The notes under the pieces: generated by a model
Seen by the model: only the letters and a program-made list of their open reading frames with translations
Databases searched by the model: none
What the model was told of the DNA's origin: nothing
Position numbers and translations under genes: made by a program
NCBI GenBank assembly: GCA_017992175.1
Contig: JAGOPD010000006.1
Span: 1-64,000 of the forward strand
Length of the DNA stretch: 64,000 nt
Direction of reading: 5' to 3'
DNA from: Candidatus Saccharicenans sp.
GTDB lineage: Bacteria > Acidobacteriota > Aminicenantia > Aminicenantales > Saccharicenantaceae
Shown: piece after piece, positions 1-64,000 of the stretch
How the letters are laid out: each line of letters begins with the position of its first letter
Position numbering within the stretch: position 1 is the first letter of the stretch

Positions 1-3000
1 TACTTTTTGGTCACCAGAGCCGTGGTTCTGACCGTTTTGTCAACTTCGTCAGTATCAAAGATTTCGTATTCTCTAATTGCCAGGCGGTAATCCTTAATTT
101 GTATTCCCTTTGGCAGCTTCAGGGTTCCCTTCCAGATGTATGAACTGGTTTCCTTAGCCTCTGTGGCCTGAGGATTCAAAGTAATAGCCGTACCCTGAAC
201 TGGTTCCCAGCCGAGTTCTTCCGGTAGATTGAACTTTTTAGTCTCCAGGGAGACTTCGACCACGCCTGGGCCACCGGCCGCGTATCCCCGGCTATATGAA
301 ACACCGGCTAAAGTAAAACCTATCTCCGCCCGGTTTGATGGATTAAAGGTAACAGCCAGGTTCCGTTCCGGCAAAATTTGAGCCAGGTTGGTCATCACCA
401 CTTTCGAAAGATGAGCCCCGGGCACCGAGTCTGGCTGAAATCTGGCCAGGGCCAGGCGGATAAATGGGAAATAGGACTGACCGGTATCAAGCTCTAAATC
501 ACAATACCAGAGTCCTCTCTCCCGGTCATATTCCACTTCATGACCAACTGCGACGAATCTTTTTTCCTCCGGCAATTCCAGGAGAGGCAGCCCGGCCATT
601 ATTTCCACGGCCGATGGAAAGGCCTCAGGTAATGGATATTCCTGAGGCCAGGTACTGCCTGATCTCCAGATCGGATCATTTCCCCACATGGTGACATACG
701 GTTTGTATTCTTCGGCCACCGCCGGAATCCTGACCCCTAACTGCGGGGCGACCACCTTTTTTGGGACCTGGGGCCTGGCCTGAGCCTGAACCTGAGCCTG
801 ACGGCTGGTTTCAGTTTGAGGCCTGGTAGCCATGGTAGCCTGGCTGGCCTCCTTTTTTTTCGGGGTTATTGGCAGGCCGGGCGGCAGAATAACGGCCAGA
901 AGTTCTCCTTCTCCCGAAGAATACCAGGGCCTCTCAATATAAACCCGCAAAGCACTCTTTCTGGTACTCCTCACTTGATTCCCGGCCCTATTCCTCTCCC
1001 ACTTGAAAGATGGAATGACATAGGCGATTTTGGGCATGGCCGGTGGAGCTGAGTTTAAAACTTTGACTTCGGCTGGCTCGCTCCTTCTGGTGTAACCTGT
1101 TTCTTCCGCCAGTTCATTGGCCGGGAATTGTTCCTGATATCTGGTGGTTGAAATCAAGCTATAATTGACCCGCCTGAACTTAGTATCTCCAAATTCGTGA
1201 CGGTAAACCGGAGTCCTGGGCACAACCGCCATAGAGGTGACCATGGGCCTTGGCACCTGTCGCTGACCATCAGAATCCTCAGTCCGGTTTTCACCTGGCC
1301 GGGGAGTAAATGAGATTGATTTCATCTCAGGAGTAACGGTTAATTCCAGAACGTGGGCCTTACCCTCAATAACTTTTGGTTCCGGCTCGTTTAAATAATC
1401 AACAGGCTCCTGCCAGCTGGCCAGCAGTTCCACTTTGGAAGTGCTGTGACCGTGAATTTCATATTGGCCGTAAAGCGTAGCTGAAGTCTGGCCGTAACTC
1501 TTTTGGGCTTCCAGAGACAAGCAAACAGGCCGGCCAACCGGCTGAACAGTAGCATGAATTAAAGTTAACTCCCGGAAGGGAGTCATCAACCAGTTTTTCC
1601 CCTGAGCAGAAATCGTCTTGATTCTGGTTAAATCAATCTTTGGTACCTGGAGAGTTTTTAAGGTCTGGACCTGACCTTCAGGCAGGCCCCGGGGCGGTTT
1701 GAGGACTTTGGGCGGCATTATTCTTTCTGGTTTTTCCAGCCAGCGGTAGAGTCCCTGAATTTCAAGAAATCTTTCAGGAAAATAGCAACTGAGGCGCAGG
1801 GTGACTGATTCCCCCTTTTTAAGATAGACAGTCAGCACCCGGGAAGAATCAGACCAGCGAGCAGGCTGGCTGCCTTCTTCAAGCCTCAACCGGAACGGCC
1901 GGAAATCAGGCCAGTCACCGGTAAAGGGAATCAGCAGCGGATCCGGTGCTCCGTAAGGTAAGCCGCGAAGACAAACGCCTCTGGCCCAGGGATCCGGAAA
2001 ATAGGGAAGCTCAAGTTGGTCCCCCGGTTCCAGCTCATTAAACTGACCGCTATCTTTCCGGCAAATCAATGAATAGACTTCCGGCTTTAAACCTGTTCCA
2101 CTATCCAACATTCCATGAAGCTCGGTATCAAATTGAGAAGTTTTGGGTGCAGCGACATGCCGGTCAGAAGCTTGAGAGGTTGGCTCAGTATCTTTTTCGA
2201 TTGACTCATTAAGGCTCTTAATGACCAGATGATCAACAGTCTCTCCAGCTTTTGGTTCTTCTCTGGGAACAATAACTGGAGAGAGCACTGGATCAAAGCG
2301 GGTGAAGGTGAAAGGCGGCTTATCTGGACCAGGAATCGCCTGGCTGTCATCATTGTTGTCCAGCGGCTGGCTGTTCCCCGCCAGATCGACCGTCCTGGCT
2401 CTTAGCCGGTAACCAGTGCCATAGCGGAGCCTGGGCAGTGATTGGAGAACAGGCTTAAACTTAGTTTCCAGCAAAAAATCACTCAGGGCCTGGTTTTCAA
2501 TGGCAGCCGGTTCATCCTTTGGATCAATGGTTTTTCCCGGTCTGGGTGCCACCAGACTCCAGCCATCCCAGTGAAATAGAGCTTCATGAACATAAATATC
2601 ACCGGTTGATTCATCAACTGCCTGGGTGACTGCCGGCGAAACAAAACCTTCATCTTCCAGACTGATTTCTTTATCCAGCCGGACAAACCGGTAGGTTCCC
2701 GCTCTCTGGCAGAGCGAATGCCATTTTCGGGATTGATCATCCCAGACATCAAACCGGTAGCCCTGAATCAGGTCTTCGGCATAAAGGGTAATTTCTTTCT
2801 TCCGGGAGAAGTCATCATTAAGGGTCACGGCTTTGGCCAGGATTTGAGCTATATTCTGCGCCTGTTCATTTCTGATGACTCCCAGACCGCTGGAGCGCAG
2901 GGCCGGCAGCTCGGCTTTTTCTTTTGTTTCGGCGCTATCAGCCAGGTCAGCCGTCTTGAGGGCGACGGCGTCCACATCGAGTTGCACCAGGTCATATCTT

Positions 3001-3965
3001 TCCTCATCGGCCAGATTTAAGAAGCCATTGACTGCTTCTGGCGGCTTCTGGCTGGAGGCAGCTTCAAAAATTCCCCGGGAGGAATCATAATTATAAGCAG
3101 TCCGCGGGTTATCATCAGTCCGGCCAGCTGGAATCAATTTAATCCAGCCGCTGGCCGGAAAATCAGCCGGAACATCCACTTCAAAATCAATGACCAGACC
3201 GAGCAACCTCATCAGGGCTGGATAGCTGGTCAGAAAAGCCAGGGCCTGGTGAAAATCAATTTGAGGCCGGGTTATGGGGATCCTCTGGACGATAGGCTGC
3301 CTGGTCTTAGGGTCAACTATAATCTTGTTTTTTGGCTTATAGAATTCTCTCAAGAGGTAAAAATCCTTGGGAGGCTCGGGTAAGGGCGAGATCTGAACTG
3401 CTTTGAATTTCTGGCCCTCGGCTTCCCGCCTGACGGACTGAGCCATAACTGGCTGGGTAGTCTTAAGCTGGACAGTCCTGGCCAGGCGTAAATCAGTAAT
3501 GGGTTTAAGACGGATTTGAGCCAGGCCATCAGTGTGGAATACTTTGTCCATTGGCGGCGGCTCTTCCGGAGATTCAGCCGCCACATTCAGATACTGAGCA
3601 GCCACAAAGGTCAGAACATTTTTTACCGGATAAGAGACCACCAGATTTTTAGTGAGATCAGCCATCTCAAAGGAAACAACTAGAGCTTCCGGCTTGAAGA
3701 TAGCCTGCCAGAGTTCGAGTTCCGGGGCAGCGGAGGCTCTCTTAATCTCCAGCGGTTCTCTATCTTTCTTCTTATCATAGATAACTTGAAAGTTGAGAGC
3801 TTTGACGGTTTCCGGCCAGTTCAGAATTTCTGGAAAAAGATTCAGGCTGGGTGTTTTCCCGCCCCGTTCGTCCTCCAGCCGGATGGAAACAGCGGCTGAA
3901 AATTGTAGCTTCCCGTTCTTGACCCCATTAGGGCACAAGGTCCACATAACCGTTGATTTGGGCAT
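1..3965 (-). CDS. Very large protein of unknown function, 3' end beyond the window
   Basis: An open frame runs without a stop from ATG 3965 to the left edge, giving at least 1321 residues. The start is one base after the TAA of the upstream gene and is preceded by GGGGGAGG, so the two genes are translationally adjacent. I see no signal peptide, no membrane segment and no catalytic motif I recognise. The N-terminus has a WTLCPNG stretch around residues 8-14. Further on there is a GYRLRARTVDLAGNS segment, a domain rich in beta-type sequence, and a Q/A/P-rich linker (QAQVQAQARPQ) that appears to separate domains. The composition (many short hydrophobic-polar alternations, Pro and Gly turns) suggests an all-beta extracellular or surface protein. 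Function is not assigned. Its pairing with a Tat-exported partner suggests both act outside the cytoplasm, but this is inference. Confidence 0.85.
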   Translation of the reverse strand, partial: MPKSTVMWTLCPNGVKNGKLQFSAAVSIRLEDERGGKTPSLNLFPEILNWPETVKALNFQVIYDKKKDREPLEIKRASAAPELELWQAIFKPEALVVSFEMADLTKNLVVSYPVKNVLTFVAAQYLNVAAESPEEPPPMDKVFHTDGLAQIRLKPITDLRLARTVQLKTTQPVMAQSVRREAEGQKFKAVQISPLPEPPKDFYLLREFYKPKNKIIVDPKTRQPIVQRIPITRPQIDFHQALAFLTSYPALMRLLGLVIDFEVDVPADFPASGWIKLIPAGRTDDNPRTAYNYDSSRGIFEAASSQKPPEAVNGFLNLADEERYDLVQLDVDAVALKTADLADSAETKEKAELPALRSSGLGVIRNEQAQNIAQILAKAVTLNDDFSRKKEITLYAEDLIQGYRFDVWDDQSRKWHSLCQRAGTYRFVRLDKEISLEDEGFVSPAVTQAVDESTGDIYVHEALFHWDGWSLVAPRPGKTIDPKDEPAAIENQALSDFLLETKFKPVLQSLPRLRYGTGYRLRARTVDLAGNSQPLDNNDDSQAIPGPDKPPFTFTRFDPVLSPVIVPREEPKAGETVDHLVIKSLNESIEKDTEPTSQASDRHVAAPKTSQFDTELHGMLDSGTGLKPEVYSLICRKDSGQFNELEPGDQLELPYFPDPWARGVCLRGLPYGAPDPLLIPFTGDWPDFRPFRLRLEEGSQPARWSDSSRVLTVYLKKGESVTLRLSCYFPERFLEIQGLYRWLEKPERIMPPKVLKPPRGLPEGQVQTLKTLQVPKIDLTRIKTISAQGKNWLMTPFRELTLIHATVQPVGRPVCLSLEAQKSYGQTSATLYGQYEIHGHSTSKVELLASWQEPVDYLNEPEPKVIEGKAHVLELTVTPEMKSISFTPRPGENRTEDSDGQRQVPRPMVTSMAVVPRTPVYRHEFGDTKFRRVNYSLISTTRYQEQFPANELAEETGYTRRSEPAEVKVLNSAPPAMPKIAYVIPSFKWERNRAGNQVRSTRKSALRVYIERPWYSSGEGELLAVILPPGLPITPKKKEASQATMATRPQTETSRQAQVQAQARPQVPKKVVAPQLGVRIPAVAEEYKPYVTMWGNDPIWRSGSTWPQEYPLPEAFPSAVEIMAGLPLLELPEEKRFVAVGHEVEYDRERGLWYCDLELDTGQSYFPFIRLALARFQPDSVPGAHLSKVVMTNLAQILPERNLAVTFNPSNRAEIGFTLAGVSYSRGYAAGGPGVVEVSLETKKFNLPEELGWEPVQGTAITLNPQATEAKETSSYIWKGTLKLPKGIQIKDYRLAIREYEIFDTDEVDKTVRTTALVTKK

Positions 3966-3966
3966 C

Positions 3967-6900
3967 TTAATCCTCCCCCTGAGCAAAAGCCTGACAGTAA
4001 GCCAGCCAGTCGTCTTCAGCCATCAGGTCGCAGAAAAGCGGTGGCGGTGAGGCACCAAATTCTCTCTCGACCTGTAAAGTCACTTTCTTGCTGAAGAACA
4101 GAATCTTAATCTTGACCGTGAGCGAAGCCTGGCCATAGACTTTATTACCCTGCTCCTGGTAAGTCAGAGAGAGATAAAACTCGGCTGAAATACTGATCAA
4201 ACCGAGAACATCAAGTTCTCCTGTGCAGCGGACATAACCGGTAATGGTAATGGACTGCTCTTCATATTTAAAATAAATTCCAGCCATTAAGGTTATTCCG
4301 CCGCTGGCCACTCCCAGATTCATGGCAAAGCTGCCGCCAAACTCCAGAGAGCCTTCTACCAGTTTAATGCCATCCGGAGAGAGGACCAGAGCAAAAAATC
4401 CACCGCCTCCGAACATAGCAACTGTTAACAGGAAGGGATTGTTTCTTTCATTGAAGGCAAATCTCAAAGAGACAGGGTCACCGGTAAAAGGTAAGGCAAT
4501 CTCTCCCGAGAACTTCAAGTTCTGCATGGAGAAGACACCAAAAGCTACATCTGGTATGGCTAAGCCATAGCCGAGTTTAGCTCCAGCCGCATCAACTTTG
4601 ATCACTGGTTTGCCACCAAACCCACCGTCAGAATCGCTTAAACTGCCAGGAAGAGGGATTCTTTTCAAGAGTTCTTCGATGAACCTTAGCGGACCCTGGA
4701 ATTTTATCGAAGCGATTTTCGGGTCAACATTGGTTTTCTTTCCTTTTTCAGCGGTAAACGTAAACTTAGAGAATTTGACCAGAATAAAGGTAGTAATTCC
4801 CTTAATCAGATCGAGAGTAAAATCAGTTAATTCACCTTTAACCTTGTATGTTGCTTCTTTCCCATTAAAATAGGTCGCAGCTTCAACATTCAGGATCAGG
4901 CTGGATTTAGTCCCATCGCGGTTAGCTATGAAAATCGAAAAATCATGGAGGGTTGGCGTCCATTTAAGGAGAGTCTTAAGGCCAACTGGCAGCTGGCTGC
5001 CGCTTTCGTAAACCGGCTCGGTTTTAATTTTCAGAGCTGCCGACTGGTTCTCGCTGTCCTGACGGCTAAAATCTTCGACCTTATCAACGACATCTTTGAG
5101 CAAAATGCCGCCCAATATCTTGGCTTTGTCGTCAAAGAATTTTTCTGGATAGAACTTACCATCAACTGTGTCCTTTAGAGCTTCTTTTATATCCTTTTCG
5201 TCGAAAACTTTCTTGTCAGGCTCCACCCGAGGACCGGAGACAGTTTCAGGCTGTGGTTCGGCCGAAGCTGAAGAAGAGGTGATCTTTCCTCCTACCGGGC
5301 CAAGAACTCTCGAGAGACCAACTATGGAAAAACTGGGGGTAGCTATGCCACCTGATTTTTCGGCCTGGCCGCCGGCCGCAAAATCCACTAAAGGCAGCGG
5401 ACCCTCTACGATCTGGAGAAAAACTTCTCCTTTGTTTTGAGAAGGGCTGAAGCCATTTTGAATATAAGCATTAGCGTAGTTAACGGCGGTGGTCTCAAAG
5501 CCAACCAGATTTTTGAGAGCTGGAATCGACACGGTGGCCTTTTCCATAACCGGAAAACACATTGGCTGATCCTTGGCCAGGAATTCGTCCTTGGAATAAG
5601 CTGGCTTATCTTCACTTACCTTCCAGCTGATGGATTTAACTTCAAAGGAAGTGTCTTCCTTTTTGTTTTCAGGGGCAAAGGAGATAGCCTGCCCCAGAAA
5701 ATCAGGTTGCCTTCTCAACAGAGAGGCTGAATTATAGGCTTTAGTACTCTCGTCTGCTTTCTCAAAAGCATAACGTCCGGCGACAAAGGCCATCGGCATC
5801 TTAAACTGAACTTCATGCCCTTCCACATCGGTGCCTATAGCCTGAAAGATAAAATCGGCATTGTTGACTCTGGGCCAGAAAGCTTCATCTCCGGCCCCGG
5901 TGATGAGAGCCGTATTGCCGGGCTGATCAATCGGCGGAGTAACCAGGGTGGTCAGTTTAACCTTAGTAAAAGGAATCTCCATTCCCCCCTTAACAGGTTG
6001 CAAAGGGGCAGGAAAGATCCTTTCCGGATCGCGAACCATGATGTATTTTTTCTGAAAAAGATAAGCTACATTCTGTCCGTCCCGGGTTTTGTAGAACTTC
6101 CGTTCTGTAATCTTGACCAGTGAAGCCCGGTGCCCAAAGGGCAGGAGATACCCGGCATAGACAACCTTAACATAGTGATCCCTGCCCATAGTAGCCAGAT
6201 GCTGCCAGGTAATTATCTGCATGGTTTCTTTGGCCAAAGGAGAATTAGGCGGCCAGTTGCCAATAGAATCAAGCCAGGCGCCGAGGGGGCTGAGCATCAG
6301 CCTGTTAACCTTGACAGGCAGAGGCCTGTATTTTGGAGTTCCTGCCAGATTGAAATTGCTGGTTAGATGAACCAGCTGGTGACGGTCATTCTGGTCGAGA
6401 GAGAGCCGCGGCAGGCTGGCGTTATCGTGGGCCGGCCCCTTCAGGTCAGTAAGACTTACATCCGGGGACCAGACAGCTCTGACCGCCAGATAGGGATTAT
6501 CTGCTTCGCTGACTGAACCATCCTCATTCAGGGCAGCCAGTCTGGTATGCCAGAGCTCAGTCCAGCCGTTTATGGAGACAGGGCTGGCTGCATGAACCCA
6601 GACATTGTAAATATTTGGAGATAGGATGAGCCTGTAGGGAAGTTCAATGGCAGTCTGGTGCCTCTCCGGTGGAATAATTCTTAACAAGGCACCGGCTAAC
6701 TGAGCCTGGGCAATTTTGTTCCTCTGGAAATAGGTCTGGGCCGAGGCTCCAGCCACCAGGGCTGAAGAACGTGCGGAGGCTGGAGCAGCCGCAGTTCCAG
6801 TTTTGACTGCTGCTGGCCTGGGAACTGCCTTAGCCGGGAGATCTGGCGGCAGAGCGACTGGCACCAGACTCGGCTGATAAAGCTGCCAGGCTAAAAGCGA

Positions 6901-7392
6901 TTCCAGGGTCAGCGGGATCTCATTGATTTGATCCGGAATAACGAAGCTCAGGCGGGTTGGCCCTGATATTCTGGAAAAGACTGGCGGCAGCCTGGGAGTT
7001 TCTATAGCCTCGCTATCGTTCAGTTCCGGAGTCGTCTCGTAAAAAGCTTCTTCGGCCACACTCTGCGGTGGAAAATGAACAATCATATAACCTGGTTGGT
7101 TGCGGTTTTCTTTGACCAGATGAGGCCTGGGCCGGTCGGCCAGCTTAAAATTAATAAACTCAAAGTCCAGGCAGAGCAGGTCATCCGGTCTCAGAATATT
7201 AAACATCGGCCCGGCTGGACTTATTTCGATTTTCGCCTGTGGAAGTATTTTTTTCTGAATGGTTTTGAGCTGGCCGACGAGGGGCGCAGCTCCCAGGACC
7301 CCGGCATAGGATAAGAATTTTCTTCTGGTTATGGATGGTTTCTTCGATTCCTCATCGGCCTGGTTGGTCTTAACCGGATGAGAATCAGACAT
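3967..7392 (-). CDS. Large Tat-signal protein of unknown function
   Basis: 1141 residues from an ATG preceded by GAAGGAGGG. The N-terminus has a twin-arginine signal: T22-R23-R24-K25-F26-L27 followed by a short hydrophobic stretch (about 28-40), so the folded protein should be exported by the Tat pathway. The middle (roughly 240-480) contains WTELWHTRL and GRDHYVKVVYAGYL-like segments. After an acidic/Ser-rich linker (about 700-730), the C-terminal third is dominated by alternating beta-strand-like sequence with Gly-rich turns (for example MFGGGGFFALVLSPDG), ending with two Cys residues. I recognise no enzyme family. Export by Tat implies either folding with a cofactor or assembly with a partner before export; the gene directly downstream (ending at the left edge) is the obvious candidate partner. 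It has its own promoter in the divergent region 7393-7590. Confidence 0.85.
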   Translation of the reverse strand: MSDSHPVKTNQADEESKKPSITRRKFLSYAGVLGAAPLVGQLKTIQKKILPQAKIEISPAGPMFNILRPDDLLCLDFEFINFKLADRPRPHLVKENRNQPGYMIVHFPPQSVAEEAFYETTPELNDSEAIETPRLPPVFSRISGPTRLSFVIPDQINEIPLTLESLLAWQLYQPSLVPVALPPDLPAKAVPRPAAVKTGTAAAPASARSSALVAGASAQTYFQRNKIAQAQLAGALLRIIPPERHQTAIELPYRLILSPNIYNVWVHAASPVSINGWTELWHTRLAALNEDGSVSEADNPYLAVRAVWSPDVSLTDLKGPAHDNASLPRLSLDQNDRHQLVHLTSNFNLAGTPKYRPLPVKVNRLMLSPLGAWLDSIGNWPPNSPLAKETMQIITWQHLATMGRDHYVKVVYAGYLLPFGHRASLVKITERKFYKTRDGQNVAYLFQKKYIMVRDPERIFPAPLQPVKGGMEIPFTKVKLTTLVTPPIDQPGNTALITGAGDEAFWPRVNNADFIFQAIGTDVEGHEVQFKMPMAFVAGRYAFEKADESTKAYNSASLLRRQPDFLGQAISFAPENKKEDTSFEVKSISWKVSEDKPAYSKDEFLAKDQPMCFPVMEKATVSIPALKNLVGFETTAVNYANAYIQNGFSPSQNKGEVFLQIVEGPLPLVDFAAGGQAEKSGGIATPSFSIVGLSRVLGPVGGKITSSSASAEPQPETVSGPRVEPDKKVFDEKDIKEALKDTVDGKFYPEKFFDDKAKILGGILLKDVVDKVEDFSRQDSENQSAALKIKTEPVYESGSQLPVGLKTLLKWTPTLHDFSIFIANRDGTKSSLILNVEAATYFNGKEATYKVKGELTDFTLDLIKGITTFILVKFSKFTFTAEKGKKTNVDPKIASIKFQGPLRFIEELLKRIPLPGSLSDSDGGFGGKPVIKVDAAGAKLGYGLAIPDVAFGVFSMQNLKFSGEIALPFTGDPVSLRFAFNERNNPFLLTVAMFGGGGFFALVLSPDGIKLVEGSLEFGGSFAMNLGVASGGITLMAGIYFKYEEQSITITGYVRCTGELDVLGLISISAEFYLSLTYQEQGNKVYGQASLTVKIKILFFSKKVTLQVEREFGASPPPLFCDLMAEDDWLAYCQAFAQGED

Positions 7393-7499
7393 AGTGCCCT
7401 CCTTCGCTCTAAAGCAGACTGATTCACAGTCTTCTTAGATGCTTGTTCACTACCCCTTCTTGCAGCTGTCAATCTGCATTTAATTCGATCTCTGCCTTT

Positions 7500-7527
7500 C
7501 TTATATTTATATTCTGATAAAAGTCAA
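7500..7527 (-). promoter_or_regulatory. Sigma70-type promoter of the Tat-protein gene
   Basis: On the minus strand TTGACT (7527-7522) is followed after 16 bp by TATAAG (7505-7500). This gives a leader of about 100 nt before the ATG at 7392. The region 7393-7590 is a divergent intergenic region with no other gene. Confidence 0.5.
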
Positions 7528-7552
7528 GTTAATTATTCCTGCATTTTTCAAT

Positions 7553-7581
7553 TTGTTTCTTTTATAAAGTTCTGCTATTTA
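7553..7581 (+). promoter_or_regulatory. Possible promoter of the sulfatase-like gene, near leaderless
   Basis: TTGTTT (7553-7558), 17-bp spacer, TATTTA (7576-7581). Only 9 nt separate the -10 box from the ATG at 7591 and there is no Shine-Dalgarno sequence, so the mRNA may begin at or just before the start codon. The boxes are only moderately good. Confidence 0.35.
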
Positions 7582-7590
7582 TAAAACATA

Positions 7591-9609
7591 ATGGTTCAAA
7601 AAGGGCAGCAAAGGGGGTTCAGTCCTGTCCTCGCTGGTCCCCTGAGCGCCTGTTTAAGTGGAGTATTTCTGGGTGAATGGAATGTTATCTTAGAAATTAT
7701 TAAGGGTAAGTCAATTTTCAATTTCTCAGATCTGGCGGGCATCTCTATCTGGCATGGGCTGCTCTGGCTGGTCCTCGGTCTGGCCGCAGGTTTGATCTGG
7801 ACTGTCTGGCTGGCAGTCAGGAGAAAGCCGCCGAAAACAAATTTTTTGGCCTGGTTTATTATCTTCAGTTATTTGGCTATCTGGCTTCTGGGCCAGGGTT
7901 TTATCAATACTTATATTTTCGCCGGCATCTTGAACCGGTCAGCTCTTATTATCAATATTATTCTTTTCGGTCTGGCGGTGACCGGCCTGCTACTGCTCTT
8001 CCTGGCTTTCAGAAAAAAAGCTCCAGCCTTTAATCTCTTCTGGAAAAGTTACCTGACTGCTCATCTGGCTGTTTTACTGGCAGGTTTGGTGGTAATTTTG
8101 ACCCCAGCCAGCTTCCGCCAGAACAAGCTGGTGAATGAAGAACCAGTTCTAACTCCGGCTTCCAGAGAACCAGCCAAAAATGTCATTCTGGTCATCTGGG
8201 ACGCAGTCCGGGCTGATCATTTAAGCTGTTATGGTTATCCTCTGGAGACCTCCCCACATCTTGATAGCCTGGCCAGCCGGGGAATACTATTTGAACAGGC
8301 TATAGCCTCTTCTTCTCATACCGTTGAGTCTGTGCCTTCTCTTCTTTCCTCTACTTTACCCGCTTCCCACCAGATGAATGACATTACCTCTTATCTTCCT
8401 TCTGATCTCATTATTATCCCCCAGGTTTTTAAGGCGATTGGCTACCATACGGCTGCTTTTTCCTTTAATCCGTATTTTTCTCCAGCCTATGGATATGATA
8501 AGGGACTTGATCGCTTTTTTGCTCCAGGCGAATTTTCTATAAAAGCCTATAAAACACTTTTTGGCCATATCCTTGACCGCTCGACTCGCCTGCCGGTAAT
8601 CAGTCAGGGGCTAAAACCAGTTTACCTTTTGAGTCAGAAACTGGCCGCTCTTAGCTTTGGAGAAAGCCAACTGGTCTCAACTGACCCCGGAACGATAACT
8701 TCCAGAATGACCAGCTGGATTAAAAACCATCCCCAGAAACCATTTTTCCTGCTGGCACACCTGGAAGGAGGCCACGCTCCCTATCTGGCCCCGCCCTCTT
8801 TCGTCAAGAAGTTCTGGCCGGGAGAAAACCTGCCAGAGGCCGAAAGCTGGCCAACCACCTTTCCTCAGAGCCTGGGTTTGTTTCTGCCTTTTAGGGAAGG
8901 TCCGGTCCTGGCTGAAGCCGGCCGGCAAAAGATGATAGCTCTCTATGATGCTAAGATCCTTTATCATGATTACTGGCTTGGCCAGTTGATCGAATTTCTG
9001 CGGATGGAAAAGAGATTAAAAGATACGCTTTTTATTGTCACCTCTGATCATGGCGAGGAATTCTATGATCATCATGGCTGGGGACATGGGCATTCCCTTT
9101 ACCAGGAACTCCTTCAGGTTCCGCTCATCATGTCTGGAGAAAGCCTTCTTCCCTCTGGCCTTAAAATCAGCCAGCCGGTCTCCCTGTTAGATTTATTTCC
9201 GACTCTATTTTCCCTGCTGGCCATTAACCAAGCCCCTAACCTGCCTTATTCGCTGCAAGGCCAAGACCTCAGCCGGGCTCTTGACCGGAAAACAGAACCA
9301 GATAGCAAAAGGCTGATCTACTCAGAGCTGACCCAGGGCTCACACCAGGCCTGGTCTCTGCTCGATTTTCCCTGGAAAGTTATCCATTCAGTTTTTGGCT
9401 CGGAGGAAGTGACGGAGCTCTATAATTTAAGAAATGATCCTCAAGAAAAAAATAATCTGGCGGCCGCTTACCCTGAAGAAAAAGAACGGTTACTGCTATC
9501 CCTCCAGGAGATAATCGATCTGGCCAGGCAAAGAGTGTTTAAAAGTCAGCGCCGCTGGGTTAGCCCGGCTGAAAAGGAAAAACTCAGATCCCTTGGCTAC
9601 ATTGATTGA
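7591..9609 (+). CDS. Membrane-anchored sulfatase / alkaline-phosphatase superfamily hydrolase
   Basis: 672 residues. Residues 1-170 hold four or so hydrophobic membrane segments; the rest is a sulfatase-fold domain facing the periplasm. NVILVIWDAVRADHLSCYGY (197-216) provides the first metal-binding Asp (D204). T244 to S250 is the nucleophile region; S247-V-P249-S250 resembles the C/S-x-P-S core of sulfatases but the following Arg is absent. TSDHGEE (D486-H487) and nearby His residues (H395, HHGWGHGH at 493-500) complete the metal site. The layout resembles both type I sulfatases and lipoteichoic-acid-synthase or phosphoethanolamine-transferase relatives, so sulfate ester and phospho-head-group substrates are both possible. 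The absence of the full C/S-x-P-S-R signature makes a true sulfatase less certain. A CDP-alcohol phosphatidyltransferase lies convergent, just downstream. Confidence 0.8.
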   Translation: MVQKGQQRGFSPVLAGPLSACLSGVFLGEWNVILEIIKGKSIFNFSDLAGISIWHGLLWLVLGLAAGLIWTVWLAVRRKPPKTNFLAWFIIFSYLAIWLLGQGFINTYIFAGILNRSALIINIILFGLAVTGLLLLFLAFRKKAPAFNLFWKSYLTAHLAVLLAGLVVILTPASFRQNKLVNEEPVLTPASREPAKNVILVIWDAVRADHLSCYGYPLETSPHLDSLASRGILFEQAIASSSHTVESVPSLLSSTLPASHQMNDITSYLPSDLIIIPQVFKAIGYHTAAFSFNPYFSPAYGYDKGLDRFFAPGEFSIKAYKTLFGHILDRSTRLPVISQGLKPVYLLSQKLAALSFGESQLVSTDPGTITSRMTSWIKNHPQKPFFLLAHLEGGHAPYLAPPSFVKKFWPGENLPEAESWPTTFPQSLGLFLPFREGPVLAEAGRQKMIALYDAKILYHDYWLGQLIEFLRMEKRLKDTLFIVTSDHGEEFYDHHGWGHGHSLYQELLQVPLIMSGESLLPSGLKISQPVSLLDLFPTLFSLLAINQAPNLPYSLQGQDLSRALDRKTEPDSKRLIYSELTQGSHQAWSLLDFPWKVIHSVFGSEEVTELYNLRNDPQEKNNLAAAYPEEKERLLLSLQEIIDLARQRVFKSQRRWVSPAEKEKLRSLGYID

Positions 9610-9632
9610 CAGGGGAAAGACCGATCTTCGGC

Positions 9633-9663
9633 CAGGCTGACCTCAGAATTGGTCATTGGCCTG
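9633..9663. terminator. Hairpin between convergent genes
   Basis: CAGGC-TGACC (9633-9642) pairs with GGTCA (9651-9655) and GCCTG (9659-9663), with an 8-nt loop and a 3-nt bulge. It sits in the 89-bp gap between two convergent genes. There is no T-run on either side, so it is at best a factor-dependent or weak bidirectional terminator. Confidence 0.3.
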
Positions 9664-9698
9664 AGCTTGACGCTGGTTAAAAAGCAAGTAGCTGGAAA

Positions 9699-10295
9699 TT
9701 AAGGCTTAATCTGGAACGCCTGGCTTTTCTTTCTTCTCAAGATAAAGATCGACTCAACTTTGACCACGATCAACCCGGCTGTCAGCAGAAGAGTTAGCGG
9801 CCACCAAGCTGGCAATAGAATAAGCAGAAGGGGGATAACAGTTGAATTAGCAAACTTACCTGGCTGACTGAAATTAAGCTTGAAAACTTTTTGGTCAACC
9901 AGGTAAAAGAAATCAACTGAAATTATATCAAACTTAATGAATTGATAGCTCAAGTAAAAGTCAATAAAAGCAAAGTTTAAGATGTAAAGAGTGACGGGCC
10001 AAACCAGCCCGGGATGAAAAGAAATGAAGTTGATAAAGAAAAAGAGGCTTTCCATCCTGTCGGCAATAATATCAATTTCTGCGCCGACGATTGTTCTCTG
10101 CTTAAAGGTTTTAGCCCAGCAGCCATCCAGCCAGTCTCCCAGCCAGTGAATCCCAAGCCCGAGATAATTATATAGTTCGCGGTGATGGATAGCAGCCAGG
10201 CAGAAAAAGATAAGTGACAAGAGCAGCCGGAGAAGGGTAATTAGATTGGCTCCAGTGGCCAGGCTGTCTGGTTTAGTTGATTTGAAGATAGCCAT
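9699..10295 (-). CDS. CDP-alcohol phosphatidyltransferase family protein
   Basis: 198 residues from ATG 10295; a TTG nine bases further upstream is in frame but less likely. This is a polytopic inner-membrane enzyme that would transfer a phosphatidyl (or similar) group from a CDP-alcohol to a second alcohol. The signature D-x2-D-G-x2-A-x-x8-G-x3-D-x3-D is present as D54, D57-G58, A61, G71, D75, D79. The usual Arg after the Ala is Lys (K62). The four Asp metal ligands are intact, so activity is expected. The acceptor cannot be read from sequence. It is one of three family members in this window. The others are the gene beside inositol-phosphate synthase and pssA. Confidence 0.8.
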   Translation of the reverse strand: MAIFKSTKPDSLATGANLITLLRLLLSLIFFCLAAIHHRELYNYLGLGIHWLGDWLDGCWAKTFKQRTIVGAEIDIIADRMESLFFFINFISFHPGLVWPVTLYILNFAFIDFYLSYQFIKFDIISVDFFYLVDQKVFKLNFSQPGKFANSTVIPLLLILLPAWWPLTLLLTAGLIVVKVESIFILRRKKSQAFQIKP

Positions 10296-10323
10296 CTTCA
10301 CCAACCGCTTATTATTTGCCCGA

Positions 10324-10347
10324 CGGCGATCTGAGCCTTGATCGCCG
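10324..10347. repeat. Perfect 8-bp inverted repeat in a divergent intergenic region
   Basis: CGGCGATC (10324-10331), 8-nt loop, GATCGCCG (10340-10347). It lies 29-52 nt upstream of the minus-strand ATG at 10295, so it is not a terminator for either divergent gene. It could be a regulator site or a hairpin in the 5' leader of the phosphatidyltransferase mRNA. Confidence 0.5.
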
Positions 10348-10382
10348 GTTGTGCCAACTTTTAATTATTGTAACAGATAAAA

Positions 10383-10407
10383 CCCGGATTATAAAAGAAA
10401 TTCCGGG
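10383..10407. repeat. Short inverted repeat CCCGGA / TCCGGG
   Basis: CCCGGA (10383-10388) and TCCGGG (10402-10407) with a 13-nt A/T-rich loop, upstream of the small membrane protein at 10474 and close to a TATAAT-like element (10414-10425). It is possibly an operator; no other support. Confidence 0.3.
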
Positions 10408-10473
10408 CTCAATAAAATATAATTGGTAAACAAAAGAGTAATAAGATAAAATCGGAGCAGAAAGGAGGGAATT

Positions 10474-10725
10474 ATGCATATTGTCTGGACAATCCTTCTT
10501 GGGCTAGCCGCCGGGATTATTGCTAAATTGATCTTTCCCGGCAAGGAAAATATGGGTTGGATCATGACGACTTTGCTGGGCATCGCCGGCTCATTTTTAT
10601 CCACCTATTTGGGCCAGTTTCTGAAAATTTATGAGCCAGGAGAGACCGCTGGCTTCATCGGGGCTATAGTTGGAGCTCTAATCATTCTTTTCATCGTCAG
10701 CCTTTTCAGAAGAAAGGCCCGCTAA
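10474..10725 (+). CDS. GlsB/YeaQ/YmgE-type small membrane stress protein
   Basis: 83 residues, preceded by AAAGGAGGG at good spacing. Three hydrophobic segments (about 3-18, 27-48, 57-77) with Gly-rich small-residue packing, and a basic C-terminus (RRKAR), match the transglycosylase-associated / GlsB-YeaQ-YmgE family. These are small inner-membrane proteins linked to envelope or general stress in other bacteria; the molecular role is unknown. Monocistronic as far as can be seen. Confidence 0.85.
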   Translation: MHIVWTILLGLAAGIIAKLIFPGKENMGWIMTTLLGIAGSFLSTYLGQFLKIYEPGETAGFIGAIVGALIILFIVSLFRRKAR

Positions 10726-11028
10726 TCAACTCCTGGCTCTCCTTGGCTTCACCGCTGAGTTCCTGGCGCTACCTGAGGATTCTAGACTTGGAAAGGCCGG
10801 GATTTCTGGCCTTGAACCGGTAAGGTAAGTCGTCTAAATTTTTCTGGATTGTAAAATCAAGTCTCAATAGAATAGAAGAAAGAATAATTTACCAAAGATA
10901 TTGACAAAGAAGTTATCGGACTCCTCAAGCATTATAACCGGAGTTTCTTTTTCCTGAATCGGGGATTTAAGAAACTTAATCCTCAGAGAAGCCCCTTCGG
11001 CTGCTGACTCTTTTAGATTAACTGCTGC
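10726..11028. other. 303-bp intergenic region between convergent genes
   Basis: No open frame of note. It contains a small hairpin AAGGCC/GGCCTT (10793-10813) without a T-run, and an ACTCC...GGAGT element followed by a T-rich stretch around 10920-10955 that could serve as a weak plus-strand terminator for the small membrane protein gene. Confidence 0.4.
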
Positions 11029-11511
11029 CTAAATGAGGGCCTTGAAATAAAAAAAGGTCATCAGGCCGGAAGCGATAAGTCTAATGACGAGAGAAGTAAA
11101 ATAACCCAGGAAAACTCCCCAGCCTGCTTTCATGGCTGCCCTTTCTCCCTGGCCAGCCAGAAGCTCGCCAATTATCGCCCCGGCCAGGGCTCCGATGATC
11201 AGACCAAAAGGCGGAAAGAAAAAGACGCCAATCAGCAGGCCCAAAAAAGCACCCCAGCTACCCCATCTGGTTGAACCATATCTCCTGGCTCCCCTGACCG
11301 GAAGAAAATAATCGAGAAAGACCGAGATAATGGTCAGAGCCGCCAGGCCAATCAATAACCGCGGGCTAAAAGTGTCCCAGCCCCTGGCCAGACAGAGCAG
11401 GATCAGGCCCAGAAAATTAAGAGGTGGTCCAGCCAGAACAGGCAAAAGGCTGCCCGCTAGTCCAAGCAATTGAAGTAAAGAACCGGCGATGAGTAAAATT
11501 ACTTCCAGCAT
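11029..11511 (-). CDS. DUF456 family membrane protein
   Basis: 160 residues, almost entirely hydrophobic, with four to five membrane segments. Gly-rich motifs (PVLAGPPLNFLGLILL, FFPPFGLIIGALAGAIIGEL) are typical of the DUF456 family. No function is known. The Shine-Dalgarno is weak. It stands alone between a convergent gene and the LarA/OsmC pair on the same strand, from which it is separated by about 100 bp. Confidence 0.8.
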   Translation of the reverse strand: MLEVILLIAGSLLQLLGLAGSLLPVLAGPPLNFLGLILLCLARGWDTFSPRLLIGLAALTIISVFLDYFLPVRGARRYGSTRWGSWGAFLGLLIGVFFFPPFGLIIGALAGAIIGELLAGQGERAAMKAGWGVFLGYFTSLVIRLIASGLMTFFYFKALI

Positions 11512-11613
11512 GTCTCAATTAACCGGAAAGATAAGGCTGGCCTGTGGCAATCAGCCAGCCTCCCCTGAAGATTTTGATTGCCGTTATCAGCATTATCTTA
11601 TCGACTCCCTCCT

Positions 11614-13044
11614 TTAGTTTGAAACTGGATAAGGAACCGCATAAGGCCCCTCGCAGATAAAGGCCATGGCTGGCTGAAGGCCTTTAGACCGGAGGAGAGC
11701 TACAGCCAGCAGAACTGCCTTCTGGGTCATGTCCTGAGCTTTTTCAATTAAGGTCATCCGATTATTTTCATCCAGCAAGTCCAGACCGCTTATTCCCGGC
11801 AGGAGTCGATAATCTTTCAGGTTAATTTCCGGTGAACAGTAAATCAGCCCTTCTTCCCCGACTTTTCTTAAGACCTTCCCCCAGACCTCAGGCTCCCATT
11901 GATCCTTGGTAAATTTCCAGCCAGGTGATTTAAGCAGCTGGAGGTAGCCGTCAGGCCCCTGGAGCTTCAGCAGGTGAAGAAGAGTCCTGTACTCGGACGA
12001 GCCAACCGGATCAAAAGCATCTCTATTACTGGCGACAATGACTATGATTCCACCCTCTTTAACCGCCGGCAAGGCTGAAACCGCGGCTTTCGCTGTCTGA
12101 TAATGATTCTGGCCGACATAACCGCCATGAGTCAGCACCAGATCATATTCCTGCCTGATCGGGATGGCCACATAATCCTTAATAAAATGAAAAGCAGCCA
12201 GGTTGGCCTCAACCAGCTGGCCGGCAAAGACGCCGGTCAGCTGCAGGTCTTTATTGAGGGTGACATTGAGGGAAAAATCAACTCCGGCTTTTTGAGCAAT
12301 CTCCAGGGCTTCTTCATGGCAGGGATTCCCGTCCAGGATCAGGTTGGTGGCCAGCGGGTCTTCCAGATAATCAGGACCATGAAACTTTTCTATGGTTTTA
12401 ATATCGACCAGGCCCGGGCAGATAGCTTTCCGGCCGCCAGAAATTCCAGCAAAAAAATGGCTCTCGACCAGCCCGGTAGCTATTTTTAGATCAGCACTAT
12501 AAAAATCCCGGTTAATTGAAACTGGCCTTCCCCGTCTGGTTTTACCCAGGCTGAGCAGAGAAGCTGAATTTTCAGCCTGGTGATCAATCAGTTGGTAATG
12601 GCCAACCACTTCCTGGCCATACATTTCAACTTTTTCCCGGTCGGTCATCGGGCGGTGCAGCCCTGTGCCGATTACAATTTTGATTTTTTCCTTAGACACC
12701 CCGGCTGTTTCTAACTGCTGGAGCAGAGGCCGGAGAATTCCGTTTTCTCCTTTATAGGGCACCGGCCGGGTGAGATCAGAAACGGTTATCGCCACTGACA
12801 GCAGGCCAGCCGGCTTTCCTTTTTTCTGGATAATTTCTTCCAGCCGGGGAGTGCCAATCGGGCTGGCCAGAGCTTCTTCCACCGCCCGCCCCGGATCAGC
12901 TAAGGGCTGAACAGCCTTCATGCTGAGTTCATCGCAGTCAGACGGAACTTGAATTTGGAGCCGTTCCGAACCAAATTCAACCTGAATTTTTTTCCAGCCT
13001 TCAGTTTGAATGGCTTCAATCAGCTTTTTAAATTCAGGCTTCAT
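11614..13044 (-). CDS. LarA-family nickel-pincer-dependent racemase/epimerase
   Basis: 476 residues. LarA enzymes racemise lactate or other 2-hydroxy acids with a nickel-pincer nucleotide cofactor. The key residues of lactate racemase are all found with the same spacing: R93 in DLTRP, H130 in GTGLHRP, H196 (ESHFFAG), K206 (SGGRKAICPG, the cofactor-linking Lys) and H222 (KFHGP). Mutual distances (76 between H130 and K206, 10 between H196 and K206, 16 between K206 and H222) equal those I recall for Lactobacillus LarA. The protein is about 50 residues longer than classical LarA, so the substrate may differ from lactate. LarB, needed for cofactor synthesis, is encoded at 23788. LarC and LarE are not in the window. 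The OsmC gene upstream is 51 bp away and probably co-transcribed. Confidence 0.85.
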   Translation of the reverse strand: MKPEFKKLIEAIQTEGWKKIQVEFGSERLQIQVPSDCDELSMKAVQPLADPGRAVEEALASPIGTPRLEEIIQKKGKPAGLLSVAITVSDLTRPVPYKGENGILRPLLQQLETAGVSKEKIKIVIGTGLHRPMTDREKVEMYGQEVVGHYQLIDHQAENSASLLSLGKTRRGRPVSINRDFYSADLKIATGLVESHFFAGISGGRKAICPGLVDIKTIEKFHGPDYLEDPLATNLILDGNPCHEEALEIAQKAGVDFSLNVTLNKDLQLTGVFAGQLVEANLAAFHFIKDYVAIPIRQEYDLVLTHGGYVGQNHYQTAKAAVSALPAVKEGGIIVIVASNRDAFDPVGSSEYRTLLHLLKLQGPDGYLQLLKSPGWKFTKDQWEPEVWGKVLRKVGEEGLIYCSPEINLKDYRLLPGISGLDLLDENNRMTLIEKAQDMTQKAVLLAVALLRSKGLQPAMAFICEGPYAVPYPVSN

Positions 13045-13095
13045 TTTTAAACCCCTGCTCTTCTCGAGACTCTGTTTTTACCGCCCCGACCAGGT

Positions 13096-13548
13096 TCAGT
13101 CTTTCAGCCGCCCTGGCCCGAGACTGTCGTTTATTTTCATTTCCCAGGTGAGTTCTAAGGCCTTCTTATAAGTGGCGCTAACTCCACAGTATTTATCCTG
13201 AGAAAGTTCTATGGCCTGTTTCAATTTGTCTTCTGGCAGGTTCTGACCGGTAAATTCATAAATCACATGCATCTTATAAAATTGTTTAGGATGTTCCTCT
13301 GTTACTTCACCTTCGACTATAAGCCTGAACTTCTCGACTGCCAGCCGCATTTTCTTCAGCATGGAAATGACATCCATGCCGGTGCAGCCGGCCAGAGCCA
13401 CCAGCATCAGGGGCTTGGGCGGCGGGCCAAGGCCCTGTCCTGTTTCGGGAACGGTATCCATGATAATCTTATGCTGACCAACGGTAGCCTCAAAAGCCAG
13501 CCCGTCCAGCCAGTCAGCGGTAATTGACAGTTTATTATCCTCATTCAT
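13096..13548 (-). CDS. OsmC family protein
   Basis: 150 residues from ATG 13548, preceded by GGAAGG; an in-frame TTG at 13614 would add 22 unlikely residues. OsmC proteins are cytoplasmic thiol peroxidases of organic hydroperoxides or related. The two conserved cysteines are present: ALAGCTGMDV in the long helix, and KYCGVSATYKK near the C-terminus. It is first in a probable two-gene unit with the LarA homologue. Peroxidase activity is likely but not certain; some family members have other roles. Confidence 0.85.
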   Translation of the reverse strand: MNEDNKLSITADWLDGLAFEATVGQHKIIMDTVPETGQGLGPPPKPLMLVALAGCTGMDVISMLKKMRLAVEKFRLIVEGEVTEEHPKQFYKMHVIYEFTGQNLPEDKLKQAIELSQDKYCGVSATYKKALELTWEMKINDSLGPGRLKD

Positions 13549-13665
13549 CTCAGCCTTCCTTCCCGGATCTTCTGAACAGGTTTTATTATACAGACAAGGC
13601 TGGCCGGCTGCCAAGCCTGGTCTTCATTCCAGTTAGAGCCGGCCAGTCATTAATCTTGTTCTGGC

Positions 13666-13695
13666 TTGAATTAAAGACCGTCTGAATAGTATATT
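13666..13695 (+). promoter_or_regulatory. Sigma70-type promoter of the C69 dipeptidase gene
   Basis: TTGAAT (13666-13671), 18-bp spacer, TATATT (13690-13695). It is placed about 63 bp upstream of the GTG start at 13759. Confidence 0.5.
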
Positions 13696-13758
13696 AAGTA
13701 ATTCATCAGGACAGAAGATAAATTGACGAGGCTAATAATAGCCAGCTGGAGGTTAAAG

Positions 13759-15276
13759 GTGAAAGACACCAGAAAGATAATCGCAGTTTTTATTTTTTGC
13801 TTAGTCTTGTTCGTTTCATTTGGATTTTTTTCTCAAGCAGCCAACAACCAGAGCCCGGCCGGGGAGCGGTTTAATTGCTACACCATTCTGGTCGGCAAAG
13901 AGGCCAGCGCCGATGGTTCGGTTCTGGTGGCCCATAACGAAGATGATTACGGCCAGCTTATTGTTAATGTCAGAAAAATGGCCCCGAGAAATTATGGCCA
14001 GACCGTAAAGATAAATCTGGGCGAGGGAGCAGTTTATCAGACCGGTGGCCAGATAAACGGCTTTCTCTGGATTGAAGCCACCGGCCAGGAATTCGCTGAT
14101 AGTTTCGTCAATGATTATGACGTGGTCATCACTTCTGATAGTTGTGCTTCCAAGGAGGACCGTGAAGATTTAACCGCTGGTGGGATCGGTTATATGTTGA
14201 GAAGAATCATGGCCGAGAAAGCCAGGAGTGCCCGGGAGGCAGTTCTGCTGGCCGGGCAGCTGGTCGAAACCTATGGTTACCGCGGCTCAGGCCGGACTTA
14301 CTCTATTGCTGACCGGAACGAGGCCTGGATGCTGGCAGTTATAAAAGGACGTCACTGGCTGGCCAGGCGCGTCCCGGACGGGGAGGTGGCCATTATCCCC
14401 AACTTTTACACTATAAGAGACATCCGCCTTGATGACCCGAAAAATTATTTGGGCAGTGCCGATATCATAGATTATGCCATAAAGAACGGCTGGTATGATG
14501 AAAAAAAAGACGGGCCCTTTGATTTTAAAAAAGCCTTTAGCCGTCCTTCCAGTCGGGAACCGGTTTTCGACGGCAACACCCTCAGAATGTGGCGCGGTTT
14601 GAGCCTCCTCAGCGGGCAAAAATGGGAAATAAATGGAGATTATCCTTTTTCTTTTAAGCCGGCCAGCAAAGTCACCCCCCAAAGCCTGATGGCCATCCTC
14701 CGTGACCATTATGAAGGAACAGAATATGACGCCACTTCTCTCTATCAGCAGGGCAGCCCCAATAAAACCAAATTCCGGACAATCTGCACCGCCACCACCA
14801 TTAATTCTTTCGTAGCCGTTTTAAATGGGCAGAAACCAGAACCTATTTCAGTCTTAGTCTGGCTGGCCTTTGGCAAACCAGATACAACTGCCTATCTACC
14901 GGTTTATTATGGAGTGGACAGCCTGCCACCCGGGGCCGGTGCCGGTTCAAACTATCATGATTATGAACAGCTCTATCAGCAGCATTTTGATCCGGTGGAC
15001 ATCAGGGCCGCTCAGGACAGCCTCCTCTCTACTAAGGTTCGCCAGTATGAAAGTCTGGTGGAAGCTAACTACGGGCAAAGGATTGAAACTGTCAGGCAAA
15101 AATTCCTGCCGATAGAGAAGGAATATCTACAAACAACCCCGGAATTTGAAGCTAAATTTTCTTTACTGGTCAAGAAAGACAAAACATCAGCTCAAAAACT
15201 CCTCAACGATTATGAAACTGCCATTTTTAGCCGGATAATGGGACTATATGACCGCCTGCTAAAAGAAAATAAGTAA
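13759..15276 (+). CDS. Secreted C69 family dipeptidase
   Basis: 505 residues from GTG 13759, chosen because GGAGG lies six bases upstream. The longer in-frame TTG at 13723 has no ribosome site and would spoil the signal peptide. Residues 4-27 form a signal peptide. After it, F38-N39-C40-Y-T-I begins the mature enzyme: C40 is the N-terminal nucleophile of the Ntn-hydrolase fold, followed by the family motif ILVGKEASADGSVLVAHNED. C69 enzymes hydrolyse dipeptides and need removal of residues before the Cys, here probably by signal peptidase plus trimming or autoprocessing. It would act in the periplasm or outside the cell. Together with the M28 peptidases in this window it points to external protein or peptide use. 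Confidence 0.9.
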   Translation: MKDTRKIIAVFIFCLVLFVSFGFFSQAANNQSPAGERFNCYTILVGKEASADGSVLVAHNEDDYGQLIVNVRKMAPRNYGQTVKINLGEGAVYQTGGQINGFLWIEATGQEFADSFVNDYDVVITSDSCASKEDREDLTAGGIGYMLRRIMAEKARSAREAVLLAGQLVETYGYRGSGRTYSIADRNEAWMLAVIKGRHWLARRVPDGEVAIIPNFYTIRDIRLDDPKNYLGSADIIDYAIKNGWYDEKKDGPFDFKKAFSRPSSREPVFDGNTLRMWRGLSLLSGQKWEINGDYPFSFKPASKVTPQSLMAILRDHYEGTEYDATSLYQQGSPNKTKFRTICTATTINSFVAVLNGQKPEPISVLVWLAFGKPDTTAYLPVYYGVDSLPPGAGAGSNYHDYEQLYQQHFDPVDIRAAQDSLLSTKVRQYESLVEANYGQRIETVRQKFLPIEKEYLQTTPEFEAKFSLLVKKDKTSAQKLLNDYETAIFSRIMGLYDRLLKENK

Positions 15277-15373
15277 ATTTCAACTTTCCGGGCTGAGGTA
15301 AAATCACAACTTGTCCGGCCAAATAGCCAGGGTAGCCGTTTGAGGTTTATTCCTGGCCTGGCTGGCTCAAAAT

Positions 15374-18300
15374 CTATCTGACATAAATTTCGTCTACCAG
15401 CAGCCAGGCTTTCTGACCTGCTCCCCGGAATCCGGCCGGGATCTGACCGGGGCTGGTAGCGGTCAGCCTGATAAAGCGGGCCGGCCGGCCTTTAAGACTA
15501 AAAGTCAGGCTCTTAGCCGCCGGGCCCTGAGCCTTCCCGGCTGCCGGGACAGGCAGCGGTTGATCAACCGCTGTCTCGAACTTTTTCCCGTCCACAGAAA
15601 GCTCGACCTTAACAGCGGCCGGTAGAAAGATGCGGGAATTGTTATTTTCGAAACAGCTGAGTTCCAGCTCGAAGACATCCCTTTTCTGGCCAAGATCAAG
15701 AACCACTTTCAGATCCTCACCCTCAAAACCCTGCCAGTTTTCATCAGAAACATCTTCCCGGGCTCTGACCAGGTCAATTAAAGTTTTTTCTTCTCCGGCC
15801 CCCAGCCTGTCCTTAGACGGCGGGTTAAAATAGATGACTTCAGCCACTGGCAGCGACTGGCTGTAATAGGCTGTCGCTACCTGACTGGGCAATCTAACCG
15901 GATGGAAAGCCTTAACTTTGAGGATTTTATTTCCGCTGAGACTGAGCTTTTCAGTGTAAACCGGGGATTTGAGAGTTGGCTCACTACCATCAAGTGTATA
16001 ATGAATTTCTACACCTTCAAACGGTACAGCTATTGAGACTGAGGCTGATTGGCCCTGGCTGACATGAGCTTTAGCCGGAGTGATGACCGGCCGTGGCACC
16101 ACTTGCCACCGTTCATAATCTTCAGCCTTCCGGTCAAGCCGGTCAAACAAACCCTGAGCCGGCTTTGACCCATCATTTTCATTTAAGGCCATGGTCAAAG
16201 CTAAGATTTTTATTGAACTGTTTCTGGGCAGGACAATTTCTTTAGCTCCTAAGGGCAGGTCAATTTTATATTTAAAAATGTAGCCATAAATATAAGGTTC
16301 ATTGCCTTCCCGGCCGCCCACCGGCCGGTGAAGATGGGTGGTAAAAAAGGCTACTTCATCATTCCTGATATAGCCCGGGTTCACCCCGGTATAGGTGAAA
16401 CGGTCCCGGTCAAAATCTATTCCCGCGGCCGGGCCTTCAGCCCACAGCCGGTTGTCCCACTGACCGATAAAACCAGACCAGTAGCCAATGGGTATTTCCA
16501 CTTCTTTCTGACCAAGCTTGAAGACTCCCTTCTGATTTTCATCAGAAGCGGCGGCCAGAAGATAGAGGCAATTAAAATTCCCCTGAGGCAAGCTGATGAC
16601 CTGGCCTTCGCAGCTCAGGGCATTTTTGGCCCCATCAAATTTCGGGCCAAGTTTGAAACTCAAATTACCGGATAGAATTGTGTCGGGAATCAGCTCGGCT
16701 GGATAACTCCGGCCGGTAGCCTCCAGAGCTCCGTCACTCCGGTTGTGATCAAAGCTGAAGATATCAAGATTATAGGGCAGTTCGACCGGGCCTGAAACTG
16801 GTTGAGTTAGCTGTTTATTCGGTAATTCAATTTCGAGAGCAAAACTTTTCAGGCTATAAGGTTCAAGATCGAAAATAAGCTTATTGGCTTTGATTTGAGC
16901 AGCTGCTAATTTATCCTCGACACCGTTAACTTCGCTGGCCGATTTAATAGGTGACGCCAGAGTCAGGCTGGCTTTCTTTACGGCCTGACCTTTAGTCTCA
17001 ACTACTCTGACTATAATTTCCTCTGATTTTTCAGCTTTCTTGACGGCCAGAACTCTGATCGAAGCCGGTTCGGCCGCGAGGAAGCTAAATCTCTTACCGA
17101 GCGTCCCGGGATGAGACTGAGTCTCAAAAGCGATCAGGGGCTGATTAAGCCTCAATGACTGCTCGCTCGTCCCGGCCTGACGCCAGTCTCCAGGATGGCC
17201 ATAAAGGGCATAAAGAATTTCATGCCGGCCAAAATCCTGAGTGGCCTGCTCCTTAGGCCAGGTCCGAACGCCAGGCGTATAGAGAAGAGTCAGCCTGATA
17301 ATGTTGTCGGCCGGTTTGTCCGATCCGTATTTACAATCTTCCAGAACCGACACCCCATAAGAACTGCTCTTATCAGTCAGGTCAAACCATAGATGAGAAG
17401 GAACTTCAAACTTTTTTGGATCATTATTGCCTCTTTCTATGGTGCCGACTTCCCAGTTATAGGTAGCGACGGAATTAGCTACAGTTAGAGGGAAAACTGC
17501 TTTGAGCGATGATTCAGCCGTCGCCCAGTCTATTTCGTTGTTCCATTCTATCCGGTCACCTGCCCCGCCGGCTGATAGCCTGACCACCTGGACAAACTTT
17601 GAATGTCTTGACTCCCGTTCAATTTTGATCGCCACCCGGGCCGGGCCGTTTTCAACCACAGTTATTCGGGCCGGGCCTTCCACATAACCAACCGGGGGCT
17701 TCATCCTGTCTTCCCAATCCATATTCCAGGCAGGCCACTGCTGCGGTTTTTCATAATGGAAAGATAACCTGGCCGGCGAAACTAACAGCTCTTTTTTAGC
17801 CTTTTTATCATAGATACTGGAAACATCGCCGTCACGGTTTATTTTCACCAGATAACGTAGGTTTTCTAAACTGTTTTTTTCAACCTTAAGGCCGGTAGCC
17901 AGCTGGCAGGGTTCAGAGGCCGGCCTGAGATCATAAACACTGAAACCCAGCGATGGAACTCTGGCCAGAAAAATGATCTTAACCTTATTTCCCTCAAGGT
18001 CCTTTATCTGAGATGGAGTTTCAAGTCCATCCGGGCCAAAAACCCGGCAGCTGGCCACTGACTGAGGGAAGGTTACTTCAGCCTCAACTATATCTTCCCG
18101 GTCAAAAGCCAGCGGATTGTAGATAACCAGCGGCCGGCCCGTTACCAGGGTATCCAGGCCGCGACTGATCGCTCCGGCTGAATCCTTAATCACCTGTTGA
18201 AATTGATTGGCGGCCAGGACTTCATCATTCCAGGAAAATTCATAGGCCCGGGGGATACTTGTCCCGGGTAGAATATCATGAAATTGAGCACCCAGCACCA

Positions 18301-19420
18301 GTCGCCAGGCTTCATTCAACCTGGACTGATCATACTTTGCTCCGCCCAGCCAGTTAGCCACGACCGCCGCGGCTTCAGCCGAGTAGCCGAGGAATTCATT
18401 TTTACGGTTCCAGCGCTTCATAGCCGCCTGGGAGGTAATCGAGCCGGCTGAGTGATTGGTCAGCAGGAATTCTCCCCGGTAAGAAGGAAGTTTTTGCTTC
18501 TGTTCAGGAGTGATAAAAACAAATAGGTCCTCAGCTTTTGAGGCAGCTATTTTGACTTCGCTCCCCGGGTTGCTGGCCAGGCTTTTTTCCAGATTAATAA
18601 CCGAGTTTTCCTCCGGGGCCCCGCCGATGTCGCCGGTGCCATAGTACATATAATCGGCATAAACGCCGTATTTCTGCCCGTTAGCCATCACCCTTTTCAG
18701 CCAGGTTTCATTCTGGGTCAAATCACCGCTGATTTTCGCCACATAATCGCCTGGATTAAGAGCCGCCACCACTGATTGTCCATCAGGCCCGGCCCAGACT
18801 CCAAGGTTAAAGGGAATACCAATAGCTGAGCCCCAGGAAAGCTTCTGGGTAGAAAAACCCTGCAGCCCGCAATAAGCCAGGATGGAGGGAAGTGATGCCG
18901 GAAAGCCAAAGCAATCAGGCAGGATATATTCCCGGCTGCTGAAGCCAAACTCCTGCCGGAAATAATGTGTTCCATATAAAACCTGCCGGATGATTGATTC
19001 CGCCGACGGTGCCATCACATCATTTTCTTCCAGAGAAGAACCGGCCGGGAACCACCTGCCCTGAGCCACATAATCTTTAACTTTCTTATATTCTTCGGGA
19101 TAATATTCGTTCATCAGCCGGTAGCGGTTGGCCCCGCTGAAATTGAACACATAGTCAGGATATTTTTGAAACAGCGAAAAATTATCAGCCATGGTGTTCC
19201 AGATGTATTCCCTGATTGTTTTTTGATAATCCCAGCGCCATTGAGTATCAAGATGGGCATAACCGACGGTAAATAGAATTTTTTCCCGGCTCAGATCCGG
19301 TCTGGTCTGAGCTCCGGCCGGTGCCACCCGGAAAAATGACAGTCCGGTTAAAATCAATAAAACCAGGCTAAAAAATAAGGCAGACGCCCTTCTGAACTTT
19401 AAATTTTTAAGGCTAATCAT
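15374..19420 (-). CDS. Secreted GH38 alpha-mannosidase-like glycosidase with C-terminal accessory domains
   Basis: 1348 residues from ATG 19420, which has GTGAGG as ribosome site; the GTG at 19432 is rejected. A signal peptide (about 1-38, ending AGA) is followed by a GH38 catalytic domain. H56-L-D58 (AHLDTQWRW) provides zinc ligands and D169 in LPDCFGFPASLP is the expected nucleophile. FHDILPG supplies a later zinc His. The mid region is the beta-sandwich part of GH38. Near residue 1110-1180 is a chitobiase-C-terminal/Fn3-associated type module (IHYTLDGSEPT), and the last 140 residues resemble a discoidin-like carbohydrate-binding module. It is longer than typical bacterial GH38 (about 1000). 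It likely trims mannose-containing glycans outside the cytoplasm; linkage specificity is not readable. Confidence 0.85.
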   Translation of the reverse strand: MISLKNLKFRRASALFFSLVLLILTGLSFFRVAPAGAQTRPDLSREKILFTVGYAHLDTQWRWDYQKTIREYIWNTMADNFSLFQKYPDYVFNFSGANRYRLMNEYYPEEYKKVKDYVAQGRWFPAGSSLEENDVMAPSAESIIRQVLYGTHYFRQEFGFSSREYILPDCFGFPASLPSILAYCGLQGFSTQKLSWGSAIGIPFNLGVWAGPDGQSVVAALNPGDYVAKISGDLTQNETWLKRVMANGQKYGVYADYMYYGTGDIGGAPEENSVINLEKSLASNPGSEVKIAASKAEDLFVFITPEQKQKLPSYRGEFLLTNHSAGSITSQAAMKRWNRKNEFLGYSAEAAAVVANWLGGAKYDQSRLNEAWRLVLGAQFHDILPGTSIPRAYEFSWNDEVLAANQFQQVIKDSAGAISRGLDTLVTGRPLVIYNPLAFDREDIVEAEVTFPQSVASCRVFGPDGLETPSQIKDLEGNKVKIIFLARVPSLGFSVYDLRPASEPCQLATGLKVEKNSLENLRYLVKINRDGDVSSIYDKKAKKELLVSPARLSFHYEKPQQWPAWNMDWEDRMKPPVGYVEGPARITVVENGPARVAIKIERESRHSKFVQVVRLSAGGAGDRIEWNNEIDWATAESSLKAVFPLTVANSVATYNWEVGTIERGNNDPKKFEVPSHLWFDLTDKSSSYGVSVLEDCKYGSDKPADNIIRLTLLYTPGVRTWPKEQATQDFGRHEILYALYGHPGDWRQAGTSEQSLRLNQPLIAFETQSHPGTLGKRFSFLAAEPASIRVLAVKKAEKSEEIIVRVVETKGQAVKKASLTLASPIKSASEVNGVEDKLAAAQIKANKLIFDLEPYSLKSFALEIELPNKQLTQPVSGPVELPYNLDIFSFDHNRSDGALEATGRSYPAELIPDTILSGNLSFKLGPKFDGAKNALSCEGQVISLPQGNFNCLYLLAAASDENQKGVFKLGQKEVEIPIGYWSGFIGQWDNRLWAEGPAAGIDFDRDRFTYTGVNPGYIRNDEVAFFTTHLHRPVGGREGNEPYIYGYIFKYKIDLPLGAKEIVLPRNSSIKILALTMALNENDGSKPAQGLFDRLDRKAEDYERWQVVPRPVITPAKAHVSQGQSASVSIAVPFEGVEIHYTLDGSEPTLKSPVYTEKLSLSGNKILKVKAFHPVRLPSQVATAYYSQSLPVAEVIYFNPPSKDRLGAGEEKTLIDLVRAREDVSDENWQGFEGEDLKVVLDLGQKRDVFELELSCFENNNSRIFLPAAVKVELSVDGKKFETAVDQPLPVPAAGKAQGPAAKSLTFSLKGRPARFIRLTATSPGQIPAGFRGAGQKAWLLVDEIYVR

Positions 19421-19500
19421 GCTAAACCTCACCTAATTTTTTATCAAAAAAATTCCTCGCCTTAATCTCAAACCAGATCCAAATCTACTGTCTTTTGAAG

Positions 19501-20814
19501 TTAATCATAATATTCAAGGCCAAGATGGGTGATGAGCTCTTCCCCTTTCAGATAGCGCAGTGTATTTTTAAGCTTCATCAACTGAATGAACAGGTCATGC
19601 TCAGGATAGAGCTCGGGAGCACACATCGGGCTTTTAAAATAGAATGACAGCCACTCCTGAATGCCGCGCAGGCCAGCCCGCTGAGCCAGGTCCATAAACA
19701 GGACCAGATCCAGGACAATAGGAGCAGCCAGAATGCTGTCGCGGCACAAAAAGTCTATTTTGATCTGCATGGGATAACCCAGCCAGCCAAAAATATCAAT
19801 GTTATCCCAGCCTTCTTTGTTGTCGCCGCGGGGTGGATAATAGTTGATCCGCACTTTATGATAAAAGTGGCCATACAGTTCAGGATAAACGTCAGGCTGC
19901 AAGATATATTCGAGCGAACCAAGCTTACTTTCTTCCTTGGTTTTGAAAGATTCAGGATCGTCCAGCACTTCGCCGTCCCGGTTGCCGAGGATGTTGGTTG
20001 AAAACCAGCCATCCAGGCCGATCAGTCTGGCTTTCAAGCCGGGGGCGATGATGGTCTTCATCAGGGTCTGGCCTGTTTTATAATCTTTGCCGGCTACCGG
20101 CAGGTTCTGCTGTTTGGCCAGCTCGACCATGGCCGGGATATCCACCGTCAGGTTAGGCGCTCCATTGACAAAAGGAATACCCGACTTAAGGGCCGCATAA
20201 GCATAAATCATGCTGGGAGCAACAGCCGGGTCATTTTCCTTCATGGCTTTTTCCAGCGACTCAATAGTTTGATGAACTGCTTCGGCTTTCATAAAAATTT
20301 CAGTTGAGGCACACCAGATCATGACCAGGCGGTTAAGCTTATTTTCTTCTTTAAACTTTTTTATATCAGCCATCAGTTGCAGGGCTAAATCATATTTATT
20401 GGCCCCGCTCTTTTTATTGGGCCCATCCAGGTTTTTAACATAATTGCGGTCAAAGACAGCCGGCATAGGCTTAATTTTTTCCAGTTCATCCCTGACCGGT
20501 TCAAGGTCCTCCTTTTTCAAAACACCGGCTTTCAGGGCCGATTCATAAGCGTTATCAGGAAAAATGTCCCAGGAGGCAAAAACCAGATCATTGAGACTGG
20601 CCAGCTCGACAAAGTCTTTTATCTTCGGAACCCTCTTCTCCGTTCTTTTGCCCAGTCTGATTGTCCCCATCTGGGTTAAGGAACCGAAAGGCCGGCCGAG
20701 CCCTTTACGAACCAGCATGGTGCCGGCAATAAAAGTGGTGGCCACCGCGCCCAGCCCGGGTATCAACACTCCTAATTTGCCTTCTGGTTTTTTAATCTCA
20801 ATTTTATCTTTCAT
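19501..20814 (-). CDS. ino1: Inositol-3-phosphate synthase
   Basis: 437 residues, ATG preceded by AGGAG. It converts glucose 6-phosphate to 1L-myo-inositol 1(3)-phosphate with NAD. The N-terminal Rossmann site appears as GLGAVATTFIAG (residues 20-31). The central family motif is present as STNILGNRDGEVL, followed by the lysine-rich active-site region (SFKTKEESKLG), and NGAPNLTVDIPA is also conserved. Length fits the eukaryote-like/long bacterial form. A CDP-alcohol phosphatidyltransferase is encoded divergently 293 bp away, which together would make phosphatidylinositol-type lipids. It is not overlapping with the GH38 gene downstream (80-bp gap). Confidence 0.93.
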   Translation of the reverse strand: MKDKIEIKKPEGKLGVLIPGLGAVATTFIAGTMLVRKGLGRPFGSLTQMGTIRLGKRTEKRVPKIKDFVELASLNDLVFASWDIFPDNAYESALKAGVLKKEDLEPVRDELEKIKPMPAVFDRNYVKNLDGPNKKSGANKYDLALQLMADIKKFKEENKLNRLVMIWCASTEIFMKAEAVHQTIESLEKAMKENDPAVAPSMIYAYAALKSGIPFVNGAPNLTVDIPAMVELAKQQNLPVAGKDYKTGQTLMKTIIAPGLKARLIGLDGWFSTNILGNRDGEVLDDPESFKTKEESKLGSLEYILQPDVYPELYGHFYHKVRINYYPPRGDNKEGWDNIDIFGWLGYPMQIKIDFLCRDSILAAPIVLDLVLFMDLAQRAGLRGIQEWLSFYFKSPMCAPELYPEHDLFIQLMKLKNTLRYLKGEELITHLGLEYYD

Positions 20815-20863
20815 CTTTGTCTCCTGTTAGTAAAAGATTTTAATAGTTAAAAACAAGATAAAA

Positions 20864-20892
20864 AACATATCACAGCCTTATCTTTTCTTCAA
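20864..20892 (-). promoter_or_regulatory. Possible promoter of ino1
   Basis: Minus strand TTGAAG (20892-20887), 17-bp spacer, TATGTT (20869-20864), about 50 bp upstream of the ATG at 20814. Confidence 0.4.
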
Positions 20893-21069
20893 CCAGATGG
20901 ATCCGGGCAAATGCCCCCTGGCCGCCTGAAGGCCAGAGCCACTGTCTGGCCACGGACGCTTTTCCCTGGCCAGATTAAGGCAGATGACAATAGCAGCCGG
21001 TAGCCGGACAGCCGCCAGCTTGAATATGATCCATCAGCTTGACCTGGATTTTCCCGCCCTGACCAAGTA
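20893..21069. other. Core of the 293-bp divergent region between ino1 and the phosphatidyltransferase
   Basis: It contains no open frame or RNA gene that I can see. It is G+C-richer than the flanking promoters, with repeated CTGGCC words, and may hold operator sites for joint control of the two divergent genes. Confidence 0.3.
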
Positions 21070-21098
21070 TTGATATTCAGCTTCTGAACTCCTATAAT
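21070..21098 (+). promoter_or_regulatory. Strong sigma70-type promoter giving a nearly leaderless transcript
   Basis: TTGATA (21070-21075), exactly 17 bp, TATAAT (21093-21098). Nine bases separate the -10 box from the ATG at 21108, and there is no Shine-Dalgarno sequence. The expected start of transcription is therefore within two or three bases of the start codon. Confidence 0.65.
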
Positions 21099-21107
21099 CT
21101 CTCTGTT

Positions 21108-21749
21108 ATGGTCACCTATGAGAATAAGGGCTTCCGGATTCTGCCCAAAAATTTAATCGTTTTTACCTTGAAAATCTTTGACCGCCTTTCGCTTCTTCTC
21201 GTTCAGCTGAGAATTCATCCAAATTATGTCAGTTTAGCCGGGTTTCTGGCCGGATTGCTGGTGGGCCTTTTTTACGGCCTCGATTACCCTGTCTGGGCCT
21301 TAGTCTTTCTGGTTGTCTCGGGCATGATGGATATCCTGGACGGCAAGGTGGCCACTAATGGCAATCGAAAAACCAGGTTTGGAGCTATTTTTGATTCCAG
21401 TCTTGACCGCTACTCAGAATTTGCCATATATCTCGGACTCGGCTTCCATTTCCGTCACCACTGGATCCTGTGGGTGCTGGCTCTGGCTTTTCTCGGTTCG
21501 ACCATGGTCAGCTATACCAAAGCCAGGGCCGAGGGACTTGGCTTTCAGTGCCAGCTGGGAATCATGCAGAGAGCCGAAAGGCTGGTTCTGTTGATTTTAG
21601 GCACTCTTCTTGGCCTGATTATTAACAACTTTGATCTGGTCATGATTGTCACCATCATTATTCTGGCTATGGCCTCCAATCTGACCGCTATTCAGAGAAT
21701 AGTCTTTGTTTATCAACAGGAAAAACGGGAAAAAAATAATTTATCTTGA
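21108..21749 (+). CDS. CDP-alcohol phosphatidyltransferase, possibly for inositol lipid
   Basis: 213 residues, polytopic membrane protein. The family signature is D75, D78-G79, A82, G92, D96, D100, with Thr (T83) where the canonical motif has Arg. It is encoded head-to-head with inositol-3-phosphate synthase, so the acceptor is likely inositol phosphate or inositol, giving phosphatidylinositol (phosphate); this assignment rests on context, not on a specific motif. It could alternatively be a PgsA-type enzyme using glycerol 3-phosphate. It has its own promoter (near leaderless). The 3' end is convergent with glmU, 21 bp away. Confidence 0.75.
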   Translation: MVTYENKGFRILPKNLIVFTLKIFDRLSLLLVQLRIHPNYVSLAGFLAGLLVGLFYGLDYPVWALVFLVVSGMMDILDGKVATNGNRKTRFGAIFDSSLDRYSEFAIYLGLGFHFRHHWILWVLALAFLGSTMVSYTKARAEGLGFQCQLGIMQRAERLVLLILGTLLGLIINNFDLVMIVTIIILAMASNLTAIQRIVFVYQQEKREKNNLS

Positions 21750-21770
21750 AATTAATGGTGCCGGCCGTTT

Positions 21771-23093
21771 TTATTTTTGCCTGTTCCGGCGCTCCAACAG
21801 CTCTTGCCGCCTTTTGACCCAGCCCTTCTTTTCGACCTGGCGCGAGCGGGCTATAGCCAGAGCTTTTGGTGACACATCGTCGGTAATGGTTGAACCGGCC
21901 GCAATATAAGCTCCCCGGCCGACCTTTACCGGGGCTACCAGCTCTGTTCCCGAGCCAACGAAAACCTCCCGGCCGATGGTGGTCTTATTTTTCTTCTGGC
22001 CATCATAATTGCAGGTAATGGTTCCGGCTCCAATATTAACCTTCTCTCCGACCAGAGCATCTCCCAGATAACTCAGATGCATGGCTTTTGATTCCTGGCC
22101 AAAGACTGTCTTTTTCATTTCAACAAAATTGCCTACCCGGCTGCCGGCTTTTAACCTGGTTCCAGGCCTCAGGCGGGAAAACGGCCCGACCTGGACAGCC
22201 TTTTCAATCCGGCAACCTTCAATAACTGTCGAACTGAAAACTTTTACCTGATCGCCGAGCTGACTGTGAGTAATATGGCAGTGAGGATAGATCAGACAAT
22301 TACTGCCTATCCTGGTCTGGCCCTCAATTAACACCCAGGGATAGATGACACTCCCCCGGCCGATTTGAACCCCGGGATCAATCCAGGTCTCCTCTGGCGA
22401 GAAAAAAATTACCCCCTTCTCTTCGAGCCTGGCTATCTTTTGCCTGTTCAAAATGGCGGCAGCCTGCGCCCAATCCTCAGGTTTTAAAATGGAAATAAAA
22501 CCGGCTTGATTTTTATCATCAACCCAGTCAAAGCCCAGACTGTCAAAATCAGGTTTCAAATAATCGGTTAACCCGACTACATTCAGTTCGCCCGATAGCT
22601 TAAAACATTTTTCAAGAATGAAGCGGCCAGCCTCCTGGTCAAGATCCAGTACCGCCAGGCCAGGATAGACAAAATAGTCCTGATCATCCCGCTCATTTTC
22701 AGCCTTTTGTTTTCCGGCCAGAAAAGTCAGACGATAGCCCCCTTCCCGGTGAGTTTTCAGGGCATGAAGCAAAATATCCTGGTTGATCGGGAAAAACTCG
22801 GTGGATAAAAGAAGCACTGCTCCTTTTATCTTCAGTCTGGAGAAATACCTGGCCGACTGGCCTTTATATGCAGCTTCTCCTGGCTGAACAAAAATCAAAC
22901 GGGCAGTTTTCTTAGCAGGCTGATAGGGCTGAACCTGTCTGGAAACAACTGTTATTCTTTCTGGCTGGAGCTTTAAAGCAACTTCGATTAAATGATTCAG
23001 CCTGGCCTCCGGGGAGAGAAGCGCTGGCCATTGCCTCTGTTCTTCCCCTTCGGTCCCGACCTGACTGATAATAATCTGGAGCTTTTTTTTCAT
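21771..23093 (-). CDS. glmU: GlmU-like protein: intact acetyltransferase, degenerate uridylyltransferase domain
   Basis: 440 residues. The left-handed beta-helix acetyltransferase half (about 235-440) is well conserved: R309 (RLRPGT), K328 (VGNFVEMKK), H339 and Y342 (HLSYLGDA), NIGAGTITCNYDG (353-365), and VFVGSG. It should acetylate glucosamine 1-phosphate. The N-terminal half has the right length but has lost the pyrophosphorylase signatures. In place of LAAGxGTRM...PK there is IISQVGTEGEEQRQWPALL. In place of GDVP with its Mg-binding Asp there is STEFFP, and the YGR motif is gone. The UDP-GlcNAc-forming step is thus probably done by another protein. Start ATG overlaps the TPR gene stop by 4 bp (ATGA), indicating translational coupling. 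Confidence 0.85.
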   Translation of the reverse strand: MKKKLQIIISQVGTEGEEQRQWPALLSPEARLNHLIEVALKLQPERITVVSRQVQPYQPAKKTARLIFVQPGEAAYKGQSARYFSRLKIKGAVLLLSTEFFPINQDILLHALKTHREGGYRLTFLAGKQKAENERDDQDYFVYPGLAVLDLDQEAGRFILEKCFKLSGELNVVGLTDYLKPDFDSLGFDWVDDKNQAGFISILKPEDWAQAAAILNRQKIARLEEKGVIFFSPEETWIDPGVQIGRGSVIYPWVLIEGQTRIGSNCLIYPHCHITHSQLGDQVKVFSSTVIEGCRIEKAVQVGPFSRLRPGTRLKAGSRVGNFVEMKKTVFGQESKAMHLSYLGDALVGEKVNIGAGTITCNYDGQKKNKTTIGREVFVGSGTELVAPVKVGRGAYIAAGSTITDDVSPKALAIARSRQVEKKGWVKRRQELLERRNRQK

Positions 23094-23593
23094 GAAAGCT
23101 TAACCAGAATTTTAAATCTTTTATCTTCCCAGAGAGGTTCAAAATCTGCTTCGTTCTGAGCCAGAATGGCCAGAGTTTTGTCTTTCTGAATAGCTTTTTT
23201 CAAGGCTTCCAGGCTATCTTCAGGGCGGTCATCCTGCAGGCAAGCGATAGCCATCAAATAATATATTCTGGCTTCTTCCTTTTTAAATTCCAGAGCTTTC
23301 TCTAATAGCTTCAAAGCGCCTTCTGGCTCGGTCTGATTGATTTTTAACTGAGCATAAAAAAGATAATCTTCAACTGTCTTCAGGCTGGCTGATTCTTTTT
23401 TCTGGCTCTTCTGACAAATGGTCAGATAAACACGGGCCCGGTCAACCAGTTCGTGCTCTTCCGGGAACTTTTCTATCAGATTCTCAAATGAAGAAAGCGC
23501 TTTTTCATAGTCCCGCCGCCGGAAATCTTTTATACCCTGACTATAAAGGCTTAGAGCCTTCTGGTAATCGTCCTTTTTCTTGAGTTCACTCAC
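23090..23593 (-). CDS. TPR-repeat protein
   Basis: 167 residues from GTG with GGAG six bases upstream. Tetratricopeptide-type helices are visible at about 13-47 (SQGIKDFRRRDYEKALSSFENLIEKFPE), 76-107 and 110-143 (ACLQDDRPEDSLEALKKAIQKD), with Lys/Glu-rich surfaces. There is no signal peptide, so it is cytoplasmic. It is coupled by a 4-bp overlap to glmU, and may be a scaffold for cell-wall precursor enzymes, but this is a guess. Confidence 0.8.
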   Translation of the reverse strand: MSELKKKDDYQKALSLYSQGIKDFRRRDYEKALSSFENLIEKFPEEHELVDRARVYLTICQKSQKKESASLKTVEDYLFYAQLKINQTEPEGALKLLEKALEFKKEEARIYYLMAIACLQDDRPEDSLEALKKAIQKDKTLAILAQNEADFEPLWEDKRFKILVKLS

Positions 23594-23629
23594 CTTGTTC
23601 TCCTGACCATCAAAGGTTAAATCTTTGCT

Positions 23630-23658
23630 ATTTTACAATATAGGAGGTGGTTTGACAA
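23630..23658 (-). promoter_or_regulatory. Sigma70-type promoter of the TPR-glmU operon
   Basis: Minus strand TTGTCA (23658-23653), 17-bp spacer, TAAAAT (23635-23630), leader about 30 nt to the GTG at 23593. Confidence 0.6.
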
Positions 23659-23787
23659 GTTTCGTCTTAAACCGCCATTAGAGGGAAAAGATGCTTATTT
23701 TTAGCCGGCTGCTGACACTTTTGACCTCTCCTTAAAAAAAATAGGCAGTGGACTATCATTCCAGCTTTTTTGTGTTAAAATTAAAAA

Positions 23788-24534
23788 GTGAAAGCATTCC
23801 TGGCCGAGACACTGGAGAAACTTTATCAGCAAAAGATAACTCCGGAGGCCGCCCTTCAGAAACTAAAAGATTTTCCTTTTGAGGACCTCAATTTCGCTAA
23901 AGTTGACCATGCCCGGGAATTGAGGAAGGGATCACCTGAAGTCATTTTTGGCCAGGGGAAAACGGCTGCGCAGATTGTCCAGATTGCCAGGTCCATTCTA
24001 AGAAAGCAAAGCAACCTGCTTATTACCCGGCTCTCACCTGAAATTTATAAGAGCCTGAAAAAGAGCTTGCCCGGGGCTAAATATGATGAAAAGGCCCGTT
24101 GTCTGACCTTAATCAAAAAGCGGCCGGCAACTGGCCGGGGCCAGGTAGCCATTCTAACTGCCGGTACTTCTGATATTCCAGTCGCCGAAGAAGCAGCTAT
24201 TACCTGTGATTTTTTTGGTAACAGGGTGACCAGAATTTATGATGTTGGCGTGGCCGGACTGCATCGTCTTTTAAGCCATTATAATGAGTTGCAGCAGGCC
24301 AGAGTGATCATTGTAGCTGCCGGCCTGGAAGGAGCTTTGCCCAGTGTGGTGGCCGGATTGGTAGCCAGCCCCGTTATAGCTGTCCCGACCAGCACCGGTT
24401 ATGGAGCCAGCTTTCACGGCCTGTCTGCCCTGCTGGCCATGCTTAATTCCTGCCCGGGCGGGGTGGGCGTCGTCAACATTGATAATGGTTTCGGAGCCGG
24501 CTATTTGGCCAGCCTGATTAATCATTTAAAGTGA
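23788..24534 (+). CDS. larB: Nickel-pincer cofactor biosynthesis protein LarB
   Basis: 248 residues. LarB carboxylates nicotinic acid adenine dinucleotide and hydrolyses the anhydride bond, the first step to the nickel-pincer cofactor of LarA. The C-terminal two thirds is a PurE-like domain: ILTAGTSDIPVAEEA, RIYDVGVAGLHR, IVVAAGLEGALPSVVAGL and PTSTGYGASFHGLSALL are all typical. The short helical N-terminus (LYQQKITPEAALQKLK) also fits the family. The GTG start has no Shine-Dalgarno; a TAAAAT element ends six bases upstream, so the mRNA may be leaderless. A LarA homologue lies at 11614-13044. LarC and LarE are not seen in this window. Confidence 0.9.
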   Translation: MKAFLAETLEKLYQQKITPEAALQKLKDFPFEDLNFAKVDHARELRKGSPEVIFGQGKTAAQIVQIARSILRKQSNLLITRLSPEIYKSLKKSLPGAKYDEKARCLTLIKKRPATGRGQVAILTAGTSDIPVAEEAAITCDFFGNRVTRIYDVGVAGLHRLLSHYNELQQARVIIVAAGLEGALPSVVAGLVASPVIAVPTSTGYGASFHGLSALLAMLNSCPGGVGVVNIDNGFGAGYLASLINHLK

Positions 24535-24572
24535 AACTGCTAGAAAAAAATAGTTTATCTGAAGCCAGCTTC

Positions 24573-24601
24573 TTGACAACTGGCAGAGGCGAAACTATTT
24601 T
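24573..24601 (+). promoter_or_regulatory. Strong sigma70-type promoter of dnaG-rpoD
   Basis: Consensus TTGACA (24573-24578), 17-bp spacer, TATTTT (24596-24601), about 30 bp before the dnaG ATG. The position upstream of the primase and main sigma factor genes suggests autoregulation of rpoD by its own product. Confidence 0.65.
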
Positions 24602-24631
24602 ATATAAAAAAGGCAGGCTGTTTTTCTGCTG

Positions 24632-26359
24632 ATGGAAATAACCGAAAAGATCAAACAGGTTGCTTCTATAGTTGAGATAGCTTCGCAGTATACAACCCTG
24701 AATAAAAAGGGCAAAAAATGGATCGGGCTTTGCCCGTTTCACTCTGAAAAAACCCCTTCTTTTACCGTCGACGAAGAGAAACAGCTATATCATTGTTTTG
24801 GCTGCGGGGCAGGCGGTGACCTGTTTTCGCTGGTCATGGAAAAAGAAAACCTGACTTTTCCCGAAGCCATCCGGTTTCTGGCTGAAAAATATCATCTTCC
24901 CTGGCAGGAAAGGTATCAGGCATCCGGCCAGACCCGCCTGGAAGAAAAAATCTTCGAAATAAATGAGAAAGCTCTGGCCTACTTCAAAAACAACCTGTTT
25001 AAAACAGCTGAAGGCCAGAAGGCCCTGGACTATTTGAAAGGACGCCAGTTCTCGGAAGAGACCATCAAAAAGCTAAGGCTCGGCTATGCCCTTAATTCCT
25101 GGGATTCTTTGTATGAAGCTTTCAAGACCAGCTATAGCCCCCAGGATCTGGAAAAGGCAGGGTTAATCATCCGCGGCGAGAAAACTGGCGAATTCCGCGA
25201 CCGCTTTCGCGGCCGGATCATTTTCCCCATATTTACCCTGACGGGACGGGTAGTAGCCTTTGGGGGGCGAACGGTTTTTGATGCCCAGCCCAAATATCTG
25301 AACTCACCTGAAACTCAAACTTTCATCAAAGGCAGCCTGCTTTATGGCCTTAATTTCACCAAAGAAGATATCAGGCAGGCGAATGAGCTAATTCTGGTTG
25401 AAGGTTATGCTGATTTTGCCTCGCTTTATCAAGCCGGTATTCAGAATATTGCTGCTTCAATGGGGACCAGCCTGACTGCCCAGCAAGTAGCTCAGGCCAG
25501 GCGCTACGCTTCGAGCCTCATCATCAACTATGATGGAGATGAAGCCGGCCTCAAAGCTGCCTTGCGGGCAATTCCAATCTGCCTCCAGACCGGCCTGAAG
25601 ACTAAGGTTTTAATTCTGCCCGAAAAGCTTGATCCTGATGGATTCCTGAGAAAATACGGTTCAGACCGGTACCGGCAGCTACTTAAAAAGAGCCAGGAAG
25701 GTTTCCGCTTTTTGCTTCTTAATTACACCAGAAATGTTGATCTGACCGTTCCTGAAGAAAAAAGCCGGGTAGCCAGAATCATCCTGGAAGAAATCAAACG
25801 GTTACCCGATGCGCTGGTTCAGAATGAATATCTTCAGCAGGCGGCTGAATTCCTCAAAATTGATGAGACCCTGCTTAGAAAAATCTTGGAGAACAGTTCA
25901 AGAAGCAATCAACCCAAAGCCAGCCGGGAAGAGGAAGGAATATTCTGCCCGGCTGAAAAGCGCCTGTTACAGCTGCTGTTCAATCAGCCGGAATTACTGC
26001 TTCCGCTGGCTAACGAACTCGAGCCTGAATGTTTTCAGGGCCTGCCGAGTGAACCGGTTTTCCACTGCCTCAGGGAATGTCTTAAAAAGGGGCAGGCCTG
26101 GGATTTCAGTCAGCTCCAGCAGTCGATTAAACCTCCGTTGCTGGGCCACGTCGCCAGAAGCCTCCAGGAAGAGACACCGGCTGGCTCGATTGGTGAAGCC
26201 CTCGACTGTTTGAATACCTTGAGAAAGGTCAGCCTGCAAAAAAAGCTTAAAGACCTCCAGAAAGAAATTGCCCTGAGTGAAAAAAAGGGAGATAAAGAAA
26301 AGCTAACCGCTCTTCTCTATCAGAAGCATGAAATTACCAGGCAGATTTTGACGCTATGA
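24632..26359 (+). CDS. dnaG: DNA primase
   Basis: 575 residues. It makes RNA primers for DNA replication and acts with the replicative helicase. The CHC2 zinc finger is formed by C34, H37, C55 and C58 (LCPFHSEKTPSF ... HCFGCGAGGD). The RNA-polymerase domain has the Toprim motifs VEGYADF and NYDGDEAG. A less conserved C-terminal helical region (about 430-575) is the helicase-binding part. No Shine-Dalgarno is visible before the ATG. It is followed 53 bp later by rpoD, the classical dnaG-rpoD order of the macromolecular synthesis operon, without rpsU. Confidence 0.95.
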   Translation: MEITEKIKQVASIVEIASQYTTLNKKGKKWIGLCPFHSEKTPSFTVDEEKQLYHCFGCGAGGDLFSLVMEKENLTFPEAIRFLAEKYHLPWQERYQASGQTRLEEKIFEINEKALAYFKNNLFKTAEGQKALDYLKGRQFSEETIKKLRLGYALNSWDSLYEAFKTSYSPQDLEKAGLIIRGEKTGEFRDRFRGRIIFPIFTLTGRVVAFGGRTVFDAQPKYLNSPETQTFIKGSLLYGLNFTKEDIRQANELILVEGYADFASLYQAGIQNIAASMGTSLTAQQVAQARRYASSLIINYDGDEAGLKAALRAIPICLQTGLKTKVLILPEKLDPDGFLRKYGSDRYRQLLKKSQEGFRFLLLNYTRNVDLTVPEEKSRVARIILEEIKRLPDALVQNEYLQQAAEFLKIDETLLRKILENSSRSNQPKASREEEGIFCPAEKRLLQLLFNQPELLLPLANELEPECFQGLPSEPVFHCLRECLKKGQAWDFSQLQQSIKPPLLGHVARSLQEETPAGSIGEALDCLNTLRKVSLQKKLKDLQKEIALSEKKGDKEKLTALLYQKHEITRQILTL

Positions 26360-26412
26360 TTAAACTAAATATAAAAAACAACTGCCAGCCGGCACCGTAA
26401 GGAGGTTTCAAG

Positions 26413-28098
26413 GTGGCATCTGATGAAAAATATCAGAAAGAAGAGATCAGTCAATTAATCTCCAAAGGGAAAAGACAAGGTTTTTTATCGTGGGAAGAAA
26501 TCGATCAGACTTTTGCTGAGGAAGTCGGCCCCGAAGATGATTTTGATAACTTTTTATCATCTATGGATAGTTATGGAATTAAGATTCTCGATTCCCAGCA
26601 GAGAGAAATTTTAGCCTTTTCCCACAAAAAAAATGCAGCCTGCCTGCCTGGGCTGGAAAGAACAACCGACCCGGTCAAACTATATCTGCGGGAGATGGGC
26701 AATATTCCCCTGCTGACCAGAGAGGGAGAAATTTCCATTGCCCGGGAAATAGAGCGGGGTGAAAAAGCCATTATTAAAACCCTGTCTAAAACCAGGCTGG
26801 TTCTTAATTACCTGATTGAAATAGAACAAAGAATCGCTGATTACCCTGAGACGATTCAAAAATATTTTGATTTCAATGACGAAGAACTGGCCGAAGACAA
26901 GCTGCCAGAAAAGCAGAAGGAACTGATTGATAAGATCAATATTGTCAAGGAGCTCAGCCGGGAAGTGGACAACCTGCCCAAGAGCAAAAAATATAACCTG
27001 GCCCGGGGCCGGATTATTATCAGGCTAAGCCAGTTAATCAGAGAGCTTAATCTTCAACCCAGTCTCAGGGAAGTGGTGATTGAACAGCTCAAGGACCGGT
27101 TAAGAGAAATGAATGAACTTGAATACCGGCGGGAACAGCTCAAGACTGCTCTGGGGCGAAAGAAAGAGAAAATGTCCAGACCGGCGGTCAGGGGGAAAAG
27201 CAAAACCCTTCCAAAAAACAAAGCCAAATTAGATCAGGCCCGGAAAACAGCGGAAAACGAGATCAAAAAAATAAATCAGGAAATCAAAAAACTGGAGAAA
27301 GAAGTCGGGCTGGACTCACCTGCCCTGAAAAAAGCGGTCAGGACCATCATGATGGGCAAGAGTACCAGTGAACAGGCCAAAAAGCAGCTGGTCGAAGCCA
27401 ACTTAAGACTGGTGGTATCAATCGCTAAAAAATACAGTAACCGCGGCCTGCAATTTCTTGATTTAATCCAGGAAGGCAATATGGGCTTGATGAAAGCAGT
27501 TGATAAATTCGAGTACCGACGCGGTTATAAATTTTCGACTTATGCCACCTGGTGGATCCGGCAGGCTATTACCAGAGCGATTGCTGACCAGGCCAGAACC
27601 ATCCGGATTCCAGTTCACATGATTGAGACCATCAATAAACTGGTCAGGGTCAGCCGGCAGCTGGTCCAGGAGCTGGGCCGGGAGCCAAGCTGTGAAGAGA
27701 TTGCCAAAAAAATGGACATGCCGGTTAGCAAAGTTCGGAAAATCATCAAGATCGCCCAGGAGCCAATTTCTTTGGAGACACCTATTGGCGAGGAAGAGGA
27801 CAGTCATCTGGGTGATTTCATTGAAGACAAGATCCTGCCTTCCCCGCCGGAAGCGGTCATCCATTTGAGCCTCCGGGAACATATTGACGAAGCCTTAAAG
27901 ACCCTCACCGATCGGGAAGGGCGGGTTTTGAAGATGCGCTTTGGCCTGGGTGACGGCAATGAGCATACGCTGGAGGAAGTCGGGCAGCAATTTAAAGTCA
28001 CCCGGGAAAGGATCCGGCAGATTGAAGCTAAGGCCCTGCGCAAGCTGAAGCATCCGACCCGGAGCCGGAAACTAAAATCCTTTACCAACAGCTTCTGA
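26413..28098 (+). CDS. rpoD: Primary RNA polymerase sigma factor
   Basis: 561 residues from GTG preceded by GGAGG. Region 1.1 is present (about 11-65, [16 protein letters not shown]), followed by region 1.2 with [11 protein letters not shown] (86-96), an intermediate charged non-conserved region (Lys-rich, about 255-290), region 2 ([20 protein letters not shown] and [17 protein letters not shown]), region 3 ([13 protein letters not shown]) and region 4 with the helix-turn-helix [20 protein letters not shown]. These are the features of a housekeeping sigma70. They agree with the many TTGACA/TATAAT promoters seen in this window. Confidence 0.95.
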
Positions 28099-28114
28099 TC
28101 CAGCCGGCCGTCAA

Positions 28115-28143
28115 TTGACTAACTGGAGATTATCTGATATAAA
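28115..28143 (+). promoter_or_regulatory. Promoter of the tRNA gene
   Basis: TTGACT (28115-28120), 17-bp spacer, TATAAA (28138-28143), nine bases before the first base of the tRNA. It may also drive the zinc-ribbon gene behind it. Confidence 0.65.
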
Positions 28144-28152
28144 AAGGCACAT

Positions 28153-28224
28153 GGGCCTATAGCTCAGCGGTAGAGCTACCGGCTCATAACCGGCAGGTCC
28201 CAGGTTCGAATCCTGGTAGGCCCA
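28153..28224 (+). tRNA. tRNA with CAT anticodon, probably tRNA-Ile2 (or elongator tRNA-Met)
   Basis: A full cloverleaf can be folded: acceptor GGGCCTA/TAGGCCC with discriminator A, D-arm GCTC/GAGC, anticodon loop CTCATAA on a stem ACCGG/CCGGC (outer A-C mismatch), and a T-arm CCAGG-TTCGAAT-CCTGG. The CCA end is not encoded. G1-C72 is paired, so it is not the initiator. The acceptor stem has C4-G69 and C5-G68, the positive determinant for lysidine synthase TilS on tRNA-Ile2, and it resembles isoleucine tRNA acceptor stems. That favours Ile2 (reading AUA after lysidine modification), but elongator Met is not excluded. Confidence 0.9.
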
Positions 28225-28255
28225 TTTTAAGCTCTGAGCTAATTCGAGAGGCAAA

Positions 28256-29011
28256 GTGGACGGAGTAGATGTTGACTTTGAAAAATTAATCCAGCTTCAA
28301 GAGCTGGATATCTCCCTCAAGCAAATCAGCGGTGAGCTGTCTGACCTGCCCCTGCTCGTCGGGGCTATCGAAAAAAAAATCCAGGCTGGTTCTGATCATG
28401 TCCTCCAGGCTCAGGAGCAACTGACCAGGAATCAAAAAAAAAGGCGCGACCTGGAATCTCAAGTCAAAGACCTCAGGGCTCAACTTTCCAAGCTCAAGCA
28501 TCAATTAAATGAGGTTAAGACCAATAAGGAATATACTTCCTTTCTCAAAGAAATTCAGGAAAACCAGAACAAAATAGATGCTTTAGAAGAAGAAATAATC
28601 AAGGAACTGCTGGTGGCGGACGAGATTGAAGAAGAGATCAGGACAGCTCTGCGCCAGCAAAAAGAAGAATCGGAGCATTTAAAGCAGGAAATTGAAGCCT
28701 TAAACCAGCGAAAAAAACTCCTGGAAGAACAGAAGGAAGCCCTGAACAAACAGAGAAGCGAATTACTTCCGGCTATTCCTAAAGCTCAGCTTCAGCAATA
28801 TCTCAGTATCGCCAGAAAACGAGGCGGGATCGCTCTGTCCAGAGTGGTTGATGAATTTTGCTCGATGTGTCAGATGAGAATTCGCCCTCAGATGCTTAAT
28901 GAGATAAAAGATAAAACAAAAATTTATCTGTGCGAAAGCTGCGGCCGGATTCTTTATTTTGAACCGCCGTCTGAAGAAGCGGCTGAAGGCGAAGAAGGCT
29001 CCTCCCGGTAA
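28256..29011 (+). CDS. Coiled-coil protein with C4 zinc ribbon (DUF164/CdsZ type)
   Basis: 251 residues from GTG, with GAGG upstream. Residues 10-180 form long Lys/Glu/Gln-rich coiled coils (two antiparallel helices likely). After them come CSMCQMRI and CESCGRIL, a C4 zinc ribbon. The protein ends in an acidic Glu/Ser tail. This matches a widespread bacterial family of zinc-ribbon coiled-coil proteins whose role is poorly defined (nucleic-acid or RNA-related functions have been proposed). The final 58 bp overlap the 3' end of the convergent acyl-CoA synthetase gene. Confidence 0.85.
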   Translation: MDGVDVDFEKLIQLQELDISLKQISGELSDLPLLVGAIEKKIQAGSDHVLQAQEQLTRNQKKRRDLESQVKDLRAQLSKLKHQLNEVKTNKEYTSFLKEIQENQNKIDALEEEIIKELLVADEIEEEIRTALRQQKEESEHLKQEIEALNQRKKLLEEQKEALNKQRSELLPAIPKAQLQQYLSIARKRGGIALSRVVDEFCSMCQMRIRPQMLNEIKDKTKIYLCESCGRILYFEPPSEEAAEGEEGSSR

Positions 29012-30777
29012 AGATTTTCGATTAACTCCCGGTAACGGTTTTCCACCGCCGCCCGCCTGACTTTAAGAGTCGGGGTAATTTCTTCTTTATCAATTTCAAA
29101 ATCATGGTCAAGTAAAACTATTTTTTTAATTTTTTCATAGGAAGCTAAGTTAGCTGTCGCCCGGTCAATCTCGGCCATAACCAGAGAGATGATTTCCGGG
29201 TTATTGACCAGCTCCTGACGGCTGGCAAATTGAATCCCGCGGCTTCTGGCCAGTCCTTCCAGCTGGCCAAAATCAGGCACAACCAGAGCAGAAATAAAGC
29301 GGCGCTTATCACCGATAACCACCACGGTGCTGACATAAGGGCAGGTAGCCAGGAGATTCTCAATGGCCTGGGGGGCCACATTTTTTCCGCCGGAGGTGAC
29401 AATCAGATCTTTTTTCCGGTCAGTAATCACCAGGAAGCCATCCCGATCGAGGTGTCCGATATCACCGGTATGGAACCAGCCTCCGGCCAGAGCCTCCTCT
29501 GTTTCCTTCTGTTTTTTATAATAGCCTTTCATCACATTCGGCCCTTTAGCCAGAATTTCACCATCGGCCGCAATTTTGATTTCAACTCCGGGAATAGGCT
29601 GGCCAACTGTACCGAACTTTAGAGCACCGGGCCGGTTGACGCTCAAAACCGGCGAGGTTTCGGTCAGGCCATAACCTTCATAGATAATCAGCCCGATTGC
29701 ATAAAAGAATTCGGCAATATCTTTCGACAGTGGAGCTCCGCCGGAGATAAAGAATTTGGCTCTTCCTCCGGTTTTCTCGATTATTTTTTTGTAAACTAGC
29801 TGATTGGCCAGCTGGCGTTTTAACTTTAACCAGGCTGGAACGGGCTTTCCGGCCAGCTCATAACCGGCATATTTTTTGCCGACCCTGACCGCCCAGAAAA
29901 ATATTTTTTTAGTCAGTCCCGAACCGCTCAAAATTGTATCCATGACCGCCGCATATATTTTTTCAAAAACCCGGGGCACGCTGACCATGATCTGGGGCTT
30001 AATTTCCAGCAAATTTTCGGCAATAGTCTCGATGCTCTCGGCAAAGCCAATCGTCGCCCCGGCATAGAGATAAGCAAAGACCACCATTCGCTCCAGGACG
30101 TGGGAGAGAGGCAGAAAAGACAGGACAGTATCACGGTCAGTAATGTCAAAGATAGAAACACAGGTTTCAACATTGCTCATAAAATTCCGGTGAGTCAAAA
30201 TAACTCCCTTGGGAATCCCACTGGTCCCCGAGGTATAAACCAGTGAAGCTTCATCGTCTGGAGAGAGGCGGCCCACCAGCTCTTTAAACCTGCCCGGCTT
30301 TTCAGCTGCTGCTTTTTCCCCGGCCGCCAGCAAGCTGGCCAGACTCAAGTAGCCATCAACCTGTTTTTCTTCGAGGCTGATAAAGTGCCTGATATTTTTC
30401 AAACCGTTTCTAATGGCCTGAACCTTCAAGCGCTGTTCCTCATTGGAGACGACCACGAAGGAAGCATCAGAATCCTCAATCATATAGGCAATCTGGGAGG
30501 CAGTGAGAGAAGTATAAACCGGGACGGTCAGAGCCCCATTGCCGATGGTAGCCAAGTCAGTAATCACCCATTCCGGCCGGTTTTCAGACAGGAGAATAAG
30601 TTTCTCCCCTCTGGCCAAACCCAAATCGTTTAGAGCCAGAGCTAAATGAACGACTTTTTTTTCAAAGTCAGAAGTGGATAGCGGCTGGTAGGCACCATTT
30701 TGTTTAAAAAGCATAAAGTTATCTTTGGGATAACTGCTTACTGTATTTAAAAACATACTGGCCAGGGTGTTGCCCAT
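28954..30777 (-). CDS. Long-chain acyl-CoA synthetase (AMP-forming)
   Basis: 607 residues from ATG 30777, which has AAGGAG eight bases upstream; the TTG at 30795 is rejected. It activates fatty acids with ATP to acyl-AMP, then acyl-CoA. The P-loop is SLVYTSGTSGIPKGVILTHR; the A5 motif is YEGYGLTETSP. HTGDIGHLDRDGFLVITDRK is followed by DLIVTSGGKNVAPQAIE. It belongs to the FadD15/ACSL-like group. The Ser/Ala-rich C-terminal tail overlaps, antisense, the acidic tail of the zinc-ribbon gene. It has a likely promoter of its own upstream, although it follows gyrB-gyrA on the same strand. Confidence 0.9.
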   Translation of the reverse strand: MGNTLASMFLNTVSSYPKDNFMLFKQNGAYQPLSTSDFEKKVVHLALALNDLGLARGEKLILLSENRPEWVITDLATIGNGALTVPVYTSLTASQIAYMIEDSDASFVVVSNEEQRLKVQAIRNGLKNIRHFISLEEKQVDGYLSLASLLAAGEKAAAEKPGRFKELVGRLSPDDEASLVYTSGTSGIPKGVILTHRNFMSNVETCVSIFDITDRDTVLSFLPLSHVLERMVVFAYLYAGATIGFAESIETIAENLLEIKPQIMVSVPRVFEKIYAAVMDTILSGSGLTKKIFFWAVRVGKKYAGYELAGKPVPAWLKLKRQLANQLVYKKIIEKTGGRAKFFISGGAPLSKDIAEFFYAIGLIIYEGYGLTETSPVLSVNRPGALKFGTVGQPIPGVEIKIAADGEILAKGPNVMKGYYKKQKETEEALAGGWFHTGDIGHLDRDGFLVITDRKKDLIVTSGGKNVAPQAIENLLATCPYVSTVVVIGDKRRFISALVVPDFGQLEGLARSRGIQFASRQELVNNPEIISLVMAEIDRATANLASYEKIKKIVLLDHDFEIDKEEITPTLKVRRAAVENRYRELIENLYREEPSSPSAASSDGGSK

Positions 30778-30810
30778 TCCCGGTACTCCTTCCAAACAAG
30801 AATTATGCTT

Positions 30811-30839
30811 ATTTTAAGCAAGTCAGGACAGGATAGCAA
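30811..30839 (-). promoter_or_regulatory. Likely promoter of the acyl-CoA synthetase gene
   Basis: Minus strand TTGCTA (30839-30834), 17-bp spacer, TAAAAT (30816-30811), in the 96-bp gap after gyrA. Confidence 0.45.
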
Positions 30840-30873
30840 TCAGATTTCTGGCGGGAAGATAAATCTATAAAGC

Positions 30874-33405
30874 TCAGTCTTCCCTGACCTTGGCAATGGA
30901 GCAAACCCGGTCGCCGTTCTCCAGCTGGATGACCTTGACTCCCTGAGTCGCCCGGCTCAGTGGCCGGAAATCAGTCGTTTTTATTCTGATGGCCTTACCG
31001 CTGACGGTAATAACCAGCAAATCATCTTCATTAACCTCAACCATGCCCAGAGCCGGGCCAATTTTGTCTGTTATTTTCAGGTTGATGACTCCCTGGCCTC
31101 CCCGGCGGTGAACAGGATAATCTTCTACCGGTGTTTTTTTGCCATAGCCATTTTCAGACGCAGTAAAAATATACTTATCATTCTCACCGGCCACGATCAT
31201 GCTGATCACTCTGTCTTTAGGCTTGAGGGTAATGGCTTTAACGCCAGCCGCCTGGCGGCCCATTGGCCGGACCTGGCTCTCTTTGAACCTCATCGCCTTG
31301 CCCATGCGCGTCCCGATTATAATGTCATTTTTGCCGCTGGTCAGGGCAGCAGTAAAGAGGCTGGTTCCAGGCTTAAGGCTCATGGCAATAATCCCGCCCT
31401 TGCGAACATTTCTGAACTCACTGAGTTTGGTCTTTTTAATCAGGCCATGATCAGACAGAATAACCACAAATTGATCAGGGCTGAACTCTTTGACGGCCAG
31501 AATCGACTGAACTTTTTCCTCCGGTTGAAATTCCAGCAGGTTGGCAATGGCTTTTCCCCGGCCAGAAGGCCCGGCATCCGGGACATCCAGGGCCTTTAGC
31601 CAGTAGAGTCGCCCTTTGTTGGTAAAAACCAGCAGATAAGAATGGGTTGAACCGGTAAAAAGATTATCAACTACGTCCTCGGCTTTCATCTCGATGCCCT
31701 TGCGGCCTTTACCGCCGCGGCTTTGAAAGCGGTACGAATTAAGCGAAGTTCTCTTAATATAGCCTGACCTGGTATAAACAATAGCCACATCTTCTTCCTT
31801 GATCAGGTCTTCAGCCCTGATGTCGGTTATAACTTCATCTCTGATTTCTGTTTTCCTCGGATCCTGATATTGCTCCTTTAATTCCTTGAGTTCGTCTTTA
31901 ATTATTTGCAGAACCAGATCATGATTCTTGAGGATCAATTTTAGCTTTTTAATCAGTTCCTTCAGTTCCCGGTGCTCCTGGACTATCTTCTGTCTTTCCA
32001 GGCCGGTCAGGCGCTGTAATTGCATTTCAAGGATGGCCTGAGCCTGAATAGCGGTCAGTTTAAACCTGGTCATCAGGCCATTTTTGGCTTCTTCGACTGT
32101 CCGGGATGACCTGATCAGCTCAATGACCGCATCCAGATAATCAAGGGCAATCAGCAGGCCTTCCAGGATATGAGCCCGGTGTTCAGCCTTTTTCAAATCG
32201 TGACGGGTTCTTCTGATAATAACTTCCTGCCGGTGAGCCAGAAAATAATTCATCATTTCCAGCAGGTTCAGGAGCTTGGGCTGCTTATCAACAATGGCCA
32301 GCATAATGATTCCGAATGAGGTCTGCAGGGCGGTATGTTTGTAAAGGTTATTAAGGATTATTTCAGGCAGTTCACCTCTTTTGAGTTCAACCACCACTCT
32401 GATTCCTTCCCGGTCTGATTCATCGCGGATGTCAGCTATCCCCTCAATTTTTTTGGTGTTAACCAGTTCAGCAATATTTTCCAGCAGCCTGGCTTTGTTG
32501 ACGCCATAAGGAATCTCAGTGATGACTATTTTGTCCTTTTCGCCTTTTTCCCCCCGTTCTATGGTGCTTTTGGCCCTGAGATGGACAACGCCCTTCCCTT
32601 CCAGATAGGCCTGGCGGATATTCTGACGGTTAAAAACATAACCGCCGGTCGGAAAGTCAGGGCCTGGAATAAATTTTATAATATCATCAACTGTCGCCTG
32701 AGGATGATCGACAAGATAAATCAGCCCGTCACAGACTTCGCCCAGGTTGTGAGGCGGTATATTACTGGCCATGCCAACCGCAATTCCGGATGAGCCGTTG
32801 ACCAGGAGATTCGGAAATTTGGCCGGGAGAACTTCCGGCATTAATAAGCTTTCATCATAGTTAGGAACAAAATTGACCGTATCTTTATCAATGTCAGCCA
32901 GGAGCTCTTCGGCCAGGCGGGTCATTCTGACTTCGGTGTACCTCATAGCGGCCGGCGGGTCACCATCCACCGAGCCAAAATTACCCTGCCCATCAACCAG
33001 TGGATAACGGAGGCTGAAATCCTGGGCCATTCTGACCAGGGCATCATAAACAGCCGCATCTCCATGCGGATGATATTTACCAATGACATCGCCCACAATG
33101 CGGGCCGATTTCTTAAAAGGCTTATTGTGCAGAGTACCGGTCTCCCACATGGCATAGAGAACCCGGCGGTGAACAGGTTTAAGACCATCTCTGATATCAG
33201 GAATAGCCCGGCCAATGATTACACTCAGGGCATAGTCCAGATAGGACCTCTTCATTTCTTCTTCCAGGCTGACGACTGACAGAGTCTTAGCTATAGGTAA
33301 AGGGTTGGCTGCAGTTTTATCCCCGCCCTGACTGGCAGCTTTTTCTGGCTTGTCTGTTTCGGCTGTTTTTTCTTTTTTTTCTTTTTCTTCTTTTTTCCGG
33401 GCCAT
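30874..33405 (-). CDS. gyrA: DNA gyrase subunit A
   Basis: 843 residues. The catalytic tyrosine is Y156 in [11 protein letters not shown]; the GyrA box appears as [10 protein letters not shown], so this is gyrase rather than topoisomerase IV. The C-terminal beta-pinwheel repeats are complete. An unusual Lys/Glu-rich extension of about 40 residues precedes the conserved start ([18 protein letters not shown]); the ATG has an AAAGG upstream. In the quinolone region ([13 protein letters not shown]) Ala117 stands where Escherichia coli has Ser83, while the Asp87 equivalent is kept (D121). It is co-directional with gyrB, 39 bp apart. Confidence 0.95.
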
Positions 33406-33444
33406 GATTTTAGACCTTTCTGATTCGCTTTTCTCTGGCTGTTA

Positions 33445-35862
<2,418 letters not shown>

Positions 35863-35910
35863 CTAAATCAAAGAAAAATTGACCTGACCCTGAAAACATT
35901 TTCAATTTGA

Positions 35911-35939
35911 ATTATAGTCTAAATCACTCTAAAAGTAAA
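35911..35939 (-). promoter_or_regulatory. Promoter of gyrB-gyrA
   Basis: Minus strand TTTACT (35939-35934), 17-bp spacer, consensus TATAAT (35916-35911), giving a leader of about 65 nt. Confidence 0.6.
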
Positions 35940-36261
35940 GAAAAAAGTGCCAGAGAACCAGTAAAAAAGATGAGTTTAAATTATTTATTATCAATAGTTT
36001 ATCGGCTCGTCAGATCATCTCCGGTCAAAATGGGTAAATTACGGCCAATTTTAGTATTATTTTACCATTAGAAAAGACGCTTGACAGCCCGAAAATTTCT
36101 CTTCGCCCGGAAAAAAATTTAAAATCGATAGCTAGAGAAAGCGGGTTTGCACCACAACTGGTAGTGGTCCCGGTCATGGTGAGCCGCTGGTTCATTTCCC
36201 ATTCGGAGACGGACAAAGGTTCTGCTTTTAATTGGATTGGGTTGGATTGGATTAAATCAGA
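35940..36261. other. Intergenic region upstream of gyrB and downstream of an M28 peptidase gene
   Basis: No convincing gene. It contains an inverted repeat ACCAC/GTGGT at about 36151-36170, and an imperfect tandem repeat of a TTGG/GATTGG word (36231-36253). A plus-strand TTGACA at about 36080 has no matching -10 box. An unrecognised small RNA cannot be excluded. Confidence 0.4.
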
Positions 36262-37845
36262 TCAATTGGTCAGGCTATCACCGGGTCTCAGGTTTTCAGA
36301 CGGCGCGGCCGCCAGCTCCATCACTCCCAGGAACAGCAATCTGGCCAGGTCTTCCAGTATTTCCGGATTAATCAGCGGCAGATTATCCCGGGTATTGTGA
36401 TAGGCTGGATAAGGCAACTCCGATCCGGAAACAGAAAAAGACAGGGCAGGAATATTTTTCTCAACAAACCGCGCGGCATCAAGGCGGGGACGGGTCAGGT
36501 TATGCCAGTAATTGGTATCCATTGGCCGGTGAATATAGCTGGCATTGGCTTTCTCCAGCGGCCCATAGAGCCAGGGGAAATTTTTGCCGGCCAGTACGAA
36601 AATTTTTTCGCCTGAGCCGACTCCATCCAGGTTGATCAGGCCGACAGTTTTGTCTAACTCGAAAACCGGATGCTCTAAATAAAACTCAGAACCTTTAACG
36701 CCCTGTTCTTCGGCTCCAAAAAAGGCCAGAAGAATAGTTCTCCCGGGTTTTATTTCGCTTTTCATCACTGCCTGAGCCAAGCCCAGCATCACGGCTACGG
36801 CCGAAGCATTATCATTAGCCCCGGGCATTAAATCAGGACAGCTGCCGACGTGATCAAGGTGCCCGCCAATAATTATAACTTCGTCCCTCAGAACCGGATC
36901 CTGTCCCTCTATCCGGGCCAGAAGATTAAAGCCCTGACCCTCTGGATGATATGCGGTTTTGTTTTTGATAGTAAAAATTTTCCCGGTCCGGAAAGACCGG
37001 GGCTTAAGATTTTTTCTAATGGCCGCCGATGTTTCCTGGTAGGTCCGGCCACTGCCGGCAAAAATGTCTTCGACAACCGCCCGGCCAATATGGCTGTAGA
37101 TAAAGCCATCAAGATAATCATTATTGGGATTGACGATTGGCCCATAATAATAAAGCAGCCCCCTGGCCCCATGGGCAGCAGCATTTTGAAGCTTATATTG
37201 ATGGAAGGAATAAGGACGCCATTTTTTAAAAGTCTCCGGATCTTTATCCGGGCTAACCGGGACTTCACTTTCCATCAGAACTATCTTTCCCCGGACATCA
37301 ACCCCTTGATAATCATCATAGCCCAGTTCTGGAGCAGTGATTCCGAAACCTGCATAAACCACTTCCGCTGTAATCTCTCCTGAAGCCGATGTTCCACCGG
37401 GAAAGTAATCATCCTCATAGCGGTAATATTTCTTTATTTCAGCTGATTGTTTCGAACCACTGCCGCCAGCGGTCAGATGAAGCGAGACCTCACCCCGGTC
37501 AAGGACCAGTGTATAGGGATCAGGAAAAGCCTGAAGATAAGTGCCATTGTCTCCGGCTGGTTTTACGCCCCAGGAAGCCAGGAGCGAGCTGACCCAGCGG
37601 GCCGCCTGATTAAAGCCCTCTGTTCCTGTCAGCCGGCCCTGGTATTTTTCTGAACTCAGTTCCTTGACCCAATCATAAAGCGGCTGGCTCGAAATCTGAT
37701 GAAAGATCTGAAGTGGTCTGGTTTCGTTTCCGCCTCCCTGGTTTTGAGCCAGCAACTGACCTGAAACGGGTATAAGGCAGAGTGAAATAACGAGCAGTAG
37801 CCTGCCGCCAGTTGAAAAATGGTTTTTAACCAGTTGGCCGTTCAT
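36262..37845 (-). CDS. Secreted M28 family metallopeptidase (copy 1)
   Basis: 527 residues from ATG 37845, preceded by AGGAGG; the longer frame to 37908 overlaps the neighbour and lacks a ribosome site. A signal peptide (about 12-34) is followed by an N-terminal region, a PA-type insertion, and the M28 zinc domain. GGHLDHVG gives the first His, GANDNASA the bridging Asp, GAEEQG the catalytic and ligand Glu, NLDGVG an Asp, and AYHNTRD the last His. It would act as an aminopeptidase or carboxypeptidase outside the cytoplasm. A clear paralogue lies at 39789 in opposite orientation. The upstream gene on the same strand ends 40 bp away, so they may be co-transcribed. Confidence 0.9.
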   Translation of the reverse strand: MNGQLVKNHFSTGGRLLLVISLCLIPVSGQLLAQNQGGGNETRPLQIFHQISSQPLYDWVKELSSEKYQGRLTGTEGFNQAARWVSSLLASWGVKPAGDNGTYLQAFPDPYTLVLDRGEVSLHLTAGGSGSKQSAEIKKYYRYEDDYFPGGTSASGEITAEVVYAGFGITAPELGYDDYQGVDVRGKIVLMESEVPVSPDKDPETFKKWRPYSFHQYKLQNAAAHGARGLLYYYGPIVNPNNDYLDGFIYSHIGRAVVEDIFAGSGRTYQETSAAIRKNLKPRSFRTGKIFTIKNKTAYHPEGQGFNLLARIEGQDPVLRDEVIIIGGHLDHVGSCPDLMPGANDNASAVAVMLGLAQAVMKSEIKPGRTILLAFFGAEEQGVKGSEFYLEHPVFELDKTVGLINLDGVGSGEKIFVLAGKNFPWLYGPLEKANASYIHRPMDTNYWHNLTRPRLDAARFVEKNIPALSFSVSGSELPYPAYHNTRDNLPLINPEILEDLARLLFLGVMELAAAPSENLRPGDSLTN

Positions 37846-37885
37846 CTGCTTCCTCCTGAGACCGATAGTCAGTTGCTTACCGGGG

Positions 37886-38707
37886 CTAAATCCTGATGGC
37901 CAGGCCACCCCTTAAGATGAAGCCATCAAAAACTCCTGCTTCCAGACAGAAACTGAACATTTTTGAGATTCTGGCCCTGAGGCCAAAATCCATCTGAACA
38001 ATAGGTAAAAAATTAAGAGAGAAATTCTGGCCAGCAGCCAGTCTTTCATCTTTTATTTCACCCAGAGTTTTAGTGGCCGCCTGCTCATAGTCCTGAGTTG
38101 AATTATCAGGCAAGGTCAGAGTACCGGAGTAGGCATATTGATAACTGGCCTCAAAAAAACTCTTGCCGGTTGACAGGCCGGCGCCAACAGTAAAATAAGG
38201 GGAAACCATTTTTGACGGCCAGAGCTCCCAGCGCAAATTTAGGTGGAAAGACAATGGCTTGATAATAAACTTACCCTGGGCAGCGGCTCTGAAACTGGCG
38301 GCCTGATCAAGGTCGTGGTCAATTAAATCGAGGTTAGCGGTAACTTCAGGAAAGCTGACCCGCATTGAACTCTTTTCAATACCCAGCCCAAGGCTGAAGG
38401 CACCCTGTCTTCCACCTGGATAAAATCTCAACTCAAAGCCAAAGTTATCACCCGGGGCATCGAAGGTGACTTTCTGGCTATAGCCATCTTCGGCCAGATT
38501 CGGGTAATCGTTTTGAATCTGGGTTAAAAACCTGTCCTTCAAGTCGCTTTCCAGAACATCGCTGACCATATTTTCTACCAGGTTTTTGGCAATGTTCAGC
38601 GTCCAGCGTGAATAGTGAAAGCTGAATTCCAGCTGGCCATCAGCCAGGAGAGGCCGGGACAGGACAAGCAGCAGGCCGGCCAGGAAAAATATTTTAAATT
38701 TTTTCAT
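37886..38707 (-). CDS. Predicted outer-membrane beta-barrel-like protein of unknown function
   Basis: 273 residues with a signal peptide (about 1-22, LLLVLSRPLLADG). The mature part has alternating aromatic/hydrophobic strands (FGFELRFYPGG, FSLGLGIEKSSMRVSF, FHLNLRWELW, PYFTVGAGLSTG) and ends with FILRGGLAIRI, as in small outer-membrane barrels. I recognise no specific family. It precedes an M28 peptidase gene on the same strand by 40 bp. Confidence 0.7.
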   Translation of the reverse strand: MKKFKIFFLAGLLLVLSRPLLADGQLEFSFHYSRWTLNIAKNLVENMVSDVLESDLKDRFLTQIQNDYPNLAEDGYSQKVTFDAPGDNFGFELRFYPGGRQGAFSLGLGIEKSSMRVSFPEVTANLDLIDHDLDQAASFRAAAQGKFIIKPLSFHLNLRWELWPSKMVSPYFTVGAGLSTGKSFFEASYQYAYSGTLTLPDNSTQDYEQAATKTLGEIKDERLAAGQNFSLNFLPIVQMDFGLRARISKMFSFCLEAGVFDGFILRGGLAIRI

Positions 38708-38748
38708 CTCTCAGGTTAACCTCAAAGCCGGGCTTTAAAACGTAAGCT

Positions 38749-38778
38749 ATTTTATTTTTAACCTGATCTAGATGTCAA
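38749..38778 (-). promoter_or_regulatory. Promoter of the barrel-protein gene
   Basis: Minus strand TTGACA (38778-38773), 18-bp spacer, TAAAAT (38754-38749). It is followed by a small GC-rich palindrome AAAGCCGGGCTTT (38724-38736) in the 5' leader. Confidence 0.55.
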
Positions 38779-38790
38779 GGGAACTGGCAG

Positions 38791-38819
38791 TTGATTATTT
38801 TTTTTTAATTTGTTATTTT
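38791..38819 (+). promoter_or_regulatory. Promoter of the cyclophilin gene
   Basis: TTGATT (38791-38796), 17-bp T-rich spacer, TATTTT (38814-38819), about 23 bp before the ATG at 38843. It is back-to-back with the promoter of the divergent barrel-protein gene. Confidence 0.55.
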
Positions 38820-38842
38820 AAACTGAAAATTGGAGGTGTGTC

Positions 38843-39415
38843 ATGAATAAATGGACTCTGGCTCTGATCAGTCTTTTGACTCTCTCCTTAGCCATCCCGG
38901 TTTTAGCTGCCAATCCAAAGGTTTTGATGAAAACTTCTAAGGGTGATATTGTTATCGAGCTTTATCCCGATAAGGCCCCGGTTACCGTTCAAAACTTTCT
39001 GTCTTATGTAGATGATAAATATTTTGACGGGACAATTTTCCACCGGGTCATCAAGGGTTTCATGATTCAGGGTGGCGGCCTGACCCCGGACATGAAAGAA
39101 AAAGCTCAAAAAAGACCGGCTATCAAAAATGAAGCTGACAACGGTTTAAAAAACCTGCGGGGAACGATCGCCATGGCCCGAACCCCTGAGATCAACAGTG
39201 CTACTTCTCAGTTTTTTATAAATCTCGTCGATAATCCATTTCTGGATCATGTGTCTTCCGATCAGGCTAAGTTCGGTTATGCCGTGTTCGGTAAAGTGGT
39301 TCAGGGCCTGGAAGTTGTTGACGCCATTGCCAATGTTCAGACGACCAGCCAAGGCATGTACCGGGACGTTCCGGTCGAACCGGTTTTGATTATTTCTGTC
39401 AGCCGGATGCAGTAA
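38843..39415 (+). CDS. Periplasmic cyclophilin-type peptidyl-prolyl isomerase
   Basis: 190 residues, ATG preceded by GGAGGTG. A signal peptide (1-22, ending VLAA) indicates a periplasmic protein-folding factor. The cyclophilin core shows [14 protein letters not shown] (catalytic Arg), [17 protein letters not shown] and [20 protein letters not shown]. It is short, as in bacterial PpiA/PpiB, with no extra domains. It may serve exported proteins such as the peptidases nearby. Confidence 0.93.
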
Positions 39416-39478
39416 CAACTTTTTGAGGATCGGCAGACCGACCGGCGAAAAAAAAAGCTGACCGAACTATCCGGACAG

Positions 39479-39694
39479 ATGTTCAACTGGATCTTTGCTC
39501 TGGTTCATTTCATTCTCTATGTTGGCCTGGCTGGCTATGCGGTTCATTCTTTGATCAAAGGACGGTGGGCCGCCGGCCTGATGCTGCTGGCTTTTCTGGC
39601 TGCTTACTACTTTCTGGTTCTTCATCAGGCAGTTATCAAAGAAATAAACAGGAAGAAAAAGAAATCAGCGGGGTCTAAAAAAATCTCCCACTAA
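39479..39694 (+). CDS. Small hypothetical membrane protein
   Basis: 71 residues with two hydrophobic segments (about 4-23 and 29-50) and a highly basic tail (KEINRKKKKSAGSKK). It lies 63 bp after the cyclophilin gene on the same strand. No Shine-Dalgarno is visible and I do not recognise a family, so it may not be a real gene. Confidence 0.5.
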   Translation: MFNWIFALVHFILYVGLAGYAVHSLIKGRWAAGLMLLAFLAAYYFLVLHQAVIKEINRKKKKSAGSKKISH

Positions 39695-39701
39695 AAAACA
39701 G

Positions 39702-39730
39702 CTGCAACCGGCAACTGGAAGTCGTATAAT
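39702..39730 (+). promoter_or_regulatory. Possible promoter of M28 peptidase copy 2
   Basis: A consensus TATAAT (39725-39730) is found with a poor -35 (CTGCAA, 39702-39707). Two AAAAATTAG words follow at 39743-39766. Confidence 0.35.
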
Positions 39731-39788
39731 TACCATTCAACAAAAATTAGAATAAAAATTAGCTGATAATAAATAAAAGAGGTTACTG

Positions 39789-41264
39789 ATGAATAAAAAG
39801 TTTCTGGTTATTTTAAGTTGTTTAGTCCTGGTCTGGCTGGCGGTCAGCCTTGAGGCTGAGGAAACACCGGCCAGCCTGAAAAAGGCGGCGGCGGCCATTG
39901 ATCCCATTCTTCCTTATCAGCTGGCTCGAACCATGGCCTCTCCTGAATTCGGGGGCCGGTTGACTGGAGATGAGGGTTATACCAAAGCCGCCAGCTGGGC
40001 GGCAGCGAAATTTAAGGACTGGGGGCTTAAGCCCCTCGGGTCTAAGAACGGCTACCTCCAGTCTTATCCTTCTCCCTATACCCTCATTGATGAGGCCGCT
40101 ATGACTCTTTATCTGCCAGGAAAGCCGGGCCAGGACGGTCAGCCGGCAGAGCAGAAAGTTGAGCTAAAACCTGAAAAAGACTTTTTGCCGCTTTTCTTTT
40201 CTGATAGCGGAGATAAAACGGGCGAACTGGTTTTTGCCGGCTGGGGTATATCAGCCCCGGAATTGAATTATGATGATTACGCCGGCCTGGAGGTCAAAGG
40301 GAAATATGTCCTTTGCTTCCGCGGCACCCCTGAGCCAGGCAGGCCTGAGTTTCAGTATTATGATGAACACCGGACCAGAATGAAAACGGCTCAAGATAAA
40401 GGGGCCCTGGGTCTGATTTATATTTATCCTGAAGTTCAGGCCAATCCCAATGGAGACTGGCTTCAGGGCTTCAGACCAGCCATGATCAGCGAGAAAACAG
40501 CTGATGCTATTTTTAAAGAAATCAATTCGACCACGGCTGAGCTGAAAAAAGCCCTTCAGACTTACCGCCGCCCAATATCTTTTGCTCTAAAATCAAAGCT
40601 GGCCTATTCAGTCAAATCAAGGCATTTTCCGGATGGAATTGGCTATAATATTGCTGGCTGGGTTGAAGGTTCTGACCCTAAGCTTAAAAAAGAATTGATT
40701 ATTGTTGGCGGGCATTTTGACCACTGTGGCCGGCATCTCGGGCTACTGTTTCCCGGAGCTGATGACAATGCCAGCGGATCAGCCGTCGTTATGACCCTGG
40801 CCAGGGCCTTTAGTGCGGGTCAGGTCAAGCCGGCCAGATCAATTATGTTTGTTCTTTTTGGCGGCGAAGAAATGGGGCTTCAGGGTTCAAACTATTTTGC
40901 CGGACATCTTCCGGACGGATTTACCAAGGTTGTGGCCATGTTTAATTTGGATATGGAAGGCGAGGGTGATGGCGCCTGGTGCGGACTGAGTGCTGAACCG
41001 CCCTCTCTTCGCGAAGCCGTGGAGAAAGCTAATCAGGAGATAAATATAGTCAGAGGAATTAGTGTTATGAGGCGAGTCGGAGTCAGGGGCTCGGATTTTG
41101 CTCCTTTCTTTTTGAAGGGTATTCCGGTGGTCAGCCTCGGATCTAATGGCCCCCATTTAGCTTATCATGCCCAGGGAGATACTATTTATCGCCTTAACCC
41201 TGAAATTATGGGGGCGATCGCCAGGGTTTCCTTCCTCTCTATTTACTATCTGGCTCAAAAATGA
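39789..41264 (+). CDS. Secreted M28 family metallopeptidase (copy 2)
   Basis: 491 residues with a signal peptide (1-23). Domain order equals copy 1 at 36262-37845: an N-terminal segment with FGGRLTGDEGYTKAASW and YLQSYPSPYTL (copy 1: YQGRLTGTEGFNQAARW, YLQAFPDPYTL), a PA-like insertion, then the zinc domain. GGHFDHCG, GADDNASG, GGEEMGLQG, NLDMEGEG and AYHAQGD carry the ligands. This copy looks fully active. It is followed 40 bp later by psd. Confidence 0.9.
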   Translation: MNKKFLVILSCLVLVWLAVSLEAEETPASLKKAAAAIDPILPYQLARTMASPEFGGRLTGDEGYTKAASWAAAKFKDWGLKPLGSKNGYLQSYPSPYTLIDEAAMTLYLPGKPGQDGQPAEQKVELKPEKDFLPLFFSDSGDKTGELVFAGWGISAPELNYDDYAGLEVKGKYVLCFRGTPEPGRPEFQYYDEHRTRMKTAQDKGALGLIYIYPEVQANPNGDWLQGFRPAMISEKTADAIFKEINSTTAELKKALQTYRRPISFALKSKLAYSVKSRHFPDGIGYNIAGWVEGSDPKLKKELIIVGGHFDHCGRHLGLLFPGADDNASGSAVVMTLARAFSAGQVKPARSIMFVLFGGEEMGLQGSNYFAGHLPDGFTKVVAMFNLDMEGEGDGAWCGLSAEPPSLREAVEKANQEINIVRGISVMRRVGVRGSDFAPFFLKGIPVVSLGSNGPHLAYHAQGDTIYRLNPEIMGAIARVSFLSIYYLAQK

Positions 41265-41304
41265 TTTTGATGATAAAAGATAAAAATATTAAAGAGAAGA
41301 TCCT

Positions 41305-41946
41305 ATGAAGCTGGCCCGGGAAGGTTTGGTTTTCTGGCTGCCATCGCTTATCCTGGCCGCCTGTTTGTTAATTCCTGGCTGGTGGGTTGGCAGCCTGTTT
41401 TTCTGGTTGCTGACCGCAGCCTTTGCCTTCTTTTTCCGTGATCCGGTTCGCCATCCGCCATCCGGACCAGACCTGGTTCTATCCCCGGCGGATGGTCAGG
41501 TCTTGAAGATAGAGCCCTTTACCGGTCAGCCGGAATTAGCCGGCCCCGGCCAAAGGCTCACCATTTTCCTTTCCCTGCTGGATGTTCATTTCACCCGGTC
41601 CCCCCTGGCGGCTGAGATTATCAAAGTTGATTATCATCCAGGCCAATTTTTTCCAGCTTACCGGGACGAAGCCAGCAGCCAGAATGAATCAAATAGCCTG
41701 GTGCTCCAAACTGCAGCTGGCCAGCTATTTTTGAAACAAATGGTGGGAGTTGCTGCCAGGCGGATTAAGTGCTATGTTAAGCCTGGAGACAGAGTTGAAG
41801 CCGGTCAGAAAATTGGATTGATGTATTTTGGCTCGCGGGTTGATCTTTATCTGCCGGCGAATATCAGGTTAAAAATCGGCCCAGGACAGAAGGTGAAAGG
41901 TGGCTTAACCGTCATAGGAGAAATCGAACATGAAAGTCAAGATTAA
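41305..41946 (+). CDS. psd: Phosphatidylserine decarboxylase
   Basis: 213 residues, the short archaeal/Gram-negative class of the proenzyme. It converts phosphatidylserine to phosphatidylethanolamine at the inner membrane. Two N-terminal hydrophobic segments (about 10-45) anchor it. The self-cleavage triad is visible as D63 (SPADGQV), H95 (DVHFTRSP) and S177 in MYFGSRVDLYLP, where cleavage between G176 and S177 makes the pyruvoyl group. The 3' end overlaps pssA by 17 bp. Confidence 0.92.
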   Translation: MKLAREGLVFWLPSLILAACLLIPGWWVGSLFFWLLTAAFAFFFRDPVRHPPSGPDLVLSPADGQVLKIEPFTGQPELAGPGQRLTIFLSLLDVHFTRSPLAAEIIKVDYHPGQFFPAYRDEASSQNESNSLVLQTAAGQLFLKQMVGVAARRIKCYVKPGDRVEAGQKIGLMYFGSRVDLYLPANIRLKIGPGQKVKGGLTVIGEIEHESQD

Positions 41947-42706
41947 AAAGCCAGTTTCAACCATCTATTTTCTGCCGAGCTTATTAACCCTGACCAATCT
42001 GTTTTTTGGTTTTTTGAGTTTGACCTCTACTTTTTACGGCCGGTACCGCTGGGCGGCCCTCTGGATAATTTTCGCCGCTTGTCTCGATGGACTGGATGGC
42101 CTGGTCGCCAGGGCTACTAAAACCACTTCTGATTTTGGCCTCCAGCTTGATTCTCTGGCTGATGCAGTTTCCTTTGCCATTTCCACTTCTCTTCTTATTT
42201 ATTTTTGGGCTTTAAAGCCAGCCAGATATGCCGGCTTTTTCTTCAGTTTTCTGTTTGCCGCCGCTGGGGTTTTAAGATTGGCCAGATTCAATGTAAAAAC
42301 TAAAAGCGTTCCTGATAAAAGATATTACCAGGGACTGACCGTTCCCTCCGCGGCTATCTTTATAGCCTCTTTAGTTATCTTCCGCCCGGCGCCTAACTAT
42401 GATCTGGTTCCGGCTATTTATCTGGCGCTAATTGTGGCGGCTATTAGCCTGTTGATGGTTAGTTCCATTCGGTACCGGAATTTCATTAACTATTTTGTCA
42501 ACCGGCCGATTGATATCAAAAGCGCTCTGGCCCTGGCTATTGTTATCGGCGGGCTGCTTTTTAAGCCAAAATATTTCATCCTGATTTGCTTTAGCTTGAA
42601 TGCCCTGTCCGGGCCAGTCAGTTTTTTGGTCAACAGCTTCAAAAAGAAATGGCTGAAAAAGCGACAGGCAGAAAAGCCGCTAAAAGCAGCTGATTTAAAT
42701 CATTAA
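41930..42706 (+). CDS. pssA: CDP-diacylglycerol-serine O-phosphatidyltransferase
   Basis: 258 residues. It forms phosphatidylserine from CDP-diacylglycerol and serine, the step before Psd. The complete CDP-alcohol transferase signature is present: D53, D56-G57, A60-R61, G70, D74, D78. Membrane segments cover most of the protein (about 12-35, 42-60, 80-110, 140-250). The overlap with psd shows the two genes are one unit for phosphatidylethanolamine synthesis. Unlike the other two family members in this window, the Arg of the motif is kept. Confidence 0.93.
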   Translation: MKVKIKKPVSTIYFLPSLLTLTNLFFGFLSLTSTFYGRYRWAALWIIFAACLDGLDGLVARATKTTSDFGLQLDSLADAVSFAISTSLLIYFWALKPARYAGFFFSFLFAAAGVLRLARFNVKTKSVPDKRYYQGLTVPSAAIFIASLVIFRPAPNYDLVPAIYLALIVAAISLLMVSSIRYRNFINYFVNRPIDIKSALALAIVIGGLLFKPKYFILICFSLNALSGPVSFLVNSFKKKWLKKRQAEKPLKAADLNH

Positions 42707-42730
42707 TTTTTTTCAGATTTAATACCGAAG

Positions 42731-43978
42731 ATGAAATTCAGGAAAGTCAGGCGGTTAGTTTTATTATTTTCTCTGGTTGCAGTTCTCATCTTAATCCTGA
42801 TTTTGCCCTTTACCCAGAGAAAGAAAGAAAACAGGATAGAAGTCAGCTTTCCACCGGCTGATGTCATTTTAACCGAGCCGCCGGTTAAAATAGAGAAAAT
42901 CACCATCACTTCTGGTCAGACAATTACTGATCTCTTGACGGCCAGGGGTTTAACTGTGTCTCAGGTGTTAAATATCAGTAATCAGGTCAAACCGGTTTAC
43001 GACCTGGCCCGGTTGCCGGCTGGCCGGGAGTTGAGACTGTTAAAACAGGGAGATAATTTTATCGGGTTAGAACTTGACCTTGCCCCTGAACGCTATCTGC
43101 ATCTGGATCTTAAGGAAGATCAGGCTACGGCCAGAATTATAGATTACCCCGTAGTGAAAAAACTGGTCTTGATTGAAGGACGGATTGAAGATTCTCTTAT
43201 TTCAGCCATTAATAAAACAGGAGAACAGGATCTTCTGGCTTTAATGCTGGCTGATATTTTTGGTTGGGACATCGATTTCTACTTAGATCTTAGAAAAGAT
43301 GATACCTTCCGCCTTCTGGTTCAAAAAAAATATATCAATGGCCGTTTCAGCAGTTATGAGCAGATCCTGGCTGCTTATTTTATAAATCAGGGACATCTTT
43401 ATGAAGCTTTTCGTTTTACTTATCCTGATTCCAGTCAGACAGATTATTTTGACTCTAAGGGAAATTCCCTTCGCCGGGAATTTTTGAAATCACCGCTTAA
43501 GTATACCAGGGTCTCATCCCGGTTCAGTTTGAGACGTTTACATCCCATCCGGAAAATTTACCGGCCTCACTATGGAGTTGATTTTGCCGCTCCGGTTGGA
43601 ACGCCGGTTCAGGCCACAGCTGACGGTCTGGTCACCTTTGCTGGCTGGAACGGCGGGGCGGGCCGGATGGTTAAAATCAAACACAGCCATTCCTACGAAA
43701 CTATGTATCTGCACTTAAGCCGGCTCGGGCCTGGAATCTATCAAGGAACCAGGGTCAGGAGCGGCCAGGTCATCGGCTACGTCGGGTCAAGCGGTGAATC
43801 AACCGGCTCTCATCTTGATTATCGCCTGCTTTACCACGGTCAGTATGTCAATCCACTCGGCTGGAAATTCCAGCCAGCCGAGCCCTTACGGGAAAAATAC
43901 CGTGCGGAATTCGACCAGCAGGTAGAAAATCTCAGGCAGCTATTATTGTACCCCCTGGCTTTATTTACAGATTATTAA
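42731..43978 (+). CDS. M23 family (LytM) peptidoglycan endopeptidase-like protein
   Basis: 415 residues. It has an N-terminal membrane anchor (about 8-27), a LysM/OapA-like segment (GQTITDLLTARGLTVSQV), a middle domain, and a C-terminal LytM domain. Zinc ligands H280 and D284 (PHYGVDFAAPVGTPV) and catalytic H328 (MYLHLS) and H361 are present, but the third zinc ligand is Asp (D363, SHLDYRL) instead of His. This HLD form occurs in part of the family. The architecture resembles MepM/YebA, which cuts peptide crosslinks in the wall. It starts 24 bp after pssA. Confidence 0.85.
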   Translation: MKFRKVRRLVLLFSLVAVLILILILPFTQRKKENRIEVSFPPADVILTEPPVKIEKITITSGQTITDLLTARGLTVSQVLNISNQVKPVYDLARLPAGRELRLLKQGDNFIGLELDLAPERYLHLDLKEDQATARIIDYPVVKKLVLIEGRIEDSLISAINKTGEQDLLALMLADIFGWDIDFYLDLRKDDTFRLLVQKKYINGRFSSYEQILAAYFINQGHLYEAFRFTYPDSSQTDYFDSKGNSLRREFLKSPLKYTRVSSRFSLRRLHPIRKIYRPHYGVDFAAPVGTPVQATADGLVTFAGWNGGAGRMVKIKHSHSYETMYLHLSRLGPGIYQGTRVRSGQVIGYVGSSGESTGSHLDYRLLYHGQYVNPLGWKFQPAEPLREKYRAEFDQQVENLRQLLLYPLALFTDY

Positions 43979-44101
43979 CCATTCAGCTTTCCTCCTTATT
44001 CAGGCTCTGGTAACCATCATTTTTTGGCCGCTGACTAAGGAAGAGCCAGATTCTTGGCCTCTGTTGCCCGGAAAACCAAGCCAGAAGGCCAAAAGTTTAA
44101 T

Positions 44102-44131
44102 TTGACTTTTCACCCGCTAACCATTTAAAAT
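44102..44131 (+). promoter_or_regulatory. Promoter of the FBP aldolase/phosphatase gene
   Basis: TTGACT (44102-44107) with TAAAAT (44126-44131) at 18-bp spacing. Upstream (43979-44101) I see only a TTGGCCT/AGGCCAA inverted repeat (44054-44092) without a T-run. Confidence 0.5.
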
Positions 44132-44166
44132 CTTGGCTGTCAGGAAAAGTCGTGAGGAGGCAATTT

Positions 44167-45267
44167 ATGAAGATTACTATCAGTGTCTTAAAAGCCGACA
44201 TTGGGAGCATTGGCGGGCATATAAAACCCAGCCGGCAAATTATCGAAACGGTTAGAAACTATGTAGATTCAAAGGCCAGAAGCCTGCTCATTGATTATTA
44301 TCTCAGTACGACCGGGGATGACATCGCCATTTTAGCCACTCATACCAAAGGCGCCGGCCACGCCGATATTCACCGCCTGGCCTGGGAAGCTTTTCTGGCC
44401 GGAACTGAGATAGCCAAAAAGACCGGCCTGTATGGCGCCGGCCAGGATTTACTCAAAGATTCTTTCTCCGGCAATGTGAAAGGTATGGGCCCGGCGGTAG
44501 CTGAGTTAGAAATTGAAGAAAGAGAAAATGAAGCTTTTATCTTTTTTGCCGCCGATAAAACTGACCCTGGTGCTTATAACCTTCCTTTTTATTTAGCTTT
44601 TGCTGATCCCATGTACTGCTCGGGACTGATCTTAAGTCCGAAAATGAGCCAGGGATTTAGATTCAGGGTGATGGACGTCGGCTATACCGAAAAGAATAAA
44701 ACCATAGAAATTGATACCCCGGAAGGCATTTACGATTTAGCCACTCTTCTCAGAGACACCGAAAGATACGTCATTGAAAGTATTTATTCGCGTTCAAGCG
44801 GCCATCAGTCGGTTGCTATTTCGACTCAGCGGCTGCACAACATTGCCGGCAAGTACACCGGGAAAGATGATCCCGTAGCCCTGGTCCGGGTTCAGGGTGA
44901 ATTTCCGGCGACTGGTGAAATTCTGTCTCCTTTCAATATCGGGCACTACGTGGCCGGGTTCATGCGGGGCAGTCATATTGGTCCCCTGATGCCCTGCCGG
45001 CTTAATACCACGATTTCTTATTTTGATGGACCGCCCGTCATAACCGGAGCCGCTTTTTCGATGAAAGAGGGTAAGCTATCAGAGCCGGCCGATGTTTTTG
45101 ATCATCCTTACTGGGAAGCAGTCAGACTTGAAGTTGCCAGGAAAGCGACCGACATCCGCCGCCAGGGATTTTGCGGACCGTCCATGCTGCCTTACTCTGA
45201 ACTCGAATACGGCGGAGTGGTGGAGAAACTCAAACAACTCGAGAAGAGATTTGTCGTCTCTGATTGA
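44167..45267 (+). CDS. fbp: Fructose-1,6-bisphosphate aldolase/phosphatase, archaeal type (class V FBPase)
   Basis: 366 residues from ATG 44167 with GAGGAGG upstream; the GTG at 44152 lies inside the ribosome site. This bifunctional gluconeogenic enzyme joins triose phosphates to fructose 1,6-bisphosphate and dephosphorylates it. Typical segments are the N-terminal [31 protein letters not shown] (metal site), [19 protein letters not shown], and [34 protein letters not shown]. The length is normal for the family, which is common in Archaea and in some deep-branching or anaerobic bacteria. Confidence 0.92.
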
Positions 45268-45314
45268 CTTTTAAAGGCCGCACCTGTATTTTAGCTTTTA
45301 AGGCTGGCCAAAAG

Positions 45315-46049
45315 ATGACCGAAAGAAAGCACCCGGTTCCAACTGTAGATTTAATTATAGAGATAGCCCTGCCTGATGGACGGCCTGGCCTGGTTTTAAT
45401 AGAAAGGAAAAATCCTCCTTACGGCTGGGCTTTACCTGGCGGTTTTGTAGAATATGGCGAGACACTTGAACAGGCTGCAGTCAGGGAGGCCAAGGAAGAA
45501 ACTTCACTTGAGGTCCGGCTTATCCAGCAATTCCATACTTATTCCGACCCGGGCCGGGATCCGCGGCTGCATACAGTTTCAACCGTTTTTATCGCGGCGG
45601 CCTCCGGCCAGCCGCGGGGCGGCGACGATGCCGGCCAGGCCAGAATTTTCAGACGGGAAGAAATAACTTTTCCTCTTGCTTTCGACCACAGTCAGATTCT
45701 CAAAGATTACTTTGCCTGGCGGGATAGTCAGCCAAAAATTCCAGGCGGCGAGGTTGAAGACAGGGAATCAACATCCCTCTGGAAAGAGGCCGGAGAAGAT
45801 AATGGTGAACTAAAAGAAGAGGACCTGGTGGAATTAACCCGGGTCTGGAGCCTGGCCGAAGCCGAAGTTATAAAAAGTCTTCTGGGCAGTAATGGCCTGA
45901 TGTGCTTGCTTAAAGGCCAGATTGTCCATTCGATTTATCCTTTTACTCTGGATGGACTGGGAGAAACCCTGGTTCTGGTTCTAAAAAAAGACTTTGACCG
46001 GGCCAAAGAACTGCTCGAAGATTATACAACTTCAAGGTCGGATCAATAG
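45315..46049 (+). CDS. NUDIX hydrolase fused to a DUF2007-like domain
   Basis: 244 residues from ATG 45315. A TTG at 45264, overlapping the fbp stop, would add 17 residues and cannot be ruled out. The Nudix box [20 protein letters not shown] (G-x5-E-x7-R-E-x2-E-E) is complete except for Ser at the late Gly position. After a charged linker (about 130-170), the C-terminal 70 residues ([20 protein letters not shown] ... [10 protein letters not shown]) look like DUF2007, a small domain found in putative signalling proteins. The Nudix substrate cannot be told; the [20 protein letters not shown] lead resembles ADP-ribose or nucleotide-sugar pyrophosphatases. Confidence 0.8.
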
Positions 46050-46108
46050 GCCTTCTAACCACTTATATTCCCTTCTAAAAATATTTTATTTAGCGGGCTG
46101 TTTTTTTC

Positions 46109-46137
46109 TTGACTTTTATATTTTTCTTTCCTATATT
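46109..46137 (+). promoter_or_regulatory. Promoter of the dcw cluster (Pmra)
   Basis: TTGACT (46109-46114), 17-bp spacer, TATATT (46132-46137). It is the only clear promoter for the mraZ-ftsZ cluster that I can see; transcription should begin near 46144. Confidence 0.65.
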
Positions 46138-46147
46138 TAACTCAAAA

Positions 46148-46172
46148 CGGGATAAAACGGGATAAAATGGGA
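46148..46172 (+). promoter_or_regulatory. MraZ operator: three (C/T)GGGA boxes at 10-bp period
   Basis: CGGGA (46148-46152), CGGGA (46158-46162) and TGGGA (46168-46172), each pair separated by the identical 5-mer TAAAA. MraZ in other bacteria binds TGGGN repeats spaced by 5 nt just downstream of its promoter, so this is very likely its autoregulatory site. The third box includes the TGG of the mraZ start region (ATG at 46167), and there is no Shine-Dalgarno sequence. Confidence 0.8.
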
Positions 46173-46649
46173 AGAGAAGCTGCTAACAACCAGTTGATAG
46201 GAAGTTATTCCGCCCGGCTTGATCATAGCGGAAGGCTGAAAATTCCAGAGAAATTTCGTGACCTTATAGAAAAATTCTATGGGCAGGATGTTTTTGTCAC
46301 TTCTCTTACTGACGAAGCTATTCAGATTTATCCCCTGTCAGTCTGGGAAGAGATGACGAGCGTGGCCAGTGAAGGCGCCTTGCATCTTCGCCCTGATGTC
46401 AGGAAGTTTTTATTAAGGGTAAATCTGAAGGGTAGCCATCATCAGATTGATGCCAAAGGAAGAGTCCTGATCAATCAGACTCTCAGAGAAAAAGCTAAGC
46501 TGAACACTGAAGTCGAAGTCATCGGGTTGAATAATCATTTAGAAATCTGGAATAAGGACGTTCTTAATTCGGTCATCGAAGAAAAACCGCTGACTGAGGA
46601 GGATTTCGAAAGTATTGCCCGTCTTGTCCCCCGAGGAAAGACTGAATGA
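46167..46649 (+). CDS. mraZ: Transcriptional regulator MraZ
   Basis: 160 residues with two SpoVT/AbrB-like halves, each with its DxxGR motif (LDHSGRLKIP at about 18-27 and IDAKGRVLI near 95-103). It is an oligomeric DNA-binding protein that represses the dcw cluster. It is first in the cluster, and its own operator lies over its start. The ATG was chosen because it is the first in frame after the promoter and no ribosome site points to another. It overlaps rsmH by 4 bp. Confidence 0.93.
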   Translation: MGREAANNQLIGSYSARLDHSGRLKIPEKFRDLIEKFYGQDVFVTSLTDEAIQIYPLSVWEEMTSVASEGALHLRPDVRKFLLRVNLKGSHHQIDAKGRVLINQTLREKAKLNTEVEVIGLNNHLEIWNKDVLNSVIEEKPLTEEDFESIARLVPRGKTE

Positions 46650-47548
46650 AAGGCTATGGGCATACGCCAGTTTTGCTTGAAGAGACCCTGTTCTTTCTCC
46701 AAGCCTCCAGGCCAGGGGTTTATTTAGACGGCACTTTTGGCCTGGGTGGACATAGCCTGGAAATCTTAAAAAGGAATAGCTCAGCCCGGGTCATAGGTTT
46801 TGACCGGGATGAAGCTTCTCTCCAGACCGCCGCCGGCCGGCTCAAAGCTTATGCTAACCGGCTCAGCCTCTATCAAGCCGACTTCCGGCAGCTGCTGGAG
46901 CTCGAAGGCCTCATTCCCTGGGATGAAGTCAGGGGCGCGCTGTTTGATCTCGGGCTATCTTCTTTTCAGCTGGCTGACCCGGCCCGGGGCTTTAGCTTTA
47001 ACCAGGAAGGCCCGCTCGATATGAGAATGGATACCAGACAGAAAGTTACGGCTGAAAAAATCTTATTGACTTATCCGGAAAGCCGGCTGGCCGAATTGTT
47101 CAAAGAATATGGCGAACTTCATCAGAGCAAGCTCCTCGCCCGGAAAATCGTCAGCTTGAGAAAACTCGGGCTTTTAAAGACTACCTCCGATTTAAGACGG
47201 GTAGCGGAAGAGACTTATCACTGGATCCCCCAGAAAAACCGCCTGCATCCTGCGGCTAAAGTCTTCCAGGCTTTAAGAATCGAAGTCAATCAGGAACTCT
47301 CTGGCCTGGATGACTTTCTGGACAGGCTGGCCCGGCAATGCCGGCCAGGAACCAGGCTGGTGGTTATTTCCTTTCAGTCATTAGAAGACCGGCTGGTCAA
47401 AACTGCCTGGCAACGGCTGGCTGCACCTGAAGAAGGTCAGCCCGTAGTTAAGATATTAACCAGAAAACCGGTTAGGCCAACTCCTGAAGAAATTGAAGTA
47501 AATATCCGCAGCCATTCAGCTAAACTGCGGGCCGTAGAGAGGGTCTAA
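46646..47548 (+). CDS. rsmH: 16S rRNA (cytosine-1402-N4)-methyltransferase
   Basis: 300 residues. It uses S-adenosylmethionine to methylate N4 of C1402 in the ribosomal P site. The N-terminal GHTPVLLEETLFFL, the SAM-binding YLDGTFGLGGHSLEIL, GALFDLGLSSFQLADPARGF and RIEVNQELSGLDDFL are all typical. The final SFQSLEDRLVK and SHSAKLRAVER complete it. Second gene of the dcw cluster, 2 bp before the FtsL-like gene. Confidence 0.95.
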   Translation: MKGYGHTPVLLEETLFFLQASRPGVYLDGTFGLGGHSLEILKRNSSARVIGFDRDEASLQTAAGRLKAYANRLSLYQADFRQLLELEGLIPWDEVRGALFDLGLSSFQLADPARGFSFNQEGPLDMRMDTRQKVTAEKILLTYPESRLAELFKEYGELHQSKLLARKIVSLRKLGLLKTTSDLRRVAEETYHWIPQKNRLHPAAKVFQALRIEVNQELSGLDDFLDRLARQCRPGTRLVVISFQSLEDRLVKTAWQRLAAPEEGQPVVKILTRKPVRPTPEEIEVNIRSHSAKLRAVERV

Positions 47549-47550
47549 CT

Positions 47551-47847
47551 ATGATCAGAAAAAAATATTCGTGGAAACACTTTCTGTTATGGGCCGGGCT
47601 GGTCATTCTTTTTCTGGGCAATATAACTTTTTACATCTGGTACCAGAGCGAATCTATCAGGCTTGGTTATAGAATCAATGATCTTGAAACCCAGGCGGAA
47701 AAACGCCGGGAAGAGATTAAACAGCTCGAAGCCAAAAAAGAAGCTCTACTCTCTCCTGACCGGATTGACCGCCTGGCCCGGGAAGAATTGAAGCTGCGGG
47801 ACATTCAACCAGACCAGATCATTTTTGAAGGCCAGGTGGAAAAATGA
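47551..47847 (+). CDS. ftsL: FtsL/DivIC-like septum protein
   Basis: 98 residues: a short cytoplasmic N-terminus (MIRKKYSWKH), one membrane helix (about 11-29), then a heptad coiled coil (about 38-68) and a short conserved tail (DRIDRLAREELKLRDIQPDQ). This is the topology of FtsL/DivIC divisome proteins. FtsL sequences are poorly conserved, so the name rests on position between rsmH and the PBP gene. The 3' end overlaps the PBP gene by 4 bp. Confidence 0.8.
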   Translation: MIRKKYSWKHFLLWAGLVILFLGNITFYIWYQSESIRLGYRINDLETQAEKRREEIKQLEAKKEALLSPDRIDRLAREELKLRDIQPDQIIFEGQVEK

Positions 47848-49631
47848 GACTCGTCATTGACAGGAGCCCGGTCCTATCCGGCCAGAACCGGAAAAAGACC
47901 AGGCTGGTTTTTGTGGTTCTGCTTTTCTGGTTTATGGTCATCACCTTCAGATTGATCGACCTTCAGGTCTTAGAGCATAAAAAACTAAAACAGGAAGTAA
48001 TTGAACAGAGTCAGGATTTAATCACCATTTTGCCGACCAGAGGAACGATTTTTGACCGCCAGGGCCGGATTCTGGCCAGAAGCCTGCCAGCTGCTTCTGT
48101 TTTTTTTTCACCGGTCAAGGGTGAACCTATAAAAGAACAGCTCAATTCCATTTACCGGTTGAAAAGCCTGTTGAACCTGTCTAAGGATGAAATAAACCGG
48201 ATCGCCAGTTCTATTGAAAAAAGAAAAAGATTCACCTGGATCAAGAGAAAAATTCCGGTTGAACTGGCAGAAAAAATCAGGACGCTCAAGCTCAGCGGGA
48301 TCTATCTGTTGAATGAAAACAAACGCTTTTACCCTCAGGGCCGACTGGCCGCCCAGGTGCTGGGTGGCGTCAACATAGATGACTGCGGGCTAGCGGGGGC
48401 AGAGTACTATTATGATTCAGCCCTTCGCGGCCGGGAAGGTCAGCAGCTTATCATGAAAGATGCCCGGCGGAAAGAATATCTTATTGAGACTATTAAAGAG
48501 ACTGAACCGGGGCAGGATATTTATCTGACCATAGATTCTAATCTTCAATATCTGGCTGAAAAAGAACTCGAACAGGCCATCGAAGAATTCAAAGCCAACT
48601 GGGGAACGGTCATCATCATGTCTCCAGCCAGCGGCGAAATTCTGGCCATGGCCAGTTATCCTGATTATGATCCTAATAATTTCCCTCCCCCGGAAGAAGC
48701 TATGCTTAACCGGGCTATCCAGTACACTTATGAACCTGGTTCGACAGCCAAGATCGTCACGGCCGCTGCGGCCAGAGAACTGGCCGGCCTTAGTTATGCA
48801 ACTTATTATGATTGCCGGGCCGGCTTAATTAACTTTGGAGGAACAACGGTCAGGGACCATGTCCGGCTGGGAATTTTGAGTTTCCCTGATGTTTTTGTTC
48901 ATTCATCCAATGTCGGCTCGATTAAGATGGCTGAGATTATCGGTGAGGAAAATCTTTACCGGATGTTTAAAGCTTTCAAGTTCGGAGAAAAAACCGGCAT
49001 TGATCTCCCGGGGGAAGAAGCCGGCCTTGTCCACCCTCTAGAAAAGTGGAGAAAGTCCTCACTGCGGGTAGCTATCGGCTATGAACTGGCGGCCACTCCC
49101 CTGCAGATTCTCCGGGCTATGAATGTTTATGCCAACGGCGGTTATCTGGTCAGACCAAAAATTAATTTGAATAGCTCCCGGGCAGACGGCGTGATCTCTG
49201 AAGCCAGTTTGAAACCGGCTGAAACTTCACAGCCTGTGATTTCAGAAAAAACTGCCCGCGAACTGGTCAACCTGGTCTTTAAGGAAGTGGTGGAAAGGGG
49301 GACAGGCACTCCGGCCAGGATTGATGGCTACGAAATTGCGGGCAAAACTGGCACCGCCCAAAAATTTGATCCAGCCCTCAGGGCCTATTCGCTCTCCAGG
49401 CACGTGGCTTCCTTTGTTGGTTTTGCCCCGGCTGACGAGCCGGTCATCTCGATGATAGTGGTCATCGATGAACCCAAAGGGATAAAGCAATACGGCGGTC
49501 AGGTGGCAGCGCCGGTTTTCCGGGAAATTGCCAGAAAAGCTCTTCTTTATTACCATCAGCTTCCATCCAGGCTGCCTGACCATATGACTCTGGCCAGCCA
49601 GAATTCAAAACAGGCAGGAGTGACTGACTGA
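47844..49631 (+). CDS. ftsI: Division transpeptidase (penicillin-binding protein, FtsI/PBP3 class)
   Basis: 595 residues. One membrane anchor (about 20-40), a PBP dimerisation domain (RGTIFDRQGRILA at 66-78), and a transpeptidase domain with S300-T-A-K303, S354/S355-N356 and K501-T-G-T504. It crosslinks septal peptidoglycan in complex with FtsW. There are no C-terminal PASTA domains, which fits a Gram-negative PBP3 rather than Bacillus PBP2B/SpoVD. One bp separates it from murE. Confidence 0.94.
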   Translation: MRLVIDRSPVLSGQNRKKTRLVFVVLLFWFMVITFRLIDLQVLEHKKLKQEVIEQSQDLITILPTRGTIFDRQGRILARSLPAASVFFSPVKGEPIKEQLNSIYRLKSLLNLSKDEINRIASSIEKRKRFTWIKRKIPVELAEKIRTLKLSGIYLLNENKRFYPQGRLAAQVLGGVNIDDCGLAGAEYYYDSALRGREGQQLIMKDARRKEYLIETIKETEPGQDIYLTIDSNLQYLAEKELEQAIEEFKANWGTVIIMSPASGEILAMASYPDYDPNNFPPPEEAMLNRAIQYTYEPGSTAKIVTAAAARELAGLSYATYYDCRAGLINFGGTTVRDHVRLGILSFPDVFVHSSNVGSIKMAEIIGEENLYRMFKAFKFGEKTGIDLPGEEAGLVHPLEKWRKSSLRVAIGYELAATPLQILRAMNVYANGGYLVRPKINLNSSRADGVISEASLKPAETSQPVISEKTARELVNLVFKEVVERGTGTPARIDGYEIAGKTGTAQKFDPALRAYSLSRHVASFVGFAPADEPVISMIVVIDEPKGIKQYGGQVAAPVFREIARKALLYYHQLPSRLPDHMTLASQNSKQAGVTD

Positions 49632-49632
49632 G

Positions 49633-51135
49633 ATGAAACTCAGGGAACTTCTGGCCGAAATTCAGGTGGTTAACCTTTCCGGCCAGGCTGATCTGGAAAT
49701 TTCAGGCATCGCCTATTTTTCCAGCCTGGTTGAGCCAGGCAACCTCTTTGTGGCCATCAGAGGTCTTAAAGCCGACGGCCATGATTTTCTGCCGGAAGCT
49801 ATAATGAGAGGAGCGGCCGCAGTCATTTCCGAACGTCAGAAACCAGAAGGACTGGATATCACCTGGGTCAAGGTGACTGACGCCAGAGAAGCCTTAGCTT
49901 TGACCTCGGCTGCTTTTTATGGCTACCCTGCTCTTAAGCTAAAAACCATTGGTATCACCGGGACCAAGGGAAAAACAACAGTTAGTTATATGCTTGAAGC
50001 TATTCTCCAGGCTGCCGGATTTAACCCCGGGGTCATAGGCACAGTTGATTACCGCTGGAACCAGCAGCGATTGACTGCGGCCAGAACAACACCCGAGGCC
50101 CCCGATATTCAAAAAATATTAAAGCAAATGGCCGACTCAGGCGTTACTCATTGTATTCTGGAGGTTTCCTCCCACTCTCTCGAGCTGAAAAGGGTTCTGG
50201 GAATAGGCTTCGACCTGGCCATTTTTACCAACTTAAGCGGCGAACACCTCGATTACCACCAGACGATGGAGAACTATTTTGAGGCCAAAAAAAAGCTGTT
50301 CTTCCTGAATCACAAAAGACAGGCCTCCATTGTCAACATTGATGACGTCTGGGGACAGAAGCTGATTTCCGAACTGCCGATGAGAACTGTCACCTTTGGC
50401 TTCAGGCCAGAAGCCCTGGTCCGGGCTGAGAATTTTGACCTTGAAGGTCAGGAAATGAAAGCCCAGGTTTCTTACCCTGGCGGCAAGCTGAATTTCAGAA
50501 CAAAATTAATCGGACGCCACAATTTATACAACTGCCTGGCGGCTATTTCGGCTGCCCTGGCTCTGTCGGTCAGCCCTCAGGCTATTGTCAAAGGGATCGG
50601 CCAGCTTCAATCAATTCCAGGCCGCCTGGAATTTGTCCCCAATTCTCTCGGCTTCTCAATCGTGGTCGATTATGCTCATACGGACAACGCTCTCGACAAT
50701 CTGCTGCAAGCAGTCAGAAGCCTCAAGCCAGCCAGAATCATTTTAATCTTTGGCTGCGGCGGCGACCGGGACCGGAGCAAGCGCTCCCGGATGGGAGAAG
50801 TCGCGGCCCGGCTGGCTGACTGGACGATCATCACCTCTGATAATCCCAGATCAGAAGAACCGGAAAAAATTATCCAGGATATCGAGCAGGGCTTTCTTAA
50901 AACCGACAGCCGGAATTATGAACAGATAATTGACCGCCGGTTAGCCATCCAAAAAGCCCTGACTCTGGCCACCGCCGGCGATATGGTGGTTATCGCCGGG
51001 AAGGGTCATGAAACCTATCAAATTTTCAAGGATAAAACCCTGCCTTTCAGTGATTATGAAACGGCCTTAGAAATAACAAAAAGTCTGGAGGAGAAAAAAC
51101 AGAATGGCTTCCCTGACCCTCAACCGGCTGGCTGA
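49633..51135 (+). CDS. murE: UDP-MurNAc-tripeptide synthetase, meso-DAP adding
   Basis: 500 residues. It adds the third amino acid to UDP-MurNAc-L-Ala-D-Glu. The P-loop is GITGTKGKTTVSY; TSDNPRSEEP contains the DNPR motif typical for meso-diaminopimelate, so the wall should be DAP type. IEVSSHSLELKRV-like and VVDYAHTDNALDN segments are also conserved. The 3' end overlaps murF by 32 bp, which is large but murF has a good GGAGGAG site inside murE. Confidence 0.95.
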   Translation: MKLRELLAEIQVVNLSGQADLEISGIAYFSSLVEPGNLFVAIRGLKADGHDFLPEAIMRGAAAVISERQKPEGLDITWVKVTDAREALALTSAAFYGYPALKLKTIGITGTKGKTTVSYMLEAILQAAGFNPGVIGTVDYRWNQQRLTAARTTPEAPDIQKILKQMADSGVTHCILEVSSHSLELKRVLGIGFDLAIFTNLSGEHLDYHQTMENYFEAKKKLFFLNHKRQASIVNIDDVWGQKLISELPMRTVTFGFRPEALVRAENFDLEGQEMKAQVSYPGGKLNFRTKLIGRHNLYNCLAAISAALALSVSPQAIVKGIGQLQSIPGRLEFVPNSLGFSIVVDYAHTDNALDNLLQAVRSLKPARIILIFGCGGDRDRSKRSRMGEVAARLADWTIITSDNPRSEEPEKIIQDIEQGFLKTDSRNYEQIIDRRLAIQKALTLATAGDMVVIAGKGHETYQIFKDKTLPFSDYETALEITKSLEEKKQNGFPDPQPAG

Positions 51136-52492
51136 GCTGACCGGGGGAAAAATAATTTCCGGTGAGCCAGAGATGATGGTAGTAGCCTACACTTTTGATT
51201 CAAGGCAAGCCTCAGCCGGCTCTTTATTCTTCGCCCTCAAGGGATCAAGGGATGGCCATGACTATGTTCTCGATGCCTGGCGCCGGGGAGCAGTGGCGGC
51301 TTGCGTTTCAGAGAAAGTAACAGGCCTGCCACCGGGCTTTGGCCTGATTCAGGTGAATGACACCCTCCAGGCTCTACAGCAGCTGGCGGCTAAAGTTCTC
51401 GCCGACAGCCAGCTCAGGGTAGTAGGAATAACAGGAAGTATAGGCAAAACTTCAACCAAGGAATTGACTGCCTTGATGCTTTCTTCCCGCTACAGCGTGC
51501 TTAAATCCAGGGGAAACTACAATAATCAGATCGGGCTGCCGATGTCGATTCTCTCCCTGACCAGCTCCCAGCAGATTGCTGTGCTGGAAATGGGCATGAG
51601 TCAGCCAGGCGAGATTAAACGCTTGACTCAAATTGCCCCGCCCGAGGTGGCGGTCATTACCCGCCTGGCCCCGGTCCATCTTGAATTTTTCAAAAACCTG
51701 GAGGCTATCGCTCAGGCCAAAAAAGAAATCCTGACCGGAGCCAGGCCCGGAGCTTCAGCCGTTCTCAATGGAGATGATCCACTGATTAAAGAAATAGCTG
51801 CTGATTTTCCACAGGAGAAGATAATTTATTTCGGTCAAAATAATAAATATCCGATCAGGGCTGAGGGAATCGACCCCCAGGGCTGGTCCGGGATAAACTT
51901 TAATCTTATTTACGGCCAGGAAAAAGCCAGGGTCGCTCTGCCAGTCCTTAATGAAGGGCTTATTACGAATGTTTTAGCGGCAGCCGGTGTAGCTTATTAT
52001 TTTGGCCTTGGTCTGAATGAAATTCTCCCCTCTCTCCAGACCTGGCCAGTACTCGCTCATCGGGGCCAGCTGCTCAAACTAAAAGGCGGAATAGATATTT
52101 ATGATGACTCATATAATTCCAATCCGGCCGCTCTCCAGCAGGTGCTGAAAAGTTTAGGCCGTCTGCCGGCCGGGAGAAAGATTGCTGTTCTCGGCGATAT
52201 GCTTGAACTCGGCCCAGCCGAAAATCAGTTTCATCAAGAGATAGGCTCAATGATCCCGGGTTACGGCTGGGATTACCTGGTGACTGTCGGGCCTAGAGCC
52301 AGGTTTATAGCCGAAGGTGCCAGGAGTCATGGTCTCGATCCGGCTCGCGTTCAATCTTTTAACCAGGCCGGGGAAGCTGCCGTCTGGCTTAAATCATTTC
52401 TAAGACCCCAGGACCTGGTTCTGGTTAAAGGCTCAAGGGGTTTGAGCCTGGAGGCCATTGTTGATTATTTAAAGAAAGAGATGGAGACCTGA
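51104..52492 (+). CDS. murF: UDP-MurNAc-tripeptide-D-Ala-D-Ala ligase
   Basis: 462 residues. The N-terminal MurF domain (TFDSRQASAGSLFFALKG) is followed by the ATPase domain with GITGSIGKTSTKEL and LEMGMSQPGEIKRL, and the C-terminal ligase domain (DDSYNSNPAALQQ, LGDMLELG). It adds D-Ala-D-Ala to finish the pentapeptide. The dipeptide maker Ddl is not encoded in this cluster. The start at 51104 lies inside the murE reading frame, after GGAGGAG; 1 bp separates murF from mraY. Confidence 0.95.
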   Translation: MASLTLNRLAELTGGKIISGEPEMMVVAYTFDSRQASAGSLFFALKGSRDGHDYVLDAWRRGAVAACVSEKVTGLPPGFGLIQVNDTLQALQQLAAKVLADSQLRVVGITGSIGKTSTKELTALMLSSRYSVLKSRGNYNNQIGLPMSILSLTSSQQIAVLEMGMSQPGEIKRLTQIAPPEVAVITRLAPVHLEFFKNLEAIAQAKKEILTGARPGASAVLNGDDPLIKEIAADFPQEKIIYFGQNNKYPIRAEGIDPQGWSGINFNLIYGQEKARVALPVLNEGLITNVLAAAGVAYYFGLGLNEILPSLQTWPVLAHRGQLLKLKGGIDIYDDSYNSNPAALQQVLKSLGRLPAGRKIAVLGDMLELGPAENQFHQEIGSMIPGYGWDYLVTVGPRARFIAEGARSHGLDPARVQSFNQAGEAAVWLKSFLRPQDLVLVKGSRGLSLEAIVDYLKKEMET

Positions 52493-52493
52493 G

Positions 52494-53582
52494 GTGCTTT
52501 ACTGGTTGCTCGTACCGTTGCGGAAATATTTGTTTTTCTTTAATGTCTTCCGCTATATCACGGTCAGGACAGCTCTGGGCGGGCTGACCGCCCTCTTATT
52601 AGTCTTTATTTTCATCCCGGTCTTTATCAAGCTGCTTAAAAAGCACCAGGTCGGCCAGGAAATCAGAGACGAAGGCCCATCAGCTCATCTCGCTAAAAAA
52701 GGCACGCCCTCCATGGGCGGGTTAGTTATCATCGGAGCGACCCTCATTTCGACTCTGCTCTGGGGCAATCTCAGCAATATTTATGTCTGGCTGGGTATCG
52801 CCGGTCTCTGCCTCTTTGGTTTGATTGGTTTTATTGATGATTTTATCAAGTTTCGAGCCCGCCGTTCGCTCGGGTTAAACACCAGACAGAAATTAATTCT
52901 TCAAATCGCAGTTTCAGGCTTGATTGCCCTGGCTCTCGTTCTCATCGGCTTTAAAGGAAAATTCGATCTGCATTTGACTTTTCCTTTTGTTAAAGAATGG
53001 ACTTTATATTTAGGCTGGCTGTATTTACCCTGGATTCTGTTTATTTTAGTTGGTTCGTCCAATGCGGTTAATCTGGCCGATGGCCTGGATGGCCTGGCCA
53101 TAGGCTTAACTCTGATTTCGGCAGCAGCTTTAACCGCCCTGACTTATGTTGCCGGTCATGCCATCTGGTCTCAATATTTAAGTATCCTGAGGGTGCCATT
53201 GGCTGCTGAGCTGACAGTTTTTGCCGGGGCTCTAGCGGGAGCCTGCTTAGGCTTTCTCTGGTTTAATTGCCATCCGGCTGAAATATTTATGGGAGATGTT
53301 GGTGCTCTGTCCTTAGGGGGCACACTTGGCCTGCTGGCCATTTTAATCAAGCAGGAATTTTTGCTCCTCTTTGTGGCCGGGGTTTTTATCCTGGAAGCCC
53401 TCTCCGTTCTTCTTCAGGTGACTTATTTCAAGTTTTCTCACGGACGCAGAATGTTCCGCATGGCCCCGCTGCATCACCACTTTGAGCTTATTGGCTGGCC
53501 AGAAGAAAAAGTTGTTATCCGTTTCTGGATTATGGGCATTATTTTTGCCCTGTTCAGCCTGGCTACTTTGAAGTTGAGATAA
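52494..53582 (+). CDS. mraY: Phospho-N-acetylmuramoyl-pentapeptide transferase
   Basis: 362 residues from GTG. This polytopic membrane enzyme makes lipid I. Diagnostic are KKGTPSMGGLVI (substrate loop), GFIDDFIKF with the catalytic DD, NAVNLADGLDGLAIG, and MGDVGALSLGGTLG, then the HHHFEL loop. About ten membrane segments. Placed between murF and murD as in most dcw clusters. Confidence 0.96.
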   Translation: MLYWLLVPLRKYLFFFNVFRYITVRTALGGLTALLLVFIFIPVFIKLLKKHQVGQEIRDEGPSAHLAKKGTPSMGGLVIIGATLISTLLWGNLSNIYVWLGIAGLCLFGLIGFIDDFIKFRARRSLGLNTRQKLILQIAVSGLIALALVLIGFKGKFDLHLTFPFVKEWTLYLGWLYLPWILFILVGSSNAVNLADGLDGLAIGLTLISAAALTALTYVAGHAIWSQYLSILRVPLAAELTVFAGALAGACLGFLWFNCHPAEIFMGDVGALSLGGTLGLLAILIKQEFLLLFVAGVFILEALSVLLQVTYFKFSHGRRMFRMAPLHHHFELIGWPEEKVVIRFWIMGIIFALFSLATLKLR

Positions 53583-53585
53583 AAA

Positions 53586-54947
53586 ATGAAATTGAAAGAT
53601 AAAAAAGTAGTCGTGGTTGGCTTCGGGCTGACCGGCCAGGCTGTCTGCGATTTTCTTCTCGGCCAGCAGGCCTCAATTATTGTTTCTGATAAAAAGCCTG
53701 AATCAGAGCTTGAAAAAGTTGACCTTTATAAGGCCAGGGGAGTTCAGTTTGATACCGGGGCTAACCGGCTGGAGACCCTGTTGCAGGCTGAGCTCATAGT
53801 TCTGAGCCCTGGTGTCCCGCCTTTGCCGGAAGTTCTGACGGCCCGGGAGAAAGGCTTGAAAGTCATCTCAGAAATAGAGCTGGCCTATCCTTACCTGCAG
53901 GGGAAGCTCATCGGAGTTACCGGTTCGAACGGTAAATCAACTACCACCACTCTGATTTATAAAATTTTAAAAAAGGCTGGTTTTAAGGTTCACCTGACCG
54001 GTAATATCGGCCGGCCGCTTATTTCATTTGTGAACAAAGTCAAACCCGGTGAGCTGATTGTAACTGAGCTCTCCAGTTTTCAATTAGAATTCACTGAAAA
54101 ATTCCGGACTGATATCTCCGTTTTTCTTAATGTTTCGCCCAATCATCTTGACTGGCATAAGACTTTTGATTCTTATTTCCAGGCTAAAAAGAAACTCTTT
54201 GACCACCATCAGCCTGGCGATCAGGTGATCGTCAACCGTGATGATCCTCGTCTCTGGGCCTGGAAGCAGGAAGAAAAGCATGAACTCTATGCTTTCAGCC
54301 GAAAGCATTCAGTACCCCGGGGTTGCTACCTCCAGGGATCCAGGATCTGCTTTAAACTGGGGGAGGAAATTCCGGTTATAAAGGTGAAAGACATCAAGTT
54401 ACGAGGGGTTCACAACCAGGAAAATGTCATGGCTGCCTCTCTCGCCGCTTATTTAGCTGGAGCCAGCCTGCTCTCCATCCGGCAGGCTGTCCGGGGCTTC
54501 AGAGGGCTTGAACACCGCCTGGAAGAAGTCAGGAAAATAAGAGGCGTCCTGTTTGTTAATGACTCAAAGGCGACCACTGTCGAGGCCACGATTAAAGCCA
54601 TTGAAAGTTTTGCCCAGCCGATTCTTCTCATCCTCGGGGGGCGCGACAAGGGGGGAGACTTTTCCCCCCTTCGCCGCGCATTAAAAGGAAAAGTTAAACA
54701 GGTTCTTTTAATTGGTGAAGCCCGGGAAAAAATCAGACGGGCGATCGAGGGAGTTTGCCCGATCGAGGAAGCAGCTACTTTTAGAGAACTGGTGGAAAAG
54801 GCTTATACCCTCGCCAGCCCGGGCGAGATAGTTCTCTTATCCCCGGCTTGTACTTCCTGGGATATGTTTAACAATTTTGAAGAACGTGGCCGGTTATTTA
54901 AAAAAGAAGTCAACCGGCTGGCCCAAAAAGTTGCAGGGAAAAAATAA
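53586..54947 (+). CDS. murD: UDP-MurNAc-L-Ala-D-Glu ligase
   Basis: 453 residues. The N-terminal Rossmann-like uracil-binding domain (VVVGFGLTGQAVCDFL) is followed by the ATP site GVTGSNGKSTTTTLI and NVSPNHLDWHKTFDSYFQAK, with HRLEEV and NDSKATTVEAT in the later part, and LSPACTSWDMFNNFEERG near the end. It adds D-glutamate. The stop overlaps the ftsW start by one base (TAATG). Confidence 0.95.
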   Translation: MKLKDKKVVVVGFGLTGQAVCDFLLGQQASIIVSDKKPESELEKVDLYKARGVQFDTGANRLETLLQAELIVLSPGVPPLPEVLTAREKGLKVISEIELAYPYLQGKLIGVTGSNGKSTTTTLIYKILKKAGFKVHLTGNIGRPLISFVNKVKPGELIVTELSSFQLEFTEKFRTDISVFLNVSPNHLDWHKTFDSYFQAKKKLFDHHQPGDQVIVNRDDPRLWAWKQEEKHELYAFSRKHSVPRGCYLQGSRICFKLGEEIPVIKVKDIKLRGVHNQENVMAASLAAYLAGASLLSIRQAVRGFRGLEHRLEEVRKIRGVLFVNDSKATTVEATIKAIESFAQPILLILGGRDKGGDFSPLRRALKGKVKQVLLIGEAREKIRRAIEGVCPIEEAATFRELVEKAYTLASPGEIVLLSPACTSWDMFNNFEERGRLFKKEVNRLAQKVAGKK

Positions 54948-56059
54948 TGGAAGTTTTCAGGCGTTATTCTTTTGACAAAACTCTGCTGGCGGCTACTCTT
55001 TTCCTCCTTCTGGCCGGAATTATCATGGTTTTTAGTTCATCCGCTATTCTGGCCGGGGAGAAATACCATCAAAGCTTTTATTTCTTTACCCAGCAGATCA
55101 TCGCCGCCCTGACCGGCCTGGTGCTGATGTTTATTATCATTTCTATCCGGCCTCCTTTCTTTACCTTGAGACGCCTGGTTTATGTAGCCACTGGTTTCAC
55201 CCTGTTACTGCTGCTTCTTTGCCTGGCCATGCCGCCGATAGCCGGGGCCCACCGCTGGCTTCAATTTTCCGGTTTTCGTTTTCAGCCTTCAGAGCTGGCC
55301 AAAATCGTTCTGATTGTTTTCCTGGCCAATTATTGTTCGGAAAAGTCTCAGACGCTTAACCAGTGGAAAACACTGCTGGTTCCAGCGGCCGTTATTCTGG
55401 CTTTTGTGCTGGCTGTTTTGCTCGAACCCGATTATAGTACAGCCGCCTTTCTCTGCCTTATTTCAGCTATTACTCTCTTCCTGGGGGGAGTGAAGCCTAA
55501 ATATTTTATTATTCCAAGCCTCATCGCCGGTCTCATCTTCGGCTTATTCCTTTTTTCAGCCACTTACCGGCTAAACCGGGTTCATGGCTTTCTTAATCCA
55601 GAACAGGATTTGCTCGGTAAGGCTTTTCAAGTCAGGCAATCCCAGCTAGCCATAGGAGCTGGCGGCCTGCTGGGAACCAGCCTTGGCGCTTCGACTCAAA
55701 AGCTTTATTTTCTGCCCTGTGCCCACACTGATTTTATTTTTGCCATCGTCGGGGAAGAAACCGGCCTGGTAGGCTCCTTAACGGTTATTGGACTCTTTCT
55801 GGTTTTTCTTTTCCGCGGCTTAAAAATTGCTGACCGGGCTTCTAATCAAGCTTATCAGCTAATTGCCTATGGCCTGACGATCAGCCTGGCCATCCAGGCT
55901 CTTTTAAATATCAGTGTCGTCCTGGGACTGGGACCGGTGACCGGTATTCCCCTGCCATTTATTTCTTATGGGCGCTCGTCTTTACTTTGTAATCTGATAG
56001 CCGCTGGCCTGTTGTTAAATATTTCCCAGAGAAAAGTGGAGGCCAAACCGTTGCTATGA
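54947..56059 (+). CDS. ftsW: Septal peptidoglycan polymerase FtsW (SEDS family)
   Basis: 370 residues with ten membrane helices. The SEDS motifs are AHRWLQFSGFRFQPSELAKI, LLEPDYSTAAFL, and the conserved C-terminal GPVTGIPLPFISYGRSSL. It polymerises lipid II at the septum with the class b PBP encoded upstream. Position between murD and murG distinguishes FtsW from RodA. Confidence 0.94.
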   Translation: MEVFRRYSFDKTLLAATLFLLLAGIIMVFSSSAILAGEKYHQSFYFFTQQIIAALTGLVLMFIIISIRPPFFTLRRLVYVATGFTLLLLLLCLAMPPIAGAHRWLQFSGFRFQPSELAKIVLIVFLANYCSEKSQTLNQWKTLLVPAAVILAFVLAVLLEPDYSTAAFLCLISAITLFLGGVKPKYFIIPSLIAGLIFGLFLFSATYRLNRVHGFLNPEQDLLGKAFQVRQSQLAIGAGGLLGTSLGASTQKLYFLPCAHTDFIFAIVGEETGLVGSLTVIGLFLVFLFRGLKIADRASNQAYQLIAYGLTISLAIQALLNISVVLGLGPVTGIPLPFISYGRSSLLCNLIAAGLLLNISQRKVEAKPLL

Positions 56060-57150
56060 GCAAGACCACTATTATCATCAGCGGAGGAGGCACAGGCGGG
56101 CACCTCTATCCGGCAGTGGTTCTTGGCCAGAAGCTTAAAGAACTAAAGCCGGAAAGCGACCTGGTCTATATCGGCAGCCAGAGAGCAGTCGAGAAGAAAA
56201 TTATGTCCGAGCAATCCTTAACCTATCTGACTTTACCGGTTGAGGGGCTTAAAGGCCGGGGCTTCAAAAAGCTCAGAGGACTGGCTTTATTGCCTCTGGC
56301 TTTTATCAAGTCACTGGCTATTATTTCCAAATATAAACCCGGCCTGGTCATCGGAGTCGGTGGATTCAGTTCGGGGCCGGTTGTCCTGGTTGCTCATATT
56401 CTGAACAGGCCAACTTTAATTCTGGAGCAGAATGTTGTGCCTGGTTTTACCAACCGGCTTCTCAGCCGCCTGGCCGATCGAGCGGTGGTTGCCTTCCCTT
56501 CTTCGCTCCAGTATTTCAAAGGAAAGGGAGTCCTCCTCGGTAATCCGGTCAGGCCTGAGTTCTATCAGATTCGGCGCCGCCAGCCCGGTAAAATTCTGAC
56601 TCTGCTGATTTTTGGCGGCAGTCAGGGCTCAAAATTTCTAAATGATAGAATTATTGATAGCCTGCCTTATCTCCGCGGCCTGAAAGATTCACTGGTCATC
56701 TGCCATCAGACAGGCGATAAGGATTTTAGCCGGGTAAAGGAAGCTTATAGCCGGGCCGGCTTTGAACGGGTTACGGTCAGCCCCTATTTCTCACCGATGT
56801 CAGACTATTTAGCAGCGGCTGATCTGGTCCTTGGCCGGGCCGGAGCCACCACCTGCGCCGAATTGATAGCAGCCGCCAGGCCGGCTATTCTGGTTCCTTT
56901 TGCCGCGGCGGCCGACAATCATCAAGAGTGGAATGCCAGGGAACTCGAACAGGCCGGTGGCGCCGAAGTCATTCTGGAAAAAGATTTTAAGCCTGACCTT
57001 CTTCCAGCCAGGCTTAAATTTTATATCGATCACCCTCAGGCCCTGAGCCAGATGGCCGATAATCTGGGAAAGCTAAGACAGGAAGATAGCGCCGGGCGGA
57101 TAGCCAGGCTGGCTCTTGACCTTCTTCAGTCTGCAGAAAGGAAAGGTTAG
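56056..57150 (+). CDS. murG: UDP-GlcNAc:lipid I N-acetylglucosaminyltransferase
   Basis: 364 residues. A GT-B glycosyltransferase on the inner face of the membrane that makes lipid II. ISGGGTGGHLYPAVVLG is the N-terminal G-loop; GVGGFSSGPVVLVAHI and the second G-loop LLIFGGSQGSKFLN are present, and RAGATTCAELIAA binds the UDP-GlcNAc. The start overlaps ftsW by 4 bp. The UDP-GlcNAc donor is made by a pathway for which the GlmU in this window supplies probably only the acetylation step. Confidence 0.95.
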   Translation: MSKTTIIISGGGTGGHLYPAVVLGQKLKELKPESDLVYIGSQRAVEKKIMSEQSLTYLTLPVEGLKGRGFKKLRGLALLPLAFIKSLAIISKYKPGLVIGVGGFSSGPVVLVAHILNRPTLILEQNVVPGFTNRLLSRLADRAVVAFPSSLQYFKGKGVLLGNPVRPEFYQIRRRQPGKILTLLIFGGSQGSKFLNDRIIDSLPYLRGLKDSLVICHQTGDKDFSRVKEAYSRAGFERVTVSPYFSPMSDYLAAADLVLGRAGATTCAELIAAARPAILVPFAAAADNHQEWNARELEQAGGAEVILEKDFKPDLLPARLKFYIDHPQALSQMADNLGKLRQEDSAGRIARLALDLLQSAERKG

Positions 57151-58550
57151 TGGTCAGAAGAGGCTACAGAAAGCTGAACCGGATTCACATGATCGGAATT
57201 GGCGGGACCGGCATGTGTGGCATAGCCGAGGTATTGCTTAATCTTGGCTACCAGGTCTCAGGTTCGGATCTCCAGGAAAATGAGGCAACTATCAGATTAA
57301 AAAATCTCGGAGCTCAGATTTTTCTGGGGCACTCCCCTGAAAATTTAAAAGAAGCTGATGTGGTAGTTATTTCTTCAGCCGTGCACGAGGATAATGTGGA
57401 AGTTGTCCGGGCCAAGACTCTGAAAATACCGGTTATCCCCAGGGCCGAAATGCTGGCCGAATTAATGCGGATGAAATACGGAATAGCAGTCGCCGGGGCT
57501 CATGGGAAAACCACTACCACATCCATGACCGCCCAGGTACTGGAAGCCGGCGGCTATGATCCGACCATTATCGTTGGCGGCCGGCTAAACACCATCGGCT
57601 CCAATGCCAAGCTGGGCGAGGGCGATTTTATTGTAGCCGAAGCGGATGAAAGCGACCGGTCTTTTCTTTATCTTTCACCCTTCATTGCTGTCTTGACCAA
57701 TATTGACGAAGAACATCTTGATCAATACGGATCCCTGGCTGAAATTAAAAAAACATTTGTCTATTTTGCCAATAAAGTGCCCTTTTACTGTCCGGTTATC
57801 CTCTGCCTTGATGACCGCAATTTACGCAGCATTATGCCTCAAATTGAAAGAAAAATTATTACTTATGGTTTTTCAACCGGGGCTGACATTCAAGCTAAGG
57901 ACTTTGAATTTGAGGGCTTTTCCAGCCATTCGACTCTTTATGTTCAGGGCCGGCCGGCCGGCCGGCTGAAACTTAATGTTCCTGGCCAGCACAATATTTT
58001 AAATGCCATGGCGGCCACCGCTGTTGGGCTGGACCTGGGCATAGAGATGGGAACAATTATCAAAGCCCTGGAAGACTATAGCGGTACCGGGCGCCGTTTC
58101 GAGCTAAAAAAAGTCGTTAAAGATATTATGATCATTGAAGACTATGCTCATCATCCGACCGAGATAAAAGCCACCCTGCAAGCGGCCCGGACCGGCTGGA
58201 AGCGGCGGCTGGTGGTGGTCTTTCAACCCCATCGATATTCCCGCCTGGCCAGGCTCAAAGCTGAATTTGTCACTGCTTTTCGTCAAGCCGACTTACTCAT
58301 CCTGACCGAAATTTATCCAGCCGGGGAAAAGCCAATTCCAGGGGTCAATGGTCAGGCTCTTTTTGAGGACATCCAGCGGGCCGGCCAGACAAACGTCTGG
58401 TTCGAGCCAGAGCTCGCCCGCCTGCCGGACCTCGTGGCTGAAAAATTGCAGCCCGGTGACATGCTGCTTGTTCTGGGCGCCGGTCAGGTCAACCGGATCA
58501 TTCCGGAGGTCATAAAAATTCTGGAAAGGGAGAAGAAAAATGGCGGTTGA
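57150..58550 (+). CDS. murC: UDP-MurNAc-L-alanine ligase
   Basis: 466 residues from GTG overlapping the murG stop by one base. HMIGIGGTGMCGIAEVL is the UDP-binding motif, GAHGKTTTTSM the ATP site, EADESDRSFLYLSP and NIDEEHLDQYGS the middle motifs, and EDYAHHPTEIKATLQAAR the late signature. It adds L-Ala to UDP-MurNAc. MurB, which makes UDP-MurNAc and usually follows MurC, is absent here; ftsQ follows directly with an 11-bp overlap. Confidence 0.95.
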   Translation: MVRRGYRKLNRIHMIGIGGTGMCGIAEVLLNLGYQVSGSDLQENEATIRLKNLGAQIFLGHSPENLKEADVVVISSAVHEDNVEVVRAKTLKIPVIPRAEMLAELMRMKYGIAVAGAHGKTTTTSMTAQVLEAGGYDPTIIVGGRLNTIGSNAKLGEGDFIVAEADESDRSFLYLSPFIAVLTNIDEEHLDQYGSLAEIKKTFVYFANKVPFYCPVILCLDDRNLRSIMPQIERKIITYGFSTGADIQAKDFEFEGFSSHSTLYVQGRPAGRLKLNVPGQHNILNAMAATAVGLDLGIEMGTIIKALEDYSGTGRRFELKKVVKDIMIIEDYAHHPTEIKATLQAARTGWKRRLVVVFQPHRYSRLARLKAEFVTAFRQADLLILTEIYPAGEKPIPGVNGQALFEDIQRAGQTNVWFEPELARLPDLVAEKLQPGDMLLVLGAGQVNRIIPEVIKILEREKKNGG

Positions 58551-59412
58551 AAATAGATATCCTTTGACCAGGCCATTGTTTTCGGGCCTTCCGGCCGGGG
58601 AGCAGGCTTTTCACCGCGCCGGGAAAAAATCCAGGGCCAGAGTCAGAACTTCAAAAAAGGTACTGTCGCCGGCTCACCTCATCCTGGCCTTCGGGCTGCT
58701 GGCCGCCTTCTTTGCCGGGCTGGCCGGGCTCTATTATTATGCGATTTCCTGTGACCAGCTGGAGATAAAAAAAGTTGAAGTCGTTTCAACCAGCCCTCAG
58801 GTCAAGCAGGCCATAGAGAATTACTTGAGCCGGCAAAAACTGGGTAACATTCTGGTTTGCGATTTGAATTATTTAAGGACGGTTTTAAACCGGCTGCCAG
58901 GCGTAAAAGATGTCAGGTTAGAAAAAATCCTGCCCTCTGCCCTTAAAGTCGAGGCTTTACCCAGGATTCCTAAACTGTATATTCACCGGGGAAGTTATCA
59001 ACTGGTTGATGAGGAGGGAGAAATCATTGCCTCTTACTCTGAATTGCCTGACCAGTCCTGGCCGCTGCTTGAGGATAGCGATGGCTGGAGTCACAACTAT
59101 AAAGAAAAAGTAGCCTTAGTCTGTCAGGCTGTCAGCCGCCTGGAACCAGCCGTGAGAGATAGAATCAGAATAATTAAGCTTTTAGGTCAGGAATCTATGG
59201 AAATTCAACTGGACGGAGATCCGGTTAAGATTATAGCCAGTGATTCTAATCTGGCTGAAAATCTAGCCTATTATCTCTCTTCCATAAATTTCTGGGCAGA
59301 ACAATTTGGCCCGGTCGAATACATAGATCTCAGACTGGCTGACCGTATTTATATTAAACCGCTGAATTTACGGGCAGAAAAGACTCCTGCCAGGGAAAAG
59401 GAGGTAAGTTAA
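58540..59412 (+). CDS. ftsQ: Cell division protein FtsQ/DivIB
   Basis: 290 residues: a basic cytoplasmic N-terminus of about 45 residues, one membrane helix (about 47-67, LILAFGLLAAFFAGLAGLYY), and a POTRA-type domain (LEIKKVEVVSTSPQVKQAI) followed by the FtsQ domain with LPGVKDVRLEKILPSALKVE. It links FtsL/FtsB-type proteins to the ring. Ribosome site GGGAG lies before the ATG. It stops immediately before the ftsA start. Confidence 0.9.
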   Translation: MAVENRYPLTRPLFSGLPAGEQAFHRAGKKSRARVRTSKKVLSPAHLILAFGLLAAFFAGLAGLYYYAISCDQLEIKKVEVVSTSPQVKQAIENYLSRQKLGNILVCDLNYLRTVLNRLPGVKDVRLEKILPSALKVEALPRIPKLYIHRGSYQLVDEEGEIIASYSELPDQSWPLLEDSDGWSHNYKEKVALVCQAVSRLEPAVRDRIRIIKLLGQESMEIQLDGDPVKIIASDSNLAENLAYYLSSINFWAEQFGPVEYIDLRLADRIYIKPLNLRAEKTPAREKEVS

Positions 59413-60633
59413 ATGGCCAGGAATAATTATCTGGTTGGGCTGGATATTGGCACCAAAAAAACAGTAGCAATTATTGGAGAAATCACCGAAGAGCAAAAAG
59501 TTGAGATTATTGGCATTGGCGTCGCCGAATCACGAGGCCTGCGGAAGGGAGTGGTGGTCAATCTGGATCAAACCATCTCGGCCATCAAAAAGGCTCAGGA
59601 AGAAGCCGAGCTAATGGCCGGAGTAGAAATAGAATCAGCTTATGTCGGCATTTCTGGCGCCCATATTAAAAGTTTTAACAGCCGCGGGGTAGTGGCCGTT
59701 TCGGGCAAAAACCGGGAGATTTCAAGGGATGATATCAAGCGGGTTATTGACCAGGCCAGGGCCCTGTCCATACCGCCTGACCGGGAAATTATTCACATCA
59801 TTCCTCAGGAATTTATTGTTGATGAACAGGATGGAATCAAGGATCCTCTGGGGATGAGCGGCATCAAGCTCGAGGTTAACGTTCATATTGTCACCTCAGC
59901 CATCACCTCGCTTCAAAACCTCAAAAGCTGCCTGGAAAGATCAAACATCGGCATTCAGGAAATAGTTCTGAACCAGATTGCCACCAGTTATGCCACTCTG
60001 ACTCAGGATGAAAGAGAACTGGGCGTGGGCTTGATTGATCTCGGAGCAGGAACAACTGAGGTAGCGATTTTTGAACGGGGTTCACTCTGGTATACTTCGA
60101 CCATTCCCCTTGGCGGGGACAATTTTACCAATGATATCGCCGTCGGGTTGAGAACGCCAATACCCGAAGCAGAAAAAATCAAAAAGAAATATGGCTGCGT
60201 CGCCCTGCCCCTGGCCGAAGAGCAGGAAACGATTGAAGTACCAACTGTGGGCAAAAGCAAAAAATCACGTCTTCTTTCCCGGCAGATTCTGGCCGATATC
60301 ATCCAGCCGCGGGCTGAAGAAATTTTCAGGCTGGTTGATGGCGATATAAAAAGAATGGGCTATGAAAAGTCATTAAATTCCGGATTGGTAATAACCGGCG
60401 GAACCGCCCTGCTGGATGGACTGGAAGAGGTGGCTGAAGAGATTTTTGATTTGCCGGTCAGACGGGGCGATCCTAATTACATCGGCGGGCTGATCGACCG
60501 GGTCAGCACTCCTGATTATGCCACGGCGGTGGGACTCATTTTGTATGGTTATAATCAGATTCAGGTACGTGGTTTCTCCAGAGATAAGAAAAAAGGCCTC
60601 TGGACGAAAATTAAAGACTGGTTCAATGAATAA
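59413..60633 (+). CDS. ftsA: Cell division protein FtsA
   Basis: 406 residues. Actin-like ATPase that tethers FtsZ to the membrane. [19 protein letters not shown] is phosphate loop 1, [16 protein letters not shown] phosphate loop 2, and [20 protein letters not shown] the adenosine loop. The 1C domain is present ([18 protein letters not shown]). The C-terminal [14 protein letters not shown] is the amphipathic membrane-targeting helix. It has an AGGAGG-like GGAGGT ribosome site within the end of ftsQ. Confidence 0.95.
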
Positions 60634-60643
60634 GGAGGAGAAC

Positions 60644-61855
60644 ATGAGAGACGAGTCGGGCAGCAAAATCAAGTTTCATTTAGCTGAAGATTCTTCTGGA
60701 GCCAAGATTAAAGTTATTGGCATTGGCGGCGGCGGAGGCAATGCGGTCAACCGGATGATTGAAGCCGGAATTGGAGGCGTGGATTTTATTGCCGTTAACA
60801 CCGATAAGCAGGCCCTTTCCACCAACCAGGCACCAGTCAAGATTCAGATCGGCAATAAGTTGACCAAAGGATTAGGTTCAGGGGGCGATCCTCAGGTTGG
60901 CCGGCAGGCAGCCGAGGAGGATGCGGAGCAGCTGGCCGAGATCATTGAGGGAGCCGATATGGTTTTCCTGACCACCGGCCTGGGCGGCGGCACCGGGACT
61001 GGCGCCACCCCGGTCATCGCCAATCTGGCCAGCGGTCTGGATATTCTGGTCATTGCCATTGTCACCATGCCCTTTTCTTTTGAGGGCCGGGTGCGATTCC
61101 GCCAGGCAGAAGAGGGCTTGCAGGAACTCAAGCAGGTCGTTGATACCGTTATTGCTATTCCCAATGAGAGACTGCTGGAAACGGTTAATCTCAATACTTC
61201 CATCTCCGAATCGTTCCGGCTGGCCGATGATGTCTTGCGCCAGGCCACCCAGGGCATCTCCGATTTAATAACCAGACCCGGGTTGATTAACCTTGATTTC
61301 GCTGATGTCAAATCAATAATGAAAGGCATGGGCATGGCCTTTATGGGAACAGGCCTGGCTTCAGGTGAAAACCGGGCAGTCGAAGCAGCTCAAAAAGCTA
61401 TCAGCAGTCCTCTGCTGATTGACACCTCCATCGAAGGGGCCAGAGGTGTCCTGATCAATGTGACCGGCGGAAAAGATATGACTTTGCACGAAGTTTCCAA
61501 GGCTTCAGAGCTCATTACCAGCCTGGCCGATCAGGAAGCCAATATAATTTTTGGAACTGTTCTGGATGAAGGCCTGAAAGAGGCGATCAAGATAACAGTT
61601 ATCGCCACCGGCTTTGACCACCGGGATAACCGGCGGCTGACTCCTGATAGTCTGAAACCCAGAACCGCTAAAAGCCAGCCGGCTGTACCGGTCAACTCCC
61701 CCACTCCTCCCTATGTTTTTGAACCGGTAGGAAACCAGGAACCAGTAATTGAAGCCGGTTCGCCTGAGATTGACTGGAAAGAATTGAATACACCGGCTTT
61801 TATCAGAAAAACCAGACAGGTGGCGGTCAGGAAAACGCCCAATGATTTACGCTGA
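60644..61855 (+). CDS. ftsZ: Cell division protein FtsZ
   Basis: 403 residues from ATG 60644, preceded by AAGGAGGAG; upstream in-frame codons belong to the ftsA region and are not used. Tubulin-like GTPase forming the division ring. [14 protein letters not shown] and the tubulin signature [15 protein letters not shown] are present, and the T7 loop is [11 protein letters not shown]. After a short linker (about 325-385) the C-terminal peptide [11 protein letters not shown] resembles the conserved DIPAFLR tail that binds FtsA. The last 14 bp overlap the start of hutI. Confidence 0.96.
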
Positions 61856-63116
61856 CACAGCTGTGGCCAATATCTCCCAGCTGGTCACCTGCGCTGGAGA
61901 TAAGGCCAGAACCAAAAAAGCTATGAAGACGGCCGACCTGATCGAAAAAGCCTGGGTGGCCGGTTTAAAAGGCCGGATCGTTTTTGCCGGGACGGAAAAA
62001 GACTTCCGGGCTAATGTTTCTTTGACCGATGGAGCCCGGGTAATCGAAGGCTCCGGCCTGGTCGGCCTGCCTGGCCTGGTAGACTGCCATACTCACCTGC
62101 CCTTTGCCGGTGACCGGGCTAAAGAATTTTACCTGAGAATGACTGGCTACACTTATCAGCAGCTGGCCGAACTGGGCCTGGGCATCCAGACAACGGTTAA
62201 AGCCACCCGGGCCATAGCCGCTGAGGACCTCCAAGCCATCTGTCTGAAAAGACTGGAAACAATGCTTCTTAACGGCACCACCACGATTGAAGCTAAAAGC
62301 GGTTACGGTCTCAATCACGACGACGAACTCAAGCAGCTCCTGGTGTTGCGAAACCTGGCCCGGCGTCAACCGGTCTCAATTGTGCCAACCTTTATGGGAG
62401 CCCATGAGATACCACCGGAATTTAAGTCTGATCACCGCCCTTATATAAAATGGTTAAAAGAAGAGATGATGCCCGAAGTCAAACAGGCGGGCCTGGCCGA
62501 GTTCTTTGACATTTTCTGCGAACCAACAGTTTTTAATCTGGAAGAAACCAAGGAACTGGCCAGCCGGGCTCTTCAACTTGGCTATAAGCTTAAAATTCAT
62601 GCTGATGAATTTGTGCCTATCGGCGGAACAGAACTCGGAGTGGAACTCGGAGCCAGGTCGGTTGAGCACCTGATCAACATTACTCCAGCTGGAATTGAAA
62701 AGCTGGCCGGCAGCCGGACGGCGGCAGTTCTTCTCCCCGGAGTCTCGTTCTTCTTAATGTCTGATGAAAAAGCACCGGCCAGAGAATTGATTGATCAGGG
62801 AGCAATTGTCGCCCTGGCTACTGATTTCAATCCAGGCAGTTCTAATTTGCTGTCCATGCTTCTGGTACTGCAATTAGGCGTTTTTACCTTAAAAATGACC
62901 ATTGAAGAAGCTCTAAATGCCTGTACCATCAATGCCGCCTATGCCCTTGACCGGCAGGCTGAAGTTGGCTCAATTGAGCCTGGCAAGTCTTTTGACCTGA
63001 TCTTGTGCGATCTTCCCTCTTATATTCACCTAGCTTATGAACTTGGAAGAAACCCTGTTAAGACAGTTATCAAGGAGGGGCAAATAGCCGTTGAAAACGG
63101 TCAGATAAAAGTTTGA
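61842..63116 (+). CDS. hutI: Imidazolonepropionase
   Basis: 424 residues. It hydrolyses 4-imidazolone-5-propionate to N-formimino-L-glutamate in histidine breakdown. The metal site is [16 protein letters not shown] (HxH), with KIHADEF and later [19 protein letters not shown] is a further family motif. The ATG is inside ftsZ (14-bp overlap), so it seems to be read through from the dcw transcript unless an unseen promoter lies in ftsZ. No other hut gene is in the window. A convergent amino-acid permease follows. Confidence 0.92.
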
Positions 63117-63147
63117 AGACTGGCCAGAGAGGCATCAATCAGTCTTC
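63115..63147. terminator. Likely bidirectional terminator between hutI and the permease
   Basis: GAAGACTG (63115-63122) pairs perfectly with CAGTCTTC (63140-63147); inside the loop GCC and GGC can form a smaller stem. A T-rich run (TTGTTTCTTC) follows on the plus strand and AAACTTTTA on the minus strand. It covers both stop codons of the convergent genes. Confidence 0.55.
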
Positions 63148-64000
63148 TTGTTTCTTCTTCCAGTACAGATAAGCCGGGACCCCAAGAAAAATAATACCCA
63201 GTCCGGCCATGGAATTTAAAAAGTCCTTGATTAAGGAATTAACTGAAATGGCCAGAGCAGCCAGAACAAAAAGAGCTGGAGCCCAGGGATAACCCCAGGT
63301 TTTATATGGCCTGGGCAGGTCAGGCCTTTTGCGCCGGAGAATAAAAACGCCAGTCACTGTCAGAGCAAAAAAGATCCATTCACCAAAAATCACATAGGTA
63401 AAAAGCTGTTTGAAGGTCCCTGACAGGCTGAGAACTATGCTCCACAGGCTGATAGCTATGATCGAGACATAGGGAGTCTTAAATTTAGGATGAAGCTTAG
63501 CTATTGACTTAAAAAACAATTTGTCCTGAGACATCGCATAATAGACCCGCGGGGAGCAAAGCATGTTCTGGTTGGCCGAGCCCAGGATGGAGAAAAGGAT
63601 AATGACAGAGATAATAGAAGCTCCCAGTGGCCCAACCGCTGCCATCATCGCCTCGGCCGCGACTCGATCCGAAGCAGCGATCGCCGAAGCTGGTAAAATA
63701 TACAGGTAGGCCAGATTAGCCAGCAGATAAATTATAATAACACTAAAAAGTCCAATCAGAATTCCCAGCGGCAGATTTTTTTCTGGATTTTTTACTTCCC
63801 CGGCACTGTAGGTGGCTGTTTCCCAGCCTTTGTAAGCCCAGAAGGTGGCAATCAGGGCAACTCCAAAACTGCTAAGTAAATCAAGCGAGAATTTTCCCGA
63901 CTGAGGATTGACAAAATTGCCCGGGTCGCCTTTTCCTGAAAGAAAAACAGCCGCACAGATACCAAAGATGCCGACCGTTTTTATTACCGTCAATAGATTC
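63139..64000 (-). CDS. APC-family amino-acid permease, N-terminal part beyond the window
   Basis: The frame is open to the right edge (upstream codons read Asn-Leu before LTVIKTVGIFG), so 287 residues are the C-terminal portion of a permease of about 440-470. The TTG at 63993 is not a true start. Seven or so membrane segments follow, with GWETATYSAGEVKNPEKNLP, typical of the middle loop of APC transporters, and KTWGYPWAPALFVL near the end. It imports amino acids in symport or exchange; substrate unknown. Position beside hutI suggests histidine or its products, but this is only context. Confidence 0.88.
   Translation of the reverse strand, partial: NLLTVIKTVGIFGICAAVFLSGKGDPGNFVNPQSGKFSLDLLSSFGVALIATFWAYKGWETATYSAGEVKNPEKNLPLGILIGLFSVIIIYLLANLAYLYILPASAIAASDRVAAEAMMAAVGPLGASIISVIILFSILGSANQNMLCSPRVYYAMSQDKLFFKSIAKLHPKFKTPYVSIIAISLWSIVLSLSGTFKQLFTYVIFGEWIFFALTVTGVFILRRKRPDLPRPYKTWGYPWAPALFVLAALAISVNSLIKDFLNSMAGLGIIFLGVPAYLYWKKKQED

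Follow-up and report, generated by a model that had tools for sequence, protein, structure and literature searches.

A pair of adjacent giant genes at a contig edge

The window analyzed here comprises the initial 64,000 nucleotides of a contig of 74 kb from a 63%-complete MAG, which its close relatives place in Candidatus Saccharicenans (Acidobacteriota, order Aminicenantales), a genus that receives only passing mention in the literature searched. At its left edge lie two adjacent minus-strand genes, hereinafter A and B (Table 1), both of which had been picked out in the initial annotation as giant open reading frames of 1141 and more than 1321 residues. Both are indeed present; the left edge of the window is also the edge of the contig and B remains open there, lacking about 15 C-terminal residues, as the B proteins of relatives are 1328–1373 aa long. 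In most of these relatives the C-terminus of B reads KRLVYAET.K..DL. The ATG at 3965 was taken as the start of B, and a TTG at 3986 was set aside, because the resulting N-terminus (MPKSTVMWT) is conserved in relatives.

The junction between the genes, read on the minus strand, consists of GGGGGAGGA (3979–3971), the stop codon TAA (3969–3967), one base and the ATG of B. Thus, the one-base gap and strong ribosome site reported earlier are real, and the gene layout points to co-translation of the two products, as had been proposed. The A proteins of relatives terminate in YCxAF(A/V), with an A–B gap of about 12 to 47 bp. The shorter gap of the window results from the loss of the ancestral stop of A, with the TAG of the nearest relative (G016) being replaced by CAG (3967–3981), which lengthens A by four codons, and these overlap with the ribosome site of B.

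Table 1. Features of the A–B pair and of the tatA genes linked to its plasmid-borne relatives.
Feature	Position	Strand	Remarks
Gene B	3..3965	-	1321 aa before the edge; no export signal; pairs with A at every informative locus
Ribosome-binding site of B, GGGGGAGGA	3971..3979	-	Within the last codons of A; read from the sequence; GGAGG-like site conserved before B in relatives
Gene A	3967..7392	-	1141 aa, 125 kDa; ORF with Tat signal at N-terminus; no family match
C-terminal amphipathic beta meander of A (residues 831–1112)	4057..4902	-	Predicted; consecutive antiparallel strands, mostly of 10–19 residues
Central beta-rich domain of A (residues 393–661), with motif WQHLATMGRDHYVKVVYAGYLLPFGHRASLVKITERKF	5410..6216	-	Best-modeled part; pLDDT mostly 70–90 or above
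Tat signal region of A, SITRRKFLSYAGVLGAAPLVG	7258..7392	-	RR at ~7326–7321; RR-x-FL invariant in 16 homologues; weak Pfam TAT_signal match
tatA genes directly after B, Sinorhizobium/Ensifer plasmids	L132:24535–24702; L136:17576–17710		

Both proteins are alignable over their full length with those of relatives, with identities of 63–91% within the genus and 49–55% in the sister genus. In six pairwise comparisons for each protein dN/dS was 0.05–0.31 for A and 0.05–0.27 for B. Hence, purifying selection acts on both, and these low ratios, together with homologues spanning 91% to about 25% identity, establish A and B as real genes. Long overlapping ORFs of 1793–1904 aa in the GC-rich sister genus were dismissed as shadow frames.

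Upstream of A, a divergently oriented gene (7591–9609) codes for a member of the sulfatase family whose hydrophobic N-terminus probably spans the membrane. Of the relatives, only the closest (G016, G018 and G001) share this gene in this position.

Phyletic distribution and obligate pairing

Searches with A and with B recovered an identical set of 21 genomes, that of the window included, among 99 related ones: 17 of the 19 in the genus, four in the sister genus and none elsewhere. A wider survey of the phylum (396 genomes) yielded 17 positives, confined to seven of 210 genera. Using a degenerate-pattern scan with the A alignment across 84,980 genomes, we found 29 loci, nine of which are distant (~29–35% identity) and belong to Anaerolineae, Cyanobium, Hydrocarboniphaga, Balneolia, Holophagaceae, Pelomonas, Streptomyces, Acidobacteriaceae and Roseobacter. 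Plasmid searches added versions from Cupriavidus, Diaphorobacter, Rhizobium, Streptomyces, Agrobacterium, Sinorhizobium and Ruegeria. Overall, homologues are scattered across Acidobacteriota, Chloroflexota, Cyanobacteria, Balneolota, Actinomycetota and Pseudomonadota, and this patchy spread over both chromosomes and plasmids suggests transfer of the pair between lineages. The pairs from Holophagaceae (Acidobacteriota; L086) and Pelomonas (Burkholderiales; L087) resemble each other far more than they do those of their own phyla, reflecting either a recent transfer or a mis-binned contig.

Regarding the earlier question of whether homologues always occur together, A and B are obligately paired. 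A lies directly upstream of B in 20 of 20 close loci, and immediately upstream of it in each of the 25 distant loci whose flanks are intact; these 25 span six phyla. The exceptions are three loci that end within or just past A; fragments, some of them adjoining transposases, in Paraburkholderia, Bradyrhizobium, Ensifer and Rhizobium Pop5; and two Rhizobium loci, either fragments or very diverged, which match only the end of A and have no recognizable B. Thus, at no informative locus were the two found apart. Distances among the A proteins correlate with those among the B proteins at 0.98 overall and at 0.93 in the distant set, a level reached in none of 2000 permutations.

No neighbor besides A and B is widely conserved across loci, and therefore the pair is itself the unit; a wider conserved gene cluster was ruled out. 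The Saccharicenans copies lie near carAB, a photolyase and a lipoprotein that by eye resembles DUF4382, while elsewhere the flanking genes are unrelated to these. What follows the left edge of the window, a point raised by the initial annotation, can be read from the nearest relative, G016, where B is followed by a convergent DUF4382-like lipoprotein and carAB, with no further members of a cluster. Among distant copies, a VIT/VWA-like protein (again identified by eye) lies near just two, and a patatin or a phospholipase C adjoins two others.

Protein families and predicted structures

Neither A nor B belongs to a named family in any library searched: Pfam, NCBIfam, PHROGs, PADLOC and PDB sequences returned nothing save a weak match of Pfam TAT_signal to A (E 0.045). 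The claim that the pair has no recognized domain has thus held up, and no match to a characterized family emerged that would overturn it. Scanning every member of both alignments gave just weak TAT_signal matches and single coiled-coil-type matches, the latter of which we treat as noise. No member of the A alignment matched P47/OrfX or another lipid-transfer family of Pfam. PADLOC found no family in six A and B proteins, leaving known anti-phage defense systems unmatched. A phage or viral origin was also rejected: neither protein matched PHROGs, B had no match in viral contigs or phage records, and the A model gave no credible match in BFVD. A and B are likewise unrelated to each other (hhalign probability 0.2%). 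A conserved pair of ~2500 residues that spans six phyla and has no family model in the libraries searched constitutes a large blank in bacterial proteomes.

The predicted models bear out the expectation that both proteins are beta-rich. The model of A has a mean pLDDT of 61, rising mostly to 66–93 over residues ~410–620, and its central domain holds many of the residues that are invariant across phyla. Hydrophobic alternation is significant in several strands past residue 937, and a predicted helical tail follows the last strands. B (residues 122–1321; mean pLDDT 63) is modeled as a chain of beta-sandwich-like domains, and the confidence of both single-chain models is modest. Against the PDB, Foldseek weakly matched A to porins, P47 and the triglyceride transfer protein (TM ~0.05–0.31) and B to macroglobulins, arrestins and the insulin receptor (TM ~0.05–0.3), with rmsd mostly ~20 Å or more in both cases. 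Given the low TM and high rmsd, we regard these matches as generic beta resemblance and not homology. Accordingly, while A shares long antiparallel amphipathic strands with outer-membrane porins, P47 and microsomal triglyceride transfer protein, it shows no real superposition on them and no sequence relation to them. Likewise, alpha-2-macroglobulin-like and other chains of Ig-like domains resemble the predicted beta-sandwich chain of B only generically, with TM of ~0.1 and no family signature. The model of A, the confidence of which is modest, also found no match among solved outer-membrane beta-barrels (TM at most ~0.31) and, unlike outer-membrane porins, the A–B pair is also present in the monoderm Streptomyces.

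The amphipathic strands late in A, the porin-like sheets and beta-rich P47 among its weak Foldseek matches, and a patchy distribution that includes conjugative plasmids, as befits an accessory trait, could together be read as pointing to a secreted, two-component membrane-active system, in which the C-terminal meander of A would insert into or coat a target membrane and B would bind the target. However, the TM and rmsd values deprive these fold matches of credibility, neither an immunity gene nor a toxin domain is conserved close to the pair, and its near-universal presence in the genus (17 of 19) would be unusual for a weapon. Hence, we consider a membrane-active role very unlikely.

Tat signals on A and linkage to tatA

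The initial annotation described the pair as partly Tat-exported. A does bear the corresponding signal in the Saccharicenans lineage: across 16 aligned sequences the N-terminus is variable except for the invariant RR-x-FL, which is followed by a hydrophobic stretch, with no clear signal-peptidase site in the Saccharicenans versions. The same type of signal is found on A in G212, G409, Anaerolineae, Balneolia, Roseobacter, Streptomyces NBC_01334, Agrobacterium, R. ruizarguesonis NZLR24, Ruegeria and S. meliloti; those of G212, G409, R. ruizarguesonis and the sister genus went undetected at the script threshold and were therefore read by eye. With the family of the window included, A has a Tat-type N-terminus in eleven sampled groups from five phyla, a plain count of groups. 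The description does not extend to B, as no B examined carries a Tat signal; in every signal-bearing lineage exactly one subunit, A, does so. Moreover, about half of the sampled lineages bear a signal on neither A nor B (e.g., Cyanobium, Pelomonas, Cupriavidus and the Acidobacteriota G220, G169 and G372), and thus export is not universal across the family. The interpretation offered in the initial annotation is supported in part. The translocase itself is available: TatC is encoded in the genome of the window (G000; E 2.5e-70), and a search of 35 genomes found it in 31.

Two plasmid-borne loci offer a further connection to this pathway. On plasmid pC of Sinorhizobium meliloti LMB1, tatA lies 49 bp after B, and on an Ensifer adhaerens plasmid a tatA ORF lies 20 bp after a B that is truncated at its 5′ end, the pair being broken there. 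Both match Pfam TatA_B_E (E 2e-9 and 9e-8). The B proteins of these two plasmids share just 28% identity, and an accidental link at such divergence is unlikely, with the link being seen in two related genera only. It is possible that these genes provide a cargo-dedicated TatA, of which they would offer a natural test if A and B travel together through Tat. TatA paralogues also occur on other rhizobial and Methylobacterium plasmids, none of which adjoins the pair in the loci examined.

The uneven occurrence of the signal may be read in two other ways. One holds that A and B form a cytoplasmic structural complex, to which the Tat signal is a late addition in some lineages. This would be in keeping with the many lineages that have no signal and with the signal-less A proteins of G220, G169 and G372, which begin almost directly at the conserved core. 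Nevertheless, signals on A recur in the eleven groups, tatA is linked to the pair twice, and the invariance of the Saccharicenans signal in 16 sequences is left unexplained; we deem such a complex decidedly unlikely. The other holds that only A is exported, with B serving as its cytoplasmic folding or proofreading partner, which, much like a redox-enzyme maturation chaperone of giant size, would retain A until it is ready for export. Tat demands folded cargo, B never bears a signal and A alone, at 125 kDa, would call for no record cargo size, all of which accord with such a partnership. However, B is larger than A and apparently a chain of beta-sandwich domains, unlike the chaperones known for Tat, which are small, and the pair also occurs in lineages whose A offers no signal for proofreading. 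Accordingly, we regard a chaperone role for B as unlikely.

A proposed hitch-hiker complex

The closest parallels to a signal on one subunit of a pair are the Tat hitch-hiker complexes, such as E. coli PaoABC and the HybOC hydrogenase, which likewise combine one signal-bearing subunit with an adjacent partner gene and for which, as here, folded export is proposed. PaoABC is exported with a signal on PaoA only and, at 135 kDa, is described as among the largest structures that Tat exports, with no upper limit having been determined (PMC4273604). PaoABC and HybOC are cofactor-containing enzymes of up to ~135 kDa. In contrast, A–B has no enzyme or cofactor family, amounts to 275 kDa as a 1:1 pair, reaches a total of ~4800 residues in rhizobia, and has many relatives without a signal. 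The arrangement for transport would thus be of a known kind but on a much larger scale, with A–B being about twice the size of PaoABC, a point that counts against its export.

We therefore favor, with a probability of roughly one half, an interpretation of A and B as a co-translated two-subunit complex that Tat exports in folded form, B being carried along by A as a hitch-hiker. Under this proposal, the proteins would be translated in tandem as subunits of one obligate complex, probably in direct physical contact, whose assembly and folding would take place in the cytoplasm. Where A carries a signal, this complex might leave folded and as a whole through the twin-arginine translocase, with the signal peptide of A, the only one present, presumably serving both subunits. 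Once outside the cytoplasm, be it in the periplasm or on the cell surface, the two may form a beta-rich assembly with a binding or scaffold role and no enzymatic activity, in which the C-terminal amphipathic sheet of A would be a likely docking or hydrophobic-ligand surface; this role is a guess from just the beta content and the absence of enzyme families. In the signal-less lineages, the pair would have to be used in the cytoplasm or be exported by another route. If A and B do travel together through Tat, they would offer a direct test of the size limit on folded cargo.

More tentatively, and with the odds against it, the pair might constitute a mobile, self-contained giant export module that crosses Tat folded, at 275 kDa here and at several hundred kDa in the rhizobial plasmid versions, with its own TatA in some hosts perhaps widening or specializing the pore. 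If so, no larger Tat cargo would be known, and the module would represent a new class of exported bacterial complex.

Variation within A

Many distant A proteins (L082, L085, L090, L096, L122, L125, L128, L129 and L132) have an additional several hundred residues N-terminal to the conserved core, with no Pfam coverage in those checked. The rhizobial versions contain a large insert besides this extra region, and the A of Ruegeria exceeds 3300 aa. On a finer scale, the identity of the window's A to that of G016 falls from ~90% to 60–75% over residues 601–840 (4873–5592), where its identity to G001 is locally equal or higher (60–77%), a shift that, judging from these alignments, has the look of an exchange by recombination between lineages within the gene.
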